Source: Flavobacterium terrisoli (lineage in GTDB: Bacteria; Bacteroidota; Bacteroidia; Flavobacteriales; Flavobacteriaceae). Taken from it: a stretch of DNA of 64,000 bases. The DNA lies in NCBI RefSeq assembly GCF_030167905.1, contig NZ_JARGNA010000007.1, forward strand, positions 144,859 through 208,858. Direction: 5' to 3'. Below the pieces are notes generated by a model. The model made no database searches. It was not told the DNA's origin and was given only the letters and a program-made list of their open reading frames with translations. Shown piece by piece: positions 1 through 64,000 of this stretch. Position 1 is the stretch's first letter, and each line of letters begins with the position of its first letter. Position numbers and translations under genes: made by a program.

Positions 1-2
1 AA

Positions 3-755
3 GCGCTTTTGGCCAATAAAGATAAAATGGTGGTTCGCCGTGCTTATGACGACTTGATGTATTTGCAAGCTTTAAGTCCGGGATTCAAAGACACCGACAA
101 GCTCATTCAGGATGCCCAATTCAAAGGCACCGATTTTGTGAGCGTTTATACCAAAAATGAGACCAATATGGTGATTCCGCAACGTTTGGAAAACGATTTG
201 CTTGACTTCAGTACTTTGGGATTAAATGACAAATGGACCGTCTACCACAGCAACCGCCAAAAAGGAATTGATTATGATTATGGTTTAGTGGTGAATTTCC
301 GCGACATTAAAATTTCCCCTGAACAAATCAAGGAAAAGGAAATCCAAAAAGAGAAACTGATTAAGGTTGGACTTAAAAACCTTTTGGACGCCAACGGAAA
401 TGTCGTTAAAGACAGTTTGGGCCGACCGATAAAAGTGGATGACATGAGGACCGTTCGTGCCAAAATAAATGAGTTTTCTCAATTCAAAGCCTGTCAGGTA
501 ACGGCTAAAGTAGATTACATCGATTTCAGAAACAATCAGTTATTGCAAACGTTTCCATTGGCCAGCGAGTTTACTTTCAATTATATGTATGCCAAATACC
601 GTGGTGACAAACGTGCTTGTGAACAAGATTATTACCAATACTTCGACCGCCGGGCTGTTCCGTTTCCAAGCAATGAACAAATGGTTTTCGATACCGGAAA
701 CGATTTAAAGAACAAGCTCAAAGATATTATTACCAAGAATAAATTCAGGAGATAA
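3..755 (+). CDS. C-terminal part of an unidentified protein (5' truncated)
   Basis: The reading frame is already open at the first bases of the window and runs to a TAA at 753-755, so the start lies upstream. The TTG at 9 is probably internal. About 250 residues are visible. They are soluble and rich in K, D and Y, with no membrane segment in this part. A long lysine/glutamate-rich stretch sits near the middle, and the end is basic (KNKFRR). I do not recognise a family. It may be the end of a larger surface or lipoprotein gene, but nothing visible decides this. A strong hairpin directly follows the stop. Confidence 0.75.
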   Translation, partial: ALLANKDKMVVRRAYDDLMYLQALSPGFKDTDKLIQDAQFKGTDFVSVYTKNETNMVIPQRLENDLLDFSTLGLNDKWTVYHSNRQKGIDYDYGLVVNFRDIKISPEQIKEKEIQKEKLIKVGLKNLLDANGNVVKDSLGRPIKVDDMRTVRAKINEFSQFKACQVTAKVDYIDFRNNQLLQTFPLASEFTFNYMYAKYRGDKRACEQDYYQYFDRRAVPFPSNEQMVFDTGNDLKNKLKDIITKNKFRR

Positions 756-789
756 AAAAAAGCCGAAGCAATGCTTCGGCTTTTTTTTA
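753..789. terminator. Bidirectional rho-independent terminator
   Basis: An 11-bp stem (AAGCCGAAGCA paired with TGCTTCGGCTT) is flanked by an A-run on the left and a T-run on the right. It can therefore end both the plus-strand gene before it and the minus-strand ytxJ-like gene after it, whose stop codon lies at its edge. Confidence 0.9.
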
Positions 790-1167
790 TAAATATCGCT
801 TCAAATCATCGGCGTAAATATCACCATGCGACGCATCATAAATAGGCTCCCCGTTTTTGATTAAGATCAATTGCGGTGATTGGTGTTCAATTCCAAACTT
901 CTTTTCTATTGCATCCGAAACATGTCGGTTTTCGAGTAAATCAACAAAATAAGGCGTCACAAAATCGTGCAGATCAAATTCGCTTTCAAACTCTTTGAGC
1001 GACATACGGCTTACGCCACAACGCGTGCTGTGCTTGAAAATAGCCACAGGTTTTTGTGTCGATTCGTTGATTATTTCATTCAACTGACCGATGTCGGTCA
1101 ACGGCCTCCAATCTATTTTGGAGCTTTCAGTATCGGCAGATCCGAAAATACTTTTAAATAGGTTCAT
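787..1167 (-). CDS. ytxJ: Bacillithiol-system redox protein, YtxJ/BrxC-like
   Basis: 126 residues with a thioredoxin-like fold pattern. The strand before the active site leads into KHSTRCGVSR, a single-cysteine (monothiol) site of the YtxJ bacilliredoxin family. This is followed by the Q-S-P-Q-L region that replaces the cis-Pro loop of thioredoxins. Members of the family are thought to remove bacillithiol from S-thiolated proteins in the cytosol, and many Bacteroidota use bacillithiol as low-molecular-weight thiol. Length and the lack of a signal peptide fit. The gene is probably monocistronic and ends in the shared terminator. The family call is firm; in vivo activity is inferred. Confidence 0.85.
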   Translation of the reverse strand: MNLFKSIFGSADTESSKIDWRPLTDIGQLNEIINESTQKPVAIFKHSTRCGVSRMSLKEFESEFDLHDFVTPYFVDLLENRHVSDAIEKKFGIEHQSPQLILIKNGEPIYDASHGDIYADDLKRYL

Positions 1168-1192
1168 AGCATTAGTTTTTAGTTGTGTTGTT

Positions 1193-2128
1193 TTAGTTTT
1201 TATTTTTCAGGATATCATACTGCTTTTGCAAAACATCGGCATCCGAATCCAATTTGTGCTGCTTGCAAAAAGCAATCATTTTTTCCATTCGTTTTATATT
1301 ATCAAACTCCAGATTCCAACTCAATTTGGCCAGGCAAACTGAACATAATGCATTAGGAGATTCATCTAATTCTGCAATATGGTTCGAACCGTTCATCAAA
1401 CAAACCCCATTAATACAGTGTGCCACTGTAAACATATGGGTTATTTCATGAGTCGATGTTTTGATAAGCCTGCTCAGGCATAAGGAATAATTTTCCTCCA
1501 CAACGCTATCCTTAAATCTAAACATCGAAGTGACCGCAGAACCTTTTGAATAACTGGCCAAACCGAAAACATAATTCCAATCCGGTTTCGGATATAAATC
1601 GGTGGCTGTTAAACCCCTGATTACAATGCCATCACTCGGAATTTCGTCCGGCAGAACGTCATAAATAATATAGCTTGCGTCAAATTGTTCAGCATCAAAG
1701 TGAATTCTTTTCTTTTCTTTGGGAATCATATCAGCCGATACAGGCTCTAATAAAACCGTGCGCAAACCAAAAAAATACCCAACATATTCGGCTGTAAAAT
1801 CAACCATTTTTTTCTCATCGGGTGTAAATTCCCCAATTGGTTGCAAATAGATGGTATTTCTCTTTTCAGATATCTTAACCGGATCCTCGGCAATATATTG
1901 CTCAAACGTCTGTCCTTTTTCTTCGTGTTGCTTCAGCCAGCTACCTTCTTTTGGCATGCTTAGTTTTACATCCGAATTGGTTAATTCAGCATAGTTAGGA
2001 ACGTTTATTTCCGCCAGCTTTTCTTCTTTGCAGGAAACAAAAAGCAATAAAACCAATACTGTCGCAATTGTTTTCAATAGAGTCGTTTTTACTACTAACG
2101 GAATATCCGACAAAATAGTATAAAGCAT
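1193..2128 (-). CDS. Archaemetzincin-like zinc metalloprotease lipoprotein
   Basis: The N-terminus is a lipoprotein signal: a hydrophobic run ends in LLLFVSC, with the lipidated Cys at residue 33. The first 17 residues look atypical, so a TTG at about 2077 may be the true start. The C-terminal half carries the archaemetzincin (M54) signature: H227-E-x-x-H231 plus H237 as zinc ligands, then C238, C243, M245 and a C262-x-x-C265 pair that would bind a second, structural zinc. The glycine usual at the eighth position of the HExxHxxGxxH motif is Thr here. The protein is predicted to be an envelope-anchored peptidase; its substrate is unknown. Confidence 0.8.
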   Translation of the reverse strand: MLYTILSDIPLVVKTTLLKTIATVLVLLLFVSCKEEKLAEINVPNYAELTNSDVKLSMPKEGSWLKQHEEKGQTFEQYIAEDPVKISEKRNTIYLQPIGEFTPDEKKMVDFTAEYVGYFFGLRTVLLEPVSADMIPKEKKRIHFDAEQFDASYIIYDVLPDEIPSDGIVIRGLTATDLYPKPDWNYVFGLASYSKGSAVTSMFRFKDSVVEENYSLCLSRLIKTSTHEITHMFTVAHCINGVCLMNGSNHIAELDESPNALCSVCLAKLSWNLEFDNIKRMEKMIAFCKQHKLDSDADVLQKQYDILKNKN

Positions 2129-2316
2129 TCCTCATTTCGTCATTAAATCCGACATTTTGTCTCAAAAAAATCTAAGCAAAATAGTAATAATCAGTCATTT
2201 TGTCTCGTTATGTGTTTTGGAATATAAATTGTCGACTACTTTTCAAAGCTAAAAAATTTATACTGGAAATGAATTTACTTTAACTTTTATACAACACACA
2301 AAAAGAAATATAGCAT
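2129..2316. promoter_or_regulatory. Divergent upstream region with repeated CATTTTGTCTC
   Basis: This region lies between the archaemetzincin gene and the clpB leader. CATTTTGTCTC occurs at 2153-2163 and again at 2196-2206, and its inverted core GACAAAAT lies at 2109-2116, inside the archaemetzincin start region. AAAATAGTA also occurs twice (about 2112 and 2178). The repeats may be operator sites for a shared regulator. A TTTG near 2200, about 20 bases before TATAAATTG, is a possible clpB promoter. No gene is visible. Confidence 0.35.
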
Positions 2317-2352
2317 ATGAATATCAATAATTTAACCATCAAATCACAAATT
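2317..2352 (+). repeat. Diverged copy of the clpB start codon region
   Basis: An ATG at 2317 opens a 12-codon frame, [12 protein letters not shown], before a stop. Its first eleven residues are identical to the start of ClpB at 2458. The two 33-base stretches differ at four positions, all third-codon synonymous changes. The upstream A/C-rich leader is also loosely duplicated. The copy is interrupted at codon 12 by the palindromic element that follows. It is a duplicated or recombined 5' end, and it could be translated as a short leader peptide. Confidence 0.75.
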
Positions 2353-2404
2353 TGATATTAAGAGGAGGAAGCCCAGTGGGCCTCAGGTATGCAAGCTTTA
2401 GCTT
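2347..2404 (+). repeat. REP-like palindromic element (left part)
   Basis: It starts with AAATTTGATATTAAGAGGAG, also present at about 15464. Two small hairpins follow: GCCC-agt-GGGC, then GCAAGC-ttta-GCTTGC. The right inverted end seen in the 15.5 kb copy is not recognisable here, so this copy looks truncated. It sits in the clpB leader, just before the functional ribosome binding site. Confidence 0.6.
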
Positions 2405-2457
2405 GCTATTCATAAAAATAAACTACAAAACACAACAAACAAAGGAGATAAAAAATT

Positions 2458-5055
2458 ATGAACATAAACAATTTAACAATCAAATCACAAGAAGCGATTC
2501 AGCAGGCACAAGTGATTGCCCAAAGCTTCGGTCACCAGCAAATCGAAAACGAGCATCTCGTTAAAGGCATACTCGAAGTCGATGAGAATGTGACGCCGTT
2601 TATATTGAAAAAGCTCAACGTGAATGTTGACTTATTCAAGAAAATACTTGACAGCACTTTACAAAGCTTTCCGAAAGTTTCGGGTGGCAACATCATGCTT
2701 TCGCGTGAAGCCAATACGGCTTTAAACGAAGCCAATATCATTGCCAAAAAGATGAACGATGAATATGTTTCCATTGAGCATTTACTGTTGGCTATCTTTA
2801 AATCAAAAAGCAAAGTGGCCCAAATCCTGAAAGACCAGGGCGTAACCGAAAAAGCATTGGAAGCCGCGATAGCCGAAATCCGAAAAGGCGAACGCGTGAC
2901 TTCTGCCTCAGCTGAAGAAACTTATAACGCCTTAAACAAATACGCCAAAAACCTCAACGAATTGGCCAAAGACGGCAAACTCGATCCGGTAATCGGTCGT
3001 GATGAAGAAATCCGCCGTGTATTGCAAATCCTAACACGTCGTACCAAGAACAACCCGATGCTCGTGGGTGAACCCGGCGTAGGTAAAACCGCGATAGCCG
3101 AAGGTTTAGCCCATCGAATCGTTGACGGTGACGTGCCGGAAAACCTAAAAGATAAAATCGTGTATTCACTCGATATGGGTGCGCTGATTGCCGGTGCGAA
3201 ATACAAAGGAGAATTTGAAGAGCGTTTGAAATCGGTGGTGAAAGAAGTAACCTCAGCCGAAGGCGATATCGTACTGTTTATTGACGAAATCCACACTTTA
3301 GTTGGTGCCGGCGGTGGCGAAGGTGCAATGGACGCTGCTAATATTTTAAAGCCTGCTTTGGCACGTGGAGAATTAAGAGCGATTGGTGCCACGACTTTGG
3401 ATGAATACCAAAAATATTTCGAAAAAGACAAAGCTCTGGAACGTCGTTTCCAAAAGGTATTGGTCGATGAACCTGATACCGAAAGTGCGATTTCCATCCT
3501 GCGCGGTATCAAGGAGAAATATGAAACACACCACAAAGTGCGCATCAAAGACGATGCAATCATTGCGGCTGTGGAATTATCCCAACGTTATATCACCAAC
3601 CGTTTCCTCCCGGATAAAGCCATCGACTTAATGGACGAATCGGCCTCTAAACTGCGCATGGAAATCAATTCCAAACCCGAAGATCTCGATGTATTGGACA
3701 GAAAGATTATGCAGTTGGAAATCGAAATTGAGGCGATTAAGAGAGAGAATGACGAAACCAAACTCAAAGGATTGGGATTGGATTTGGCCAACTTAAAAGA
3801 AGAGCGCAACGAAATCTTTACCAAATGGAAATCGGAGAAAGATGTGGTGGATAACATACAAAGTGTAAAACAGGAAATCGAAGATTTCAAACTTGAAGCC
3901 GAACGTGCCGAGCGCGATGGTGATTACGGTAAGGTGGCCGAAATCCGTTATGGAAAAATTAAGGAAGCTCAGGAAAAACTGGATGCCTTGCAAACTCAAT
4001 TGGTCGAAAATCAATCGGGAACTTCTTTGATTAAGGAAGAAGTCACCCGCGAAGACATCGCCGAAGTAGTAGCCAAATGGACCGGCATTCCGGTAACCAA
4101 AATGCTTCAGGGCGAAAGGGAAAAGCTATTGCGTCTTGAAGAAGAACTGCACCACAGGGTTGTAGGCCAGGAAGAAGCCATTGAAGCTGTGAGTGATGCC
4201 GTTCGCCGCAGCCGTGCAGGTTTACAGGACATGAAAAAACCGATTGGTACTTTCCTGTTCCTGGGAACCACCGGCGTGGGTAAAACCGAATTGGCAAAAG
4301 CCTTGGCCGAATATTTATTCGATGATGAAAATGCGATGACACGTATCGACATGAGTGAATATCAGGAAAGACACAGCGTGAGCCGATTGGTTGGTGCGCC
4401 TCCGGGATATGTGGGTTATGATGAAGGCGGTCAATTGACTGAGGCTGTTCGCAGAAAACCCTATTCGGTAATCTTGTTGGATGAAATTGAAAAAGCCCAT
4501 CCTGATACGTTTAACATCCTGTTACAAGTATTGGACGAAGGCCGACTAACGGATAACAAAGGACGCTTGGCCGACTTTAAAAACACAATTATCATTATGA
4601 CTTCTAATATGGGAAGCCATATCATACAGGAGAAGTTTGAAAACTTAAAAGGTGGCATTGAAGCCGCAACTGAAGCAGCTAAAACCGAAGTCTTAGGGCT
4701 ATTGAAACAAACCGTTCGCCCTGAGTTCATCAACCGTATCGATGAAATTGTAATGTTTACTCCATTGACCTCAGCCAATATCAAACAAATTGTTGGTCTG
4801 CAGTTACAAAGCGTAACCCGAATGCTCGCTCAACAAAACATCACCATGGATGCCACACCGGAAGCCATTGATTATCTGGCTGAAAAAGGATATGATCCAC
4901 AATTTGGTGCCCGTCCGGTAAAACGTGTGATACAACGCGAAGTATTGAACCAATTGTCTAAGGAAATATTAGCCGGTAAAATCACGACAGATAGTATCAT
5001 CCTGCTCGATAGTTTTGACAGACAACTGGTGTTCCGCAATCAGGCGAATGAATAA
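2458..5055 (+). CDS. clpB: ATP-dependent protein disaggregase ClpB
   Basis: 865 residues, the normal length for ClpB. The order is: an N-terminal double Clp repeat (about 1-145), AAA+ module 1 with Walker A GEPGVGKT (204-211) and Walker B (LFIDEIHT), a coiled-coil middle domain rich in K, E and R (about 400-530), then AAA+ module 2 with GTTGVGKT (603-610) and the arginine-rich C-terminal small domain. ClpB works in the cytosol with DnaK/DnaJ to pull proteins out of aggregates. The start is chosen at 2458 because AAAGGAG lies 10 bases upstream and the N-terminus matches the family. An almost identical start copy lies 141 bases upstream. Confidence 0.97.
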
Positions 5056-5073
5056 AGGATAAGAATAAGGGAT

Positions 5074-5122
5074 TAGGGATAAGTTCATTGTCTATCAACG
5101 AGAATGAAACTTATCCCTTTTT
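5074..5122 (+). terminator. clpB terminator
   Basis: GGGATAAGTT (about 5076-5085) pairs perfectly with AACTTATCCC (about 5108-5117) across a loop of about 22 bases, followed by a short T-run. The segment before it (GGATAAGAATAAGGGATTA) is a microrepeat whose inverted counterpart appears near 5862-5895. Confidence 0.7.
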
Positions 5123-5295
5123 ACGCTTAAAAAAACATCTTTTTCTCACAAGTGTTCTTCTAAAACAAAATATCCATAACCAATTACCTATAAAAAAGCA
5201 AAAATCAATCTATTTACCTAAAAAAGAAATAGTTATGAACTGCGCCGCCTTTTTAAATTGATTAAATTTAAGGTTCATTTTAAATATTATTAGCA

Positions 5296-5778
5296 ATGAA
5301 AACTTTATCCATTACTATCGCGTTTGTCGCGGTTTTGGTTGGGGTTTCGTGTAGTGATTCCGAAACCGGATACGATACTACTGCACAGCAAAATGCGCAG
5401 AATGATGCACAACGACTTTTATTAGTTCAAACAATCCCCAGCATTCAGGGAACTCAAACGATTTTCTATCGCGAAGATCTCATTAGGGTCCATGTGGCGA
5501 GGGTTCCAAAAGCAGATTATCCTTTAATTTTATCCAGCGGAGTACCTATAGCCAAAGTCTTCTACACGCTACCATCACCGCCCAATCAGTTTAGATTGGT
5601 ATTGGATAATATTTTCGATCATGAGCTGACCCAGTATAGTATGCTGCATATCATTGAGTTCAATACCGGTTACGTTCCTTATCAATTTCATTCAGCGACC
5701 GAAATTGAAACAGCCCAAACCTCAGGAAAAATTACAATAACCAATACAGAAATGCTCTATACTTGTGTGTTTTTATGA
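5296..5778 (+). CDS. Hypothetical lipoprotein
   Basis: 160 residues. A lipoprotein signal ends in LVGVSC, so the mature protein is lipid-anchored. A Q/N/D-rich linker follows, then a beta-rich domain of about 110 residues. I do not recognise the family. It stands alone between two terminators, and inverted GGGATAAGTT microrepeats lie on both sides (about 5076 and 5868). Confidence 0.7.
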   Translation: MKTLSITIAFVAVLVGVSCSDSETGYDTTAQQNAQNDAQRLLLVQTIPSIQGTQTIFYREDLIRVHVARVPKADYPLILSSGVPIAKVFYTLPSPPNQFRLVLDNIFDHELTQYSMLHIIEFNTGYVPYQFHSATEIETAQTSGKITITNTEMLYTCVFL

Positions 5779-5829
5779 TATATTATTACCTACAATAAGT
5801 ATCTGACCTCTTATAACCAAATCATAAAA

Positions 5830-5853
5830 AACGCACCTTTTGGTGCTTTTTTT
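5830..5853 (+). terminator. Terminator after the lipoprotein gene
   Basis: GCACC-ttt-TGGTGC hairpin preceded by A-residues and followed by a run of seven Ts. Confidence 0.85.
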
Positions 5854-6095
5854 ATACCTTATCTAAACTTATCCCTTATCTCTATTCCTTTTTTACTAAA
5901 ATATTTAGGTTGGTTTTAGTTTGATTGAAAGCCCTGATTGTACAAAAACTATTGGCCTTTTTCCAGGTAATACTGGCTCTAAGGGCGCAATATGTGAATA
6001 ATATAATTTTAAAAAAGAATTTCATAACCCTTTCACTGCTAATATGTTCAATTTTACATGACAACAAATAAGTTGTAAATAAACTGTAAATTAAG

Positions 6096-6302
6096 ATGAA
6101 TAAAAATCAAAATGACAGCCACAATCAAAAAAATGATAGTGCTTCAAAAGGAAAAAGTAACACGGATTCAAACAAAACTTCATCGGGACAAGATGCCAAA
6201 AAAAGTGGCAGTGACCATGCCAAATCAGAAGACAAAAATAAGGCAGCAACTGCTAAAACTTCTGACGCAAAAACCACAGATCAAAAAGCAAAAGTCAGGT
6301 AA
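6096..6302 (+). CDS. Small disordered hydrophilic protein
   Basis: 68 residues made almost entirely of K, D, S, N, Q, T and A, with no hydrophobic core. It is expected to be intrinsically disordered and cytoplasmic. Low-complexity proteins like this are often linked to general stress or desiccation responses, but no motif proves that here. An overlapping frame starting at 6112 is also open; I prefer the 6096 frame because its composition (acidic/basic balanced, polar) is protein-like and its ATG follows the AT-rich leader. It precedes a run of stress-type genes. Confidence 0.55.
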   Translation: MNKNQNDSHNQKNDSASKGKSNTDSNKTSSGQDAKKSGSDHAKSEDKNKAATAKTSDAKTTDQKAKVR

Positions 6303-6344
6303 CACAATCTGATCATTAAAATTCAGATTCAAACAATGTAAGGA

Positions 6345-6391
6345 AGTGAAAATCATCTAACCAAAGCTTAACCATAGTTTTGGTTTTCACT
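6345..6391 (+). other. Imperfect inverted repeat between small genes
   Basis: AGTGAAAA ... CCAAA pairs with TTTTGG ... TTTTCACT around a short loop, with an 8-base bulge on the left. There is no T-run, so this is a weak terminator or leader structure at best. Confidence 0.35.
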
Positions 6392-6431
6392 TTCAAATCA
6401 AAAATCAGTTATAATTTAAACGATAGTATAT

Positions 6432-6971
6432 ATGAAAAACATATCAAAAGAAAAACAAACCCATCCTCCTATGAAGCAATCACAATTGTTGGAATTGTTT
6501 ATAGATGAATTAAAAGATATTTATTGGGCCGAAAAAGCACTGACGAAAGCCATTCCAACGATGATTGAAAATGCGTCATCTTTTGAATTGATAGAGGCCT
6601 TAACTTCACATCTCGAAGATACCCATAAACATGTAGAACGAGTAAGAGAAGTCTTTGAACTCATTGGCAAAAAACCGGAAGCCAAACCCTGTAAAGCCAT
6701 GCAAGGTCTTATTGAAGAAGCAGGTGATATAATGAAGTCCTGCGAAGAAGGCCCGATGCGTGATGCCGGTATAATATCAGCCGCACAAAAAGTAGAGCAC
6801 TACGAAATGGCAACTTATGGCACGTTACGTCAGTTTAGTGAAACGTTGAAATTGACTAGGGTCGTTGCCCTATTAGCCGCAACGCTTCAAGAAGAAAAAG
6901 CAGCTGATGAAAAATTGTCGAGTGTGGCCATCGGTGCAGTAAATGTAGAAGCCGCTTTAGAATCTATGTAA
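6432..6971 (+). CDS. YciE/YciF-like ferritin-fold protein (DUF892)
   Basis: 179 residues, all helical. The DUF892 pattern is clear: L..LFIDELKDIYWAEKAL at the N-terminus, E-x-x-H motifs in a four-helix bundle (SHLEDTHKHVERV and QKVEHYEMATYG), and a closing LQEEKAADEKL helix. The E and H residues match the di-metal ligands of the ferritin-like family. Enterobacterial YciF is stress-induced; the exact role is unknown. The first 14 residues are a polar extension, and an internal Met at residue 14 could be an alternative start. Stress-type membrane genes lie downstream. Confidence 0.85.
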   Translation: MKNISKEKQTHPPMKQSQLLELFIDELKDIYWAEKALTKAIPTMIENASSFELIEALTSHLEDTHKHVERVREVFELIGKKPEAKPCKAMQGLIEEAGDIMKSCEEGPMRDAGIISAAQKVEHYEMATYGTLRQFSETLKLTRVVALLAATLQEEKAADEKLSSVAIGAVNVEAALESM

Positions 6972-7176
6972 AAAATCAAAACACCCATTCAGCAATAAAA
7001 TAAGTTGCACGGCAGACTTTCAGCGGAAAGCGTAGTAAGCTATTAATTCTGCAAAAGATATTCAACTGATAATGTGCACCTCAATATGTAAATCTTACAA
7101 GTATTTTAAGAATTGTTGTAACAGTTTAGGCTAGAATATGTTGAAATTTACATAACTGTAATAAATGCTAATTAAC

Positions 7177-7368
7177 ATGAAGACAAATCAAAATAAATAC
7201 CGCCACCTATGTACCGTAGCAACAGTATTGTGCCTTTCGTTTTTCTTTAGTTCTTGTGAACTGGTTGAAGGCATATTTAAAGCAGGAATGGGTTTCGGGA
7301 TATTCATAGTCTTAGCAGTAGCCGTTGCGGTTGTTGCCATAATTATCAAAGTCGGTAAAAACAAATAA
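7177..7368 (+). CDS. Small lipoprotein/membrane protein
   Basis: The ATG at 7177 gives 63 residues; an in-frame ATG at 7165 adds four. A signal segment ends in LSFFFSSC, a lipobox. A short Gly-rich linker follows, then one strongly hydrophobic helix (FIVLAVAVAVVAIIIKVG) and a basic tail. Tiny proteins of this kind precede YtxH-type genes in flavobacteria. Function unknown, presumably envelope-associated. First of a close run of five small genes leading to the YihY-like gene. Confidence 0.65.
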   Translation: MKTNQNKYRHLCTVATVLCLSFFFSSCELVEGIFKAGMGFGIFIVLAVAVAVVAIIIKVGKNK

Positions 7369-7390
7369 TATTAACCTAAATTAAAATAAG

Positions 7391-7510
7391 ATGAACGGTT
7401 TCTTTAAAACATTATTTGCAGGATTAGGTGCCTGGAAATTAGGCGGCGGAATCATCAGCACCATTCTAATTTTTATAGTGATTTACTATATGTTAGGTCA
7501 GTGCAGTTAG
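7391..7510 (+). CDS. 39-residue single-span membrane peptide
   Basis: ATG at 7391 and TAG at 7508-7510 give 39 residues. An amphipathic N-terminal part (NGFFKTLFAGLGAWKLGGG) is followed by one membrane helix (IISTILIFIVIYYMLG) and a QCS tail. It is shorter than usual gene-calling cut-offs. Support comes from its protein-like composition, its position between two small membrane-protein genes with gaps of 22 and 39 bases, and a start preceded by a purine stretch (AAAATAAG). Confidence 0.6.
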   Translation: MNGFFKTLFAGLGAWKLGGGIISTILIFIVIYYMLGQCS

Positions 7511-7549
7511 AATTAAAAAATAAACATTAACAATTAAATATAGAAAATT

Positions 7550-7840
7550 ATGAGTACAGGTAAAATAGTATTAGGAGCAGTGGCAGGTCTTGCCGTAGGT
7601 GCAATCTTGGGAGTGTTATTTGCACCTGAAAAAGGTTCAACAACCCGTAAACAAATTGCGGACAAAGGAAATGACTTTGCTGATGGTTTAAAGTCAAAAT
7701 ACAAAGAGTTTGCTGACACAGTATCGGAAAAATTCCAAAGTGCCAAACAAGATGTACAAGAATTAGCCGAAACAGGAAAGGCTAAGTATGACGAAGTAAA
7801 AAAGGACGCTAACAGTGTCATGTCTACTTACAAATCATAA
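7550..7840 (+). CDS. YtxH-domain protein
   Basis: 96 residues. A glycine-rich membrane segment (VLGAVAGLAVGAILGVLFAP) leads to the EKGSTTRKQI sequence typical of YtxH, then an amphipathic alpha-helical tail with repeated K/A/E patterns. YtxH-family proteins are stress-associated, membrane-tethered proteins of unknown biochemical role. The gene sits in a close run with the holin-like gene 11 bases downstream. Confidence 0.85.
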   Translation: MSTGKIVLGAVAGLAVGAILGVLFAPEKGSTTRKQIADKGNDFADGLKSKYKEFADTVSEKFQSAKQDVQELAETGKAKYDEVKKDANSVMSTYKS

Positions 7841-7851
7841 ATAAATTCATT

Positions 7852-8205
7852 ATGACTGACAATGCAACGCCCATAGAAACCCTTTTTGAGCGAGCTGAAG
7901 ATTACAGCAAAACCAAGATAAAGTTGTTTAAGCTTAACGCCATAGACAAATCTGCCGATGTTGTATCCTCACTCGTTTCTCGACTGGCTGTAATTATGGC
8001 TGTTGTATTGTCGATCATAATTATCAGCATTGGCTTATCTCTTTGGATAGGCAAATTACTTAACGAAATCTACTATGGTTTCTTGATCGTAGGCGGTGGT
8101 TATGCGATTATTGCCTTACTGCTTCATGTGTTTCGCTACCAATGGATCAAACATCCGGTGAGTGATTCGATTATCAAACAATTGATGAAAGAAAAAATAG
8201 TATGA
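7852..8205 (+). CDS. Holin-X/phage-holin-like membrane protein
   Basis: 117 residues. A polar N-terminal helix (about 1-38) is followed by two transmembrane helices (about 40-65 and 72-92) and a basic C-terminus. This layout fits the putative holin superfamily III (Holin-X) found in non-phage contexts. No lysin or other phage gene is nearby, so a cell-envelope role is more likely than lysis. The stop overlaps the next start by 4 bases (ATGA), which indicates translational coupling. Confidence 0.7.
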   Translation: MTDNATPIETLFERAEDYSKTKIKLFKLNAIDKSADVVSSLVSRLAVIMAVVLSIIIISIGLSLWIGKLLNEIYYGFLIVGGGYAIIALLLHVFRYQWIKHPVSDSIIKQLMKEKIV

Positions 8206-8585
8206 AAACAATTAGTGAAACCGAAGCTTTAGATGAATTAATCATTGCTACCCAGCAACAAGCAGCCCATGAATTGGAGTTGCTCAAAGAACAATTCCAT
8301 GCCGCATATGACAGCTTAAAGCCCATTAATCTTATCAAAAATGCGCTTCACGATTTAACCAAATCACCCGATATCAAAGACGATATGATGAGCAATGCCA
8401 TTGGCATAGGCTCAGGAATGTTGTCTAAAAAACTCCTTACCGGTGATTCAAACAATCCCGTTAGAAAAGTGCTGGGCACTTTGGCCGAATTTGCAGTAGC
8501 CAATTTGGTTTCCAAATATACAGGCGGTATTTCTGTCATAGCTGGCAATTTGTTAAAAGGATTCCTAAACAAAAAAAAGGGATAA
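8202..8585 (+). CDS. Hypothetical protein coupled to the holin-like gene
   Basis: 127 residues, mostly helical. The first half is polar. The second half has moderately hydrophobic, glycine-containing stretches (MMSNAIGIGSGMLSKKLL, GGISVIAGNLLKGFL) and a KKK tail, suggesting membrane association. Its ATG overlaps the previous stop by 4 bases, so it is co-translated with the holin-like protein. I do not recognise a characterised family. Confidence 0.75.
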   Translation: MKTISETEALDELIIATQQQAAHELELLKEQFHAAYDSLKPINLIKNALHDLTKSPDIKDDMMSNAIGIGSGMLSKKLLTGDSNNPVRKVLGTLAEFAVANLVSKYTGGISVIAGNLLKGFLNKKKG

Positions 8586-8609
8586 AAACATTCACGCAAT
8601 CGGAAAGAA

Positions 8610-9524
8610 ATGACTCCTAAAATTAAAAATTTCTTTGCCATTCTAAAAACAACAGCCATCAGATGGTGGGAAAGAGATCCGTTTAAAGAAAGCGCGGTCA
8701 TTGCCTATTATGCCATTTTTGCCTTACCCGGATTATTAGTGGTCATCATCACTTTAGCCGGATATTTCTTTGGCGAAGAAGCTGTACATGGTCAAATTTC
8801 CGGACAGATTACCGCTGTGATGGGTGCTGACACCGCACTCCAAATTCAAGATATTATTGCAAAAGCTACCCAATCCAGAAACTCGGTTTGGGCGACTATT
8901 ATTGGGATTACTACCATATTAGTTGGTGCTACGGGTGTTTTTGTAGAGTTCCAAAAATCGTTAAACAACATTTGGAACGTGCAAGCCACTGTGGCTAAAT
9001 CAGGGATACTCAGTTATCTGAAAACACGACTTTTCTCTTTCGGAATCATCATTGCCATTGCCTTTATCCTGATTATATCCTTGGTCATTTCTGCCGGGCT
9101 TGCGGCATTTGGTAATTGGATTACCCAATATTTCTCTACTGCCTTTCTCATAGTATTACAAGTGTTAAACTTTATGGTTTCTCTTGGTATTCTATCGGTA
9201 TTGTTTGCCGGAATGTTCAAGCTCTTTCCTGATGCCCAAATCAAATGGAAACACGTTTGGATCGGTTCTTTTGTTACTGCCTTATTATTTGAAACAGGCA
9301 AATTCGCCTTAGGATTATACTTTGGGCAAGCCAATCCCGGTTCGGGCTATGGTGCCGCTGGTTCAATTATTCTGATCCTGCTTTGGGCATCGTATTCCTC
9401 AATGATTGTTTTCTTTGGTGCCGAATTCACCCACACCTACGCCGAAAAAACCGATGCTAAAGTACCCGCAGATGAACATGGCGTGAAGGTGGTGGAAGTG
9501 AAGATAAAGGTGGAGGATGAGTAA
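8610..9524 (+). CDS. YihY/BrkB-family membrane protein
   Basis: 304 residues with six transmembrane segments. Hallmarks are the N-terminal F-x-x-x-x-x-x-x-AYYAIFALPGLL, the GATGVFVEFQKSLNNIW segment, LFKLFPDAQIKWKHVWIGS and the final GSIILILLWASYSSMIVFFGAEFTH. These are typical of the YihY/UPF0761 family (once mis-named ribonuclease BN). The molecular role is unknown; an envelope or transport function is presumed. Last gene of the small-membrane-protein run. An array of 8-bp repeats begins at the base after its stop. Confidence 0.9.
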   Translation: MTPKIKNFFAILKTTAIRWWERDPFKESAVIAYYAIFALPGLLVVIITLAGYFFGEEAVHGQISGQITAVMGADTALQIQDIIAKATQSRNSVWATIIGITTILVGATGVFVEFQKSLNNIWNVQATVAKSGILSYLKTRLFSFGIIIAIAFILIISLVISAGLAAFGNWITQYFSTAFLIVLQVLNFMVSLGILSVLFAGMFKLFPDAQIKWKHVWIGSFVTALLFETGKFALGLYFGQANPGSGYGAAGSIILILLWASYSSMIVFFGAEFTHTYAEKTDAKVPADEHGVKVVEVKIKVEDE

Positions 9525-9548
9525 CTGAGTGGCAGAGTTTCTAAATTA
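9525..9548 (-). repeat. 8-bp unit array directly after a stop codon
   Basis: Three units, CTGAGTGG, CAGAGTTT and CTAAATTA, start immediately after the TAA of the YihY-like gene. They read as degenerate members of the (reverse-complement) NNCCTTAG family also found after the genes ending at 11348, 45184 and 50826. Confidence 0.5.
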
Positions 9549-9569
9549 AAACAATCATTCTTAGTAGGT

Positions 9570-9740
9570 CTCTTTTACGCCAGTGTAGATTTTAAAATCC
9601 GTTAAGAAATTGTGAATCCCTGTAGCAATTTTAGGATTTTAAAATCGGTTCCGATTTATTGGAAACACCTTCGTAAAAGTGCCCTTTCTTTTGGTTCGTT
9701 TTCTTTGGGCAAGCAAAGAAAATGAACAGAAAAAAATCAT
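9570..9740 (+). repeat. Interspersed repeat, copy A
   Basis: Shares CTTTTACGC, AGTGTAGATTT and CGTTAA on the left and GTTTTCTTTGG, CAAGCAAAGA and AATGAAC on the right with the segment at 15433-15625, in the same order and orientation. Inside it the 12-bp palindrome GATTTTAAAATC occurs twice (9588-9599 and 9635-9646). No ORF of note. It lies between the YihY-like and antiporter genes. Confidence 0.6.
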
Positions 9741-9776
9741 ATCTTTATCTCCATCACCTTTTAACTATCACAAAAT

Positions 9777-11348
9777 ATGTTAGAACACTTCCCATTCTTT
9801 TTAATCCTAATCTTCGCCATTGTCCTGATCATCATGCTGGCGGATAAAATAAAAATAGCCTACCCTATTCTGCTTATCCTCGCCGGATTACTGATAAGCA
9901 TTATCCCCGGCATCCCGTTATTCAGTATCGACCCCGATTTGATATTTCTTATCTTCCTGCCGCCGTTGCTCTATGAAGCGGCCTGGGTCATTTCGTGGAA
10001 AGACCTTTGGCACTACCGCCGGGTGATTCTGAGTTTTGCCTTTGTGGTGGTATTTTTAACCGCCATGTCTGTGGCTTTAGTGGCCAATTATTTTATACCG
10101 GGTTTCTCCCTGGCTTTAGGATTCCTGCTGGGCGGCATCGTTTCACCTCCCGATGCGGTGAGTGCCGGTGCCATCTTAAAGTTTGTCAAAGTACCGCGTA
10201 CCATATCTTCCATTTTAGAAGGCGAAAGCCTGCTCAACGATGCTTCCTCCTTAATCATTTTCCGCTTTGCGCTGATTGCCATTGGCACGGGACAGTTCAT
10301 CTGGTCTCAGGCGGCGCTGACTTTCTCCTGGATGGTGATTGGCGGTGTAGGTATCGGGCTGCTGATTGGTTTTATCTTTATGAAATTCCACAAATACCTG
10401 CCTACAGATGCCAATATGGATATCGTACTTTCGCTGGTAACGCCCTATATCATTTATATCGTGGCTGAGGAAGTACACAGCTCGGGTGTGTTGGCAGTGG
10501 TAAGTGGCGGTTTGTTCCTTTCCCACAAACGGCATTCGTTCCTCACCAGTGCCTCGCGTATCAAAGGCTTTAATGTGTGGCAAAGCCTGGTCTTTGTCCT
10601 CAATGGCTTGGTCTTTACGATGATTGGTCTTGCCCTGCCCACTATTACCGCCGGGCTCGAAGGCGTAAGTCTTTATTCGGCCATTGGCTATGGAGCTTTA
10701 ATTACTTTGGTTTTAATTGTCGGAAGAATACTGGCCGCCTATGGTGCTGTTGTCGTAACGATGATTGCGCGTAATTTTATTACGGTTGCCGACGACCGCA
10801 ATCCCGGCATAAAAGGACCGTTCATCTTAGGATGGTCGGGGATGCGTGGTGTAGTGTCACTGGCTGCAGCGTTGTCTATACCTGTTTACCTCAATGGGGC
10901 ACCTTTTCCGCAAAGGAACCTGATTCTCTTTATCACGTTTGTCGTGATCCTGCTCACACTGGTGGTGCAAGGACTAACCCTGCCCTATTTCATACGGAAG
11001 TTAGAAGTCACCAACCCGCACCATGAAGCCAACCAACAGGAACATTACCAACAAGTGAGATGGGAACTGGCGCAATTTGCGTTACAACAGTTAAAAGACC
11101 AATATGGAGAAGATTTAGAGCAACAACCCATACTGCAACGCATCGCCAACAAATGGGAAGACCACAAAATCCTAACCGAAGATGCCGACATGTCTCAGGA
11201 ATGCCGAACCATCTACATCAACATCCTCGACCAGCAAAGGCGATGGCTAATTGAAAAGAACAAAAAAGAAAGCAAACTCGATGAGGCCATCATCCGCAAA
11301 CTGCTCCATCATCTCGATATGGAGGAAGAGAAGGTGAAGTTTTTGTAG
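9777..11348 (+). CDS. Na+/H+ antiporter, CPA1 (NhaP-type) family
   Basis: 523 residues: about twelve membrane helices over the first 410, then a cytosolic tail of about 110 residues rich in Q, E and K. CPA1 signatures are present: FLPPLLYEAAW, GGIVSPPDAVSAGAI, LEGESLLNDASSLIIF with the conserved acidic ion-binding region, and the GWSGMRGVVSLAAALSIP segment. It would exchange Na+ (or K+) for H+ across the inner membrane for pH and salt homeostasis. It fits beside the preceding envelope-stress genes but is separated from them by a repeat element. Confidence 0.92.
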   Translation: MLEHFPFFLILIFAIVLIIMLADKIKIAYPILLILAGLLISIIPGIPLFSIDPDLIFLIFLPPLLYEAAWVISWKDLWHYRRVILSFAFVVVFLTAMSVALVANYFIPGFSLALGFLLGGIVSPPDAVSAGAILKFVKVPRTISSILEGESLLNDASSLIIFRFALIAIGTGQFIWSQAALTFSWMVIGGVGIGLLIGFIFMKFHKYLPTDANMDIVLSLVTPYIIYIVAEEVHSSGVLAVVSGGLFLSHKRHSFLTSASRIKGFNVWQSLVFVLNGLVFTMIGLALPTITAGLEGVSLYSAIGYGALITLVLIVGRILAAYGAVVVTMIARNFITVADDRNPGIKGPFILGWSGMRGVVSLAAALSIPVYLNGAPFPQRNLILFITFVVILLTLVVQGLTLPYFIRKLEVTNPHHEANQQEHYQQVRWELAQFALQQLKDQYGEDLEQQPILQRIANKWEDHKILTEDADMSQECRTIYINILDQQRRWLIEKNKKESKLDEAIIRKLLHHLDMEEEKVKFL

Positions 11349-11349
11349 G

Positions 11350-11373
11350 CTAAGGTTCTGAGGTGCTAAGTTG
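11350..11373 (-). repeat. 8-bp unit array after the antiporter gene
   Basis: CTAAGGTT, CTGAGGTG and CTAAGTTG lie end to end, starting within two bases of the antiporter stop. Read on the minus strand they are AACCTTAG-type units, the same family as at 45169 and 50827. Confidence 0.6.
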
Positions 11374-11423
11374 CAGAAGGCAGATTTAATACTTGTGATA
11401 GCCAACTTTTAACTTATAACTAA

Positions 11424-11671
11424 TTACTGCACCTTACTGCACGCTTATAGGACGTTAATAGGACGTTAATAGGACGTTGATACGACGCAGTAACTTTTTA
11501 AAGTGCTTTTACAACCAACCCAAAACTATAAGCTCCTTTTCTCAACCACAATCGCTTGACTAGTAATGACGAGTACTGACGAGTACTGACGTTTACTGAC
11601 TAGTCAAATCGTCATTTTTGAGGTGGTTCTTCGGGTGTTGTTCGGGTGATGTTCGGGTTTTGTTCGCAAAA
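11424..11671 (+). repeat. Cluster of four short tandem arrays with 10-11 bp period
   Basis: In order: TTACTGCAC(C/G) twice (11424-11443, 10-bp unit); AGGACGTTAAT three times plus a partial (11449-11481, 11-bp); five TGACNNNTAN units of 10 bp (11557-11606), the outer two forming an inverted pair TTGACTAGT/ACTAGTCAA; and TGTTCGGGTGA-like units of 11 bp, three to four copies (11628-11670). The rest of the gap from 11374 to 11848 contains no gene I can support. Confidence 0.8.
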
Positions 11672-11848
11672 GAGGGTGATTTTGCGAAGAGACTGTGGAG
11701 AAAGTGTGAACAAAGGTGGGAGAAAACGGCTGTTAATTGAGCATTTAATCGGGAATTGTTTTCGTTGGTCGATGTAATGACTATACTTAATATGGGGTTT
11801 AAATTTTTTTGGTATATTGGCTACAGTGCTAGTTATACTTATGTAAAA

Positions 11849-11857
11849 GTTAGTGGC
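11849..11857 (+). other. Core-type site opening the cassette-like array
   Basis: GTTAGTGGC. It is the exact reverse complement of GCCACTAAC found just after the following gene (12729-12737), as expected for the left end of an integron-type cassette. It lies 16 bases before the GTG start of that gene. No integrase gene is adjacent. Confidence 0.6.
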
Positions 11858-11872
11858 AAGCTTTAGTAAACC

Positions 11873-12724
11873 GTGAAAACAGAACCAATAACATATTCTC
11901 TTTCGACCTTTGCACGACCCGATATTTGGCAAGTCAGGGAACTTTCAGAGAAAGAATATTTAAAATATTCTAAAAATATCTCTTCATTACAGAGGTTAGA
12001 AAACAATGAAAAACTATTTAAGATTGTTGAATTAAATTATTTTGACTTTAAAACAAAGATTGAAAAGACAATTAAAAATCTGAATAATGGTACTAATAGT
12101 AAAGAATTTGAAAATCTTTATTTAGACATTAATAGATTGATCTTGAACATCCTTTCTTCTATCAGGACGTATTTAGACCATAGTGAAACAAGGATAAAAA
12201 GAGAATATGGTTCAGAATCAGAAGAATTTTTGCTATTTAAAAAAGAAACGAGTAAAACTTATGACGAGAACTTTTCATATAGATTTCTGTATAAATTAAG
12301 AAATTATGCCCAACATTGTGGTCTACCAGCTGGTTCATTATCTACAAACGCAAATACAACGGGCGCTTCTTTAAAACTAACTTTAATTAAAAGCAATCTA
12401 TTGTCTAACTATAATTCATGGGGAATAACCGTAAAGCAAGAATTAATAAATAAAACAGAAGAATTTGATATAATTCCGCTTATTGACGATAAGTTTACTT
12501 TATTAGAAGAAATAAATAAAAATATTAATGAGCTTTCTTATAGACATTACAAGGATGAGGCACAAGAACTTATGAATTTACTTTGGGAAGCACAAGGTAA
12601 AAATGGAACTCCATGTATTATAAAAACTATTGGGTCTGGTGGAAAACTTAAATTAAATATTAACTGGTTTCCATACAAGCCAATTTCAAAAATAACCGGA
12701 ATTCAAATAGATATCATTGAATAA
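11873..12724 (+). CDS. Cassette gene 1: hypothetical protein with HEPN-like motif
   Basis: 283 residues from a GTG start, helical and very rich in K, N, E and I. Codon use is AT-biased compared with genes on either side. The only recognisable signal is R143-N-Y-A-Q-H148 in KLRNYAQHCGLP, which matches the R-x4-6-H motif (often R-N) of HEPN-domain ribonucleases and toxins. The helical context fits, but the fold assignment is tentative. No antitoxin partner is adjacent. It is the single gene between a core site (11849) and an attC-like site (12729-12867), so it probably arrived as a mobile cassette. Confidence 0.65.
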   Translation: MKTEPITYSLSTFARPDIWQVRELSEKEYLKYSKNISSLQRLENNEKLFKIVELNYFDFKTKIEKTIKNLNNGTNSKEFENLYLDINRLILNILSSIRTYLDHSETRIKREYGSESEEFLLFKKETSKTYDENFSYRFLYKLRNYAQHCGLPAGSLSTNANTTGASLKLTLIKSNLLSNYNSWGITVKQELINKTEEFDIIPLIDDKFTLLEEINKNINELSYRHYKDEAQELMNLLWEAQGKNGTPCIIKTIGSGGKLKLNINWFPYKPISKITGIQIDIIE

Positions 12725-12728
12725 GTCA

Positions 12729-12867
12729 GCCACTAACAGCAGTTTGTAACAGTTGTGCGGTTCGGGTTTATAACTAATTTTCTCTGAAAATTCAAAAAGG
12801 AGTTTTATATTTGGAATCATCAGTCATAAATCATCGCAGCAGTTACAAGCCGCGGCACGTTATGGGC
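12729..12867 (+). other. attC-like recombination site 1
   Basis: Begins with inverse core GCCACTAAC (12729-12737), ends with core GTTATGGGC (12859-12867). Inner arms pair: TTGTAAC (about 12744) with GTTACAA (about 12842), and the outer TAAC with GTTA, with unequal spacers (6 and 10 bases). This is an imperfect hairpin with unpaired bases, as in integron attC sites. Length about 139 bp. The site separates cassette genes 1 and 2. Confidence 0.6.
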
Positions 12868-12898
12868 AAGTTTAACACAATGCTAAAAAAGAAAATTA

Positions 12899-13486
12899 AT
12901 GCTTACAGAAATATCCAAATTGGTAAATGAATATCCAACAATAAGTCTTGCAATCATTGCTGCAATATTTTCTTCCATTGGCTGGGGTTGCAACAGTTTT
13001 TACCAAGTAATCGTAGACAATTACAAACAAAAGAGAGAATTAAAGATTTTCCTTTGGAAAGAAAAGATTAATGCTGCAAAAAAGGCTTCGGAATTTTATC
13101 TTGAGTATTTGAATTTTATCAATCTACTGAGAAATCAGTTAGATATGTTGGCAACTGGTAAAGCAGAGTATGAACAAATAAATAGAAATATTGATGCGGA
13201 AATACAGGAATTATCAAATAAGTTAAAAACCTTTCCTCATTTTGAACATCATCATATTAATATTTTCTACAACTTAATAGAAAATAGAACTCTGAAAATT
13301 AATCAAGAGAATTTTGAAATTCTTGGCAAAATAAATGGTTTAGGATCACTTGGACTATCTTATGAAGAGTTTGATGCTCAGTTAAAAGATTATGTTATAA
13401 AATTTAAAAATAACTACTCAGAATTAGCTAAAATTTATGAAGACCTTATTGAAAAAATAAGAGCCGACATTAATAGTTATCTTTAA
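12899..13486 (+). CDS. Cassette gene 2: hypothetical single-span membrane protein
   Basis: 195 residues. One membrane helix near the N-terminus (about 13-38, TISLAIIAAIFSSIGWGC) precedes a long charged, helical, probably coiled-coil domain. The gene is AT-rich with K, N, E and I excess. No family recognised. It lies alone between GTTATGGGC (12859) and GCCCATAAC (13495), which are exact reverse complements, so this unit has both ends of a cassette. Confidence 0.7.
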   Translation: MLTEISKLVNEYPTISLAIIAAIFSSIGWGCNSFYQVIVDNYKQKRELKIFLWKEKINAAKKASEFYLEYLNFINLLRNQLDMLATGKAEYEQINRNIDAEIQELSNKLKTFPHFEHHHINIFYNLIENRTLKINQENFEILGKINGLGSLGLSYEEFDAQLKDYVIKFKNNYSELAKIYEDLIEKIRADINSYL

Positions 13487-13494
13487 AAAAACCA

Positions 13495-13629
13495 GCCCAT
13501 AACAGCGGATTGCAGCTATGGCTGGTTTAGATTTTCCTAGCCGGAAAATACTCAACCAGAAATTTACATATCTTTACAACTAAACATTAAAAACGCCGCC
13601 ACGGCTGCAAGCCGCGGAACGTTAATAGC
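13495..13629 (+). other. attC-like recombination site 2
   Basis: Inverse core GCCCATAAC (13495-13503) and core GTTAATAGC (13621-13629). The arms form a good imperfect hairpin: TAAC-AGCGGA-TTGCAGC-TATGGC on the left against GCCACG-GCTGCAA-GCCGCGGAAC-GTTA on the right, again with an asymmetric spacer. The right arm shares GCAAGCCGCGG(A)ACGTTA with site 1 (ACAAGCCGCGGCACGTTA), so the two sites belong to one family. Confidence 0.65.
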
Positions 13630-13654
13630 AATTATTCTTTAGACTCCATAAACT

Positions 13655-14521
13655 ATGAACGAAAGAAATAGAAAAGTTTTGACTTTAGTTGTGAAATGGG
13701 ATATGGAAAATTACTTGTACGAGCATGGTTTCAGTTTGGAAGAATTCGGCCAATCCTACTACAAAATGTATATACACGAAGAAAAGCTAGAACAACCTGA
13801 ACATATTTTCAAATACTACAACGATTCCCAAAACAGTATAAATTCATTATTAGAAGGTTACTTCTATTTTTCTGAACCAAAAAAGCTAAATGATCCATTT
13901 GAATGCCTAAATAATAGGGAAAAACAAATTATAAACGCTGCCAGTAATAAAGAGAAAATTATTGAACATAGAGAAAATATTGGAATTTGTTCTTTTAGTT
14001 TAACGAATGAAAGTCCTATATTATGGGGACATTACACAAATAATTATCACGGATTTTGTTTAAGATTTGATAATAATCTCATAAAAATAAATGAAGATTT
14101 ACCCGTTAAAACCCACGTATCATATCTTAAAAAATATGAACCTGCAAATAACTCTTTAAGAGAAGCCAAAAAGCAGATTATGGATGCACAGATTAGTGAA
14201 GATTTAAAATCTGCAATCCATGCACATTTAACGACCGTATTTGAATATAGTTGGAAACAATATGACTGGAATTATGAAAATGAATTTCGGTATTTATCCT
14301 TTAGTGCAAATTCGTTTCAGAGAAAATTTAAATTCGACAAAAATGCTTTACAAGAAATATACATTGATTATCGTATGAGAAGTAGAAATCGTAATGTATT
14401 CAACCTACTAATGTTTATCTTAAAAAACAAATATCCTCACGTAAAAGCATTTGAAGTTAAGCCACATCCATTGGTTGTGAAGTTAGAGTTTAATCAAATA
14501 GAGGTAAAACTTGAAGGATAA
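13655..14521 (+). CDS. Cassette gene 3: DUF2971 protein
   Basis: 288 residues with the DUF2971 pattern: HIFKYYND, then YFYFSEPKKLNDPFEC, ICSFSLTNESPILWGHYTNNYHGFCLRF, and a later W-x-Y-E-x-E-F-R-Y-L segment. DUF2971 proteins are common in accessory and defence-rich regions and in integron cassettes; their activity is unknown. About 40 residues precede the domain. AT-rich like the other two cassette genes. Preceded by core GTTAATAGC (13621) and followed by a decayed inverse core. Confidence 0.85.
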   Translation: MNERNRKVLTLVVKWDMENYLYEHGFSLEEFGQSYYKMYIHEEKLEQPEHIFKYYNDSQNSINSLLEGYFYFSEPKKLNDPFECLNNREKQIINAASNKEKIIEHRENIGICSFSLTNESPILWGHYTNNYHGFCLRFDNNLIKINEDLPVKTHVSYLKKYEPANNSLREAKKQIMDAQISEDLKSAIHAHLTTVFEYSWKQYDWNYENEFRYLSFSANSFQRKFKFDKNALQEIYIDYRMRSRNRNVFNLLMFILKNKYPHVKAFEVKPHPLVVKLEFNQIEVKLEG

Positions 14522-14523
14522 CA

Positions 14524-14582
14524 GCTGCTAATAGTGGTTTAGCCCCCCGCTACCGCACGAATCCTTTCGTGTGGCTAATGGA
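14524..14582 (+). other. Degenerate attC-like site 3
   Basis: CAGCTGCTAATAGTGGTTTAG aligns with the start of sites 1 and 2 (CAGCC-ACTAACAGCAGTTTG). The nine bases at 14524-14532 match six of nine of the expected GCTATTAAC, with three transitions. An internal TTTAGCC/GGCTAA pair and a CACGAA-tcc-TTTCGTG hairpin follow, but no right core is visible. This is probably a decayed right end of the array. Confidence 0.4.
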
Positions 14583-14671
14583 CAGTCAATTATTTTCAGC
14601 ATAATCCTGATAAATAATTAGAATGTGATGCTTCCTTCGTCAGCATGACAAAGATTAAACAAAACGAATCA

Positions 14672-15118
14672 CTACTTACTCGTAACCGCAGCACTCTCCG
14701 GGAAATCCTTACTGCGTTCCCCTTGTATAAACATTTTCAGGGTATTGAAATGAATGGTAAACGGCACCATTTTCCAGTGCATGTCTTCTTCTGTTTCCGG
14801 GTTTACATATTGGTACCAAAGCGTATAAGCCGTACTGTCAAATCCTTTCTTAAACTTAGGTGCGCCGGCTTCGTCGCTTTCTATACCCCAAATGACGGCT
14901 CTTTTAGGCTGTTCGTGGAGTTGGTAAAAACCGGTACCGTTTTCGTTTAATTCCACCGTTGGTTCTGCGCCTTTAAACAAATACGTTCCGGCTATCGGAT
15001 AATCAATATCGGTAGTGAGGTAGTGAATACCGTCTTTGGCTTCAATTTTGGTTGACTGGGCGAAAGTGTTCGCTGCAAATACCAATAAGGCAACAAGGAG
15101 TAAATTTTTTGGCTTCAT
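14672..15118 (-). CDS. Hypothetical secreted protein
   Basis: 148 residues with a signal peptide (KNLLLVALLVFAANTFAQ) cleaved before S or T, then a small beta-rich soluble domain containing several W, Y and F residues. No family recognised. It returns the window to chromosomal-type codon use after the cassette array and is oriented against it. Its stop lies about 150 bases from the end of cassette gene 3. Confidence 0.75.
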   Translation of the reverse strand: MKPKNLLLVALLVFAANTFAQSTKIEAKDGIHYLTTDIDYPIAGTYLFKGAEPTVELNENGTGFYQLHEQPKRAVIWGIESDEAGAPKFKKGFDSTAYTLWYQYVNPETEEDMHWKMVPFTIHFNTLKMFIQGERSKDFPESAAVTSK

Positions 15119-15432
15119 AAATTTTTACGTTTACTTTGAAATAAAAATAAAAAGTATTCGAGGTCAATGGTCGGAGGCAGAAAATTAGTTATCAACAGTT
15201 TGAAGCTGTTAAAATGTTCATTTCTTATGTGTTCATTTTGCCTTGATGCAAAACGAACCAAAAAATCAAGCCTGCATAGTCTTAGCTTAAAAACTACCTC
15301 GCTTTTCATTCCGCGTCCCAAGCCGTTCGCTTCGCTCAACTCGTGCAACGCTGCCATTCAAAGCTTCGTTGTTTTTTAACGCTAATGCTATGAGGGCGGC
15401 TTATATCACTGCTGAAGTTCTCGTATAGTTCC

Positions 15433-15625
15433 TTTTACGCAGTGTAGATTTAAAAATTCGTTAAATTTGATATTAAGAGGAGAATGTCCGGTGGACATTC
15501 GGTTTTAGTTTATACCTGACTGCCATTGGCAGTCCTCCTTTTAATTTCAAATGTTTTCTTTGGACAAGCAAAGACCCGAGGCTGAAAGCCGAACAGAGCG
15601 TAGCTAAAATGAACGAAGAAAAATT
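15433..15625 (+). repeat. Interspersed repeat, copy B, carrying an inserted palindromic element
   Basis: Left and right parts match copy A at 9570-9740 in order and orientation (CTTTTACGC, AGTGTAGATTT, CGTTAA; then GTTTTCTTTGG, CAAGCAAAGA, AATGAAC). The middle differs because the two-hairpin element at 15462-15552 replaces it. The rest of the gap from 15119 to 15432 shows no supportable gene. Confidence 0.6.
15462..15552 (+). repeat. REP/BIME-like element with inverted ends
   Basis: Left end AAATTTGATATTAAGAGGAG, right end CTCCTTTTAATTTCAAAT, which is an imperfect inverted copy. Between them are two perfect stem-loops: GAATGTCC-ggt-GGACATTC and GACTGCC-att-GGCAGTC. The same left end and two-hairpin layout, with different stem sequences, occur at 2347-2404. 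Compact, ORF-free and about 91 bp, so a non-autonomous palindromic element. Confidence 0.7.
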
Positions 15626-17393
15626 AAACCACTCCTTCCTGATGGTGCGCTCTTTCCCCTATTTGTTGTCTCCACATCGCGTAGTACAAACCTTTGTCCT
15701 CAATTAAATCAAGGTGTTTGCCTTGCTCAATAATCTTGCCTTGTTCCAATACAAATATCTTGTCGGCATGCATAATCGTGGATAGGCGGTGCGCAATCAG
15801 TACGGTAATCTGGTCTTGTTTGGAAGAAATGCTGCGGATGGTTTTGGTAATCTCTTCTTCGGTAATCGAATCCAAAGCCGAAGTGGCTTCATCAAACAAC
15901 AACAATCTTGGGTTGCGCAATAACGCACGGGCAATAGACAATCGCTGTTTTTCACCACCCGATACTTTGATACCGCCTTCGCCAATGGTGGTGTTGATGC
16001 CATTTTCGGCGCGTTCCAATAAGTTCTGACAGGCTGCTTTTTGCAACACATCATACAACTCTTCATCGGTAGCCGATGGTTTTACAAACAATAAGTTGTC
16101 TTTAATCGTTCCCGAGAACAACTGCGCATCCTGGGTCACAAAGCCCAACTGTTGGCGCAACTCGGTAAGGTCAACATCTTTGGCATTGATGTCATTATAG
16201 AAAATAGACCCTTGTTCGGGTGTGTATAGCCCAACCAACATCTTAACCAAAGTGGTTTTCCCACTTCCAGATGGTCCGACAAAGGCAATAGTCTCGCCTG
16301 CTTTGGCTTCAAAGGAAATGTCTTTTACGGCATAAGTCGAAGCCGATTGGTGTCTGAAGGAAATATTCGAGAATTTCAAATTGGTGATAGAACCCATGGT
16401 TTTTGGGAACAAAGGCGTTTCTTCGCTTTTGGCATTCATCAGATCACTGAAATTGTCCATAGACGCTTTGGTCTCGTTATAAGTGGCAATCACATTCCCC
16501 AATTCCTGCAACGGATTGAACAAAAAGAAAGAGAAGAACATCAGCGTAATCAAATCACCAGGTTTGATAATCCCTTGAAAAATGAACATATACAAAGCAA
16601 ACACCAAAGTCGTTCTCATAAAATGCACCGTTGTTCCCTGTATAAAACTCAGCGAACGGATGAAACGTACTTTCTTTAATTCGAGGCCTAATATTTTGAT
16701 GGTTGTTGTGTTCAAACGATTTACTTCCTGCTCGGTAAGACCAAGGCTTTTTACCAATTCGATATTGCGTAAAGATTCGGTTGTAGCACCGGCCAATGCG
16801 GTCGTTTCGCCTAATATCTGACGGGAAACGACTTTAATCTTTTTGCCCAAAAACGAACTGATAAACGCAATAACAGGAACGGTAGCCAAGAAGATTGGTC
16901 CTAAGAGCCAATGAATGTTAATGGCATAAACCACCACAAAAATAATCCCGATAATCGTTTGGAACACCATAGAAATCGACAGCGTGATGAACTTTTCACA
17001 GTCGTTTTTGACCTTTTGGAGTTTGCCCAAAGTTTCGCCACTGCGTTGGTCCTCAAAATCCTGATAAGGCAACTGCAATGCTTTTTGGATTCCATCGGTA
17101 TACATATTAGCACCGGTGCGCTGGATAATGATATTGGTAAAGTAATCCTGGAAGTTCTTAGCGATGCGCGACATCATTGCGGCGCCGAGAGACAGTGCCA
17201 ACCAACCCAAAACAGCCTTAACAAAAGCAGCTTTATCGTGGTTAAAATTATCGACGCCAACACCACATTGGTTTAACAATTTACCAATAATAATGGAATC
17301 GCAAAGGGAAAAACATTGGTTAATAGCGGCTAAGAACAAAGCAAAAAACAAAAGAAGTTTGTGTTTCTTGATGTAGGTATATAATATTTTCAT
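15624..17393 (-). CDS. ABC transporter, fused permease-ATPase (MsbA-like exporter)
   Basis: 589 residues. A six-helix exporter membrane domain (about 1-310) is followed by an ATPase with Walker A GPSGSGKTT, signature VSGGEKQR, Walker B LLLFDEATSALD and the H-loop IAHRLSTI. It works as a homodimer or heterodimer half-transporter in the inner membrane. The substrate cannot be read from the sequence; lipid, drug or peptide export is typical. Single gene on the minus strand, with about 300 bases of AT-rich upstream sequence without a gene. Confidence 0.9.
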   Translation of the reverse strand: MKILYTYIKKHKLLLFFALFLAAINQCFSLCDSIIIGKLLNQCGVGVDNFNHDKAAFVKAVLGWLALSLGAAMMSRIAKNFQDYFTNIIIQRTGANMYTDGIQKALQLPYQDFEDQRSGETLGKLQKVKNDCEKFITLSISMVFQTIIGIIFVVVYAINIHWLLGPIFLATVPVIAFISSFLGKKIKVVSRQILGETTALAGATTESLRNIELVKSLGLTEQEVNRLNTTTIKILGLELKKVRFIRSLSFIQGTTVHFMRTTLVFALYMFIFQGIIKPGDLITLMFFSFFLFNPLQELGNVIATYNETKASMDNFSDLMNAKSEETPLFPKTMGSITNLKFSNISFRHQSASTYAVKDISFEAKAGETIAFVGPSGSGKTTLVKMLVGLYTPEQGSIFYNDINAKDVDLTELRQQLGFVTQDAQLFSGTIKDNLLFVKPSATDEELYDVLQKAACQNLLERAENGINTTIGEGGIKVSGGEKQRLSIARALLRNPRLLLFDEATSALDSITEEEITKTIRSISSKQDQITVLIAHRLSTIMHADKIFVLEQGKIIEQGKHLDLIEDKGLYYAMWRQQIGERAHHQEGVV

Positions 17394-17692
17394 GAATATA
17401 AATAGTAATTGAAGAATGCAAAATTACAACTATATCATTTCAATTTGGAGCATCATTATTCTTTTTATCTATGGTGGATTAATATTTTTTACATGAAATA
17501 AATAATGTCGTGGGTCAATTTCTTTCCGTTTAAGAGCTTTAACAGCTTAAAACTTGTTAATTAACTGATAATCAATATGTTTTAATGCGAATTATATAAA
17601 ACACTACGCTATTTATGTAACACACTTTTGGATTGAAGGGGTTAAATTTGATATTCATTTTTATCATTTATTAATTTCTAAATAACAATGCT
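17394..17692. promoter_or_regulatory. AT-rich divergent intergenic region
   Basis: Separates the divergent ABC-exporter and AHSA1-type genes. TAAATTTG at about 17643-17650 fits the Bacteroidota -7 consensus TAnnTTTG for the rightward gene, but no TTTG sits at the usual distance upstream. The 15-mer around it also matches the left end of the REP-like element, probably by chance. No gene seen. Confidence 0.3.
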
Positions 17693-18172
17693 ATGATCAC
17701 AACAGAAAATAAAACCATCTCTATCGAGAGAACTTTAAACCTACCATTAGCAAATGTTTGGAAAGCCTTTTCCGAAGCCGATAGTTTTAAAAAATGGTGG
17801 GGACCAAATGACTACTTCTGCCCCGAATGCACTATCGATTTTAAAATAGGCGGAAAATATTTAGCCTGCATGGAATCTAAAAAAAACGGTGAGAAAATTT
17901 GGTCAACCGGTAGTTTCCTTGAAATCAATGACTATCGAAAAATAGTGTATACCGATTGTTTTGCCGACAGCGAAGGAAACAAAGTGCCCGCTTCCTATTA
18001 TAAAATGCCGGGAGAATGGCCTTTGGAACTTATCGCTACCGTAGAACTTGAGGCTGTTGATGACAGAACCCATATCTCGTTGGTACATGAAGGCATTCCG
18101 GAAGACATGCATTCCGAATGTATTGCCGGATGGGAACAATCACTGGATAAGCTGGAAGAGAATGTAAAATAA
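17693..18172 (+). CDS. SRPBCC/AHSA1-family protein
   Basis: 159 residues of the START-like AHSA1 fold: an N-terminal strand with SIERTLNLPLANVWKAFSEAD, the typical KKWWGP motif, FKIGGKYLACM, and a C-terminal helix GWEQSLDKLEENV. Such proteins bind hydrophobic ligands or act as co-chaperone-like factors; no specific ligand can be inferred. A glyoxalase-fold gene follows 33 bases downstream and probably shares the transcript. Confidence 0.85.
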   Translation: MITTENKTISIERTLNLPLANVWKAFSEADSFKKWWGPNDYFCPECTIDFKIGGKYLACMESKKNGEKIWSTGSFLEINDYRKIVYTDCFADSEGNKVPASYYKMPGEWPLELIATVELEAVDDRTHISLVHEGIPEDMHSECIAGWEQSLDKLEENVK

Positions 18173-18205
18173 ACTGTAAACAAACAAACCTTAAATAATA
18201 TCATT

Positions 18206-18616
18206 ATGAAAAATAACAATGGAGTAGTGCATTTTGAAATGCCTGCAGAAGACAGAAAACGAATGGCCGATTTTTATGCCGATGCTTTTGGCTGGAAAAC
18301 TGAGTTGCTTGGTGAAGATATGGGAAACTATACGCTAGTCACCACGACTGAAATCGATGAAAAAGGAATGATTAAAAATCCTGGAGCTATCAATGGAGGA
18401 TTTTATCCAAAAAATGATGTTCCTAAGGAACAACAACATCCTTCGGTAGTGATTGGTGTGGAAGATATCAACGAGACCATAAACAAAATCAGAAACGCCG
18501 GTGGTCAAGTGCTTGGCGAACCGGTTGAAATTCCAGGTCATGGAATGTATGTTGCTTTTAACGATACCGAAGGTAATCGATCTGGCGTCATGCAGCCTTT
18601 TGAAACAGTGGAATAA
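18206..18616 (+). CDS. VOC (glyoxalase-fold) family protein
   Basis: 136 residues with two beta-alpha-beta-beta-beta modules: VVHFEMPAEDRKRMADFYADAFGW in module one and VVIGVEDINETINKIRNAGGQVLGEP in module two, ending in FNDTEGNRSGVMQP. H, E and Q positions suited to metal binding are present. The reaction is unknown: glyoxalase, dioxygenase and antibiotic-binding members all look alike. A terminator follows, so this closes a two-gene operon. Confidence 0.85.
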   Translation: MKNNNGVVHFEMPAEDRKRMADFYADAFGWKTELLGEDMGNYTLVTTTEIDEKGMIKNPGAINGGFYPKNDVPKEQQHPSVVIGVEDINETINKIRNAGGQVLGEPVEIPGHGMYVAFNDTEGNRSGVMQPFETVE

Positions 18617-18639
18617 CACTTTTCGTTTATAAAATAACC

Positions 18640-18666
18640 AAAGCGCATCGAGAGGTGCGCTTTTTC
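18640..18666 (+). terminator. Terminator after the VOC gene
   Basis: AAGCGCA ... TGCGCTT hairpin followed by five Ts. Confidence 0.8.
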
Positions 18667-18706
18667 ATTTATTAATTTCATTACCTTTACTGTAAGCCAA
18701 AAAACC

Positions 18707-19282
18707 ATGAGAAAACTCCCAATCTTAACCATTTCCCTTTTGATTGCACTAACTATTTTCAGCTGTAAAAACACCGAAGAACAAGAAACACCAATAGATG
18801 AAGTCGTTGCTGCCGATACCATTTCGGCAGAAAAACCAAACGAACTAAAAGGTATAGTTTTCAGGGAAATTTCAGAAATACCACAGTTAAAAGACTATGA
18901 AGATCAGGCCGGTACTATCATCAGTGAGAAGGACAGCCTCGGAAATTATAAATACGCCATAGGCCAATATGGAAATGATAAAAACTTCCTTATCATTTTA
19001 GAAGAATTGGTCAAAGAAGCAGGGAATCCAAAATCGAAATTTAAAATTCTGGATACGCTCAATATCCCTAAGTTGAATCCGGATGAATTCTTAACCTTCG
19101 CCACCTGCAGGCTTAATGAAGTTTATGATAACGAAATCATTGCTATTGTCAAATCCATCGGTAGCGATGATGTAGAAACTTATGATCAAATTATCAAAGC
19201 CTGGCGTGCCGATACCAAAACCCAGAAGATAATCCCGATTGAGGATGTCAAAGGAATCGATTGCGTTAATGAAAGTTATTAG
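18707..19282 (+). CDS. Hypothetical lipoprotein
   Basis: 191 residues. A lipobox signal (ISLLIALTIFSC) is followed by an acidic, low-complexity linker (about 22-45) and a folded domain of about 140 residues. No family recognised. Monocistronic, with a terminator before it and a large structured region after it. Confidence 0.7.
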   Translation: MRKLPILTISLLIALTIFSCKNTEEQETPIDEVVAADTISAEKPNELKGIVFREISEIPQLKDYEDQAGTIISEKDSLGNYKYAIGQYGNDKNFLIILEELVKEAGNPKSKFKILDTLNIPKLNPDEFLTFATCRLNEVYDNEIIAIVKSIGSDDVETYDQIIKAWRADTKTQKIIPIEDVKGIDCVNESY

Positions 19283-19380
19283 CTGTAGTTTTTGGCCTAA
19301 TTAACTTTCAAAACTGCATCTTAAAATACTATAACATTTCCTGAAAATCCTATAATGCAATTTTACCTTAAAATGCAGAA

Positions 19381-19455
19381 CTTAGTACTAGCATCAGGTT
19401 GCAGTATAAATCGTTGTAACTAAGCTAGCCGGCACTGTAACCTGATGTTTTTTTT
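19381..19455 (+). ncRNA. Structured leader or terminator with competing hairpins
   Basis: CATCAGGTTGCAGT (19392-19405) pairs with ACTGTAACCTGATG (19434-19447) over 14 bp with one G-U, then eight Ts. The 28-base loop and flanks can form rival pairs: GTTGCA with TGTAAC, and CTTAG with CTAAG. It lies 110 bases after one gene and only 23 bases before the next ATG. It may be a plain terminator or an attenuator for the downstream gene. Confidence 0.6.
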
Positions 19456-19478
19456 ATGTCAATTAAAAAGAAAACATC

Positions 19479-19763
19479 ATGAAAAAGTCAGTTTTTTTTA
19501 TGCTTTATATTGGGTTGTTTTCTTTACTCATTTCCTGTTCTGCAGGTTATGTAGAGACTGAACCCACTTATGTAGCAGTTTACAGAGCGCCACAACCTCA
19601 GCCAACCTATGTCTGGATTGATGGCGATTGGATATGGAGAAACAACGTTTATGTATATCGTGAAGGGTATTGGGCACCACCGAGAACCAACAAAGTTTAT
19701 GTAAAAGGTTACTGGAAGCATGACAACCGAGGACATCGTTGGGTAAAAGGCCGATGGAAATAA
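19479..19763 (+). CDS. YXWGXW/WXXGXW-repeat lipoprotein
   Basis: 94 residues. A lipobox signal (FSLLISC) is followed by short aromatic repeats: YVWIDGDWIWRNN, YVYREGYWAPPR, YVKGYWKHDN, HRWVKGRWK. These are the (Y/V)xxGxW-type repeats of small outer-membrane lipoproteins in Bacteroidota and Proteobacteria. It is a lipid-anchored envelope protein of unknown role. The mature part is basic and rich in W and Y. A hairpin with a T-run lies immediately upstream and may control it. Confidence 0.8.
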   Translation: MKKSVFFMLYIGLFSLLISCSAGYVETEPTYVAVYRAPQPQPTYVWIDGDWIWRNNVYVYREGYWAPPRTNKVYVKGYWKHDNRGHRWVKGRWK

Positions 19764-19771
19764 TTTTACTT

Positions 19772-19799
19772 AAAGCGTATTTTCGAATGCGCTTTTTGT
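19772..19799 (+). terminator. Terminator after the W-repeat lipoprotein
   Basis: AAAGCG ... CGCTTT stem followed by TTTTTG. Confidence 0.6.
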
Positions 19800-20179
19800 T
19801 TGAAGTGTGAAAATTTGTCGAACTTATTCTACAACCAATACATAAATGTATTACAATCTAAACGCCTTAAGTGCCTTATTTTTGTAACATAGTTTGAAAA
19901 AACAATTATTTTTGCCGCCCCAACTCTTTAACATTTGTTTAAAACCTACAGCAAACAAATAGTAAATTAAAAAAACAGAGAGTAAAAAAACCTTAAACCC
20001 ACAGCGTGTTCGTGCGGACCTATCTTTTTTTTGAAAAAACAACAAGGTGTGTCAATATTACCCATGATGCATTGGTATAAAGATTGCTTGAGAAAATTAC
20101 CCCTTTCTCTAGTAGAACTAACCTGTCATCATAATAACGGCTCTAAACCAAAACCTAACTTTTATTAAAACGTGCCCTA
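19800..20179. other. 380-bp gap upstream of a sensor kinase
   Basis: AT-rich with no convincing gene. It holds one copy of ATTCTACAA at 19826-19834; the same 9-mer occurs twice after the response regulator gene (22668 and 22690). The promoter of the two-component operon is presumably here. Confidence 0.35.
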
Positions 20180-21910
20180 TTGAAATCTATTTATTTTAAA
20201 ACACTAAAGTTTCAGGACCGAAAAGTGGTGCATTATACGTTGCTGATTTGCATCATCCTTTTACAATTCATCGCTGTACTCATTTGGTATAACGAAACGG
20301 CTAATGAAGACAAGATTACCAATGCTTTTGATGACATTGATCACGCCAATGAAGTTTCTCAATTTACCGGTAGGTTGAATAATGCTATCATCCGGTCTCA
20401 GGAATCGTTTAACAATTACATCTCTACTAAAGATCCTATTTCCTTAGACAACTATATTGGGTTTTTAAAAGAAACCAGTTCACTGATTGACAGCCTTAAT
20501 CTAAAGACCAAAGACCGTGAAGCTTTTAAAACTTTGTTGGCCAGGAAAGATAAAACCACAGCCGACATTCTACAGATAAAATCTTCGATAGATTCTATCA
20601 TCAACCGACAGATTCACGCCAATTCAAATGAGGTAGTTAAACCCTATCAGTTTGACAGCCTTGAATTCAACAAAGTGCTCGACAGCTATGACACCGTTAC
20701 TTCAGTCAAAATTGACAGTATCTCTAGAAAAGGATTGTTAGCCCGATTGATAGCCGCTTTTTCAGGCAAAGTTGAAATCCAGAAAGAGCTGCTGAGTACG
20801 GTTGTAACCATGAAATTTAAGGACAAAGTTAAAACCGGAACCATCGAAGAGCAGATGAAATATTTAATTTTGACCAGTAATAAGTATTATGCCGCTGAGT
20901 TTGACAAATTAAAATATGCCTTTCTCAACCTGAAAAAAAAAGACATCGAGCTCATCAAATTCAACAGCGAACTGTTGTTGCTGAGTCAAACTGCCCTACC
21001 CGATTTTACCAATGCGGCCAATGATTTAAAATTCAACAGCCAGCAAAATCTAAAAGGTCAATTTGAAACCAATAAAGCCATCCGCAGTTATTCTATCCTA
21101 GCGATTATCGTTTTGATGTTTGTCATTTCACTTATCCTTTTTGGATTCACCCGTTTGGCCTTCGAGTATGAAAACAGGCTGACCACAGCACAGGAAAAAA
21201 TCCGTCAGAGCCTGAATTTCAAAAACCGGATTATGGGCATAATTAGCCATGAGATACGTTCGCCTTTGAGCATTATTTCAATCTACAGCCAAAGGATAAG
21301 CAAATCTGTCAAAGAGCCGGAAATCAAGGAGACTTTCAAGTCTGTAGAGTTTACAACCAATTCATTATTGCTGTTATCCAATCAGATTTTGGAATACTCC
21401 AAAGACGAAAACCATCAACCAGCCCTAAAAAACAAAAATTTTTACCTGAAGAACGAACTCCAGCAAATAAGCGATTCTATGTCCTCATTGGTGGAAAGCA
21501 AAGGCAACAAGCTCGACGTTAAAACCAATTTGGATTCCGATTTCGAAGTCTATTCCGATGCCGTGAAGATTCATCAGTTGTTCTATAACATCATTGGCAA
21601 TGCCAACAAGTTTACCGAAAAAGGTTTGATTAAAGTAAACATAGAACAAGACGATGCCTCTGACTTTGAAGTCAACCTCAAAATAACCATTGAAGACAAT
21701 GGCATTGGCATTTCCGAAACCGATTTACAACATATTTTTGAATCCTATTATCAGGGAAGCATTTCCGAAAAAGTAAATGATTTGGGCGCTGGTTTAGGAC
21801 TCAATCTCTGCAAGGAAATCGTTGAGCTTTTTGAAGGAAACATTGAGGTGAAAAGCAAAGAAGGTAAAGGAACAACGGTGATATTTAATTTAATCCTAAG
21901 TAAAGTTTAA
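20180..21910 (+). CDS. Membrane sensor histidine kinase
   Basis: 576 residues from a TTG start. TM1 (about 18-37) and TM2 (about 308-330) bracket an extracytoplasmic helical sensor domain of about 270 residues. The kinase core has the H-box GIISHEIRSPLS with phospho-acceptor H357, the N-box around IIGNANKF, G1 DNGIGIS and G2 GAGLGLNL. The sensor domain has no recognisable subfamily; its long helices resemble four-helix-bundle or CHASE3-like sensors. The cognate regulator is encoded 43 bases downstream. Confidence 0.9.
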   Translation: MKSIYFKTLKFQDRKVVHYTLLICIILLQFIAVLIWYNETANEDKITNAFDDIDHANEVSQFTGRLNNAIIRSQESFNNYISTKDPISLDNYIGFLKETSSLIDSLNLKTKDREAFKTLLARKDKTTADILQIKSSIDSIINRQIHANSNEVVKPYQFDSLEFNKVLDSYDTVTSVKIDSISRKGLLARLIAAFSGKVEIQKELLSTVVTMKFKDKVKTGTIEEQMKYLILTSNKYYAAEFDKLKYAFLNLKKKDIELIKFNSELLLLSQTALPDFTNAANDLKFNSQQNLKGQFETNKAIRSYSILAIIVLMFVISLILFGFTRLAFEYENRLTTAQEKIRQSLNFKNRIMGIISHEIRSPLSIISIYSQRISKSVKEPEIKETFKSVEFTTNSLLLLSNQILEYSKDENHQPALKNKNFYLKNELQQISDSMSSLVESKGNKLDVKTNLDSDFEVYSDAVKIHQLFYNIIGNANKFTEKGLIKVNIEQDDASDFEVNLKITIEDNGIGISETDLQHIFESYYQGSISEKVNDLGAGLGLNLCKEIVELFEGNIEVKSKEGKGTTVIFNLILSKV

Positions 21911-21953
21911 AAGAATTATACGGCTAATCTACTATAACTAATATACCACTAAC

Positions 21954-22592
21954 ATGAAGCCCGCTCAAAATTATACTTTTTTAATTGCCGACGATCACAG
22001 CATTGTCAGACAAGGCGTTTCCTTATTAATCAAAGAGTTGTTTTTTAGTGCCAAAATTCATCAGGCCGGCAGTTTCAGGGAAACACTCAAGGTACTTAGA
22101 GAAACCAAAATTGATTTGTTAGTCCTAGACATCAATTTCCCTGACGGTAACAGCCTTAACATCATCGCCGATATAAAGACCATTCAGCCCGATATTAAGA
22201 TACTGATTTTTTCCGCTTATGATGAAGATATCTATGCGCTGCGTTATCTTAATGCCGGAGCATCGGGTTATCTCAATAAAGGCAGCAATGAAGAAGAAAT
22301 GAAACACGCCTTAAAAAGCATGATGGTTTCAGGGAAATACATTACCCAAAACATCAAAGACAAAATACTGGATTCCTATATATCCAAAAAACCTGTCAAT
22401 CCATTGGAGTTGCTTTCCAACCGTGAGGTGGAAGTGGCACGCTTATTAATAAAAGGCTATGGTAACATGGAAATAGCAGAGCATTTGAACATCAAGAAAT
22501 CAACCGTCAGCACTTTTAAGAACAGGATTTTTGAGAAACTTGAAATTGACAATCTTGCCGATCTGATTGATTTTTTTCAATTGTATAACTAA
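21954..22592 (+). CDS. NarL/FixJ-type response regulator
   Basis: 212 residues. Receiver domain: acidic pair D13/D14, phospho-acceptor D59 in LLVLDINFPDG, conserved K in YLNKGS. A short linker leads to a LuxR-type helix-turn-helix (LSNREVEVARLLIKGYGNMEIAEHLNI) starting at about 146. Expected to dimerise and bind DNA when phosphorylated by the upstream kinase. Candidate sites are the paired CAATTCTACAAATA repeats just downstream. Confidence 0.92.
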   Translation: MKPAQNYTFLIADDHSIVRQGVSLLIKELFFSAKIHQAGSFRETLKVLRETKIDLLVLDINFPDGNSLNIIADIKTIQPDIKILIFSAYDEDIYALRYLNAGASGYLNKGSNEEEMKHALKSMMVSGKYITQNIKDKILDSYISKKPVNPLELLSNREVEVARLLIKGYGNMEIAEHLNIKKSTVSTFKNRIFEKLEIDNLADLIDFFQLYN

Positions 22593-22628
22593 TCCTGAAA
22601 TCATTTAATTTTCTTAATGCATTTTTAC

Positions 22629-22656
22629 GAAAAGTAACCTGAAACGGTTGCTTTTC
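22629..22656 (+). terminator. Hairpin after the response regulator
   Basis: GAAAAGTAACC pairs with GGTTGCTTTTC across a six-base loop with one mismatch. The T-rich part is inside the right arm. Confidence 0.55.
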
Positions 22657-22665
22657 CTGTAGTAG

Positions 22666-22701
22666 CAATTCTACAAATAAGTCGCGTCAATTCTACAAAT
22701 A
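22666..22701 (+). promoter_or_regulatory. Two direct repeats CAATTCTACAAATA, 22 bp apart
   Basis: Copies at 22666-22679 and 22688-22701; the offset of 22 bp is two helical turns, so both face the same side of the DNA. Possible binding sites for a dimeric regulator such as the adjacent NarL-type protein. The inner 9-mer recurs at 19826 upstream of the kinase gene. Confidence 0.45.
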
Positions 22702-22901
22702 GCTACTTTTCATTGCTTTAGATTTGTCCATACGAAATCATGGTTATTAGTAGTGTCGATGTTAGTAGTAGTTAACATAATGATTGTGGGAAATCCTAAA
22801 AAAATCCTATCGGCCATAAATAGCCTCACTCTGTTTGTCGGTAGGATTTACAGGGATTGATTAAGGGAAATTATCCAACAGATTTTGACGCAGAAAGACC
22901 A

Positions 22902-23234
22902 ATGATACATAAAAAAACCGTTTCAATATTAAGCTACATGACCTTTATCGGTTGGATCATTGCTTTTATGGAATATCGAAAAGGGTCAAAATCATCTTTG
23001 GTAAAATTTCATCTGGAACAATCATTCGGGTTGGGTATCATTGCGATTGTGACCAATATCGTAATGGCCATACCCATTTATTTTGACTCATTTTTTCTTT
23101 TATTATTAATTATTAACAACATGGGATTGGTTATACTTTGGATTGCCGGAATAATAAGTGCCTATCATGGTGTGAGACTGCCATTGCCATTTATTGGATT
23201 TTATTTTAAAGACAAATTTCGTTTTATCCAATAA
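22902..23234 (+). CDS. DUF4870-like small membrane protein
   Basis: The ATG at 22902 gives 110 residues; an in-frame TTG at 22857 would add 15 residues unlike the family. Three hydrophobic segments: SILSYMTFIGWIIAF, a central pair around GLGIIAIVTNIVMAIPIYF, and LLLLIINNMGLVILWIAGIISAYHG. A K-x-x-F-H-L-E-Q-S motif lies after the first. This matches the DUF4870/Tic20-like family of short inner-membrane proteins, whose function is unknown. An inverted repeat (AAATCCTA ... TAGGATTT, about 22802-22850) lies upstream. Confidence 0.75.
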   Translation: MIHKKTVSILSYMTFIGWIIAFMEYRKGSKSSLVKFHLEQSFGLGIIAIVTNIVMAIPIYFDSFFLLLLIINNMGLVILWIAGIISAYHGVRLPLPFIGFYFKDKFRFIQ

Positions 23235-23276
23235 GTTGACCATCCCATTTTTTTCAAATAAAGGTCTCACCATTGT

Positions 23277-23660
23277 ATGATTGATCAAATTAACAAACTC
23301 ATTGCCCTAAACCTTATGATTCTGTATGCTTCGGAACACAAAATCATGGGACTGACCGATTTTAAGGACGAACAGGGAAAACCGATTCCCGGTGCTAAAA
23401 TGTTGGCCGAAATAATGCAACAAAAAGAACTGATAAAAAACTATACTGACGATGAACATGGCTATCAATTAACCGAATTAGGTGAATACATAGCCGAAAG
23501 CGGCGGTTGGCTCATCTATTTAGAAAGGCTGAAAAAATTAAAAAGCCACGACACTTTTCACCAATCCGGTAAACCAAAAAGCAAAAAACTGTTTACCGAA
23601 TTACTCATCGCTGGTCTTATTATGGCGGTTTTATGCATTTTGATTATATCCTGCATTTAG
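23277..23660 (+). CDS. Hypothetical tail-anchored protein
   Basis: 127 residues. The first 85 residues look like a small helical or winged-helix domain (NLMILYASEHKIMGLTDF ... LTELGEYIAESGGWL), reminiscent of transcription-factor folds but without a firm match. A polar linker follows, and one C-terminal membrane helix (LLIAGLIMAVLCILIISCI) ends the protein. A tail-anchored cytosolic domain is predicted. Function unknown. Confidence 0.65.
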   Translation: MIDQINKLIALNLMILYASEHKIMGLTDFKDEQGKPIPGAKMLAEIMQQKELIKNYTDDEHGYQLTELGEYIAESGGWLIYLERLKKLKSHDTFHQSGKPKSKKLFTELLIAGLIMAVLCILIISCI

Positions 23661-23713
23661 CCAAATAAACATTACCCTTTTTGTCCTTGATTCGGAATAC
23701 CGCTAATCTATCC

Positions 23714-23753
23714 GAAAGTCCTGATGGTTTATACTGTTGGGGCTTTTTATTTA
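23714..23753 (+). terminator. Possible weak terminator
   Basis: AGTCC ... GGGGCT can pair with G-U bonds around a TTTATACT loop, followed by TTTTTATTTATT. Lies between two small genes. Confidence 0.4.
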
Positions 23754-23788
23754 TTTTATATCTTAGCCTTATTCTAAACCTACAACAG

Positions 23789-24205
23789 ATGAAAAAATTA
23801 TTACTCCTTCATATCTTTCTCTTTGCTTTTGCTGCTACCCAAAGCCAAACCATCGACGAAACCCTGATTACCGGCAAATGGAAAGTCAAAAAGGCCACAG
23901 CACTCAAAGACGCAGACAAACCCGAAACCAAAGAACTGGTAGCCGGTTTTCAAAAAGCTATTTATACTTTTAACGAAGACCATAGTTTTGCCTTTGAAAC
24001 CAAAAGCTCCGCCAAAATGATGGAACAGCTAGAGAAGTTATTCCAGAACAAGAAATGGATATTCGACAAAAAGAAAAAACAAATTAAGGTCGGACTCAAA
24101 AATGAAGGCTATACCACTATCATATTTTTAGTTCGGACCGAGGAGAAAAAAATCATTTTCACCATTGAAGATGCCCAAATTGAATTGGTCATGAAGAAAC
24201 AGTAA
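23789..24205 (+). CDS. Secreted lipocalin-like protein
   Basis: 138 residues from the ATG at 23789; the frame is open from 23681, but the extra 36 residues are not protein-like and would hide a clean signal peptide (KLLLLHIFLFAFAATQS). The mature part starts with a G-K-W-x-V motif (TGKWKVKKAT) and continues as beta strands, typical of lipocalin-like domains in Bacteroidota. Periplasmic or outer-membrane-associated; ligand unknown. Confidence 0.7.
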   Translation: MKKLLLLHIFLFAFAATQSQTIDETLITGKWKVKKATALKDADKPETKELVAGFQKAIYTFNEDHSFAFETKSSAKMMEQLEKLFQNKKWIFDKKKKQIKVGLKNEGYTTIIFLVRTEEKKIIFTIEDAQIELVMKKQ

Positions 24206-24288
24206 AGACCTTTCCAACTGAAAATCTCATAACATTTTTGTCAAATTTTATAACACTTTACAAAGCGGATTAGCTGAATTTTACTACT

Positions 24289-25137
24289 ATGAAAAAGTTT
24301 CTCATAGTAGCAATGATCTGTTTGGCGTTTTTGGCTTGCAAACAGGAAAAAACTGTGCTGGTCAAAAAAAAGGCTTTGCCCGAAAGACGACAGCCCAAGA
24401 AAGTCGCTTATGAATGGCAGAATGCAAAAAAATGGCTGGCCAAAACCACAGACCAAAATGCCATCAAAATTGCCTTAGCGGTAAACCGAACTGACAAAGC
24501 CAACTTTGTCAAAATGGATTCGGTGGTGATTCCTATCGATTTGACCGGTGATATTGCTTACTATCTTCCCTTTCCCTTTGAAGTAAATGCATTGGAAAAC
24601 GTTGATAAAATCATCTTCTTTTCCTATCCGACACAAACCTTTGGTGCTTATGAAAATGGCGTTTTGATTCATACCGGTCCAACGAATATGGGTCGGAAAA
24701 AGGACCAAACACCAACCGGATTGTTCTTCACCAATTGGAAAGCAGAAGAAACCACCAGTACTTTCAACGATGAATGGGATTTAAAATGGAATTTTAATAT
24801 CGCCAATAAATTGGGCGTAGGCTGGCACCAATATGAATTACCCGGTTATCCGGCATCGCATTCCTGCCTGCGTCTTCAGGAAAAAGATGCGCGTTATCTT
24901 TATGATTGGGCTGACCAATGGGTTTTGCTCGATGATGACACGATTGAAGTGAAAGGAACACCGGTGATTATTTTTGGCGCTTATGATTTTGGCGCGCCCA
25001 AACCTTGGTCACAATTAGTGAAAAATCCTAAAGCATTAAAAATATCTGAAAAAGAAATTGCACAACAAGTAAAACCGTTTTTAAAAAACATCTTAACACA
25101 ACAACAGAAAAGAGTGGAATACAATAAGGAAAAGTAA
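24289..25137 (+). CDS. L,D-transpeptidase (YkuD) lipoprotein
   Basis: 282 residues. Lipobox signal LAFLAC; a basic linker; then the YkuD catalytic domain with GPTNMGRKKDQTPTGLF and the active-site pattern H180 ... S190-H-S-C193-L-R. Cys193 is the nucleophile. These enzymes form 3-3 peptidoglycan cross-links or attach proteins to peptidoglycan in the periplasm. A C-terminal extension of about 55 residues (KISEKEIAQQVKPFLKNIL) is helical. Monocistronic, ending at a strong terminator. Confidence 0.88.
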   Translation: MKKFLIVAMICLAFLACKQEKTVLVKKKALPERRQPKKVAYEWQNAKKWLAKTTDQNAIKIALAVNRTDKANFVKMDSVVIPIDLTGDIAYYLPFPFEVNALENVDKIIFFSYPTQTFGAYENGVLIHTGPTNMGRKKDQTPTGLFFTNWKAEETTSTFNDEWDLKWNFNIANKLGVGWHQYELPGYPASHSCLRLQEKDARYLYDWADQWVLLDDDTIEVKGTPVIIFGAYDFGAPKPWSQLVKNPKALKISEKEIAQQVKPFLKNILTQQQKRVEYNKEK

Positions 25138-25164
25138 ATGTCAAAATCAAATACCACTCTCCGA

Positions 25165-25194
25165 GGGCATTCTGTAATGGAATGCCCTTTTTTA
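25165..25194 (+). terminator. Terminator after the L,D-transpeptidase gene
   Basis: GGGCATTC-tgtaatg-GAATGCCC hairpin followed by seven Ts. Confidence 0.9.
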
Positions 25195-25265
25195 ATAGTA
25201 CCCGATTGTAAGTTTATCAAATTGAAATAATTATTTCCTATTTTTGGGTAACCAATATCACAACA

Positions 25266-25742
25266 TTGCTCAAACTAAAACCATATAAAGAAATCATCTC
25301 CTATGCCGTTTCAATGGCCGTATTGCTTTTATTGTTGCGATGGCTGGAGTTTCGCTTTATGATTGTAGAGCATCAATACGAAATATACATTGGGATTATT
25401 TCCATTTTCTTTCTGTTGTTTGGCATTTGGATAGCCAATAAAATTACTAAACCCAAAGTGGAAACCATAGTCGTGGAAAAAGAAATTCGTGTGCCGATTG
25501 AAGACTTTGTTTTAAACAAAATCGAATTACAACAACGAAACATCAGCAAGCGCGAACTGGAAGTATTGACCTTGATGGCCCAAGGGTTAAGCAATCAGGA
25601 AATTGCCGAACAATTGTTTGTGTCACTCAATACGGTAAAAACACACAGCGCCAAACTCTTTGAAAAGCTCGAAGTCAAGCGCAGGACACAAGCCATTGAA
25701 ACAGCCAAAAAGCTGCAACTCCTGCCTCCTACTTTAGGATGA
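25266..25742 (+). CDS. Membrane-anchored LuxR-type transcription regulator
   Basis: 158 residues, TTG start. Two N-terminal membrane helices (about 9-28 and 37-59) are followed by a linker (KVETIVVEKEIRVPIEDF) and a LuxR/GerE helix-turn-helix (ISKRELEVLTLMAQGLSNQEIAEQLFVSLNTVKTHSAKLFEKL). There is no receiver domain. It is a DNA-binding protein held at the membrane, which fits control of the following membrane-protein genes. The signal is unknown. Confidence 0.85.
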   Translation: MLKLKPYKEIISYAVSMAVLLLLLRWLEFRFMIVEHQYEIYIGIISIFFLLFGIWIANKITKPKVETIVVEKEIRVPIEDFVLNKIELQQRNISKRELEVLTLMAQGLSNQEIAEQLFVSLNTVKTHSAKLFEKLEVKRRTQAIETAKKLQLLPPTLG

Positions 25743-25823
25743 TTTTTGAAAAATCACCCAAAAGGATGAGTGCCAAAATCCTGTAAACACTAACCTTTGC
25801 TACCTAATCAAATACAAAATAAC

Positions 25824-26348
25824 ATGAAAAAAATTATTATTACTTACGGACTTATCGCAGGTGTTATCGTCACTTCTTTTATGGTGTATGGCACTGTACA
25901 AATGAACAAAGGTGACTTTGAACCAAGCATGGTTCTCGGCTATGCCGGAATGCTGATTGCCTATGTTTTTGTTTTTTTGGGAATCAAAAGTTTCCGCGAC
26001 AATCACAATGAAGGCGTAATCACTTTTGGAAAAGGTTTAAAAATCGGGATGCTGATTTCGTTGATTGCAGCGACCATCTATGTTGGTGTCTGGCTGATTG
26101 AGTATTATTGTTTCTTCCCTGATTTTATGGATAAATATGCCGATATCATGATGAAAAATTATGAAAAGGCAGGATTAACGGCAGCGGAAATAAAAGTCAA
26201 AGCAGCGGAAATGGAAGGTTATAAGGAAATGTATAAAAATCCGATTATGGTAATACTTTGGACGTATGTCGAAATATTGGTCCCAATTGGTTTATTGGTA
26301 CCGGTTATCAGTGCGCTGATCCTAAAAAGAACGGTGAAAACCGCTTAA
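25824..26348 (+). CDS. DUF4199 membrane protein
   Basis: The start at 25824 (MKKIIITYGLIAG) gives 174 residues; the nine extra codons back to 25797 lack protein-like features. Four membrane helices, with the DUF4199 layout: TM1, TM2 ending in K-S-F-R-D, the ITFGKGLKIGMLISLIAA segment, and a charged periplasmic loop containing repeated K-A-A-E-M before TM4. Unknown function. It probably forms an operon with the regulator upstream and the DoxX gene 30 bases downstream. Confidence 0.82.
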   Translation: MKKIIITYGLIAGVIVTSFMVYGTVQMNKGDFEPSMVLGYAGMLIAYVFVFLGIKSFRDNHNEGVITFGKGLKIGMLISLIAATIYVGVWLIEYYCFFPDFMDKYADIMMKNYEKAGLTAAEIKVKAAEMEGYKEMYKNPIMVILWTYVEILVPIGLLVPVISALILKRTVKTA

Positions 26349-26378
26349 AATTTTGTGCAACATTCTTAAATAAAAAAA

Positions 26379-26759
26379 ATGAAAAAAGAAAAAATCCTGT
26401 TTTGGACCGCCACGATTCTCATCTTCCTGTTTGAAGGTGTAATGCCGGCACTGACTTCACAAACCGAAATGGCCAAAGAAGGCATCAGGCATTTGGGTTA
26501 TCCTGAGTATTTTGGAAATGCTTTGGTCGTTTTTAAAATCTTAGGCGTATTGGCTTTAGTCATTCCGCAGGTTCCAAAAAACTTAAAGGAATGGGCTTAT
26601 GCCGGTTTTGTATTTGACTTCCTGTTTGCTTCCATCAGTTATTGTGTGGTGGACGGTTTTGGCTTTCCGGCCGTTTTCCCACTGATTGTATTAGCCGTTT
26701 TGATGGTTTCTTATTTTTATTATCATAAGTTAAATGCAGCAAAAGCTAACCAACAGTAA
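26379..26759 (+). CDS. DoxX-family membrane protein
   Basis: 126 residues, four hydrophobic helices. DoxX-type pattern: E-x-x-x-P then R-H-L-G-Y-P-E-Y-F, then FKILGVLALVIPQ, then W-A-Y-A-G-F-V-F-D. Members are linked to quinone or sulfur redox chemistry, but most small DoxX-like proteins are uncharacterised. Three bases separate its stop from the next ATG. Confidence 0.82.
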   Translation: MKKEKILFWTATILIFLFEGVMPALTSQTEMAKEGIRHLGYPEYFGNALVVFKILGVLALVIPQVPKNLKEWAYAGFVFDFLFASISYCVVDGFGFPAVFPLIVLAVLMVSYFYYHKLNAAKANQQ

Positions 26760-26762
26760 ATT

Positions 26763-26981
26763 ATGTCATTCCAAGCTTATTTAGACAATATCAAAGCCAA
26801 AACCGGTCTTAGCACTGAAGACTTCAAAGCACTGGCAGAAAAGAAAGGGTTTCTCGAAAACGGAAACCTGAAAGCCGAGGTCAAAGCCGGACAAATTGTG
26901 GCTTGGCTCAAAGAAGATTATGATTTAGGCCACGGACACAGTATGGCTATTTTTGCCGCATTTAAAGGTAAAACCTCTTAA
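26763..26981 (+). CDS. DUF4287 protein
   Basis: 72 residues, soluble. DUF4287 hallmarks: FQAYLDNIKAKTGLSTEDF at the start and AWLKEDYDLGHGHSMAIFA near the end. Small cytosolic domain of unknown function, often beside DUF1801, DinB and glyoxalase-fold genes, as here. Spacing of 3 bases on each side indicates an operon. Confidence 0.85.
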   Translation: MSFQAYLDNIKAKTGLSTEDFKALAEKKGFLENGNLKAEVKAGQIVAWLKEDYDLGHGHSMAIFAAFKGKTS

Positions 26982-26983
26982 AG

Positions 26984-27445
26984 ATGAAAGAACCAAAACG
27001 CATCTGCAGTCTATATCAAAAACTCTATAACGGCAGTCCATGGATTGAGATTACCATCACTGGCGTTTTGGAAAATATTACAGCCGGGCAGGCAGCGAAG
27101 AAAGCTTTGCCCAATGCCAACACCATTTGGGAAATCACCAATCATATCATCTCCTGGCGGAATAATGTGCTGCGGAGAGTTCAGGGAGAAGTAATTACTA
27201 CACCCAATAACAATTATATTGAACCGGTAGAAGATACTTCTGCCGACGCCTGGAAAAATACTTTAGAGCGATTGGAAGTATCACAAACCGCCTGGATTAA
27301 TTTTCTGAATGATTTCAATGAAAATGATTTTGAAAATATTTACCCAAACAATGAAATGACTTATTACGAGCATATTCAGGGAATTATCCAGCATGATTGT
27401 TACCATTTGGGGCAAATAGTCATCTTAGCCAAAATGGTTTCTTAG
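26984..27445 (+). CDS. DinB-family protein
   Basis: 153 residues, four-helix bundle. Metal-binding histidines fit the DinB/YfiT fold: WEITNHIISW in helix 2 and IIQHDCYHLGQIVILAK in the last helix (H-x3-H). Related enzymes are bacillithiol-S-transferases or thiol-dependent detoxification proteins, which is relevant because a YtxJ-like protein is present in this genome. Substrate not readable. Confidence 0.82.
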   Translation: MKEPKRICSLYQKLYNGSPWIEITITGVLENITAGQAAKKALPNANTIWEITNHIISWRNNVLRRVQGEVITTPNNNYIEPVEDTSADAWKNTLERLEVSQTAWINFLNDFNENDFENIYPNNEMTYYEHIQGIIQHDCYHLGQIVILAKMVS

Positions 27446-27484
27446 AGGTATCGCATAGCAACTTTAACAATTAAGTTTTAAAAA

Positions 27485-27892
27485 ATGGCAAAACAAATTT
27501 TTATCAATTTAGCAGTAACCAACCTGCAGAAATCTATGGATTTTTATACGGCATTGGGTTTTACAAACAATCCGCAATTTTCGGACGATACCGGAAAATG
27601 CATGGTTTGGAGTGAAAATATATTCGTAATGCTTTTGTCACATGAAAAGTTCGCCAACTTTGCGACCAAACCCATAGCCGACACTAAATCGACAGTCGCC
27701 GGACTATTTTCATTATCGGTTGACAGTGTTGATGAAGTAAACAGCATTGTAGCAAATGGCGTTAAAGCCGGCGGAACAGAACCCAGCGAAATGAAAGATT
27801 ATGGTTTTATGCAACAGCGAACCATCGAAGATTTTGACGGTCACACCTGGGAGATTTTCTATATGGACATTTCTAAATTTCCAACAGCATAG
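27485..27892 (+). CDS. VOC-family glyoxalase/bleomycin-resistance-like protein
   Basis: 135 residues: IFINLAVTNLQKSMDFYTALGF, a central MVWSENIFVMLLSHEKF, then SVDSVDEVNSIVANGVKAGG and the closing DFDGHTWEIFYMD. The Q/H/E metal positions of active VOC enzymes are only partly apparent, so it could be a binding protein rather than an enzyme. Part of the close run of small genes. Confidence 0.85.
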   Translation: MAKQIFINLAVTNLQKSMDFYTALGFTNNPQFSDDTGKCMVWSENIFVMLLSHEKFANFATKPIADTKSTVAGLFSLSVDSVDEVNSIVANGVKAGGTEPSEMKDYGFMQQRTIEDFDGHTWEIFYMDISKFPTA

Positions 27893-27897
27893 CCAAT

Positions 27898-28278
27898 ATG
27901 AGTAATAACGAAGTCAATTCTTATCTCGATAAACTGGAACATCCGCTAAAAGACGAAATCATTCTCCTGCGTGATTTTATCAAAGGCGATTTTCCGGCAT
28001 TGACCGAAATCATCAAATGGAATGCACCAAGTTATCAGTACAACGGCATCGACTTTCTGACGTTTAATTTGGCCAGGCCAAATGACATTAAACTCATTAT
28101 ACACCGTGGCGCCAAAAAGCAGGAAATGCCTTCGTCCAAATTAATCGAAGATCAAAGTGGTTTACTCAAATGGGCTGCCAATGACCGGGCCGTAATTACT
28201 TTTACCCAATTGGCCGAAATTACAAATCATCGGGAAAACCTGAAATCCATTATTCAGAATTGGATGGGCAAACTGTAA
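27898..28278 (+). CDS. DUF1801 (YdhG-like) protein
   Basis: 126 residues. DUF1801 pattern: YLDKLEHPLKDEIILLRDF, EIIKWNAPSYQYNGIDFL and LLKWAANDRAVITF. Cytosolic, unknown biochemical role. Last gene of the plus-strand run; a bidirectional terminator separates it from the convergent acs gene. Confidence 0.85.
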   Translation: MSNNEVNSYLDKLEHPLKDEIILLRDFIKGDFPALTEIIKWNAPSYQYNGIDFLTFNLARPNDIKLIIHRGAKKQEMPSSKLIEDQSGLLKWAANDRAVITFTQLAEITNHRENLKSIIQNWMGKL

Positions 28279-28286
28279 AAACAAAA

Positions 28287-28316
28287 AAGCCAATTCGTTT
28301 GAATTGGCTTTAATTT
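28287..28316. terminator. Bidirectional terminator between convergent genes
   Basis: AAGCCAATTC-gttt-GAATTGGCTT, a 10-bp perfect stem with an A-run on the left and T-rich sequence on the right. Confidence 0.88.
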
Positions 28317-30223
28317 TATATTTTCCCTTCTTTAATCTCATCAACTATTTCCGGATTTAAAAGCGTGGAAGTATCTCCGAAGTTAGAGAAATCACCTTCT
28401 GCAATTTTTCTCAATATCCTGCGCATGATTTTACCCGAACGCGTTTTTGGTAAACCGGCCACAAACTGGATTTTATCCAACTTCGCAATCGGCCCGATTT
28501 GATTTGATATTAATTCGTTGATTTCTTTGGCCAAATTATCCTGATTGCGGCTTTCACCTATTTCTTTCAGGATTACAAATCCATATAACGCGTTTCCTTT
28601 CACATCATGTGGGAAGCCAACAATAGCACTCTCTGCCACAGCTGGGTGCTCATTGATGGCATCCTCGATCGGTGCGGTTCCCAAATTGTGACCCGAAACA
28701 ATAATCACATCATCTACCCTTCCGGTGATTCTGTAATACCCAACTTCATCGCGCAAAGCACCATCACCTGTGAAATATTTCCCCGGGAAAGCCGTGAAAT
28801 AAGTTTCCTTATAACGTTGGTGATCGCCCCAAATGGTTCTCGCAATGGATGGCCAGGGGAATTTGATACACAAGGCGCCAGTTACCTGATTGCCTTCAAT
28901 TTCGTTGCGCAATTCATCCATCAACACCGGTTGAACACCAGGCAATGGTAATGAGGCGTATGTTGGTTTGGTTGGCGTTACAAACGGAATAGGCGAAATC
29001 ATAATGCCGCCGGTTTCGGTTTGCCACCAGGTATCTACCAATGGACAACGCTTTCCGCCTACATGGTCATTGTACCAGTGCCAGGCTTCTTCGTTGATTG
29101 GTTCTCCAACGGAACCAATAACTTTCAATGAACTCAAAGGATACTTTTGAACATAATCCAAACTCTCTTTAGCCAAGGCACGAATGGCGGTTGGAGCTGT
29201 ATAGAACTGTGTTACTTTGTGTTTTTCAATTGCTTCCCAAAAACGACTGAAATTTGGATATGAAGGCACGCCTTCAAAAATTACCGTCGTTGCACCGTTT
29301 AACAATGGTCCGTATAAAATATAAGAATGTCCGGTAATCCAGCCGATATCGGCAGTGCACCAAAAAACATCGTTTTCTTCATAGTTAAAAATATTCTTAA
29401 AAGTATAGGCGGTATATACCATATAACCGGCAGTAGTATGCACCATGCCTTTTGGTTTTCCGGTTGAGCCGGAAGTATACAGAATGAATAGCGGATCTTC
29501 AGCATCCATGATTTCGGCTACGTTATTCGGAATCGCTTCATCTAATAATGGCTGCAGCCATAAATCACGTCCTTCTTTCATGGTCACTTCGGTATGGGTT
29601 CTTTTGACTACCAATACTCTTTCCACCGTCGGGCATTTTTCCAAAGCCTCATCTACGATTCCTTTTAAGTCAATGGATTTGTTGCCGCGATAACTGCCAT
29701 CGGAAGTGATGACCATTTTACATTCACAGTCATTGATGCGCGCTGCAACCGCTGAAGCCGAGAATCCGGCAAAAACCACGGAATGAATCGCTCCGATTCG
29801 GGCACAGGCCAAAACTGCCACAGCCAATTCGGGAATCATTGGTAAGTAAATACAAACACGGTCACCTTTTTGCACACCTTGCTCGCGAAGCACATTCGCC
29901 AATTTGGCCACACGCGCATACAATTCGTTATACGAAATATGCAATGCCGGTTCATCAGGATTATTCGGTTCAAAGATGATAGCGGTTTTATCACCACGAC
30001 GCGCCAAATGTCGGTCGATACAGTTTTTAGTAATGTTGACTTTGGCATCTACAAACCATTTAAACTTGGCCTGCTGGAAATCAAATTCAAAAACCTTATC
30101 CCATTTTTGGTACCAGGTAAAGTTCTCATCGGCTATTCGATCCCAAAACTTACGTGGTTCACGGATAGATTTTTTATACATTTTGAAGTAGTGCTCCAAA
30201 TTCAGTATTTTGTAATAACTCAT
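28316..30223 (-). CDS. acs: Acetate-CoA ligase
   Basis: 635 residues, full length for AMP-forming acetyl-CoA synthetase. Motifs: A3 core YTSGSTGKPKG, the WWQTETGG motif with the Trp that limits the pocket to short acids, GRVDDVIIVSGHNLG, and the catalytic lysine in PKTRSGKIMRR near the C-terminus (the residue acetylated in Acs regulation). It makes acetyl-CoA from acetate, ATP and CoA. It lies downstream of a propionyl-CoA synthetase-like gene and a two-component system, all on the minus strand. Confidence 0.93.
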   Translation of the reverse strand: MSYYKILNLEHYFKMYKKSIREPRKFWDRIADENFTWYQKWDKVFEFDFQQAKFKWFVDAKVNITKNCIDRHLARRGDKTAIIFEPNNPDEPALHISYNELYARVAKLANVLREQGVQKGDRVCIYLPMIPELAVAVLACARIGAIHSVVFAGFSASAVAARINDCECKMVITSDGSYRGNKSIDLKGIVDEALEKCPTVERVLVVKRTHTEVTMKEGRDLWLQPLLDEAIPNNVAEIMDAEDPLFILYTSGSTGKPKGMVHTTAGYMVYTAYTFKNIFNYEENDVFWCTADIGWITGHSYILYGPLLNGATTVIFEGVPSYPNFSRFWEAIEKHKVTQFYTAPTAIRALAKESLDYVQKYPLSSLKVIGSVGEPINEEAWHWYNDHVGGKRCPLVDTWWQTETGGIMISPIPFVTPTKPTYASLPLPGVQPVLMDELRNEIEGNQVTGALCIKFPWPSIARTIWGDHQRYKETYFTAFPGKYFTGDGALRDEVGYYRITGRVDDVIIVSGHNLGTAPIEDAINEHPAVAESAIVGFPHDVKGNALYGFVILKEIGESRNQDNLAKEINELISNQIGPIAKLDKIQFVAGLPKTRSGKIMRRILRKIAEGDFSNFGDTSTLLNPEIVDEIKEGKI

Positions 30224-30309
30224 TGTAAATCTTCTTTTATTATCGTTTTGTAATGTAAATATAAATATTCTATTGGTGTGGCGCTCAATTTTCTTGCTAA
30301 ATAAGTATA

Positions 30310-30398
30310 GCTAAGAATATAGAACAAAGAGTATAAGAATATAGACGTGAAAGCCTTGAAGAGAAAATCTCTATTTTCTATGTTCTATTCTCTATTTT
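30310..30398. repeat. 7-bp unit array and inverted partner between prpE and acs
   Basis: CTATTTT, CTATGTT, CTATTCT, CTATTTT run end to end at 30371-30398, three bases from the prpE stop codon. Upstream, AGAATATAGAACAAAGAG and TATAAGAATATAG (about 30317-30345) are imperfect inverted copies, so the transcript could fold into a long A/U-rich hairpin between the two synthetase genes. Confidence 0.5.
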
Positions 30399-30401
30399 CT
30401 T

Positions 30402-32297
30402 TTACTTAAAACTACCTATCTTCCCTATATCCAGAACTTGTCTCACTTCATCAATAATCGCTTCATCATCTATGGTTGAAGGGATTTGGAAACTTTCTCC
30501 ATCGGCTATGCTTCTTAATAATTTGCGTAATATTTTACCGGAACGGGTTTTGGGCAAGCGTTGTACAATAACCACATCTCTTAAAGAAGCGACAGCGCCT
30601 ATTTGCTCTCTGACCAGTTTTACAATCTCATGTTGTAACTGAAAATGTTCAATTTCTTCTCCTGATTTGGTTACGACCAGAGCTAACGGAATTTGTCCTT
30701 TCAATTCATCGTTTATCCCAATGACAGCGCACTCAGCAACGGAATGATGTGAAGCTACTATTTCTTCCATTTCAGCTGTTGACAAACGGTGTCCGGCAAC
30801 ATTAATCACATCGTCTACCCGACCTGTAATGAAGATATAACCGTCTTCATCTTTGTAACCACCGTCACCGGAGAAATAATAGCCCGGATATTTATCCAAA
30901 TAACCGGCATGAAAGCGTTCGTTGTCATTCCAAATATCCAACAAAGTTCCCGGTGGTAATGGCAGTTTGATGACCACATAACCTTCTTCATTAGGTTTTA
31001 ACTCTTGGCCGTTTTCGCCTAAGATGACAATATTATAACCCGAAACTGCTTTTCCTGAAGAACCCGGTTTTATGGGCAAATATTCTACGCCGATCATGTT
31101 ACAAATCATCGGCCAGCCTGATTCAGTTTGCCACCAATGATCGATAGCCGGAATCGGAATGTGTTCGCGGTACCATTCTAAAGTAGCCACATCACAACGC
31201 TCTCCGGCGAGGAATTGCGTGCGCAGACTTGATAAATCATATTGCTTAATGAATTTACCATTCGGATCTTCTTTTTTGATGGCACGAATGGCTGTCGGTG
31301 CCGTAAACATAACACTTACTTTATGTTCGGCAATTACACGCCAAAACGTACTCGCATCAGGTGTTTTGATGGGTTTGCCTTCGAAGACTATGGTCGTATT
31401 TCTGTTGATTAACGGTCCGTAAACAATGAAACTGTGACCTACAACCCAACCCACATCGGAAGCCGCCCAAAACACTTCACCGGATTTGACACCGTAGATT
31501 TTTTGCATTGAAAATTTGAGCGCCGCAGCATAACCACCGGTGTCTCTGACAATGCCTTTGGGTTTACCGGTCGTTCCTGAAGTGTATAAAACATATAACG
31601 GATGTGTCGTTTCCACCGGAACGCAATCGACTTCTTCTGAACCGTAAACTAGCGCATCATAATCGACATCGTATTTCTTAAACGGAATTCTGGCGCCGAG
31701 TTTTCTATTAAGCACTACTACTTTTTTGGGTTTGTGTTCGGCCAATTCGATAGCTTCATCAACTAAAGGTTTGTAGGCAATCAATCGGTCGATTTCAATT
31801 CCGGAGGAAGCGGTTAAGATAACTCTGGGTTTACAATCGTCTATCCTGATGGCCAATTCGTGTGGCGCAAAACCTCCGAAAACCACCGAATGTGTTACTC
31901 CTATTCGGGCGCAAGCCAGCATGGCAAATGTCGCTTGTGGAATCATCGGCATATAAATGATAGCGGTATGTCCTTTTTTTAATCCCAAAGACAATAAACC
32001 ACCGGCCAATCTTGCCACTTCCGATTTGACTTCGTTGTAGGTATATTTTTTTACGGTTTGCGTAACAGGCGAGTCGTAAATGATGGCGATTTGGTCTCCA
32101 AAACCATCTTTAATATGTTTGTCTAAAGCCAAAAAACAGGCGTTCAAACTACCGTCTTTGTACCACAACGGATAACCGGTTTCGTCTGCTGATAGTATTT
32201 CGTTTGGCTTGGTAAACCATTCTATTTCATGGGCTTGTTCTGCCCAGAATTTTTCCGGGTTTTGTATGCTTTGGTTGTATAATTCCTGGTATTTCAT
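30402..32297 (-). CDS. prpE: Propionyl-CoA synthetase-like acyl-CoA ligase
   Basis: 631 residues. It begins with the PrpE-type FWAEQAHEIEWFTKP, carries YTSGTTGKPKG, WWQTESGWP, GRVDDVINVAGHRLS and the catalytic KTRSGKILRK. WWQTESG with GWP rather than the Acs GGI is typical of propionyl-CoA synthetases, so propionate (or another short acid) is the likely substrate. Alternative: a second acetyl-CoA synthetase. Its stop abuts a short repeat array. Confidence 0.82.
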   Translation of the reverse strand: MKYQELYNQSIQNPEKFWAEQAHEIEWFTKPNEILSADETGYPLWYKDGSLNACFLALDKHIKDGFGDQIAIIYDSPVTQTVKKYTYNEVKSEVARLAGGLLSLGLKKGHTAIIYMPMIPQATFAMLACARIGVTHSVVFGGFAPHELAIRIDDCKPRVILTASSGIEIDRLIAYKPLVDEAIELAEHKPKKVVVLNRKLGARIPFKKYDVDYDALVYGSEEVDCVPVETTHPLYVLYTSGTTGKPKGIVRDTGGYAAALKFSMQKIYGVKSGEVFWAASDVGWVVGHSFIVYGPLINRNTTIVFEGKPIKTPDASTFWRVIAEHKVSVMFTAPTAIRAIKKEDPNGKFIKQYDLSSLRTQFLAGERCDVATLEWYREHIPIPAIDHWWQTESGWPMICNMIGVEYLPIKPGSSGKAVSGYNIVILGENGQELKPNEEGYVVIKLPLPPGTLLDIWNDNERFHAGYLDKYPGYYFSGDGGYKDEDGYIFITGRVDDVINVAGHRLSTAEMEEIVASHHSVAECAVIGINDELKGQIPLALVVTKSGEEIEHFQLQHEIVKLVREQIGAVASLRDVVIVQRLPKTRSGKILRKLLRSIADGESFQIPSTIDDEAIIDEVRQVLDIGKIGSFK

Positions 32298-32377
32298 GGT
32301 TAGATTTTGAATGTAGTTATGGCATCCTTTTCTTTTGAAAAAGACAAAATATTGTTCAATAAACAGTTACTTAATAC

Positions 32378-32743
32378 TTAGTTTTCCAGTAATTCGTTGA
32401 CTTGTTCGACTACTTTTTTAATGGAAAAAGGTTTGGTTAAATAGGCATCGGCACCGAGTGCCATTCCTTTTTCGATATCGCTTTCTTTGTTTTTTGCGGA
32501 TAGAAAAATCACTTTACAATGCTTGAGTTGTTCGTTCTTTTTGATTTGCTGCAAAGTTTCAAAACCATCTACTAAAGGCATCATGACATCGAGTATGATA
32601 ATATCGGGAAACTGGTTTCTTAAAATTTCCAAAGCTTCCTGACCGTCGCGGGCAATAAACACTTCAAAGTTGTTCTTTTTGAAAGTGTATTCCAATGACA
32701 TTACAATGTTGGGTTCGTCGTCTACAATTAAAATCTTTTTCAT
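32378..32743 (-). CDS. Receiver-only response regulator
   Basis: Start at 32743 (MKKILIVDDE) gives 121 residues; the extra upstream codons are inside the kinase gene. It is a complete receiver domain (D8/D9, phospho-acceptor D52 in IIILDVMMP, K in YLTKPFS) with no output domain. The start overlaps the kinase stop by a few bases, so the pair is translationally coupled. It must act through protein contact, as CheY-like regulators do, or pass phosphate on; a DNA-binding output is missing. CrbR partners of similar kinases in Vibrio and Pseudomonas carry a LuxR domain, so this is a different arrangement. Confidence 0.9.
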   Translation of the reverse strand: MKKILIVDDEPNIVMSLEYTFKKNNFEVFIARDGQEALEILRNQFPDIIILDVMMPLVDGFETLQQIKKNEQLKHCKVIFLSAKNKESDIEKGMALGADAYLTKPFSIKKVVEQVNELLEN

Positions 32744-35433
32744 GGCTGCTGTTTTTTGGGTAATGTAAAACTTAAACAAGCACCACCGGTTGCATTATTG
32801 GTGGCCCAAATTTTTCCTTTATGGTGTTCGATGATTTGTTTGCAAATGGCTAATCCTAATCCGCTACCAATAGGCTTTTTAAAATTCTGATTGGTCGATT
32901 GATAAAATTTGTCAAAAATATTTTCAAAATCATTTGAGGCAATTCCTTTACCATTATCACTCACTTCCACCTGAACAAAATCGTGTTTGTCATACACCGC
33001 CAGAGTGATTAAACCGTTATGATCGGGACAAAACTTAATGGCGTTTGACACCAAATTGGTTACTACCTGCACAATACGGTCTTCGTCAAAATCGGCTTTC
33101 AGACTGTTGCTTCCTTCCAAATGCACATGAATGTGCTTATTGTTAATCAGTTGTTGCAAAGGTTCAATGGCATTTTCAATCGTTTCGAGTACCTTATGTG
33201 TAGCAAAGTTAACTTTTTGTCGGCCGGTTTCAAACTTTTCTAAGTCGAGAATTTTATCAATCAGACGGTTTAATCTGTCCGACTCTGAAATGATGTTTTG
33301 CAAGAACTGTTTTCTCAACTCTTCGGGGATTTCGTCATCGTCGTATAAAATTTCGCTCGAAGCTCTGATGGCTGTGATTGGCGTTCGCAATTCATGGGTA
33401 ACCGTATCGAGGAATTCATCTTTTTGCTTGTCTTTCACCATCAGGGAAACATTGGCATCTTGCAACTTAGCCGTAATTTCTTTGAGTTCGTTAGAGGTTT
33501 CAATCAGCTTTTTGTTGATGATGATATTTTCCTTGGATTCTTCCAAAATCTTTAAGACTTCAGGCAAAGTAATTTTTTCTTCTTTGATTACGCTTGAGAT
33601 TAATATTTTGGCGGAAGCCGTACCAATATGACCGGTCAACAGATTTTCAGAGAATTTAATCAAACGCGCATCGGCTAACTCTTCATTTTTATCGACATTG
33701 TATTTCAGGTTAAAGATATTCATGGCGCGCTTGGTTCTTTCTTCCCCTAAGAATTTAGTCAGTACTTTTTCGATATCATTTCTATAAGCCGTTCCTTTCC
33801 ACACAAAAGCATTTTCGTGCATGTTGATGTACTTATTGATATCCAAAAACATTTCGGCATAGTTGCGTTCGCGGTAATTGCCTTTGAAACTCACCGATAC
33901 TGCGATATAAATCATAAAGTTAAAAAACAAACTCCAGAACAAAGCATGCGGCACCGGTTGTAAATAATCCAATCCGAATAGTTGCAATGGTTTTAATAAT
34001 TTGATGCCAAATAAACCTTCGGAAATAAAGGACGTATCGGAAGAAGTTATCCCTAAGGCATAAGGCACAACCAAAGTGTACAAACAAATTACAAAACCTA
34101 CAATCATTCCCGAAACCGCTCCGGTTCTTGAGCCTCTACGCCAAAACAATGCGCCGAAGAACGATGGTGCCAATTGCGCAATAATCACAAAAGCCACTAA
34201 ACCAATAGAGAACAAACTGTAATCTAAAGCGAAGTAACGATAGAGAAAATAAGCAATGATAATCAGCGAGAAAATCCCAATCTTACGAATGTTGACAATC
34301 TTTTTATTGATAGTGGATTGCTCGTTGTTTTTTAATCTTCCCAACAAACCATAAGGAATGATCAGGTTGTTACTCACCATGGTTGACAAACCAATGGAAG
34401 AAACAACAATCATAGAAATCGCCGCTGAAAATCCGCCCAGAAAAACCATTACCGTCAACGTTTTATTGTCAAAAAACTGTGGAATCAACAGCGAATAGGT
34501 ATCCGAATTCACCGTTTGTCCCTCGAATAGAATATTGCCGCCCCAAGCGATTGGATAGACAAAAACATTAAACAACAACAAGTACAAAGGAAACAACCAA
34601 ACGGCTGTATTCACATGATTTTCACGGTTGTTTTCAATGACTGCCACCTGGAATTGTCTCGGCAATAAAAAAATGGCAAACAAAGAAAGAATGCACAAGA
34701 AAAACCAGTTGATGGCTTGCGGTAATCCGCCGATGGTATTCTTTTCCTGAAAGTGCTCCAATAGTGAAGCCTTGGCATAAATATCATCAAAACCGTCAAA
34801 AACAAAGAAAGTCACATAAACACCGATGATAATAAAAAACACCAATTTTAATACACTTTCCAAAGCTACAGCGGTTATAATTCCTTTCCGTTTTTCGGAT
34901 GCATCTACATAGCGCGTTCCGTAGATGGAAGCAAAAATAGCCAGAGCAAAAGCCACATAAGTGGTGCTGTCGTCAAAGATGTTAGAATTGGATTGGGTTT
35001 GGGTTACGATGTGAAAAGTTTCGGCAATCGATTTTAATTGCAAAGCGATGTAGGGCAAAATACCAAACAGGCATACTATCGTAACAACTGCACCCAAAAA
35101 TCGGCTGTTGCCATAACGGAGCGAAATAAAATCGGCAATGCTGGATATTTTATTGACTCTTGAAATGCGGATAATTTTCTTCAGGATAATCATCCATACC
35201 GGAACAATAATGATTGGCCCAAGGTAAATTGGCAAATAATTCAAGCCCGAATTGGCAGCCACACCAATACTGCCGTAATACGTCCATGCCGTACAATACA
35301 CAGCCAGTGAAAGGGAATAAATATAGGGATTGTTGGTCCATTTTGAGTTTCCTTTTTTCTCTGCCCAATGGGCAATGAAGAAAAGAATTCCCAGATATAG
35401 GGCTAATATGATTAATAAAAAGAGACTATTCAT
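32740..35433 (-). CDS. SLC5 symporter-STAC-histidine kinase fusion (CrbS/CbrA-like)
   Basis: 897 residues. An SSS/SLC5-type transporter domain with about 13 helices (1-530, including YGSIGVAANSGLNYLPIYLGP and GRLK loops) is followed by a STAC linker (KFSENLLTGHIGTASAKILISS, about 600-625), a coiled coil, and a kinase core with H680 in DTVTHELRTP, N-box VVTNLVSNAIKF, G1 DNGKGI and G2 GSGLGLAICKQ. No PAS domain is obvious. Related CrbS proteins sense or take up short carboxylates and control acs in Vibrio and Pseudomonas; CbrA transports histidine. The neighbourhood (acs, prpE, porin, MHS transporter) points to acetate or propionate. Confidence 0.9.
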   Translation of the reverse strand: MNSLFLLIILALYLGILFFIAHWAEKKGNSKWTNNPYIYSLSLAVYCTAWTYYGSIGVAANSGLNYLPIYLGPIIIVPVWMIILKKIIRISRVNKISSIADFISLRYGNSRFLGAVVTIVCLFGILPYIALQLKSIAETFHIVTQTQSNSNIFDDSTTYVAFALAIFASIYGTRYVDASEKRKGIITAVALESVLKLVFFIIIGVYVTFFVFDGFDDIYAKASLLEHFQEKNTIGGLPQAINWFFLCILSLFAIFLLPRQFQVAVIENNRENHVNTAVWLFPLYLLLFNVFVYPIAWGGNILFEGQTVNSDTYSLLIPQFFDNKTLTVMVFLGGFSAAISMIVVSSIGLSTMVSNNLIIPYGLLGRLKNNEQSTINKKIVNIRKIGIFSLIIIAYFLYRYFALDYSLFSIGLVAFVIIAQLAPSFFGALFWRRGSRTGAVSGMIVGFVICLYTLVVPYALGITSSDTSFISEGLFGIKLLKPLQLFGLDYLQPVPHALFWSLFFNFMIYIAVSVSFKGNYRERNYAEMFLDINKYINMHENAFVWKGTAYRNDIEKVLTKFLGEERTKRAMNIFNLKYNVDKNEELADARLIKFSENLLTGHIGTASAKILISSVIKEEKITLPEVLKILEESKENIIINKKLIETSNELKEITAKLQDANVSLMVKDKQKDEFLDTVTHELRTPITAIRASSEILYDDDEIPEELRKQFLQNIISESDRLNRLIDKILDLEKFETGRQKVNFATHKVLETIENAIEPLQQLINNKHIHVHLEGSNSLKADFDEDRIVQVVTNLVSNAIKFCPDHNGLITLAVYDKHDFVQVEVSDNGKGIASNDFENIFDKFYQSTNQNFKKPIGSGLGLAICKQIIEHHKGKIWATNNATGGACLSFTLPKKQQP

Positions 35434-35620
35434 GGTAGCGCTTTATGATGATAAAAGACAGTAAAAGCGAAAACAGCCACACAGAAAAAATATAGATGTA
35501 AATGACAGGAAAACCCATAAAACTTTCGGCACTATCAAACAACAACAGTATCGGAAGATTTAATCCGATTAACAATATCATTGAGATAATGACTAATTTT
35601 TGTTGGTGTCTTTGTTTCAT
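35426..35620 (-). CDS. Small two-helix membrane protein coupled to the SLC5-kinase
   Basis: 64 residues: basic start (KQRHQQK), helix 1 (LVIISMILLIGLNLPILLLF), short loop, helix 2 (VIYIYIFSVWLFSLLLSFIII), KRYHE end. Its 3' end overlaps the kinase start by 8 bases. The arrangement recalls the small YjcH/DUF485 or DUF4212 proteins encoded just before SLC5 acetate/solute symporters, so it may be an accessory subunit of the transporter domain. Homology to those families is not evident by eye. Confidence 0.7.
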   Translation of the reverse strand: MKQRHQQKLVIISMILLIGLNLPILLLFDSAESFMGFPVIYIYIFSVWLFSLLLSFIIIKRYHE

Positions 35621-35697
35621 TTTTTTTTTTGAATCTATAAAAAGCCAAAAGCCCTTAACGAATTAAGAGCTTGAGGTAACCAATAAACTTTATTGTA

Positions 35698-35913
35698 TTA
35701 ATCTTCATATTCATCGGTTAAGGCATACCAGCCGAAGATGGTTAATCCTGTTACAATCAAAGGTAACAAGATAAAAAATATTATTATCCCGAATACCAAG
35801 TCATCTTGCTTTCCCGAGGTCAATTTTCCTCCGAAGATACCGATGGCGAAGTAGGCTACTGCTATTGCTAACGCAATCCAGACTATCCCTAAAAATTTCT
35901 TTAATGTGTTCAT
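35698..35913 (-). CDS. Small two-helix membrane protein
   Basis: 71 residues: FLGIVWIALAIAVAYFAIGIFGG, a polar loop (KLTSGKQDD) and LVFGIIIFFILLPLIVTGLTIFGWYAL, then an acidic tail (TDEYED). It lies 10 bases after the MHS transporter gene on the same strand and is probably co-transcribed with it. Flavobacterial transporter operons often have such a companion; function unknown. Confidence 0.75.
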   Translation of the reverse strand: MNTLKKFLGIVWIALAIAVAYFAIGIFGGKLTSGKQDDLVFGIIIFFILLPLIVTGLTIFGWYALTDEYED

Positions 35914-35923
35914 AATTTATGTT

Positions 35924-37462
35924 TTAGTCGTGAAGTGTATTAATTTTTCTATCGATATAAATCATTCCAATAATGAAACAAACAGCAGCTATACCAATCG
36001 GATACCACAATCCTTCGAGATAGAATTCGACATCACCGGCATCTTTGGCTGTGGTCACAAAATAGGTAGAAATAGCAGGGAGCAATCCACCAAATATACC
36101 ATTTCCAACGTGATATGGCAACGACATGGATGTATATCTGATTTTTACCGGGAACATTTCAACTAAGAACGCCGCAATCGGACCATAGACCATCGTTACA
36201 AAAATCACCTGAATAAACACCAGAAATATCAACCACATTCTATCTGAATCATTAATCATTTTAGTGACTTTGGTTTCAATCTTGTCTTTGCCTTTTTCAT
36301 CCACCATTAATTTTCCAGCTTCAAAATGTTTGGTTTTGATTTCTTCCACAGTTGTTCCGTCTGTGTAAGCTTTAGTAGTAGTATAAATTGAGTCCATTTT
36401 AGTGGCATCCACTTCTTTCATTGACGGTACTACTTTGGTTTGGGCCACAATTTCTGTTTTTAAGGCCAAATCTGTGGTTTGGTACATGACGCGATATATA
36501 GGGCGGTAAAGCAAAATAGCCAATAACATACCGGTCATCATAATTGATTTTCTGCCTAATTTGTCACTCAACCAACCAAAGAATACAAAGAAAGGTGTTC
36601 CTAATATCAAGGCGATTCCCAAAAGCATATCCACTTGAGATGAATCTATACTTTGTACAGTTTTTAAGAAGTTCATCGCATAGAACTGCCCTGTATACCA
36701 AACAACTCCTTGTCCCATCGTTGCCCCAAATAAGGCCAGCAAGACAAATTTTAAGTTGTATTTGTTTCCAAAACTTTCTTTTAGCGGATTGGTTGTGGTT
36801 TTCCCTTCTGCTTTCGCTTTGGCAAAAACCGGAGATTCTGCCATGTTTTTACGAATCATATAGGATACAAACACCATTAGGATAGAAACCCAAAACGGCA
36901 CTCTCCATCCCCATTCATCAAAAGCCTCTTTAGACAAAACACTTTTGGTAACCAAAATCACCATCAGTGAAATGAACAACCCTACGGTAGCTGTGGTTTG
37001 AATCCAAGAAGTCCAATATCCTTTTTCTCCTTTTGGCGCGTGTTCTGCTACATAAGTTGCCGCTCCTCCATATTCACCTCCAAGGGCAAGACCTTGTAAA
37101 AGACGAAGGATTAATACCAAGATTGGCGCCATAAAACCGATAGATTCATAACTCGGGATACATCCGATGGCGAAAGTCGCGCCGCCCATTAACATCAAAG
37201 TAACCATGAAAGTATACTTTCTTCCAATTAAGTCACCCAATCTTCCAAAGAAAAGTGCTCCAAACGGACGTACTACAAAACCGGCTGCAAAGGTTGCTAA
37301 GGTTGATAAGAACGCTGCGGTTGGATTGTCTGTAGGGAAAAATTTAGTGGATAATACTACGGCCAAACTACCGAAGATGTAAAAATCATACCATTCAATC
37401 ATGGTTCCCATAGAGGACGCGGAAATCACTTTCCAAATTCCTTTTGTTTTTTTATTGCTCAT
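35924..37462 (-). CDS. MFS transporter, metabolite:H+ symporter (MHS) family
   Basis: 512 residues, 12 membrane helices. MHS hallmarks: SSMGTMIEWYDFYIFGSLA in TM1, RPFGALFFGRLGDLIGRK in loop 2-3, RLLQGLALGGEYGGAATYVAEHAP in TM4-5. A hydrophilic insertion of about 80 residues (about 325-405, rich in K, T and E) interrupts the usual middle of the protein. MHS members carry organic acids, betaine or proline with protons. The neighbours make a short-chain carboxylate the best guess. Confidence 0.88.
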   Translation of the reverse strand: MSNKKTKGIWKVISASSMGTMIEWYDFYIFGSLAVVLSTKFFPTDNPTAAFLSTLATFAAGFVVRPFGALFFGRLGDLIGRKYTFMVTLMLMGGATFAIGCIPSYESIGFMAPILVLILRLLQGLALGGEYGGAATYVAEHAPKGEKGYWTSWIQTTATVGLFISLMVILVTKSVLSKEAFDEWGWRVPFWVSILMVFVSYMIRKNMAESPVFAKAKAEGKTTTNPLKESFGNKYNLKFVLLALFGATMGQGVVWYTGQFYAMNFLKTVQSIDSSQVDMLLGIALILGTPFFVFFGWLSDKLGRKSIMMTGMLLAILLYRPIYRVMYQTTDLALKTEIVAQTKVVPSMKEVDATKMDSIYTTTKAYTDGTTVEEIKTKHFEAGKLMVDEKGKDKIETKVTKMINDSDRMWLIFLVFIQVIFVTMVYGPIAAFLVEMFPVKIRYTSMSLPYHVGNGIFGGLLPAISTYFVTTAKDAGDVEFYLEGLWYPIGIAAVCFIIGMIYIDRKINTLHD

Positions 37463-37483
37463 ACTATATAAATTGGTTGGTTA

Positions 37484-38755
37484 TTAAAAACTATAGCAGC
37501 AGGAAATCATGGCTCTGAAATTGCCTACTTTCTTATCATTGCCGGAAAATGTTGCATCGGGTTTCAAATCGCCCCAAGTAGCTCCAGTATATTCTAACTC
37601 AGGAGTAACTCTGAACTTATTTTGTTTGAAATCAACTCTGGCAGCCACTCTCATTACATTATCAACGCCACGGGTTCCGGCAAAGCCTCTACCATACAAA
37701 GTAGTCGGATTGTCTTTACTTACACCGTCTGTTTTGGTATAGCCTAAGAATAATCCCGGTGCTATACTTTTCCCATTGCCGGCAATGTCTACCCACAAAG
37801 CGGTAGTTTTAATTCCTTCATAGGTTTCTACGCCACCATTGGGGTCGGCATAACCGGCAAAACCTCCCAACATTACCATGTTGTATAAGTTTTTACCAGA
37901 TATTCCGTAGGCTTTGATGTGGAATTTATCATTGTTGTATTTAAAATAACCAACAATCGAAGTGGTATTCACTTTTTCGGAAGTGGCAACTCCATTACTA
38001 ACGGTTAAAGGTTGTAATGATTTGTATTCAAATCCCAAACCGGCAATCCAATTGGCATTCTTGAATTGAAATTGACCGTGTAATGTTGGCAAAGCGGAAT
38101 TAAAAGAAGCCGAGTTTTGCGTCCCACCTGTAGCTGTAGCCGTGGTGAACTCTCTTTCTTTGTAAGCCGTCAAGGCAAAAGATAATTCTTTGGTAAAGTT
38201 TTGTTTGATTCTGGCTTGAGAAACCCAACCGAAAGGGTTGAACATGATACCTGTGCTAAAATTAGCTACACCCGGAAAAACTTCCGGAATAAAAGTTGGA
38301 TACCAGGTTTGGCCCAATAAAAGACTCGTTTTATCCCAATCAAGGGTTACATAAGCATGACGCAAGCGAAGCAATCCAATGCTGGCTTCAGTATTCCCGA
38401 AGAAATCGCCTTCTAATGTTCCGTTGGTTTTGGCGCCCCAAACATTCGGGCCTTTTGCTTTAATTCCTAAACGAGACACTACAGAAAGGAAGTTGGAAGC
38501 TCCGGCATCGTTCAGATCATCTCCATTAGCATCGAGTTGCTCATCTAACGGATACAAATTTAAATTGTACTCACGCACTTGTGCGGAGCGACGGGTATCC
38601 CAAATATAATCGGTTCTGATGAACCCATACATGCTCACATCCCATTCCTTTAGGGGAGTTGTGGCAGGCGCTGGTGTTGCTGCAGGCGCTGGTGTTGTTT
38701 GTGCATACCCTGAGATAGAGCCAATTGCAAACATTAATAATAATTTTTTTTTCAT
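37484..38755 (-). CDS. Outer-membrane porin (DcaP/phosphate-porin-like beta barrel)
   Basis: The start at 38755 gives 423 residues with a clean signal peptide (KKKLLLMFAIGSISGYAQ); codons further upstream do not fit. A TPAPA-type Pro/Ala linker (about 20-35) precedes a long amphipathic beta-strand region beginning DVSMYGFIRTDYIWDTRR and ending in CCYSF, an aromatic C-terminal residue typical of barrel proteins. Likely the outer-membrane entry for the substrate of the MHS transporter encoded 21 bases downstream. Confidence 0.8.
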   Translation of the reverse strand: MKKKLLLMFAIGSISGYAQTTPAPAATPAPATTPLKEWDVSMYGFIRTDYIWDTRRSAQVREYNLNLYPLDEQLDANGDDLNDAGASNFLSVVSRLGIKAKGPNVWGAKTNGTLEGDFFGNTEASIGLLRLRHAYVTLDWDKTSLLLGQTWYPTFIPEVFPGVANFSTGIMFNPFGWVSQARIKQNFTKELSFALTAYKEREFTTATATGGTQNSASFNSALPTLHGQFQFKNANWIAGLGFEYKSLQPLTVSNGVATSEKVNTTSIVGYFKYNNDKFHIKAYGISGKNLYNMVMLGGFAGYADPNGGVETYEGIKTTALWVDIAGNGKSIAPGLFLGYTKTDGVSKDNPTTLYGRGFAGTRGVDNVMRVAARVDFKQNKFRVTPELEYTGATWGDLKPDATFSGNDKKVGNFRAMISCCYSF

Positions 38756-38784
38756 AATTTGATTGTTGGTTTTGGTTAAATTTT

Positions 38785-38802
38785 GTTTGACCAAATTCAA
38801 AC
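38785..38802 (-). promoter_or_regulatory. Operator-like palindrome upstream of the porin gene
   Basis: GTTTGA-N6-TCAAAC, a perfect 6-6-6 inverted repeat, 30 bases before the porin ATG and within its likely promoter. A plausible binding site for a dimeric repressor or activator of the carboxylate uptake genes. Confidence 0.5.
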
Positions 38803-38852
38803 ATTTTACCAACGAAAAAAATTATGATATATATTTATGTAAATCACTATAG

Positions 38853-39272
38853 TTAATCTTTAAAACGCTCCCATTTAATCAGCATAAACTTGTCGCCGAG
38901 TTCCGTGATAATCATTCCGGCTCCTTTTAATACTTCCTTATTTTTCAGAAATTCAACCAGTTCCAAGTGGTTGTATATCTTATAAGTAGGATGGTAATCA
39001 ACATGATTGGGCTTGGAAATTTTAAATTCTTTAACCCAGTTGCTTACGGTAACATGTGAAACCCCAATAATGCGTTCAATTTCACGATAACTCAACCCTT
39101 CGAGATACAACTGCAAAGCCTTAGTAACATAGTAACTATCGATCTTTTTGCCGAGTTTATTTACAGTGAAATAATAATTGCATTTTTTACATAAAAACCT
39201 TTGTCTATCTTTGATGACGCCACTTTTGACTATAGCATCGCTTTGGCATTTGGGACAAGCTAAAATCTCCAT
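38853..39272 (-). CDS. Stand-alone InsA-like zinc-ribbon/HTH protein
   Basis: The ATG at 39272 gives 139 residues (an in-frame ATG at 39308 adds 12 unlikely ones). C-P-K-C ... C-K-K-C is the InsA-type zinc ribbon of IS1-family transposases, followed by a helix-turn-helix (LYLEGLSYREIERIIGVSHVTVSNWV). No DDE catalytic gene, terminal repeat or target duplication is visible nearby. The last 60 residues form an extra domain. It is best read as a domesticated DNA-binding protein, possibly regulating the porin operon 98 bases downstream. Confidence 0.8.
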   Translation of the reverse strand: MEILACPKCQSDAIVKSGVIKDRQRFLCKKCNYYFTVNKLGKKIDSYYVTKALQLYLEGLSYREIERIIGVSHVTVSNWVKEFKISKPNHVDYHPTYKIYNHLELVEFLKNKEVLKGAGMIITELGDKFMLIKWERFKD

Positions 39273-39529
39273 ATATATAAATTTTGCATAAATATACTTA
39301 TTTAGCAAATATACAAAAGTGTTTTTGCTATTTTTTTTAACTAAAAATTATACAAGCGCTAATTTTATTGGCTTTTTATTATAGAATCCTCAATTATTGA
39401 CAAACAATATGATTTTGGCTAAAATTTAGTTTTTGGGAAAGAATGATTTGAATTCACTCACCCAAATTCATAATTGCATAATTTGTATTAAATTAGCTAA
39501 GCCAAAAACAAATCAAAAACTTTATACCT

Positions 39530-40093
39530 ATGGGAACTAAAAAAGAGTTGTCACCTGAACAACAAGCCACATTAATCAACACCTTAAAAACCCGTTTTGA
39601 GAAAAACATGAACCGTCACAAAAGCCTTGAATGGTCAAAAGTACAGGCAAAACTGGAAGCCAATCCCGGAAAATTATGGTCGCTCAATGAAATGGAATTA
39701 ACCGAAGGCGAACCCGATGTGGTTGGCCATGATTCAAAAACAGGCGAATATATTTTTTATGACTGTTCGGCAGAAAGCCCAAAAGGCCGCAGAAGCTATT
39801 GCTACGATCGCAAAGCACTGGATGCCAGAAAAGAACACAAACCAAAAAACAGCGCTATGGATGTGGCTGCTGAAATGGGCATTGAAATCCTAACTGAAGA
39901 AGAATACAGAGCATTACAACAACTTGGAAATTTTGATGCTAAAACATCGAGCTGGATAAAAACTCCCGACGAGATCAGAAAACATGGCGGCGCAGTCTTT
40001 TGCGACTATCGTTATGGTAGTGTTTTTTTGTATCACAATGGTGCCGATTCTTATTATGCAGCCAGAGCGTTTCGCGGTTCGCTGAGAGTTTAA
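39530..40093 (+). CDS. DUF4256 protein
   Basis: 187 residues, soluble. DUF4256 markers: LKTRFEKNMNRHKSLEWSKV, LWSLNEMELTEGEPDVV, YDCSAESPKGRRSYCYDRKAL, MGIEILTEEEYRALQ, and AFRGSLRV at the C-terminus. Unknown function. In the 220-base region upstream, TTTTGGCT (about 39413) and AGCCAAAA (about 39500) form a separated inverted repeat around the likely promoter. Confidence 0.88.
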   Translation: MGTKKELSPEQQATLINTLKTRFEKNMNRHKSLEWSKVQAKLEANPGKLWSLNEMELTEGEPDVVGHDSKTGEYIFYDCSAESPKGRRSYCYDRKALDARKEHKPKNSAMDVAAEMGIEILTEEEYRALQQLGNFDAKTSSWIKTPDEIRKHGGAVFCDYRYGSVFLYHNGADSYYAARAFRGSLRV

Positions 40094-40144
40094 ATTTGTA
40101 AAAGCAATTATTTACCTATATTCGCTTTAACAAAACATAAAACC

Positions 40145-40795
40145 ATGCCTTTTACCATCGCCATTTCACCCGAAAGAACGCCTTTTAACAAAAACCCATG
40201 GTTATGGAGTTTTCTTGCCATTTTTGTTGCCATCTGGATCAGCACACTCATTGGCACCAATGACATGAACAACTGGCTGCTTGAAAATACGCTGACGGTG
40301 ATTTTCTTTTTGTTTCTGATTTTTACTTATAAAAAATACAAATTCAGCGACCTTACTTATCTCCTGATTTGCGTCTATTTGTGTCTGCATGTGTATGGAG
40401 CCAAATATACTTATGCTGAAAACCCTTTTGGGTATTGGCTTAAAGATGAATTTCATTGGTCTCGAAATCATTATGATCGAATTGTGCATTTTAGTTTCGG
40501 ATTCTTATTGGCTTATCCAATGCGGGAATTATTCTTGAAATGGCTCAAATATCCAACAATGGTTGCGTGGATATTGCCGATTGAAATCACCTTATCCATT
40601 AGCGGATTCTACGAACTGATTGAATGGGCTGTGGCCGATATTTTCTTCCCGGCGCAGGGCGATGCTTACTTAGGAACACAAGGTGATATTTGGGATGCCC
40701 AAAAAGATATTTTCTTAGCTTTTCTTGGCGCTATTCTGGCGACGACTATCGTTTCTCTGGTCAAAAAGATTTTTAAAGTCCATGAAAGCAAATGA
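40145..40795 (+). CDS. DUF2238 (YjdF-like) membrane protein
   Basis: 216 residues, six or seven helices. The signature ENPFGYWLKDEF-x-W-x-RNHYDRIVHFSFGFLLAYPMRE is diagnostic of DUF2238, followed by FYELIEWAVADIF and the G-T-Q-G-D-x-W-D-A-Q-K-D motif before the last helix. Integral inner-membrane protein of unknown function with conserved polar residues in the membrane. The next gene starts inside its last codons. Confidence 0.88.
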   Translation: MPFTIAISPERTPFNKNPWLWSFLAIFVAIWISTLIGTNDMNNWLLENTLTVIFFLFLIFTYKKYKFSDLTYLLICVYLCLHVYGAKYTYAENPFGYWLKDEFHWSRNHYDRIVHFSFGFLLAYPMRELFLKWLKYPTMVAWILPIEITLSISGFYELIEWAVADIFFPAQGDAYLGTQGDIWDAQKDIFLAFLGAILATTIVSLVKKIFKVHESK

Positions 40796-41279
40796 TTCCA
40801 TTTCATTTAGCGCCCAAATAGAAATCATCGGCATCAACCCATTTGTATTTTTGCCCGAAGAAGTGTTGCAAATGGTTTTTGGTCAAGCCAAAAAAGACAA
40901 AGGCAAAATTCCAGTAACGATGACTATTGATGGACATTCTTTTACGCAAACCCTAATCAAATACAGCGGTCATTGGCGATTGTACCTGAACACACCGATG
41001 CGGAAAGCTGCCAGTAAAGACGTTGGTGACACTGCTGTTTTTACTGTCGCTTATGATTCAAAACCACGCGAAATAACCATGCATCCCAAATTGGTTGCTG
41101 CGTTGAAAAACAATCCGGAAGCCCAAAAAGTATTTGAAAACTTACCAGCATCACGCCGACTTGAAATCGTCAGGTATATTTCCTTTCTGAAAACGGAAGA
41201 AAGCGTCGACAGAAATGTATCCAAAGCCATTAATTTCTTATTGGGAAAGGAACGATTCATTGGCAGAGACAAGCCTTAA
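40782..41279 (+). CDS. DUF1905/YdeI-type (OmdA-like) protein
   Basis: The start at 40782 gives 165 residues; the longer frame from 40725 lies inside the DUF2238 gene. An N-terminal DUF1905 beta-barrel-like domain (about 1-90, FSAQIEIIGINPFVFLPEEV) is followed by a YdeI/OmdA helical domain (about 100-160, LVAALKNNPEAQKVFENLPASRRLEIVRYI). YdeI-family proteins have been linked to bacteriocin or envelope protection, but the mechanism is unknown. Overlaps the previous gene by 14 bases. Confidence 0.82.
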   Translation: MKANDSISFSAQIEIIGINPFVFLPEEVLQMVFGQAKKDKGKIPVTMTIDGHSFTQTLIKYSGHWRLYLNTPMRKAASKDVGDTAVFTVAYDSKPREITMHPKLVAALKNNPEAQKVFENLPASRRLEIVRYISFLKTEESVDRNVSKAINFLLGKERFIGRDKP

Positions 41280-41322
41280 GCCGATATTCAGGAATTATCA
41301 ATTTTAGGGTCAGAAATTTGAC

Positions 41323-41356
41323 TTTGATTAAAAAAAATACCAAAAAAATAGCTTTA
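41323..41356 (+). promoter_or_regulatory. Candidate promoter of the aromatic-acid operon
   Basis: TTTG (41323-41326) and TAGCTTTA (41349-41356) resemble the Bacteroidota -33 and -7 elements (TTTG, TAnnTTTG) with a slightly long spacer of 22 bases. The ATG follows 23 bases after the -7 box. Confidence 0.35.
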
Positions 41357-41379
41357 ATTTGTAGTAAACAAACAAGAAC

Positions 41380-41985
41380 ATGCTATTTGACCCTAACGAG
41401 CTCGATTATTCGGCTGTCTATAAATTATTAACCGGTGCGGTTATTCCAAGACCCATCGGATGGATTTCTTCTGTTAGTGAAGAAGGAATCAACAACTTAG
41501 CTCCTTTTTCCTATTTCAATGCCGTTGGCGAAGATCCGCCTCATGTGATGTTTGCCGCCGGAAGAGGAAATAACATAAATAAGGATACTTTAAACAATGT
41601 TTTGGCAACCAAACAATTTGTAGTAAACATGGTTACCGAAGAATTGGCCGAACAAATGAATCTGACAGCACAATCGGTTCCCCATGATGTGGACGAATTT
41701 GAATTGGCCGGCGTTACGCCCATTCCGTCCGTAAAGGTAAAACCGATGCGTGTGAAAGAAAGTAAAATTACTTTCGAATGTGAGTTGGTTCACCATTACT
41801 TTCTCGAAGACCATAAAAATGGCGGCGCCTGCGTAGTCATTGGCCGTATTGTAATGATGCATTTTGATGACGAAGTGCTATTGGACAATCATAAAATCAA
41901 TTTAGAAACCTATAAACCAATCTCAAGATTGGCAGGTTCGCATTATGCCAAATTAGGCGAATTGTTTTCCATTAAAAGAGGATAA
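41380..41985 (+). CDS. Flavin reductase-like FMN-binding protein
   Basis: 201 residues of the flavin reductase/DIM6-NTAB split-barrel family: YKLLTGAVIPRPIGWISSVSEEG, NLAPFSYFNAVGEDPP, and SRLAGSHYAKLGELF at the end. Usually binds FMN and reduces flavin or acts as partner of a monooxygenase. First gene of the operon, 4 bases before the fused monooxygenase, so it may supply reduced flavin or have its own reductive step. The precise reaction is inferred only from context. Confidence 0.85.
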   Translation: MLFDPNELDYSAVYKLLTGAVIPRPIGWISSVSEEGINNLAPFSYFNAVGEDPPHVMFAAGRGNNINKDTLNNVLATKQFVVNMVTEELAEQMNLTAQSVPHDVDEFELAGVTPIPSVKVKPMRVKESKITFECELVHHYFLEDHKNGGACVVIGRIVMMHFDDEVLLDNHKINLETYKPISRLAGSHYAKLGELFSIKRG

Positions 41986-41989
41986 ATAA

Positions 41990-44278
41990 ATGAAAATAGC
42001 AGTAATCGGCGGCGGTCCGGGCGGATTGTACTTTTCCATACTAACCAAAAAGGCAATGCCCAATTGCCAAATCGATGTATATGAACGCAACAAACCCGAA
42101 GACAGTTTTGGTTTTGGCGTAGTATTTTCTGATGAAACCTTGGGTGAATTCCTCAAACGCGATATGCAATCCTATGAGTTAATCCGAAGCAAATTTGCCT
42201 ATTGGGACGATATCATTGTGGCGCGTGACGGACAGGAAGTCAGCATCGCCGGAAACGGTTTTTGCGGTTGCTCCCGAAAAACATTGCTCAAACTGTTACA
42301 CCAACGCTGTCGCGAAGAAGGCGTTAATCTTCATTTCGAACAAAATATAGATGATTTAAATGCTTATCAGGATGCCGATATCATTTTAGCTTCCGATGGT
42401 ATTGCCAGCGGTGTGCGAACGCAATATGAATCGGAATTTGGAACCAAAATAACCTTGCAGCAAAACCGCTTTGTATGGTTAGGTTCCACCAAACCTTTGG
42501 ATGCCTTTACCTATTTTTTCAGAACCACGCCACATGGCGCTTTTGTAGCGCATACTTACCAATATGAAGAAGGCATGAGCACCTGGATTTTCGAATGTAG
42601 TGATGATACTTGGCAAAAACACGGTTTTGAAGTGACCAACGAAGAAGACACGATTGCTAAAATCTCAGCAATATTCAAGGACGAACTTGACGGACATCCG
42701 TTGATTACCAATAAATCACACTGGCGTCAGTTTCCGCATGTGACCAATGAAAAATGGTTTCACAATAATATCGTTTTGTTGGGTGATGCCAAAGCCACGG
42801 CACACTACTCTATCGGTTCGGGAACCAAATTGGCGATGGATTCTGCCATCGGTTTATCCGATGCAGTGATTGCCAATCCGACCAATGTACAGGCTGCCTT
42901 CGAACAATACGAGAAAACCAGAAGAAATACCGTTGAAATGATCCAACACGCGGCTTTAGTGTCGCTTGATTGGTTTGAAAATATGGATCGAAATATCCAA
43001 CACCCGTTTTATCAGTTTGCTTTTGGCTGTATGACACGCGCCAAAAAAGTAACCTTTGAAAACCTGAGATTACGAGACAAATCATTTACGGATAAAGTCT
43101 TAGCAGAATTTAATGGCAACAACAGCGAAACACCTGCAGCTTTCACTAAATTCAAACTACGCGATTTAGAGTTGCAAAATAGAATTGTGATGTCGCCGAT
43201 GGGACAATATTCAGCCGTTGATGGGAAAGTTTCCGATTGGCATTTGGTCCATTACGGAAGCAGAGCAGCTGGCGGTGTCGGATTGATTATTACCGAAATG
43301 ACAGCCGTTTCAGAAACAGGACGAATCACTTTAGGTTGTGCGGGTATTTATACTCAGGAACAATTAGTTGACTGGAAAAAAATAACCGATTTCATTCATC
43401 AGAATACCCAATCCAAAATAGGAATTCAACTTGGCCATTCAGGCAGAAAAGGTGCTACCAAAAAACCTTGGGAAGGACAAAACGAACCGATAGATTTACC
43501 TTGGGATTTGATTTCGGCTTCGCCAATTGCTTTCAATGAAAAGTTTCAGGTGCCAAGAGAAATGAATGCGGAAGACATGGACATCATCGTTTCTCAATTT
43601 GTTCAGGCCGCTAAGAATGCCGATCATGCCGGATTTGATTTAATTGAATTACAGGCGCACCACGGATTCCTTTTGGCTTCTTTCCTATCGCCTTTGACCA
43701 ATCTTCGAACAGATGAATTTGGCGGCAGCATCGAAAACAGATTGAAATTCCCATTACGGGTTTTTAATGAAATGCGAAAAGTGTTTCCACAACACAAACC
43801 AATGTCCGTTAGAATCTCCGCTTCTGATTGGGCACAAAATGGAATTTCTGAAGAAGATGTGATTACGATTGCTACCGCTTTCAAAATTGCCGGTGCCGAT
43901 ATCATCAACGTTTCTACGGGAAATACCGTGGCACATCAGAAACCACAAGTCGGCAGAATGTGGCAGACGCCTTTTGCGGACGCTGTGAGAAACACAGTTC
44001 ATATTCCAACCATAACTACCGGTTACATTCAGGATATTGACCAAATCAACACGATTATTTTAAACGGCAGAGCCGATTTGGTCGCACTGGGCCGACCGTT
44101 ATTAGCCGACGCAAATTTTGTACGCAACGCTCAGGCTTATGAAAAATTCGAAGCAACCGATATTCCAAACCAATACAAAGCCGGAAGTTCTCATTTGTAT
44201 CCGCTGAAAGCAGCAGAAAGAAAGCAAACGGAAAGTATGAAAATCGCTTTGAAACCAAAGAGCAACAAAAAGGATTAG
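41990..44278 (+). CDS. Fused flavin monooxygenase/old-yellow-enzyme (salicylyl-CoA 5-hydroxylase or 2-aminobenzoyl-CoA monooxygenase type)
   Basis: 762 residues, two enzymes in one chain. The N-terminal half (about 1-385) is a class A FAD monooxygenase: GGGPGGLYF dinucleotide fold and the second FAD motif in VLLGDAKATAHYSIGSGTKLA. The C-terminal half (about 385-760) is an old-yellow-enzyme TIM barrel: LQNRIVMSPMGQYSA, GVGLIITEMTAVS, QLGHSGRKGA, LIELQAHHGFLLASFLSP, EFGGSIENR. This fusion is known for 2-aminobenzoyl-CoA monooxygenase/reductase and for salicylyl-CoA 5-hydroxylases. The gentisate dioxygenase in the same operon favours 5-hydroxylation of an ortho-substituted benzoyl-CoA, either salicylyl or anthraniloyl. 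Confidence 0.9.
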   Translation: MKIAVIGGGPGGLYFSILTKKAMPNCQIDVYERNKPEDSFGFGVVFSDETLGEFLKRDMQSYELIRSKFAYWDDIIVARDGQEVSIAGNGFCGCSRKTLLKLLHQRCREEGVNLHFEQNIDDLNAYQDADIILASDGIASGVRTQYESEFGTKITLQQNRFVWLGSTKPLDAFTYFFRTTPHGAFVAHTYQYEEGMSTWIFECSDDTWQKHGFEVTNEEDTIAKISAIFKDELDGHPLITNKSHWRQFPHVTNEKWFHNNIVLLGDAKATAHYSIGSGTKLAMDSAIGLSDAVIANPTNVQAAFEQYEKTRRNTVEMIQHAALVSLDWFENMDRNIQHPFYQFAFGCMTRAKKVTFENLRLRDKSFTDKVLAEFNGNNSETPAAFTKFKLRDLELQNRIVMSPMGQYSAVDGKVSDWHLVHYGSRAAGGVGLIITEMTAVSETGRITLGCAGIYTQEQLVDWKKITDFIHQNTQSKIGIQLGHSGRKGATKKPWEGQNEPIDLPWDLISASPIAFNEKFQVPREMNAEDMDIIVSQFVQAAKNADHAGFDLIELQAHHGFLLASFLSPLTNLRTDEFGGSIENRLKFPLRVFNEMRKVFPQHKPMSVRISASDWAQNGISEEDVITIATAFKIAGADIINVSTGNTVAHQKPQVGRMWQTPFADAVRNTVHIPTITTGYIQDIDQINTIILNGRADLVALGRPLLADANFVRNAQAYEKFEATDIPNQYKAGSSHLYPLKAAERKQTESMKIALKPKSNKKD

Positions 44279-45184
44279 ATGAAAAAATTATCACTGATAT
44301 TGGTTTTCCTTACTACGTTTGGCTTTGCCCAAACCGAAGGAACTATTATCAGCGGTAATTCAAAACTCCATTATAAAACCTTTGGCAAAGGAAAACCAAT
44401 ACTGATCATCAATGGCGGACCGGGAATGGATTGTGAAGGTTTTGACTATTTAGCAAAAGAAATCGCGAAAAAGAACTTTCAAACCATTATTTACGACCAA
44501 AGAGGTACCGGAAAATCAATCGTAAAAACACCTAACAACCAAACCATTACGATGGATTTAATGGCGGAAGATATTGAAAACTTACGCAAGCATCTAAAAA
44601 TAGAAAAGTGGGTAATTTTAGGACATTCTTTTGGTGGAATCATGGCCACCTTTTATGCTACAAAGCATCCTGAAACCATTGAAAAGATAATCTTCTCTTC
44701 TTCAGGTGGTGTAAATCTGAAGTTTATGAATTATGTTTCCGGCCGGATTCGTGCTAATTTAACACCAGAAGAAAGAGATAGTTTGGCATTTTATCAACGA
44801 AAAAGAGATCTTGGAGATACTTCCGAAAACACGAATGGAAGAAGAACCTACTTTTTGTCTAAAGCTTATGTTTATGACAAATCCAAATTAGCTTCCATAT
44901 CTCAACGAATGACGCAAACCAATCTCACGATTAATATATTGGTCTTGCAAAATCTACAAAGAATCCGTTTTGACTGCGCTAATTCATTTGCCGATTTTAA
45001 GCAGCCCGTTTTGATTTTGCAAGGTAAAAATGATATCATTTCAATTGAAACTGCGCAGGAAATCGCAACAGCTTTCCCCAATTCAAAACTCGTTCTGATG
45101 GACCATTGTGCCCATTACGGTTGGCTTGATGCCAAAGACATTTATTTCAATTCGATTCAGAAATTTTTAACCTTAGAACCTTAG
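44279..45184 (+). CDS. Secreted alpha/beta hydrolase (proline iminopeptidase-like)
   Basis: 301 residues with a signal peptide (KKLSLILVFLTTFGFAQ). The alpha/beta hydrolase core has NGGPGMD at the oxyanion site, YDQRGTGKS, nucleophile S117 in GHSFGG, acid in LQGKNDIIS and base in DHCAHYGW. This is closest to S33 proline iminopeptidases, but small esterases look the same. Its ATG follows the previous stop with no gap. It could release the aromatic substrate from an ester or amide in the periplasm. The stop codon lies inside an 8-bp repeat array. Confidence 0.82.
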   Translation: MKKLSLILVFLTTFGFAQTEGTIISGNSKLHYKTFGKGKPILIINGGPGMDCEGFDYLAKEIAKKNFQTIIYDQRGTGKSIVKTPNNQTITMDLMAEDIENLRKHLKIEKWVILGHSFGGIMATFYATKHPETIEKIIFSSSGGVNLKFMNYVSGRIRANLTPEERDSLAFYQRKRDLGDTSENTNGRRTYFLSKAYVYDKSKLASISQRMTQTNLTINILVLQNLQRIRFDCANSFADFKQPVLILQGKNDIISIETAQEIATAFPNSKLVLMDHCAHYGWLDAKDIYFNSIQKFLTLEP

Positions 45185-45208
45185 CCATATAGAGCTTTAG
45201 CACCTAAA
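45169..45208 (+). repeat. 8-bp unit array spanning a stop codon
   Basis: AACCTTAG, AACCTTAG, CCATATAG, AGCTTTAG, CACCTAAA in tandem. The first two units encode the final residues and stop of the alpha/beta hydrolase. Same family and phase as the array at 50827-50866. Confidence 0.7.
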
Positions 45209-45214
45209 CAAGAA

Positions 45215-46054
45215 ATGATGACCAAAAAACATATTGCAATTCTCTTTTTTATAATTTCTTTTAATTATAGCTCTTATGCTCAAATTGACGGACTAAAAAA
45301 TAATGTGAAACTATATGATTCCATAAAAAAACAGGATCGCCTTTTTGATGATATCCTATTCGAATTAACAAAACCAAAGAGAGTTGAGGATTACATCGAT
45401 AAGAAAAACAAAGAAACTGTCGATAAGTTCAGAAAGCAGCAAAAAGACAAAAAAATCGCAATTAAGATTCAGGGGTATGTCCTCGAAAAAAAGGATTCCG
45501 TTTTATTAAAGTTGACATCAAAATTGGATTTATTGGAAACCTATCGAAAAATTAAAGCCATAGATATCCAGAATCTTCCACAAACTGAACTCGAAAAGAG
45601 TATAATCCGGAAATATTATGCCGCGAAATTAAGCACTATAGATACTTATTTTGAAGCTTATCTCTCAGCACTTGTTGATAACGAATATACTTCTGACAAA
45701 GTCTCTACCTTTCTAAACGGAACGCCACCATCGTTAGGAAAATGCGATGCTATTAAAGATAAAGTCGAGTGCCTGAAAAGTAAAATAATGGACAAATTAT
45801 CCCCTAACTTCAAAAATCCCGGATTTAGGGAAATAGAACCTAAACCTGTATCAACAATTAAAATCCTAATTAACGAAGAAGGAAATTTAAGCGTTTATAA
45901 AATCGAAAACTCAAGCGGGCATTTCGAATACGATTATCAAGCGATTTATTCTTTGTTGACAACTTTCAAAGGAATTGTATTTACACCGGCTAAAAGCTTG
46001 GGATTCGAAGACCCTTATTACTTAGATATAATTGTAAATTATAATCAGTTGTAA
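45215..46054 (+). CDS. Hypothetical secreted protein with TonB-C-like end
   Basis: 279 residues: signal peptide (IAILFFIISFNYSSYAQ), a lysine-rich helical middle (about 25-200), and a C-terminal domain of about 70 residues (ISTIKILINEEGNLSVYKIENSSG followed by an FKGIVFTPA strand) that resembles the TonB C-terminal fold seen in many flavobacterial secreted proteins. No transmembrane anchor other than the signal. It interrupts an otherwise catabolic operon, and codon use is more AT-rich than its neighbours. Function unknown. Confidence 0.7.
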   Translation: MMTKKHIAILFFIISFNYSSYAQIDGLKNNVKLYDSIKKQDRLFDDILFELTKPKRVEDYIDKKNKETVDKFRKQQKDKKIAIKIQGYVLEKKDSVLLKLTSKLDLLETYRKIKAIDIQNLPQTELEKSIIRKYYAAKLSTIDTYFEAYLSALVDNEYTSDKVSTFLNGTPPSLGKCDAIKDKVECLKSKIMDKLSPNFKNPGFREIEPKPVSTIKILINEEGNLSVYKIENSSGHFEYDYQAIYSLLTTFKGIVFTPAKSLGFEDPYYLDIIVNYNQL

Positions 46055-46058
46055 AAAA

Positions 46059-47648
46059 ATGAAACACTACGACGACAATTTTGCACACCACCACTTACCT
46101 AGCCCGGATTTACAGCCCGACTATGTTTTTTTAGACTTACCGCAGTTCAACCGTCCGGAGATGCTCAATTGTGTCGAAGCATTGTTGGACAATCACATCA
46201 AACAAGGTGATGGCAATAACATCTGCATCCGCACATTTGAAACCACTTGGACCTACAATGATTTATTCGAAAAAGCCAATCAGATTGCGCATGTCCTGGT
46301 GGAAGATTTGGGATTGAAATCGGGTAACCGTGTATTGATTCGTTCTGCCAATAACCCATTGATGGTTGCGGTTTGGTTTGCAGTTTTAAAAGCAGGCGGC
46401 ATTGTTGTAGCTACTATGCCTTTACTTCGCGCCAAAGAATTAACTACCATTATTGACTGTGCCGAAATCTCACACGCTATTTGTGATAACAGTTTGGCCG
46501 ACGAAATGCATTTGGTTAAATCAGAGCACTTGCAATCCGTTTGTTTTTATGGTAATTCGCGACTGGAAGAATTGATGGAGAACAAGCCAAAAACTTTCAC
46601 AAACTATCATACTAAATCGGACAGCGTTGCTTTAATCGGCTTTACCTCAGGAACGACAGGTTTGCCCAAAATGACTTCGCATTTCCACAAAGACATTCTA
46701 AATATTTGCGAAGCCTTTCCTCAATATTCATTACAACCAACAGCCAAAGACATTTTTACAGGCAGTCCGCCACTTGGGTTTACTTTTGGATTGGGCGGAT
46801 TGGTTTTGTTTCCAATGTATTTTGGCGCTTCCACTTTTTTAATTGAAAAACCAACACCTGATATGCTTTTGCAAGCCATTCAGGATTATAAAATCACGAT
46901 TTGCTTTACGGCACCAACGGCTTGGCGAATCATCACCACCAAAGTAGCAGATTTTGATATTTCCAGCTTGCGCAAATGTGTCTCCGCCGGAGAAACCTTG
47001 CCGCTTAAAGTCTGGCAGGATTGGTACGATGCGACCGGCTTAAAAATTATTGACGGTATCGGTGCTACCGAAATGTTGCATATCTTTATCTCTTCCAATG
47101 AGGTCAATATGAAACCCGGTGCTACAGGCGTGGCGATTACCGGTTATGAAGCTAAAATTGTAGACAAGGAAGGCAATGATTTACCAGCCAATGAACCCGG
47201 AAGATTAGTCGTTCGAGGCGTTACGGGTTGCAAATATCTGAACCGGCCAGAGAAACAAAAAGAATACGTGGAAAACGGCTGGAATGTCACCGGAGATATT
47301 TTCCGCCGGGATGAAGAAGGCTACTTTTGGTTTGTAGCACGTGGCGATGACATGATCATTTCTTCGGGGTATAATATTGCGGCAATTGAAGTCGAAAGCG
47401 TGCTTTTGACCCACGAAGAAATATTAGAATGTGCGGTTGTTGGTTTGCCCGATGAAGAACGCGGCATGTTGGTTTGCGCCCACATTGTATTAAAAGAACA
47501 AAGTAAAGCGACAGATAATATGAAAAACCATATTCAACACTGGTTCAAGGAAGTAGCTGCGCCGTATAAATATCCGAGAGTGATTTATTTTACCGAAGCT
47601 TTGCCCAAAACAGAGACCGGAAAAATACAACGATTTAAACTTAAATAA
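46059..47648 (+). CDS. Benzoate/2-aminobenzoate-type aryl-CoA ligase
   Basis: 529 residues, ANL superfamily. Motifs: GFTSGTTGLPKM (A3), GIGATEMLHIF (A5), VTGDIFRRDEEGYFWFVARGDDMI (A7-A8) and catalytic lysine in LPKTETGKIQRFKLK. The pattern of the benzoate-CoA ligase family, without an acetate-type Trp pocket, fits an aromatic acid such as salicylate or anthranilate. It would feed the CoA thioester to the fused monooxygenase. The thioesterase gene starts 2 bases after its stop. Confidence 0.88.
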   Translation: MKHYDDNFAHHHLPSPDLQPDYVFLDLPQFNRPEMLNCVEALLDNHIKQGDGNNICIRTFETTWTYNDLFEKANQIAHVLVEDLGLKSGNRVLIRSANNPLMVAVWFAVLKAGGIVVATMPLLRAKELTTIIDCAEISHAICDNSLADEMHLVKSEHLQSVCFYGNSRLEELMENKPKTFTNYHTKSDSVALIGFTSGTTGLPKMTSHFHKDILNICEAFPQYSLQPTAKDIFTGSPPLGFTFGLGGLVLFPMYFGASTFLIEKPTPDMLLQAIQDYKITICFTAPTAWRIITTKVADFDISSLRKCVSAGETLPLKVWQDWYDATGLKIIDGIGATEMLHIFISSNEVNMKPGATGVAITGYEAKIVDKEGNDLPANEPGRLVVRGVTGCKYLNRPEKQKEYVENGWNVTGDIFRRDEEGYFWFVARGDDMIISSGYNIAAIEVESVLLTHEEILECAVVGLPDEERGMLVCAHIVLKEQSKATDNMKNHIQHWFKEVAAPYKYPRVIYFTEALPKTETGKIQRFKLK

Positions 47649-47650
47649 GT

Positions 47651-48076
47651 ATGAACCAAACTTTTACAAAAACAGAAAAGATACGTTTCAAACACGTGGA
47701 TTACGCAGGCATAGTCTTCTATCCGCGTTTTCTGGAAATGCTAAACGATTTAGTCGAAGATTGGTTTGAAGAAGCCTTAGATCGACCGTTTTCCAGAATA
47801 CATGAAACAAATGGGATTCCAACAGTAGACTTGAAAGTCCAGTTTAAAAAAGCCGCACGTTTGGGCGAAATCCTGACCAAGAAGCTTTGGGTGATTAACC
47901 TTGGTGGAGCTTCTGTCAATTGTGGTTTTCGCTTTGAAGATGAAAACGGCAAAACCTGTCTGGAAGGCGAAGTAACTTTGGTAAACGTTGCCATCGCCGA
48001 AGACCGAAACAATATCAAAGCGGAAGCTTTTAGTGAAGAAATGAAAATGTTGATTTCAAAGTATTTAATCGGATAA
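47651..48076 (+). CDS. Hot-dog thioesterase (4-hydroxybenzoyl-CoA type)
   Basis: 141 residues. The 4HBT motif is clear: VDYAGIVFYPRFLEMLNDLVEDWFEEAL, with the active-site D in the first strand-helix turn, then LKVQFKKAARLGEIL. It would release free gentisate (or 5-hydroxyanthranilate) from its CoA ester after ring hydroxylation, which the free-acid ring-cleaving dioxygenase needs. Confidence 0.88.
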   Translation: MNQTFTKTEKIRFKHVDYAGIVFYPRFLEMLNDLVEDWFEEALDRPFSRIHETNGIPTVDLKVQFKKAARLGEILTKKLWVINLGGASVNCGFRFEDENGKTCLEGEVTLVNVAIAEDRNNIKAEAFSEEMKMLISKYLIG

Positions 48077-48078
48077 TA

Positions 48079-48732
48079 ATGAGAGATTTCAAAACCTTTA
48101 TGAGCCTGACTGATTCGGCAATAGCTGAAGAATTTGCCTCCATTTTGGAAGCAAATCAAATTCAGTTTAAAGTTCAGGATACTTCTAAAGATTTTGATGC
48201 GAGTTTTTCTAATGACAAGGCCAGGCATTCCATACTCCTCATGCTTGACCCGAGAGATTTTGATCTGGCGAATCAGGTTTTGGAATCCAAAACAACGTTT
48301 GATATTAGTGCATTTGATAAGAATCATCCATTCTTTTCTTTTACCAGTGAGGAACTGATTGATGTGGTAAAAAATTATGACGAATGGAATCCGTATGATG
48401 TCAAATTAGCCAAGCATTTATTGGAAAAACAAGATATCCTGATGAACAGTCGAGACATCGAAACATTTCAGAAAGTAAAAGAAATATCAGCCGAAGTGAA
48501 GGAACAAACTTCATCCAATAGACTAATGATTATCACAGGTTATCTATTTTGCCTGTTGGGTGGATTTATCGGAATTGGAATAGGTCTTTTTTTAATTTCA
48601 GCTAAAAAAACAAATTTATCTGGACAGAAAGAATACGTATATAATCCCACTGAAAGAACACATGGCTATTTAATGTTATTTGCCGGTGTTGTGATTTTTT
48701 TACTTTACATTAATTTCAAAATATTAAACTAA
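48079..48732 (+). CDS. DUF2007-like membrane protein
   Basis: 217 residues. The N-terminal part (about 1-75) resembles the DUF2007 putative signal-transducing domain (SLTDSAIAEEFASILEANQIQFKVQDT ... ILLMLDPRDFDLANQVL). A helical linker and two C-terminal membrane helices (IITGYLFCLLGGFIGIGIGLFLI and LMLFAGVVIFLLYINF) follow. Overlaps the nitrilase start by one base. Role in the operon unknown; not an obvious enzyme. Confidence 0.72.
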   Translation: MRDFKTFMSLTDSAIAEEFASILEANQIQFKVQDTSKDFDASFSNDKARHSILLMLDPRDFDLANQVLESKTTFDISAFDKNHPFFSFTSEELIDVVKNYDEWNPYDVKLAKHLLEKQDILMNSRDIETFQKVKEISAEVKEQTSSNRLMIITGYLFCLLGGFIGIGIGLFLISAKKTNLSGQKEYVYNPTERTHGYLMLFAGVVIFLLYINFKILN

Positions 48733-49712
48733 TGCAATTTCACAAATTCAAAGCCGCAACAGTCCAAACCTCACCCGTTTTTCTCAATGTAGAAAAAACG
48801 ATAGAAAAAGTAATTTCCTTTGTCAAAGAAGCCAGCGGAAATGGCGCGCAGCTCATCGCTTTCCCTGAAGTATTTGTTGCCGGATATCCTTATTGGAACT
48901 GGATTATGACACCGGTACAAGGCAGCAAGTGGTATGAACAATTGTATAAAAATTCGGTAGCCGTTTCAGATGATGCTATGAAACCTTTGTTTCAGGCGGC
49001 GAAAGATCATAACATCCACATCGTAATCGGAATCAACGAACGTGGCGACAGTTATGGCGAAATTTACAATACTAATCTCATCATTGACAACCAAGGAAAA
49101 CTAATCGGTAAACACCGGAAATTAGTACCAACCTGGGCAGAAAAACTCACCTGGACCAGCGGTGATGGTTCTTCGTTAAAGGTTTATGATACCGAAGTTG
49201 GGCCAATCGGAACTTTGGCTTGTGGTGAAAACACCAATACTTTGGCCCGTTTTACATTGTTATCCCAAGGCGAATTGATTCACATTGCCAATTACATTTC
49301 ACTACCGGTGGCACCGCCCGATTACAATATGGCAGAAGCGATAAAGATTCGTGCGGCCGCACATTCATTCGAAGGGAAATTGTTTACGATTGTTTCGTGT
49401 TCGACGATTTCACCCGAAATTAAAGATGCTTTGCGTGAAGATGTGCCAAATGTGGATGAATTGTTGACCAGAAAAAACTCGGCATTCTCAGGATTTATTG
49501 GCCCAAATGGCGCTGTGATTGGCAAACCGCTGATCGATGACGAAGGGATTATTTATGCCGATATAGATTTGGAAAAATGCATCCAGCCGAAACAAATGCA
49601 CGATATCCTCGGACATTACAACCGTTTTGATATTTTTGATTTAAGAGTAAATACCGCTCCAACGAGAAAGATTACCTTTGTAGACAATCACGAGGAGTTT
49701 AATAAAAAATAA
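48732..49712 (+). CDS. Nitrilase (carbon-nitrogen hydrolase, branch 1)
   Basis: 326 residues. Catalytic triad visible: E46 in FPEVFVAGYPYW, K130 in HRKLVPTW, C164 in LACGENTN. The CGENTN context and length match true nitrilases rather than amidases. It converts a nitrile to the carboxylic acid plus ammonia in the cytosol. Inside this operon, an aromatic or phenolic nitrile that yields the aryl acid substrate of the CoA ligase is the natural guess; the sequence does not prove this. Confidence 0.88.
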   Translation: MQFHKFKAATVQTSPVFLNVEKTIEKVISFVKEASGNGAQLIAFPEVFVAGYPYWNWIMTPVQGSKWYEQLYKNSVAVSDDAMKPLFQAAKDHNIHIVIGINERGDSYGEIYNTNLIIDNQGKLIGKHRKLVPTWAEKLTWTSGDGSSLKVYDTEVGPIGTLACGENTNTLARFTLLSQGELIHIANYISLPVAPPDYNMAEAIKIRAAAHSFEGKLFTIVSCSTISPEIKDALREDVPNVDELLTRKNSAFSGFIGPNGAVIGKPLIDDEGIIYADIDLEKCIQPKQMHDILGHYNRFDIFDLRVNTAPTRKITFVDNHEEFNKK

Positions 49713-49713
49713 G

Positions 49714-50826
49714 ATGGAAGCAAAACATTCAGACGACGTCATTGGTCGTGCACGAGTACAGGACAGCCCGGAACTCGAAGCTTATTACAAAGAACTGGAA
49801 GGCTTTGGCGCAGGCGCTTTATGGACTGTGGCCAATGATATCGAACCTTGGGAACCACGTTCTTCTTCTGTTCCAATGCTTTGGAAATATGAAGACTTGC
49901 GCAGTTTGGTTTTGAAATCATCCGAACTCGTAACGCCAGAACAAGCCGGAAGACGTGTAGTGTATTTGGTCAACGACAAACGAAAAGATGTTTCTGCGGC
50001 TGTGGGTTGGCTATACACCGGAATTCAGGTTACGCGTCCGGGCGAAAGCACTTCGGCACACCGACACAAAGCTTCTGCCTTGCGTTTCATCATGGAAGGC
50101 GATAAAGGTTATACCGTTGTAGATGGGAATAAAATCATGTTGGAAGTCAATGACTTTGTGATTACGCCGAATTCAACGTGGCACGAACACGGTGTGGAAG
50201 AAGGCGGCCAAACCAGCATTTGGCAAGATGGATTAGATATTCCGCTGGTGAATGCCTTAGAAGCCAATGATTATGCGGTTTATGATGGCAAACAGCCGTT
50301 GATTGCACCGGTAAATCACTTACCAATGTCGTTTGATGGTAACGGTATCGTGCCAGCCGATTTGGTTTGGAACAAACCTTATTCCCCTTTATTCAAATAT
50401 TCCTGGAAGAAAGTTTATCCGGCTTTGTTGGAAGCGGCAAAAGTCAACCAACCGAATCCGTTTGACGGTATCATCATGCGTTATGCCAATCCGTTAACCG
50501 GTGGCCATGTGATGCAAACGATGGGCGCTTCGATACAATTATTGCCAGCCGGTTTTAAAAGCAAAGCGCACAAACACACCGGTTCTTTTGTGTACCAATG
50601 TGCCAAAGGCAAAGGCTATTCGATTATCAATGGGAAACGCTTTGACTGGAAAGAACGTGACATTTTCTGTGTGCCTTCCTGGGCGTGGCACGAACACCAC
50701 AATGCTTCGGATACCGAAGATGCCTGCTTGTTCTCGTTCAATGATTTACCGGTAATCGAAAAACTCGGCTTGTATCAGGAAAGAGCATACGATGAAAACA
50801 ACGGATACCAAACAATAACAAACTAA
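49714..50826 (+). CDS. Gentisate 1,2-dioxygenase
   Basis: 370 residues, bicupin. Cupin 1 carries H116-R-H118 and WHEHG; cupin 2 carries H286-K-H288 and WAWHEHHN. Both cupins keep histidines here. Length and sequence (EPWEPRSSSVPMLWKYEDL) are typical of gentisate dioxygenases; 5-hydroxyanthranilate dioxygenase is a close alternative. It uses Fe(II) and O2 to open the ring between C1 and C2, giving maleylpyruvate. Confidence 0.92.
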   Translation: MEAKHSDDVIGRARVQDSPELEAYYKELEGFGAGALWTVANDIEPWEPRSSSVPMLWKYEDLRSLVLKSSELVTPEQAGRRVVYLVNDKRKDVSAAVGWLYTGIQVTRPGESTSAHRHKASALRFIMEGDKGYTVVDGNKIMLEVNDFVITPNSTWHEHGVEEGGQTSIWQDGLDIPLVNALEANDYAVYDGKQPLIAPVNHLPMSFDGNGIVPADLVWNKPYSPLFKYSWKKVYPALLEAAKVNQPNPFDGIIMRYANPLTGGHVMQTMGASIQLLPAGFKSKAHKHTGSFVYQCAKGKGYSIINGKRFDWKERDIFCVPSWAWHEHHNASDTEDACLFSFNDLPVIEKLGLYQERAYDENNGYQTITN

Positions 50827-50866
50827 AACCTCAGAACCTTAGCTCCTTAGAGCCTTAGTACCTTTA
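50827..50866 (+). repeat. 8-bp unit array, five copies
   Basis: AACCTCAG, AACCTTAG, CTCCTTAG, AGCCTTAG, TACCTTTA in tandem, filling the gap between the dioxygenase stop and the next ATG (50873). Consensus NNCCTTAG. Confidence 0.8.
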
Positions 50867-50872
50867 AAGCAA

Positions 50873-51787
50873 ATGAAACTACTAACTTACAAGACACAAG
50901 ACACCGAACCCCGTTTAGGTTTTCTCCACAACAACCAAGTCATCGACATGGAAGATTTTGGTGAGATTTCCAATTTCCCATTACCAAGTGACATGCTTGA
51001 ATTGATTGATATGGGCATCGAATTGGTGGAAGAATTAAACGATATGGTAGCCGATACACCGGAAAATTTCTTTGAAGAAATCGCCTATTCACTGGACGAA
51101 GTGACTATCCTCGCTCCTATTCAGAAACCGAGAAAAAACATCATCGGGATTGGTTTGAATTATACCGAACATGTTTCGGAAAGTGCGAGAACCTTGGACA
51201 CTACCGGAAAGTTACCGCAGAAACCGATTATCTTTTCAAAACCACCAACCACCGTTACCGGTCCAAATACCGAAGTAATCAAAAATACCAAATTGACTTC
51301 TCAACTCGACTGGGAAGTGGAATTGGCAGTGGTGATTGGCAAAAAAGGGAAATATGTAGCCAAAGCTGACGCGATGGATTATGTATTTGGTTATACGGTA
51401 ATCAATGACATTTCGGCGCGTGATTGTCGTCGTGAAGGGCAATGGATTGTTTCCAAAGGGCAAGACACTTTTGCGCCAATGGGACCGATTCTAGTAACCA
51501 AAGACGAAATCGAAAATCCACACAACCTGAACTTATCGCTTAAGGTAAACGGTGTGGAAAAACAAAACTCCAATACCAAATTTTTATTGTTCAACATCAA
51601 CGATTTGATTGAAGATTTGAGTATCGTATTTACCTTAGAACCGGGTGATATTATTGCTACCGGAACTCCGGCAGGCGTTGGTGCCGGTCGCGATCCTCAG
51701 GAATGGCTGCATGACGGCGATGTTTTGGAAGCCACCGTTGAAGGCATTGGAACCATCACAAATACTGTAAAAGAAATTAGCAGATAA
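50873..51787 (+). CDS. Fumarylacetoacetase-family hydrolase (maleyl- or fumarylpyruvate hydrolase)
   Basis: 304 residues. FAH-family markers: IGIGLNYTEHV, IFSKPPTTVTGPN, LDWEVELAVVIGKKGKYV with the E-x-E metal motif, GYTVINDISARD, GQDTFAPMGP, and TGTPAGVGAG near the end. It cleaves the C-C bond of a beta-diketo acid from the gentisate route, releasing pyruvate. Because the operon encodes a maleate isomerase and no glutathione-type maleylpyruvate isomerase, direct hydrolysis of maleylpyruvate to maleate plus pyruvate is the more coherent reading. Confidence 0.88.
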   Translation: MKLLTYKTQDTEPRLGFLHNNQVIDMEDFGEISNFPLPSDMLELIDMGIELVEELNDMVADTPENFFEEIAYSLDEVTILAPIQKPRKNIIGIGLNYTEHVSESARTLDTTGKLPQKPIIFSKPPTTVTGPNTEVIKNTKLTSQLDWEVELAVVIGKKGKYVAKADAMDYVFGYTVINDISARDCRREGQWIVSKGQDTFAPMGPILVTKDEIENPHNLNLSLKVNGVEKQNSNTKFLLFNINDLIEDLSIVFTLEPGDIIATGTPAGVGAGRDPQEWLHDGDVLEATVEGIGTITNTVKEISR

Positions 51788-51790
51788 AAA

Positions 51791-52417
51791 ATGGATCAGA
51801 CAAGTAATGCAGTGGGTGTTTTCAATAAGCTTGCCGATAGCTATCAGGACAGGTTTATGGATGTTTCGCTGTATCACGATTCGTTTGACATCTTTTGCAA
51901 CAATATCAAAAAAGATAATGCGACTGTACTGGAACTGGCCTGCGGACCGGGAAATATCACCAAATATTTATTGGAGAAAAGACCCGATCTTAGAATCCTC
52001 GGAACCGATTTGGCTCCGAATATGATTGAACTGGCCAAAATAAACAATCCAAATGCCGAATTTGATTTGCTCGATTTCAGGAAAATCAAAAGCCTGGAAC
52101 AAAAATTTGATGCCATCCTATGTGGCTTTGGACTGCCCTATCTTTCCAAAAAGGAAGCCATTGCATTTATTGCTGATTCGGGTCAAATCTTAAACGCAGA
52201 TGGTGTTCTTTACCTTAGCACCATGGAAGATGACAATGCTAAATCCCGGTTCCAAAAAGGAAGTTCTGGCGACGAGGTATTTATAAATTACCATGAGGCT
52301 GATTATCTTATTGCAGCACTGGAAAATAACGGTTTTACCCTTATTGATTTGCAGCGAAAAAATTATTTACACAACGAACAAGACACAACAGATTTAATAC
52401 TAATTGCAACAAAATGA
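51791..52417 (+). CDS. Class I SAM-dependent methyltransferase
   Basis: 208 residues. SAM-binding motif I VLELACGPGNITKYL, motif II ILGTDLAPNMIELAK, motif III FDAILCGFGLPYL. A general Rossmann-fold small-molecule methyltransferase. It is 3 bases from the FAH gene and so co-transcribed, but no methylation step is expected in gentisate breakdown. It may act on a pathway intermediate or an unrelated substrate. Confidence 0.85.
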   Translation: MDQTSNAVGVFNKLADSYQDRFMDVSLYHDSFDIFCNNIKKDNATVLELACGPGNITKYLLEKRPDLRILGTDLAPNMIELAKINNPNAEFDLLDFRKIKSLEQKFDAILCGFGLPYLSKKEAIAFIADSGQILNADGVLYLSTMEDDNAKSRFQKGSSGDEVFINYHEADYLIAALENNGFTLIDLQRKNYLHNEQDTTDLILIATK

Positions 52418-52454
52418 CCCTTCAGCTACGCTCGGGAGACAAAAAATAATATAA

Positions 52455-53204
52455 ATGAAAAAATATAGAATAGGACAAATCGTTCCGTCATCCAACGTGA
52501 CGATGGAAACCGAAATACCGGCTATTTTCAGAGCCAGGGAAACCATTTTACCGGAACGTTTTACGTTTCACAGCAGCCGCATGCGGATGAAAAAAGTAAC
52601 CAAAGAAGAACTCGAAGCCATGGATGCGATGAGTTTGAAATGTGCACAGGAATTATCCGACGCGCATGTTGACGTTATGGGTTATGCGTGTTTGGTAGCG
52701 ATTATGAGTATGGGACGAGGTTACCACTGTGTTTCCGAGGTGAATTTACATCAGGAAACGATAGCCAACGATTTCCCAACACCTATCGTGACTTCTGCAG
52801 GAGCTTTGATTAACGGATTGAAAGTTCTAGGCGCCAAACAAATCTCGATCATTACGCCTTATATGCGTCCGCTGACAGACATGGTGGTTGATTATATCGA
52901 ACACCAAGGCATCAAAGTAAAAGAAAGCATTGCGCTTGAAATTCCGGATAACCTGGAAGTTGCCGCACAAAACCCGATGAATCTATTGGAAATCTACAAA
53001 CAACTGGACTTGACTGATGTCGATGTTTTAGTGGCTTCGGCCTGTGTACAAATGCCTTCGCTCGAAGCCATTGATGCGATTCAGGCAGAATGTGGCATTC
53101 CGGTGACTTCGGCTGCGGTTTGTACCACTTACGAAATGATGAAAAAGTTGGGCATCGAACCTAAATCGGCTATCGGTGGAGAACTGTTAAACGGAAAGTA
53201 TTAG
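52455..53204 (+). CDS. maiA: Maleate cis-trans isomerase
   Basis: 249 residues of the Asp/Glu racemase superfamily. Two cysteines, C79 (MGYACLVAIMSMG) and C197 (VASACVQMPS), lie 118 residues apart, as in characterised maleate isomerases (for example Cys76/Cys194 in the Nocardia enzyme). N14 in the P-S-S-N-V-T-M-E loop also matches. It converts maleate to fumarate without a cofactor. Last gene of the operon. Arylmalonate decarboxylase or plain racemase are less likely given the motif set and neighbours. Confidence 0.9.
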   Translation: MKKYRIGQIVPSSNVTMETEIPAIFRARETILPERFTFHSSRMRMKKVTKEELEAMDAMSLKCAQELSDAHVDVMGYACLVAIMSMGRGYHCVSEVNLHQETIANDFPTPIVTSAGALINGLKVLGAKQISIITPYMRPLTDMVVDYIEHQGIKVKESIALEIPDNLEVAAQNPMNLLEIYKQLDLTDVDVLVASACVQMPSLEAIDAIQAECGIPVTSAAVCTTYEMMKKLGIEPKSAIGGELLNGKY

Positions 53205-53244
53205 AATTATAAAAAAATTAAAGAGAATAGTATAACCCGTTCAT

Positions 53245-53256
53245 AGTAAGCTTACT
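53245..53256. promoter_or_regulatory. 12-bp perfect palindrome AGTAAGCTTACT
   Basis: Lies between the maleate isomerase stop and the pterin-dehydratase-like gene, about 37 bases before that start. Possible operator; no T-run, so not a terminator. Confidence 0.35.
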
Positions 53257-53293
53257 TACTTTTATAGTATTACAAAAAGTAAAAACTAAAATC

Positions 53294-53524
53294 ATGGAAT
53301 GGATCACTAAAGATGGAAAACTGGTCAACACTTTTGAATTTATATCTCAAACTGCATTGGCTGAATTTGTATTGAAAATTGCCGAAAAAGCAGATGCTAT
53401 GGACCATCATCCGGATTATAGGGTTTTCAAAGCTTTTACATTGGAAGTCACTTTATTCACTTACAGCAAAAAAAACATTACCGAATTAGACCATCAATTG
53501 GCGGCTTTTATCTCGGCGCTTTAG
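53294..53524 (+). CDS. Divergent pterin-4a-carbinolamine dehydratase-like protein
   Basis: 76 residues, shorter than the usual 95-110. The middle matches the PCD fold: AEFVLKIAEKADAMDHHPDYRVF keeps the His-His-Pro active-site motif. The third catalytic histidine, normally in a T-H pair about 17 residues later, appears as Tyr (LFTYSKK), and the N-terminal strand is reduced. A real PCD would recycle tetrahydrobiopterin after aromatic amino acid hydroxylation; this copy may be weakly active or have another role. Confidence 0.7.
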   Translation: MEWITKDGKLVNTFEFISQTALAEFVLKIAEKADAMDHHPDYRVFKAFTLEVTLFTYSKKNITELDHQLAAFISAL

Positions 53525-53525
53525 C

Positions 53526-53756
53526 ATGATGATTATTCCATTATCTTTAATAGTAGTACTGCCATTGCTTTTTTATTTAGTCGATGGTTACTATGAAAAT
53601 AATGTTCTAAAAGGATCATATCAAATTTTACTCTTCTTGGGATTACTAATTACTGTTGTAGTTTTGATTAAGTTTTTCGGAATGTATTTTATTATTTTAG
53701 TTCCAAAATTACTCATGCTGTTTCTTGCCGTTAGTCATTGCCAAAGAAAAAAATAA
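53526..53756 (+). CDS. Small hydrophobic membrane protein
   Basis: 76 residues with two or three hydrophobic segments (MMIIPLSLIVVLPLLFYLV, YQILLFLGLLITVVVLIKFFG, YFIILVPKLLMLFLAV) and a basic end (CQRKK). Starts one base after the previous stop, so co-transcribed with the PCD-like gene. No family recognised; AT-rich. Confidence 0.55.
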   Translation: MMIIPLSLIVVLPLLFYLVDGYYENNVLKGSYQILLFLGLLITVVVLIKFFGMYFIILVPKLLMLFLAVSHCQRKK

Positions 53757-53852
53757 CCCATTATTCAATCAAAAAACAATTAACTTTAAAGTAACAACTG
53801 TTAATGGCATTTTTTGTAAATTAGAGCTTTTTAAAACTAAAATAACTACTAT

Positions 53853-54263
53853 ATGAAAAGAAGAGCAACTGCCGTTTGGAACGGCTCAGGAAAAGACGGA
53901 TCAGGGCATTTAACTACGCAAAGCACTGTTTTAAATCAGACACAATATTCTTTTGGCTCCCGATTTGCAGAAGGCATCGGTACCAATCCCGAAGAATTAG
54001 TGGGTGCTGCTCATGCAGGATGTTTTTCGATGAAATTGGCTTTCAACTTACAGGAAGCAGGTTTTACGGCTACCGAATTAAAAACCGATGCAGAGATTGT
54101 TTTTGAAGACGGAACGATTGTAGCTTCCAACTTAACTTTGGCAGCCAAAATTGATGGTATTTCAAAAGATAAATTTGACGAATTGGTGAAAGATGCTGAA
54201 GCCAACTGTCCGATTTCAAGATTGCTGAATACTAAAATCACCGTCACTGCTACGCTGAACTAA
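53853..54263 (+). CDS. OsmC-family peroxidase
   Basis: 136 residues. OsmC pattern: KRRATAVWNGSGKDGSG start, ELVGAAHAGCFSMKLAFNLQEAGF with the first redox Cys, and DAEANCPISRLLN with the second. These Cys residues reduce organic hydroperoxides. Cytosolic. Promoter-type AT-rich DNA lies upstream, and two RNA-like units lie downstream. Confidence 0.88.
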   Translation: MKRRATAVWNGSGKDGSGHLTTQSTVLNQTQYSFGSRFAEGIGTNPEELVGAAHAGCFSMKLAFNLQEAGFTATELKTDAEIVFEDGTIVASNLTLAAKIDGISKDKFDELVKDAEANCPISRLLNTKITVTATLN

Positions 54264-54358
54264 GCATGGCAAAATGGCGCCTACAATTTACACTACAAAT
54301 ACAAAGTTAAATGAGTGTTAAAGTGCTAATTTTAACATCGTTGTATTTCAAAAAAAAG

Positions 54359-54502
54359 TAAATTTACTTAATGATTTTGATTAATTACTTGAAGGTCTCG
54401 AAGAGAGAATTCAATAGTTGGATGCATCAAGTGGTGTAAGTCAATAATGATAAATCAAAATCATAACAATGGGAGGTCAGAAATAGACCTCCTTTTTTTT
54501 TG
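54359..54502 (+). ncRNA. Candidate structured small RNA, copy A
   Basis: No ORF. A TAAATTTA box (54359-54366) precedes ATGATTTTGAT (54371-54381), which pairs perfectly with ATCAAAATCAT (54454-54464), closing a loop of about 72 bases with small internal hairpins. After AACAAT comes a terminator, GGAGGTC-agaaata-GACCTCC plus nine Ts. The same order of parts recurs about 235 bases downstream, and GCGCCTACAATTTACACT (54277-54294) marks the start of the duplicated unit. Confidence 0.6.
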
Positions 54503-54597
54503 CGCCTATAATTTGCACTTATAAACACCTTATCAACAGCCCGTTAAATTGATGTTAAACCACTCAAAACCAATTGACAAAATTGTGTTTATTTCTT

Positions 54598-54737
54598 AAA
54601 TTCGAGTATGAATTTGATGCATTACAGAATTCTGGAAATCGGTTTTCTCGATTGATATGCAGGAAAGCATAGGCAGTACTAATCCATCAAAATCACAACA
54701 AAAAAAGGAAATTCTGAAGATGAATTTCCTTTTTTTG
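54598..54737 (+). ncRNA. Candidate structured small RNA, copy B
   Basis: Homologous to copy A: unit start GCGCCTATAATTTGCACT (54503-54520); promoter-like TTG (54575) and TAAATTCG (54598-54605) with a spacer of 20, close to the Bacteroidota consensus; stem ATGAATTTGAT (54609) with ATCAAAATCAC (54687-54697), 9 of 11 paired; inner hairpin TATGC-aggaaa-GCATA; AACAAA; then terminator GGAAATTC-tgaagat-GAATTTCC with seven Ts. The terminator also serves the convergent ygiD gene. Confidence 0.6.
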
Positions 54738-54748
54738 TTTGTCCTGCA

Positions 54749-55579
54749 TTAGGCTATTTTCAGCGAAGTCATACTCAGGCTTCCGGCGACCATTTTGTCA
54801 TTAAAGAGTTCAATGGTCTCTCCTTTTTGCTGTAATCCCAAAGCATATAACAATGGTAAAAAATGATCCGGAGTCGGGATTGCCAATTGCAAGGCTTTGC
54901 CTTGTTTTTCGTAGTGAAACAGCGGTTTGTAATGGCCATCCAATAAATAATTGTTGATGGTGTCATGGGCTTCAATGGCCCAATCATAGCCATAATTGTC
55001 TTTGTCGAAATTATAAAAATCAACCAAGCGCAGATTATGGACAATATTTCCACTGCCTATGATCAGAACACCTTTGTGCCTTAATGCCTGAAGTTTTTGT
55101 GCCAATTGGAAATGGTATTCCGGTGGCTGGGTATAATCAATGCTCAACTGAATTACGGGTACATCGGCTTCGGGATATAAGTGCTTCACCACAGACCAGG
55201 TTCCATGATCCAAACCCCAGCTTTCATTAAGTTCCACTGGAATGGGCTGCAACAAATGTTTGGTTTCTTTGGCCAAAATCGGACTGCCATGCGCCGGATA
55301 TTCCACCGCAAACAAAGCTTCGGGAAAGCCACCAAAATCGTGTATGGTTTTGGGTATTTCCATTGCGGTGACTTTGGTTCCTCGGGTGTACCAATGCGCC
55401 GAAACACAAAGAATCGCTTTGGGTTTGGTGATTGATACCACACTATTCCTAAAACCCTGAACAAACTGATTTTCCTCAATAGCATTCATCGGACTGCCAT
55501 GACCAAAGAAGAAAACCGGCATTTTCTCAGTATTGGGAAAGCTTTCAGTAATGTAGTGCAATTGGTTTAGGGTATTCAT
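54749..55579 (-). CDS. ygiD: 4,5-DOPA-extradiol-dioxygenase-like protein (YgiD)
   Basis: 276 residues, LigB/YgiD family. Metal-site motifs: VFFFGHGSP, CVSAHWYTRG, GLDHGTWS and IGSGNIVHNLR. The enzyme opens catechol-type rings between the hydroxylated and adjacent carbons using Zn or Fe and O2; E. coli YgiD acts on L-DOPA. No link to the gentisate operon beyond proximity. Ends in the copy-B terminator. Signal peptide absent; cytosolic. Confidence 0.9.
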   Translation of the reverse strand: MNTLNQLHYITESFPNTEKMPVFFFGHGSPMNAIEENQFVQGFRNSVVSITKPKAILCVSAHWYTRGTKVTAMEIPKTIHDFGGFPEALFAVEYPAHGSPILAKETKHLLQPIPVELNESWGLDHGTWSVVKHLYPEADVPVIQLSIDYTQPPEYHFQLAQKLQALRHKGVLIIGSGNIVHNLRLVDFYNFDKDNYGYDWAIEAHDTINNYLLDGHYKPLFHYEKQGKALQLAIPTPDHFLPLLYALGLQQKGETIELFNDKMVAGSLSMTSLKIA

Positions 55580-55705
55580 TTCGGTTGGGATTGTAATATA
55601 AAGATAGGGAAAATTTAGAAAACTGGCGCTGCCGATTTTGAAGGAGTTTTTGTATATTAGCTTTAGAATAAACTATTTAACTCAAACAAATACAAACGCT
55701 AACCA

Positions 55706-56335
55706 ATGAAAAAAATATTTCTACTTCTTATCTTATTTGGCGTTTCAATTGTGAATGCACAAAAATATACGTTTAATACGTTGACCAGATACTCTTTCAA
55801 TAGTGGTGGAGAAGTTGTAAGCTATACCAACTTCGATAATCATACTTATGTCCTGCGGCTAATAAAAACCGAATATTCGTTTATGGCCAATCTATATGAT
55901 TATAAAAGCATGAGAATCCACAGGTTTAACGTAACCGAAACTAAATCAAAAGAGGGATTTTTGCTAAAGTTTGATTACGACAACAGCACCAATTTAATAT
56001 CAAGTAGCAGAAGGGAATTCAAAAAATACATATACGATTTCAAAACCATTGAAATCAAAGACAGTATTAAGAAAGTTACATTGAACATCTATAGCAATTC
56101 AAAAAAGAAAAAATCGATCCGCAGTTATGATCTGGAAATAAAAAATAGTAATGATAACCATTTTCCTGTCTTTAGGCAAAGTTGTATACATCCGTATGAA
56201 GATGTGGAAAAGTTGAATACGTTTGAAAATGGAATTGTCATTAGTGCTAAAGGAAAAACAACCACCGGAGAAATTCCTTTATTTAAATTAGAAGAATATG
56301 TAAAAGTCGATTTCGAATTGGATATCCCGAAATAA
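55706..56335 (+). CDS. Hypothetical secreted protein
   Basis: 209 residues: signal peptide (KKIFLLLILFGVSIVNAQ) then a beta-rich domain with many K, S, N and Y. No family recognised. Predicted periplasmic or surface. Single gene with AT-rich flanks. Confidence 0.7.
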   Translation: MKKIFLLLILFGVSIVNAQKYTFNTLTRYSFNSGGEVVSYTNFDNHTYVLRLIKTEYSFMANLYDYKSMRIHRFNVTETKSKEGFLLKFDYDNSTNLISSSRREFKKYIYDFKTIEIKDSIKKVTLNIYSNSKKKKSIRSYDLEIKNSNDNHFPVFRQSCIHPYEDVEKLNTFENGIVISAKGKTTTGEIPLFKLEEYVKVDFELDIPK

Positions 56336-56474
56336 TAAAAAAGGAAATCCAAAAAAAAATCAGGAATTATGATTAATTTTACATTTAACATACTGTTTTA
56401 CAGAACACAAACCCCAAAAGCACAGATTGTAAAGCGCGAGATTTTCAAGTTAGTTTAACCAATATTCTCATCCT

Positions 56475-58196
56475 ATGCGAGCTATTCTATACCTGTTCCT
56501 ATTTGTTATTCTTTTTACTTCCTGTAAAAAATCTGAAGCTAAAAAAGAAACCACAACACCAACCGTTTCCTCCCAATACAGTTGTGGCACACCCGAAGTA
56601 ACCGACGAATTATGGTATAAATCGGGAAAGAAAGCACCTTTATTCAGCGGATTGGAAGGCATCAATTTTCAAATCTCAACCAAAAACAAAGAAGCCCAAC
56701 GCTATTTCGAACAGGGATTGATGTTGTCGTATGGTTTTAACCATGCCGAAGCGGCACGTTCCTTTTTTGAAGCCACGCGCCAAGACCCGAAATGTGCTAT
56801 GGGTTGGTGGGGTTTTGCCTATGTGTTAGGACCAAATTACAATGCCGGAATGGAAAAGGATAATTTTATCAGGGCTCATGACGCGGTGACCAAAGCCAAA
56901 TCATTATCGAATTCCTGCACACCAAAAGAAAAAGATTTGATTGAGGCCTTAACCCATCGTTATTCCAATGATACTACCATTGCCCGACCACAGCTCGATT
57001 CAGCTTATGCCAAGGCAATGCAGAAAGTCTATAAAAAATATCCTAAGGATGCCGACGTGGCTTCACTTTACGCCGAGTCACTGATGGATTTGCATCCATG
57101 GAATTTATGGCAAAAAGATGGTAAAATACAGCCTTGGACACCCGAAATTGTTGCCGTACTTAAAAAGTGTCTGCAACTTGAACCCAAACATGTTGGTGCC
57201 AATCACTTTTATATTCACGCCACCGAAATGTCATTACATGCCGAAGATGCCAATGCCAGTGCTGACTTGCTCCGTGATTTGGTCCCCGGCTCAGGACATT
57301 TGCTTCATATGCCATCACATACCTATATCAGAACCGGTCGCTATCACGATGGCGTTTTGACCAATCTAAAGGCTGTGGAAGTCGACAGTCTTTATGTTGT
57401 GGCTTGTCACGCACAAGGCGCTTATCCGCTGGCTTATTATCCGCATAATGATCACTTCATTGCGGCTTGTGCCACGTTTAGCGGTGAAAGCAAAATAGCC
57501 ATAAAAGGCGCTTTTGCTACATCGAATCATGCCCACAAAAAATTGTTGCGCGATCCGGCTTGGGCTACTTTACAGCATTATTACGCCATTCCGTGGTATG
57601 TTCAGGTAAAACTTGGCCTCTGGAAAGACATACAAGCTTCCAAAGCACCTGAAAAAGATTTGAAATACCCATTGGTCATTTGGCATTATTCACAAGGAAT
57701 GGCTTTGCTTTCGCAAAATAATTTGGCTGAAGCCAAAAAACATTTAGCCGAAATGAAAAAAATCATGACCGATGCCAAAATAAAAGACTTGACCATTTGG
57801 GGCATCAATAGTGTTTATGATTTGGGTGAGATTGCCTGCAAAACTTTGGAAGGCGAAATCAATGGCAAGGAAAAAAATTATGCTAAAGCCATTTCCCTTT
57901 TAAAAGAAGCGATTGCCAAAGAAGATGCACTGAATTATAACGAACCGCCCGATTGGTTTTTCTCTGTACGCCATCATCTGGGTGCTGTATTAATTGATGC
58001 CGGAAAATATGCCGAAGCGGTAAGAATCTACAAAGAAGATTTAAAAACCTATCGTGACAACGGTTGGGCTTTAAAAGGATTGATGAATGCTTATCAAAAA
58101 TTGGGTGACCAAAAGAAATTCATTCAAACCAAAACCCGTTTTGAAGCAGCCTGGAAATATGCCGACATCAAAATCAACACCTCGAGAATATTATAA
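56475..58196 (+). CDS. TPR-repeat lipoprotein
   Basis: 573 residues. Lipobox (LFVILFTSC), then helical TPR-type repeats: FEQGLMLSYGFNHAEAARSFFEATRQDPKCAMGWWG at the start, NHFYIHATEMS with HLLHMPSHTYIRTGRYHDGV in the middle (conserved H residues), and AVRIYKEDLKTYRDNGWALKGLMNAYQKLGDQ near the end. A widespread bacterial family of unknown role, exported and lipid-anchored. Monocistronic, terminated at 58201-58226. Confidence 0.85.
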   Translation: MRAILYLFLFVILFTSCKKSEAKKETTTPTVSSQYSCGTPEVTDELWYKSGKKAPLFSGLEGINFQISTKNKEAQRYFEQGLMLSYGFNHAEAARSFFEATRQDPKCAMGWWGFAYVLGPNYNAGMEKDNFIRAHDAVTKAKSLSNSCTPKEKDLIEALTHRYSNDTTIARPQLDSAYAKAMQKVYKKYPKDADVASLYAESLMDLHPWNLWQKDGKIQPWTPEIVAVLKKCLQLEPKHVGANHFYIHATEMSLHAEDANASADLLRDLVPGSGHLLHMPSHTYIRTGRYHDGVLTNLKAVEVDSLYVVACHAQGAYPLAYYPHNDHFIAACATFSGESKIAIKGAFATSNHAHKKLLRDPAWATLQHYYAIPWYVQVKLGLWKDIQASKAPEKDLKYPLVIWHYSQGMALLSQNNLAEAKKHLAEMKKIMTDAKIKDLTIWGINSVYDLGEIACKTLEGEINGKEKNYAKAISLLKEAIAKEDALNYNEPPDWFFSVRHHLGAVLIDAGKYAEAVRIYKEDLKTYRDNGWALKGLMNAYQKLGDQKKFIQTKTRFEAAWKYADIKINTSRIL

Positions 58197-58200
58197 ATAA

Positions 58201-58226
58201 AGAGGCGCTTATTGGTGCCTCTTTTA
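58201..58226 (+). terminator. Terminator after the TPR lipoprotein
   Basis: AGAGGCgc-ttattg-gtGCCTCT hairpin followed by TTTT. Confidence 0.8.
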
Positions 58227-58285
58227 CCTTTTCAAAAAACGCTTTCTCTCCTCCTTTCTACTTTTAAAAAAAAAGTGTTAAATAA

Positions 58286-58322
58286 TTTGCGCAACCGAAA
58301 AGTTGCATATATATTTGCAACT
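58286..58322 (+). promoter_or_regulatory. Promoter with overlapping ArsR-type operator
   Basis: TTTG (58286-58289), spacer of 20, TATATTTG (58310-58317): an exact match to the Bacteroidota promoter consensus. AGTTGCA (58301-58307) and TGCAACT (58316-58322) form a perfect inverted repeat over the -7 box. A second pair GCAAC/GTTGC overlaps on the left. Fits autorepression by the ArsR-type protein encoded 28 bases downstream. Confidence 0.75.
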
Positions 58323-58350
58323 GATTAGTTTCGTATTTAATTTTGAAAAC

Positions 58351-58677
58351 ATGAGAAGAGATGTATTTCAGGCCATCGCCGATCCAACGAGAAGAGCCAT
58401 TGTCATTTTAATTGCCACACAATCGATGACGCCCAATGCCATAGCAGAGCATTTTGAAACCACCCGACAGGCCGTTTCAAAGCACTTGCGCATTTTAACC
58501 GAATGCGAACTCATACAACCTGAACAATCAGGAAGGGAAATTTATTACCAACTTAAAGCTGACAAATTGAAAGAAATAGACCAATGGTTGGAACAATTCC
58601 GCAAGATTTGGGAAAGCCGCTTTAACGAATTAGACAAAGTATTATCAACACTTAAAAACAAACAAAATGAACAGTAA
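58351..58677 (+). CDS. ArsR-family transcriptional regulator
   Basis: 108 residues from the ATG at 58351; the frame extends to 58303 but covers the promoter. Winged helix: [50 protein letters not shown], then a wing (REIYYQL) and a [13 protein letters not shown] helix. No metal-binding Cys, as usual for the ArsR proteins paired with AHSA1-type genes. A palindrome over its own -7 box suggests autoregulation. Overlaps the next gene by 11 bases. Confidence 0.9.
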
Positions 58678-59182
58678 CCTTTTATTCGATTTTTCCGTAA
58701 ACAAGGAAAATAAAACCATTACCGTAAAAAGAGAATTTGCGGCAGAGAGAAACTTGGTTTGGGATGCCTGGACCAAACCCGAACTGCTAGATTTGTGGTG
58801 GGCGCCAAAACCATATCAGGTCAAAACCAAATCAATGGATTTTAGGGTTGGCGGCACTTGGCTGTATGCTATGATGGGACCGGATAATTTTATCCATTGG
58901 TGCAGAGCCGATTATAAAAGCATCGAAACCGGAAAAAGTTATTCCGCCCTGGATGCTTTTTGTGATGAACAAGGTAATATCAATACCGATTTCCCAAGAT
59001 CATTATGGCACAATACATTCAATGTCAATGGAGATTCAACCCTTGTTAACATAGTAATCACTTACGAAGATTTAGCCGATATAGAAAAAATCATCGAGCT
59101 TGGCTTTAAAGAAGGATTTACCATGGCAATGGGCAATTTGGATGACTATTTTGAAGAACAATCAAAACTTGCTAACAAATAA
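58667..59182 (+). CDS. SRPBCC/AHSA1-family protein paired with ArsR
   Basis: 171 residues: [33 protein letters not shown], then [15 protein letters not shown] and a C-terminal amphipathic helix ([15 protein letters not shown]). The ArsR-AHSA1 gene pair is widespread; the START-like pocket probably binds a small hydrophobic ligand. Translation is coupled to the regulator. Confidence 0.88.
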
Positions 59183-59184
59183 AA

Positions 59185-59212
59185 AGAGCCGCTATAAAGC
59201 GGCTCTTTCCTT
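59185..59212. terminator. Terminator between convergent genes
   Basis: AGAGCCGC-tataaa-GCGGCTCT, an 8-bp G/C-rich stem with A-run before and T-rich sequence after. Confidence 0.85.
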
Positions 59213-59228
59213 TAGGGCTTACAAAAAA

Positions 59229-60656
59229 TTAAAACTGGAAATAGATAAACGAACTACCGCTTTCCTGCGCCCAAATGAGCATCAAAAGCATAGCCGACCA
59301 AAAAATACTCAACCAAATCCAGGACATTTTGTATGCCACATCAAGTATCTTCGTGTTGCGCAAAAACCAATGACACAATACTATCAACGGAATAATTATG
59401 GCAACTTTGAGAATAGCCAAAGTAGTCAACAATGGTTTGCCATCGGCCATGCCAAACATCGATTGGAGCATTCCCCACGACTTTCCGAAAGTATCGGCCC
59501 TGAAGAATACCCAGGTAATATTAACCAACATAAAGGTGAGCAATGCATAGAAAAAATTCGGTAATGTATTGGACGAAATCGAAGCATCATTTTGCACTCC
59601 TCGCCTGTCTTTAAAGAACTTTTCTACCCAAAGGTACAAACCGTGCAATCCGCCCCAAACGACAAAAGTCCAATTGGCACCATGCCACAATCCGCCTAAA
59701 AGCATCGTCATCATTAGGGCAAAATACATCTTCGCTTTACCATTTTTGCTTCCACCTAACGGAATGTATAAATAATCGCGCAACCAACTCGATAAAGTGA
59801 TATGCCATCTGCGCCAAAAATCGGAAAAACCAATCGCGGCATACGGATAATTAAAGTTCTGAGGCAGGACAAAACCCAAACACAAAGCCACACCAATGGC
59901 ACAAGTCGAATAACCCGCAAAGTCAAGGAATATCTGCCCCGAAAACGCCAACACACCAATCCAAGCATCCAAACTTGGCAGCACATCAGTGGAATTAAAG
60001 ACGTTATCGGCAGTTACCGCCAACATGCTATCGGCCAAAACCACTTTCATAAACAAACCTAATGTCAGCAACAATAATCCATCCATCATTTGCTTGCGCG
60101 AAGCCACTCTCGGACTTTCGAATTGTGGCACCAATTGTGGCGGACGAACGATTGGTCCGGCAACTAAGTGCGGAAAGAAAGTTACAAACAAAGAGAAATC
60201 GAGTAATGATTTAACCGGTTTGCTTTCCTTTTTATACATATCAATCGTATAACACAAAGTGGTAAAAGTATAGAAGGAAATTCCGGCAGGCAGTATAATA
60301 TTTGGCTTGGCCGGATTAAAATCAAAACCTAACAAATGTGTCAGGGAAACAAAATTTTCCAGGAAGAAAGTACCATATTTGAAGAAGCAAAGCATTCCCA
60401 GGTTACCTATCAGACTCACTACCAGCAGCAGTTTCTTTTTATGTGGATTTTCCTGGGTATACAAAGCCCGGCCAACATAGAAATCAATAACAGTTGACAG
60501 CCAAAGTAAAAGAATAAACGGCGGATTCCAGGCAGCATAAAAGATATAACTGGCCAATAACAGATTTACTTTTTTGGTCTTCCATGACAACGGCAAATTG
60601 TGAAGAAACAGTATTAATATAAAAAAGGCGACGAACGTATAAGAATTAAATATCAT
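59229..60656 (-). CDS. MBOAT-family O-acyltransferase (AlgI-like)
   Basis: 475 residues, about 10-12 membrane helices. AlgI-type markers: FYAAWNPPFILLLWLSTVIDF near the N-terminus, PAGISFYTFTTLCYTIDMYK, FSLFVTFFPHLVAGPIVRP, DFWRRWHITLSSWLRDYLYIPLGG, and the catalytic His in LLGGLWHGANWTFVVWGGLHG. It passes acyl groups from the cytosol to a partner that acylates an extracytoplasmic polymer. The SGNH-like partner is encoded 12 bases upstream on the same strand. Confidence 0.92.
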   Translation of the reverse strand: MIFNSYTFVAFFILILFLHNLPLSWKTKKVNLLLASYIFYAAWNPPFILLLWLSTVIDFYVGRALYTQENPHKKKLLLVVSLIGNLGMLCFFKYGTFFLENFVSLTHLLGFDFNPAKPNIILPAGISFYTFTTLCYTIDMYKKESKPVKSLLDFSLFVTFFPHLVAGPIVRPPQLVPQFESPRVASRKQMMDGLLLLTLGLFMKVVLADSMLAVTADNVFNSTDVLPSLDAWIGVLAFSGQIFLDFAGYSTCAIGVALCLGFVLPQNFNYPYAAIGFSDFWRRWHITLSSWLRDYLYIPLGGSKNGKAKMYFALMMTMLLGGLWHGANWTFVVWGGLHGLYLWVEKFFKDRRGVQNDASISSNTLPNFFYALLTFMLVNITWVFFRADTFGKSWGMLQSMFGMADGKPLLTTLAILKVAIIIPLIVLCHWFLRNTKILDVAYKMSWIWLSIFWSAMLLMLIWAQESGSSFIYFQF

Positions 60657-60668
60657 AATAGCAGCAGA

Positions 60669-61721
60669 TTAATTGGAAGAATTGTTAGACTTTAAATAGG
60701 CAAAACCCTGTTGTTTAGATAATTCATCCAAAAACGATTTGGTGAAAAGTGCGGCATCCTGCAATTTCAAATGAGAGAATTCCGGACAGTCAAAATTGGC
60801 CATCGCAGGATAATCCTTGAAATGAATTCCCGGGCTGTTGGTTTCCTTTAAGAGTCTATCCCAAAATTTGTCTCTTGGAAATCCCATGCTTTCTCCTTGA
60901 AAATAAGGTCCACTTGAAGGCGTTCTGACAAAAACAACGTGACCACCGCGAGCTTTTATCTTATCAATATCTGCTTTTACCGAAGCAAAAATACCATCAA
61001 AAACTGCCGGTGGCACTGGTGGTGCATGCTGTACCATTCCGGCAAAAAAGGTCCAAATATCTTTCACCTGCTGGCATTCTTTAGGATTGGCTACAAAACT
61101 GGCCGTCATGTATTCCTGTCTCTCAAAAGTGGTCTTTTCAAAGTTTATCGGGAATATGGGCATCATGAATACACCGGGACGGCTTTGCAACTGCAATTTA
61201 TCGAGTCTCGCATTAAGCGAATAATGGTCTTTGTTGAGGATAACAAACTGGGATTCCATTATTTTATTGAGTTCAAAGCTGGCGATTTGCGCCGGCGTTC
61301 GGTCGTGATAGTATTTGATGTTTTTGACCGGAGTTTCCATAAAAGGCGGTGCCATCGAAAAGAATAAGCCTTCGGTCACATCGATAACCACATTTCCTTT
61401 AAAATTAGGATCGTTGGCAAGATCGGTCAAAACCGGTCTTGGTGAACTTCCTTCCATCGCTAACTGTATGGCGTGGACTTTGGTTAATCCTTTCCAGGTT
61501 GCCAAATCAAGGTCATATTTGATACGTGAAGAACCTATGAAAACCAACGATTGGTCAGCTGGTTCATACACCATACTTCTATTGTTTGACCACAAGCTTT
61601 CGCCATCGTCATAATCAATTGTTGCGCCTTGATTTCTAAGGTAAAATTCAAAACTTAAAGTAACGACCGCGACAGTGATTAAGGTTAATACAGCCGCTTT
61701 GAAAAGTGATTTTTCGTTCAT
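60669..61721 (-). CDS. SGNH-like acyltransferase partner of the MBOAT protein
   Basis: 350 residues: one N-terminal membrane anchor (AAVLTLITVAVVTLSFEFYL), then a periplasmic domain with LVFIGSSRIKYDLDL (block I-like, with the Ser of a G-x-S) and a closing DCPEFSHLKLQDA containing the likely catalytic Asp-x-x-His region. Resembles AlgJ/AlgX/DltD-type partners of MBOAT proteins. The two genes form an operon for O-acylation of a surface polymer; the polymer is unknown because no other glycan genes are in the window. Confidence 0.72.
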   Translation of the reverse strand: MNEKSLFKAAVLTLITVAVVTLSFEFYLRNQGATIDYDDGESLWSNNRSMVYEPADQSLVFIGSSRIKYDLDLATWKGLTKVHAIQLAMEGSSPRPVLTDLANDPNFKGNVVIDVTEGLFFSMAPPFMETPVKNIKYYHDRTPAQIASFELNKIMESQFVILNKDHYSLNARLDKLQLQSRPGVFMMPIFPINFEKTTFERQEYMTASFVANPKECQQVKDIWTFFAGMVQHAPPVPPAVFDGIFASVKADIDKIKARGGHVVFVRTPSSGPYFQGESMGFPRDKFWDRLLKETNSPGIHFKDYPAMANFDCPEFSHLKLQDAALFTKSFLDELSKQQGFAYLKSNNSSN

Positions 61722-61893
61722 AAGCTAAAATTGGTTAGGGAATTATGCTTCAGAATCAAATCACCGGGGAAAATGATTATTGTTGATTTCAAAGCTATCT
61801 GTTTCAAATTTAACTAATTAAACAATCCATAGCAAAACATCACTATTTTTTTATTAACGATTTTCCTGTTAATAAGTCGGATTAGGGCATAAA

Positions 61894-61925
61894 AAAACAG
61901 CAACCTTTTAAGATTGCTGTTGGGT
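61894..61925. terminator. Terminator before the DUF4242 gene (minus strand)
   Basis: ACAGCAACC-ttttaa-GATTGCTGT with flanking A-run on the left, so it ends the minus-strand DUF4242 transcript. Confidence 0.75.
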
Positions 61926-61927
61926 AG

Positions 61928-62200
61928 TTACTCTGCGGTCACCGGATTGATGACATTAAAGACTTGTGAAATCTTGTTGGCCGGAAAGCCGCCTTTATTA
62001 GCGTGTTCCAGAATCATTTCCTCATTAGGGGCAATATAAACACAATAAATTTTATCTCCGGTAACAAAGCTTTCAACCCATTGAATGTCGGGTCCCATTT
62101 TATTGAGAACTCCACAAGATGTTTGTGAAATCCCTTTTAGCTGCTCGGCATTTAAATTACCGGCTCCCGGAATTTCTCTTTCGATTACGAATTTTGGCAT
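61928..62200 (-). CDS. DUF4242 protein
   Basis: Start at 62200 (MPKFVIEREIPGAG) gives 90 residues; three extra codons upstream are possible. DUF4242 pattern: FVIEREIPGAG, V-Q-W-V-E-S-F-V-T-G-D-K-I-Y-C-V-Y-I-A and a closing A-N-K-G-G-F-P-A-N. Ferredoxin-like alpha-beta domain; a Streptomyces member binds nickel, and other roles are unknown. It precedes the terminator at 61894 and follows the methyltransferase gene on the same strand. Confidence 0.85.
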   Translation of the reverse strand: MPKFVIEREIPGAGNLNAEQLKGISQTSCGVLNKMGPDIQWVESFVTGDKIYCVYIAPNEEMILEHANKGGFPANKISQVFNVINPVTAE

Positions 62201-62286
62201 AAGTTTCAATTTTGTAAACTCCTACTTTATGGCTGTTCGGTTTTGCCCCGTTTATTATAGTGGTTTCTGGCTCCACATTTGAAATT

Positions 62287-63132
62287 TTATTTTTCTCCGG
62301 TAATGACCAATGCGCTGGAATCGATTTGTACATTGCCCTCCGGAAATTTTGCATTGACAGCCTGAAGCACTTCTCCTTTGATTTTTTCTTTCATGGCATC
62401 ATCGGCTTTGCTCAGCGCAGCCACAAAAGGCGCAGCCACTTCGGTCATCATATTCCAGTAAGTATCGGCGGTTTTACATTTGAGTTTGCCAAGGACTTCT
62501 TTTTGGGTGACATTTTTCAATCCGGCCTGTTCAAATAAACTGGCTATAAAACGATCTTGAGCACAACGAAACATACCCGGTGAACCTGGTGGCGGTGGCG
62601 GTAATTCCATATTGCGATTGATGGTTCCCATACTGGCGGTTACCCAAAAATTCTTTTCGGGTCCATTCCAGACAGAAGTTGAAATTCTTCCACCGGGTTT
62701 TAAAACTCTTGCCATTTCTTTGGCGGCCAAAAGCATATCAGGGAAAAACATAAAGCCAAATCGGCAACTGATGGCATCAAACGTATTATCGGGAAAAGGA
62801 AGTTCGCATACATCACAGGCTACCGTTTCAGTATTCTTTATCCCTTTCAACACGGCATTCTCTTTAGCAATTTCGAGCATATCTTCGGATAAATCCGTGA
62901 TAACAACTCTTCCGTTACGTACCAAAGCCGCAATGGTCAGACCAGGTTCTCCGGTTCCGGCAGCAATATCTAAGACATAATCATCCCCTTTAAGGTTTAG
63001 TGATCTGATGATTTCATCACCCATCGGCTGTAAAAAATCCATCATTAAGTCATCCCATTTTTTCCAACCTGGTGAAAACTTATTCCATGATGCTCTTTGT
63101 TGTTCTCTAATTTGTTCTAATTCCAATTCCAT
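62287..63132 (-). CDS. UbiE/COQ5-like SAM methyltransferase
   Basis: 281 residues. Motif I YVLDIAAGTGEPGLTI, post-I VVITDLSEDMLEIAKE, motif II FDAISCRFGFMFFPD, motif III VLKPGGRISTSVW. A Pro-rich loop (PPPPPGSPG) lies in the substrate region. Small-molecule C- or O-methyltransferase; the ubiE-like core does not identify the substrate. Divergent from the right-edge gene. Confidence 0.85.
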   Translation of the reverse strand: MELELEQIREQQRASWNKFSPGWKKWDDLMMDFLQPMGDEIIRSLNLKGDDYVLDIAAGTGEPGLTIAALVRNGRVVITDLSEDMLEIAKENAVLKGIKNTETVACDVCELPFPDNTFDAISCRFGFMFFPDMLLAAKEMARVLKPGGRISTSVWNGPEKNFWVTASMGTINRNMELPPPPPGSPGMFRCAQDRFIASLFEQAGLKNVTQKEVLGKLKCKTADTYWNMMTEVAAPFVAALSKADDAMKEKIKGEVLQAVNAKFPEGNVQIDSSALVITGEK

Positions 63133-63342
63133 GCTGTTCCAATTTTTAATTAACAGAATTATTTAATGATTCAGAAAATTAGCAAATGTAGATTAACCGT
63201 TTGAAACAGAAATGGGGAAGTGAATTTTAGTGTCTTGTAAATGTACTAAAAATTTGAAAACCAACGGTTTATTATTATCAGTTTTCTTTGTTATATTTGA
63301 TAAATTGTAAAGTAGCATTTCCTTACCTCATCAAAGCAAATC

Positions 63343-64000
63343 ATGACAGAAAATATTCGCCTTCAAAAGCAACTGGAACTCACCAATGAGCAGACTTCGC
63401 CCTTGTTTCGCATCATGTGGACACAAAACATAAATGAATCCAACAGAAGACATTTTGAAAATAACATCTGTGCCTTTCATATCGGTAAAGGTTATATTTT
63501 ATCGGTGGCACACAATCTAAAAACAGAAGCCAGAATTTTTAAGTCGATTGCTGAAAGTATTTTTGCCAATGGTATTTTGCCTTATCTGAATGAGCCGCAA
63601 AAGCAATTGTTTCAAAACTGTTTCCTATTGGACCCAACCGTGCAAAAAAGGTATTGGAACAGTGCTAATCCAAATGATTACCAGGCAGCCATTGAGGCGT
63701 TGCAGCAAATCAATTTTGATACACGCTGGGTTAGTTTATTGGAAAAAAAGATTTGCCAGGCGCATTTAATCGTACAATTTAAAAACGACCAATTTTATAA
63801 TAAGCCTGAGCTTTCAAAGCATTTTTCAACAGCAACATCTTTTGCCGAACCGGCCATTAACCGTCATACCTTTTTGATTGAAGTGGAACTGGTTGAAGCC
63901 TTTTATGGAGACGATATCGCTTTGTATCGCATCATCAATACACCAAGCGAAATCATTGAGGCAATACCAAGTGCTGCGATTGATTATTCCGTTTTGAGTG
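63343..64000 (+). CDS. Protein with trypsin-like peptidase motif (3' truncated)
   Basis: ATG at 63343; the frame is open to the window end (219 residues seen). Near residue 45, CAFHIGKGYILSVAHNL matches the start of a chymotrypsin-type domain, where the AH gives the catalytic histidine. The Asp may follow; the Ser would lie beyond the window. No signal peptide, so probably a cytosolic trypsin-like peptidase domain such as those found in bacterial defence or regulatory proteins. Assignment tentative. Confidence 0.6.
   Translation, partial: MTENIRLQKQLELTNEQTSPLFRIMWTQNINESNRRHFENNICAFHIGKGYILSVAHNLKTEARIFKSIAESIFANGILPYLNEPQKQLFQNCFLLDPTVQKRYWNSANPNDYQAAIEALQQINFDTRWVSLLEKKICQAHLIVQFKNDQFYNKPELSKHFSTATSFAEPAINRHTFLIEVELVEAFYGDDIALYRIINTPSEIIEAIPSAAIDYSVLS

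Follow-up and report, generated by a model that had tools for sequence, protein, structure and literature searches.

Gene cassettes in Flavobacterium terrisoli, apparently part of an integron system overlooked in flavobacteria and relatives

Introduction

In sedentary chromosomal integrons (IntI/attI/attC; superintegrons) the recombinase gene adjoins the attI site, and one-gene cassettes, carrying mostly unknown genes, lie head to tail in large arrays. The core at the start of a cassette is complementary to the inverse core at its end, the crossover falls at G/TT, and the sites are foldable imperfect palindromes. The layout of a canonical attC hairpin (UCS, EHBs, VTS) is outlined in PMC8946536. 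Two or more attC sites less than 4 kb apart with no IntI are termed a CALIN (PMC9668308). Acquisition of I2 by the integrase has been described as the key innovation (PMC7790495), and in the account of an 'integron-like' subgroup of simple YRs in PMC8138268 the insert is tied to integron function; arrays run by insert-less members do not figure in the portion of that account available. Integron surveys look for IntI with its special insert. For Bacteroidetes, the first round of the survey in PMC9024848 gave In0 elements only, and a single complete integron, that of Salinibacter ruber, was reported subsequently.

The cassettes of Flavobacterium terrisoli described here share the gene order, large arrays, cassette rule, crossover point and foldable palindromes of the sedentary chromosomal integron, and its mostly unknown genes, with an attI-like sequence in the place of attI. 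They are apparently part of an integron system that has been overlooked in flavobacteria and their relatives.

Results

Cassettes in the window

The window, the whole stretch of 64,000 nucleotides that was analysed, contains two attC-like sites and no recombinase (Table 1). The initial annotation had proposed three one-gene cassettes which obey the core/inverse-core rule. Read directly from the window, the rule is exact in units 1 and 2: GTTAGTGGC at 11849-11857 is answered at 12729-12737 by GCCACTAAC, which is exactly its reverse complement, and GTTATGGGC at 12859-12867 by the exact inverse core GCCCATAAC at 13495-13503. Unit 3 has its start core, GTTAATAGC (13621-13629), and a decayed end, the exact place of which is unsure. 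Within the 64 kb, no GTTANNNNN/inverse pairs other than these two exact ones have a spacing of 400-1100 bp. In sequences resampled by a first-order Markov model the mean was 1.4 such pairs, but linked consecutive pairs arose in 0 of 40 resamples.

Table 1 Features of the cassette array, with positions counted from the first letter of the window
Feature	Position	Strand	Remarks
Cassette unit 1	11850..12859	+	TT of core GTTAGTGGC to G of next core; core/inverse core exact
Unit 1 ORF	11873..12724	+	283 aa, listed with a GTG start; no Pfam match above cut-off
attC-like site 1	12729..12867	+	R2 GCCACTAAC ... R1 GTTATGGGC; covariance model 103.9 bits
Cassette unit 2	12860..13621	+	core GTTATGGGC / GCCCATAAC exact
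Unit 2 ORF	12899..13486	+	195 aa; no Pfam family above cut-off
attC-like site 2	13495..13629	+	covariance model 117.4 bits; fold z -3.5/-5.0
Cassette unit 3	13622..14545	+	core GTTAATAGC; end decayed, right end approximate
Unit 3 ORF	13655..14521	+	288 aa; DUF2971 (Pfam 1.4e-9); PADLOC PDC-S31 (8.9e-32)
Left-arm remnant of third site (probable)	14519..14542	+	TAACAGC + 13/18 arm match

At the end of unit 3 the covariance model of the sites gave no match at E ≤ 1. A remnant of a third site is probable there: an exact TAACAGC begins at 14519, and when the sequence is cut into 456 blocks of 140 bases this motif occurs in 5, sites 1 and 2 accounting for two of these; at 14524 the sequence matches the expected left arm in 13 of 18 positions, a score of at least 13 being reached in 5 of 456 blocks, including sites 1, 2 and the remnant itself.

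Two further observations of the initial annotation were borne out. The cassette genes are AT-rich, with 28.1, 27.9 and 29.2 % GC compared with 47.5 % in the gene upstream and with 43.6 and 42.0 % in two genes downstream, and an integrase is absent, since no match to PF00589 (Phage_integrase) was obtained in the window at E ≤ 0.001. The sole PF00589 match on the same contig (C14:244065) lies about 35 kb outside the window. An Rfam scan of the window gave a single, unrelated match.

In three other species, homologues of the three cassette genes are flanked by sites. That of unit 1 (genome G595, locus L227, 8241-7343, minus strand) is flanked by site-model matches at 8230-8366 (99 bits) and, weakly, at 7224-7360 (33.5 bits, E 1e-4); that of unit 2 (G569, L228, 2695-3370) is between sites at 2579-2715 and 3340-3480; and that of unit 3 (G641, L230, 8943-8296, minus strand) is also between two sites. 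A second unit 3 homologue (G557, L229) had no match of the site model in its surroundings. The proposed check on presence or absence of single units is thus upheld in its cross-species form only. Among 298 other genomes of the same genus, with two candidate regions scored in each, no empty counterpart of the window locus was demonstrable, because the matches of the upstream transporter gene and of the downstream gene fell in separate places where both were seen.

PDC-S31, matched by the unit 3 product, is a candidate defence family of PADLOC. Cassette genes were mostly without assigned function, and two of ten tried matched candidate phage-defence families (PADLOC).

Site family and hairpin structure

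At E ≤ 0.1 the covariance model matched 34 places in the F. terrisoli genome; 23 belong to its training set, which includes both sites of the window. The sites are imperfect palindromes, mostly of 127-139 bp and up to 166 bp, and single dispersed copies occur (e.g. C14:92243 and C11:371434). As a proposed check had asked, the model recovers the site family at other places in this genome and also in related genomes.

Compared with dinucleotide shuffles, the hairpins described in the initial annotation folded better only unevenly, with z (top/bottom strand) of -3.5/-5.0 at site 2 and -1.7/-1.8 at site 1. Single-strand fold energy was set aside as proof of structure, being weak in two of four sites, which counts against the explanation preferred below, and covariation was used instead; at the level of sequence, covariation across sites is the stronger structural evidence. 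It was assessed in 114 of 127 aligned sites, the 13 without an AAC or GTT anchor being left out, so the full conservation of AAC and GTT in this set is by choice. Positions L11 to L28 pair in register +4, except L15 and L24, and a single position may show as many as four pair types. The hairpin thus has fixed mispairs at L15/R-19 and L24/R-28 and a four-base offset on the R side.

A set of canonical attC sites for control was sought in 12 loci of the phylum with canonical IntI; none was usable, and the comparison with canonical attC therefore rests on published papers. On that basis the site hairpin, clear as its covariation is, appears to differ in its landmarks from that of the sedentary chromosomal integron: next to the R box it has a 1x5 asymmetric junction, and its mispairs are at fixed positions.

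Cassette rule in this and other genomes

In the F. terrisoli genome, which has arrays of co-oriented cassettes on contigs C12 and C16, 17 of 27 units were perfect in core and inverse core. The mean match of unit ends was 4.04 of 5, compared with 1.90 all against all (0 of 20,000 permutations) and with 1.97 for the two ends within one site. Over 12 array stretches, some shared with the set of 27, 131 of 142 units were perfect. A complete chromosome, that of G647, carries 54 sites within 35 kb (32 of them in locus L253). All 50 cassettes tested there obeyed the rule (0 of 20,000 permutations), and 48 of the 49 units tested had their longest ORF on the strand of the array. G661 has 21 sites in one locus and 29 in all, and G569 has 13. 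Site orientation was uniform within the arrays read.

Seven of eight duplicated pairs examined in G647 were identical over 447-642 bp, and the identity of duplicated cassettes stopped within 3-10 nt of G/TT, the copied unit being gene plus site. Identical units accordingly recur at distinct places on that chromosome. Judged by sequence, a unit is a gene with its imperfect-palindromic site, bounded at the G/TT of GTTA.

Recombinase beside the arrays

A tyrosine recombinase beside such arrays, which the initial annotation had suggested looking for, is present: on C12 it heads an array of 13 sites. In an alignment of 111 of the 113 loci given, the array-linked recombinases lack the IntI insert of about 41 residues that carries the I2 helix. 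In 76 of 77 homologues KGxKDR and HxxRH are spaced 58-59 aa apart, the remaining one being without the motif; in canonical IntI the spacing is 100 in 19 of 21 (two without the motif). The match of the recombinase to TIGR02249 is split (2-178/239-315) and below the cut-off. Its best family match is NF040815 (recomb_XerA_Arch), with 226.7 bits against a cut-off of 220, and its best PDB sequence match is 5hxy. It thus resembles simple XerA/XerC-like tyrosine recombinases (NF040815; PDB 5hxy, 4a8e), from which it differs in being linked to an attI-like site and cassette arrays; the genome's own Xer-like proteins are encoded by separate genes (L177, L178).

The recombinase has an added N-terminal domain of its own, in which DUF5710 was matched in 14 of 42 sequences (best 1.6e-4) and HARP, weakly, in 2 of 42 (best 0.027). 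The first Foldseek matches were to the HARP domain of SMARCAL1, also weak (E 0.32, probability 0.69); HARP was not among the 50 matches listed by VIA-align, which does not tell against it, and the N-terminal profile, searched against PDB sequences, gave unrelated weak matches only. In a tree of 102 sequences (100 of at least 290 aa and two rhizobial), the homologue group had 80 % support with a long-branch warning, which counts against the preferred explanation. One homologous recombinase is plasmid-borne, in a fish isolate.

Behind the C12 recombinase, 95 bp from its stop codon, is an attI-like site, and another array of the genome begins with a 99 % copy of it. The 28 loci chosen for comparison were those with a first site usably behind the recombinase, distant or truncated first sites (L105, L111, L119, L146, L153 and others) being omitted; the first core was 9/9 in 27 of them and lay 93-125 bp from the stop in 24. 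CRTATAWR..A/GTT is conserved in 24 aligned attI-like stretches. As a raw count, 14 of the 24 stretches that follow the recombinase stop contained promoter-like TAnnTTTG motifs.

Near 65 homologue loci across Bacteroidota, 103 of 105 site matches were downstream on the same strand; of the other two, one was the opposite strand of the same palindrome and one was upstream. Where at least 700 bp of downstream sequence was available, a site was found in 31 of 44 loci. The 13 without a site match, and seven of 14 more distant homologue loci without one at E ≤ 0.1, count against the explanation preferred below. As read from the sequences, the arrays start at an attI-like sequence behind a co-oriented tyrosine recombinase without I2. 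This orientation, like the missing insert and the extra N-terminal domain, distinguishes the enzyme from that of the sedentary chromosomal integron; reverse integrase orientation has also been noted for IntIs of Spirochaetota (PMC9668308).

In the family survey, with a limit of 12 candidates for sites, sites were matched in 186 of 249 sampled genomes and the recombinase in 145. Sites without a recombinase at E ≤ 1e-60 (56 genomes) and a recombinase without sites (15) again speak against the preferred explanation; this mismatch may stem from thresholds, from the 12-candidate site survey and from draft assemblies.

Discussion

The integron-type cassettes of the window very probably belong to a Bacteroidota integron system with an integrase other than IntI. 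Of the two alternatives offered by the initial annotation, a Bacteroidota cassette system with another recombinase is supported by the genome-wide and cross-species evidence; the other, a CALIN-like array, describes the integrase-less cluster locally and is not the best fit overall, the enzyme being present elsewhere in the genome and of another kind. That the array is a true remnant of a canonical integron, with ordinary attC sites once served by an IntI since lost or located elsewhere and with the neighbouring XerA-like recombinase unrelated, is improbable. It would account for the integrase-less window and for cores that obey the integron rule, and canonical IntI exceeded the cut-off in 84 of 296 genomes of the phylum, but in none of the 18 from the same genus in that sample and in none of eight array-bearing genomes, three of them single-contig; nor does it explain an attI-like site at so regular a distance behind an I2-less recombinase in 24 of 28 loci. 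Hardly any weight can be given to the notion that the sites are non-autonomous palindromic elements (MITE/REP-like) hopping between ordinary genes. The cores that match are those at the ends of a unit and not those within a single site, the sites of the arrays read share one orientation with the longest ORF following, and what is copied is gene plus site cut at G/TT, even if repeated, dispersed imperfect palindromes with occasional single copies are what such elements would also leave.

A more serious contender, though still an unlikely one, keeps the same cassettes and recombinase and places the crossover between double-stranded sites, on the model of Xer/dif; paired binding sites would then give rise to the hairpin incidentally. 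In its favour are the Xer-like character of the I2-less enzyme and the fact that systems acting on duplex DNA likewise show covariation of inverted binding sites; a long inverted repeat in duplex DNA would by itself be expected to covary as well. Against this reading, some 120 bp separate the two R boxes, and the arms pair over positions 11-28 with the offset and two conserved mispairs, which sets the site apart from a short core site with two boxes. Several positions, moreover, show four pair types through compensatory change.

For the integron system preferred here, we infer folding, strand choice and catalysis by the array recombinase. One strand of a site would fold into a hairpin, bringing together the R boxes that are so far apart in the duplex; the I2-less recombinase would cut at G/TT and join the hairpin either to attI in duplex form or to a second folded site. 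Polarity, and hence one-way entry of cassettes, would be marked by the conserved mispairs together with the four-base offset. Integrase-less arrays such as that of the window would be served in trans. Counted against this is the report that I2 is necessary for cassette capture (PMC7790495). According to the same source, direct proof is unavailable because deleting I2 from IntI1 abolishes all activity. The N-terminal DUF5710/HARP-like domain would be the first candidate for replacing I2. Somewhat short of an even chance is the wider proposal of a second kind of integron in Bacteroidota, independent of IntI or representing a pre-I2 state, in which a Xer-like enzyme recombines folded sites without I2, reading the hairpin via this domain and a different landmark, so that I2 would be one of at least two solutions to the recombination of cassettes as single strands.

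A literature search, with preprints and most subscription journals outside its scope, found no description of such a system in the texts covered. If the arrays work as inferred, the Flavobacteriaceae would be rich in cassette platforms missed by IntI-based searches, and they would offer a natural test of the need for the I2 helix in single-strand cassette recombination.

Cassette array of the window and its site family in the genome

The genome of F. terrisoli is a 3.50-Mb draft of 16 contigs (99.99% complete), in which the window covers 64 kb (C14:144859-208858). Its cassettes hold three plus-strand genes, flanked by a Na/H exchanger gene and a minus-strand gene. The exact nine-base reverse complements reported in the initial annotation at both ends of units 1 and 2 were read directly. 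At the end of unit 3 a decayed remnant is present, though its exact place is unsure. None of 40 Markov resamples gave linked core/inverse-core pairs like these. The sole Rfam match of the window at the gathering threshold is a DUF805 RNA (RF03081, 59.3 bits) at 62215-62281 on the minus strand.

The right-arm motif AGCCGCGGNACGTTA matched the genome 30 times with at most two mismatches, compared with 8 matches for the reversed control, and 23 of the 30 matches were in clusters of at least two. A covariance model built on 23 sites identified 34 sites in the genome at E<=0.1, including 11 outside the training set.

Positions of the recombinase, the orphan attI-like site and the attC-like sites in the F. 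terrisoli genome
Feature	Location	Strand	Description
Tyrosine recombinase	C12:115855-116898	Co-oriented with C12 array	347 aa, array head
Orphan attI-like site	C16:114023-114133 (L051 8024-8134)		Heads C16:114 kb array
Site group	C12:106409-115204	minus	13 sites
Site group	C16:114656-119401		8 sites
Site group	C16:52119-60889		6 sites, more decayed
Site group	C10		2 sites
Site group	Window		2 sites
Single site	C14:92243		
Single site	C11:371434		
Single site	C16:136445		

When the five variable bases of the start core were compared with the end core of the same unit, 17 of 27 units of the genome matched perfectly. The matches averaged 4.04 per unit, compared with 1.97 between the ends of a single site and 1.90 over all pairings; the observed mean was reached in none of 20,000 permutations. 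All 50 units tested in G647, a single-contig chromosome of the same genus, matched perfectly, as did 131 of 142 units over twelve array stretches, which include most of the units just named.

Structure of the sites

Covariation was analysed in 114 of 127 sites, selected for AAC and GTT anchors. The partner of left position i is right position -(i+4) for i = 11-28, except 15 and 24; 63-96% of these pairs are Watson-Crick, and many stem positions show three or four pair types. The model used to find the sites already contained part of this stem, which biases the counts somewhat. Two pairs depart from Watson-Crick pairing in 82% of the 114 sites: 15/-19, usually T.G, and 24/-28, usually A.C. Among the G647 sites the proportions are 98 and 96%, respectively. 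TAAC and GTTA pair in register 0, also in all 51 unfiltered G647 sites, and since the offset applies beyond them, A10 of the folded site lies opposite a five-base stretch, mostly GGNAC, next to the R box. Canonical attC sites are described by UCS, EHBs and VTS in PMC8946536; by that description the landmarks of the present sites appear to differ.

The recombinase and the attI-like site

The best curated family for the recombinase heading the C12 array was NF040815, described as site-specific tyrosine recombinase/integron integrase; the score with TIGR02249 (integrase_gron), 207.8 bits, was under the 265-bit cut-off. An alignment of the recombinase with IntI1 and IntIs of its phylum shows that the stretch presumed to contain the IntI-specific region is missing from it, and that its C-terminus is an IntI-like SPFDDL. 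The motifs KGxKDR and HxxRH are 58-59 residues apart in 76 of the 77 homologues and 100 residues apart in 19 of 21 canonical IntIs, the remaining one and two proteins, respectively, being without a motif. In a Xer-like protein of the F. terrisoli genome, the one measurable of two, the distance is 66. Conservation of the insert is incomplete in the integron-like subgroup of PMC8138268, while PMC9668308 and PMC7790495 regard it as a defining feature and as a requirement of cassette capture. A quick maximum-likelihood tree separated the 77 homologues from the 21 IntIs; SH-aLRT support was 99 for the IntI group but only 80 for the homologues, and the program gave a long-branch warning.

An AlphaFold model of the homologue at locus L091 (mean pLDDT 83, pTM 0.58) has a predicted beta-beta-alpha-beta-beta-alpha domain in residues 1-56 (pLDDT 81 when modelled alone). 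This N-terminal domain has weak DUF5710 matches in 14 of 42 members, and its first Foldseek match, the HARP domain of SMARCAL1, was non-significant. HARP is a DNA-fork recognition domain, and the likeness of the predicted fold to it is a lead only.

At 28 loci, the first site's inverse core was taken and its complement sought behind the recombinase gene. This complement was found with 9 of 9 bases at 27 loci and 8 of 9 at one, and at 24 loci it lies 93-125 bp from the stop codon, preceded by a conserved CRTATAWR..A. Palindromes in the upstream half of this attI-like region, identified by eye, vary between species and recur within the region, and appear to be arranged as in a recombinase-binding site. 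The C16:114 kb array starts with a 111-bp, 99%-identical copy of the C12 attI-like region, and no integrase was matched in the 4.3 kb stretch searched there; for the window array, in contrast, no clear attI-like region was found. Site groups at two further loci, L057 (core at 1236) and L053, likewise begin behind CCTATAAATTA or a close variant.

Linkage and distribution

Sites were searched at 65 named loci with homologues, mostly from Flavobacterium, but also from Epilithonimonas, Kaistella, Chitinophaga, Cyclobacteriaceae and others. Although 70% of the flank bases searched were upstream, 103 of 105 matches (E<=0.01) were downstream on the recombinase strand, and of the other two, one fell on the same palindrome but on the opposite strand and one was upstream (L151). 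Where at least 700 bp lay downstream (44 loci), a site was present at 31 and not at the other 13. Among 14 loci with more distant homologues (41-54% identity), seven (L183, L187, L189, L191-L194) had matches at E<=0.1, all downstream on the recombinase strand. Contigs ended within 2.2 kb downstream in 26 of the 49 loci among L090-L154 with full upstream flank, a pattern to be expected where repeated sites break up assemblies.

With cut-offs of E<=1e-60 for the recombinase and E<=1e-4 for sites (up to 12 candidates scored per genome), 130 of 249 genomes of the family contained both and 48 lacked both; the recombinase occurred without sites in 15, and sites without the recombinase in 56. The odds ratio for this association is 7.4 (Fisher p 1.7e-10, uncorrected for relatedness). 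The recombinase profile was found in 93 of 292 genomes of the phylum, to which genome searches with the site model were confined, and in 11 of 18 Flavobacterium genomes. Canonical IntI exceeded its cut-off in 84 of 296 phylum genomes, in none of 18 Flavobacterium genomes and in none of eight array-bearing genomes; some genomes of other classes, e.g. G249, G254 and G264, have it together with the recombinase.

One recombinase gene (L175, NZ_CP041688.1) is on a plasmid of Chryseobacterium sp. SNU WT5 from rainbow trout kidney; a group II intron reverse transcriptase and an IS110 transposase are encoded downstream of it, and the site model gave one strong match on its strand and one weak (E 0.011). 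A 42%-identical homologue (L149 2558-3547) is on a 3.7-kb contig, possibly stray, of a Candidatus Alkanophagales archaeon MAG; the site model had no match on that contig.

Signs of activity and cassette homologues

Large arrays follow the recombinase in G647 (54 sites; 19, 32 and 3 at L233, L253 and L257) and, behind its own recombinase, in G661 (29 sites, 21 + 8). Seven of eight like-unit pairs examined in G647, from five cassette kinds, were identical over their entire 447-642 bp, and the eighth had a one-base length difference. Beyond the G|TT junctions the seven stay identical for only 3-10 nt on the left side and 3-6 nt on the right, mostly within conserved bases. In G569 the identity of a like pair did not extend over the full unit.

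Homologues of the window units lie between two sites in genomes of other species: G595 (unit 1, 74% DNA identity; far site weak, E 1e-4), G569 (unit 2, 71%) and G641 (unit 3, 67%). The alignments of units 1 and 2 begin and end inside the junction sites, and that of unit 3 covers the gene only; at a further unit 3 homologue, in G557, the site model had no match. None of ten C12 cassette proteins tried matched Pfam at 1e-3. Two of ten cassette proteins tried matched PADLOC candidate defence families, the unit 3 protein of the window (PDC-S31, 8.9e-32) and the product of one C16 cassette gene (PDC-S47, 1.2e-6).

Interpretation

Comparison of the sequences demonstrates the cassette structure, the attI-like position, the linkage, the precise unit boundaries, the missing insert and the covarying hairpin. 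The I2-less recombinase would be the catalyst, the substrate would be a single strand, and the asymmetry of the site may set polarity. An independent origin of the system, or one preceding I2, is conceivable, if somewhat doubtful. The system is integron-like: it appears to work like an integron, yet one tested feature by which integrons are defined was not found in it. Taken as a whole, it is very probably an integron-type system of the Bacteroidota with a non-IntI integrase.
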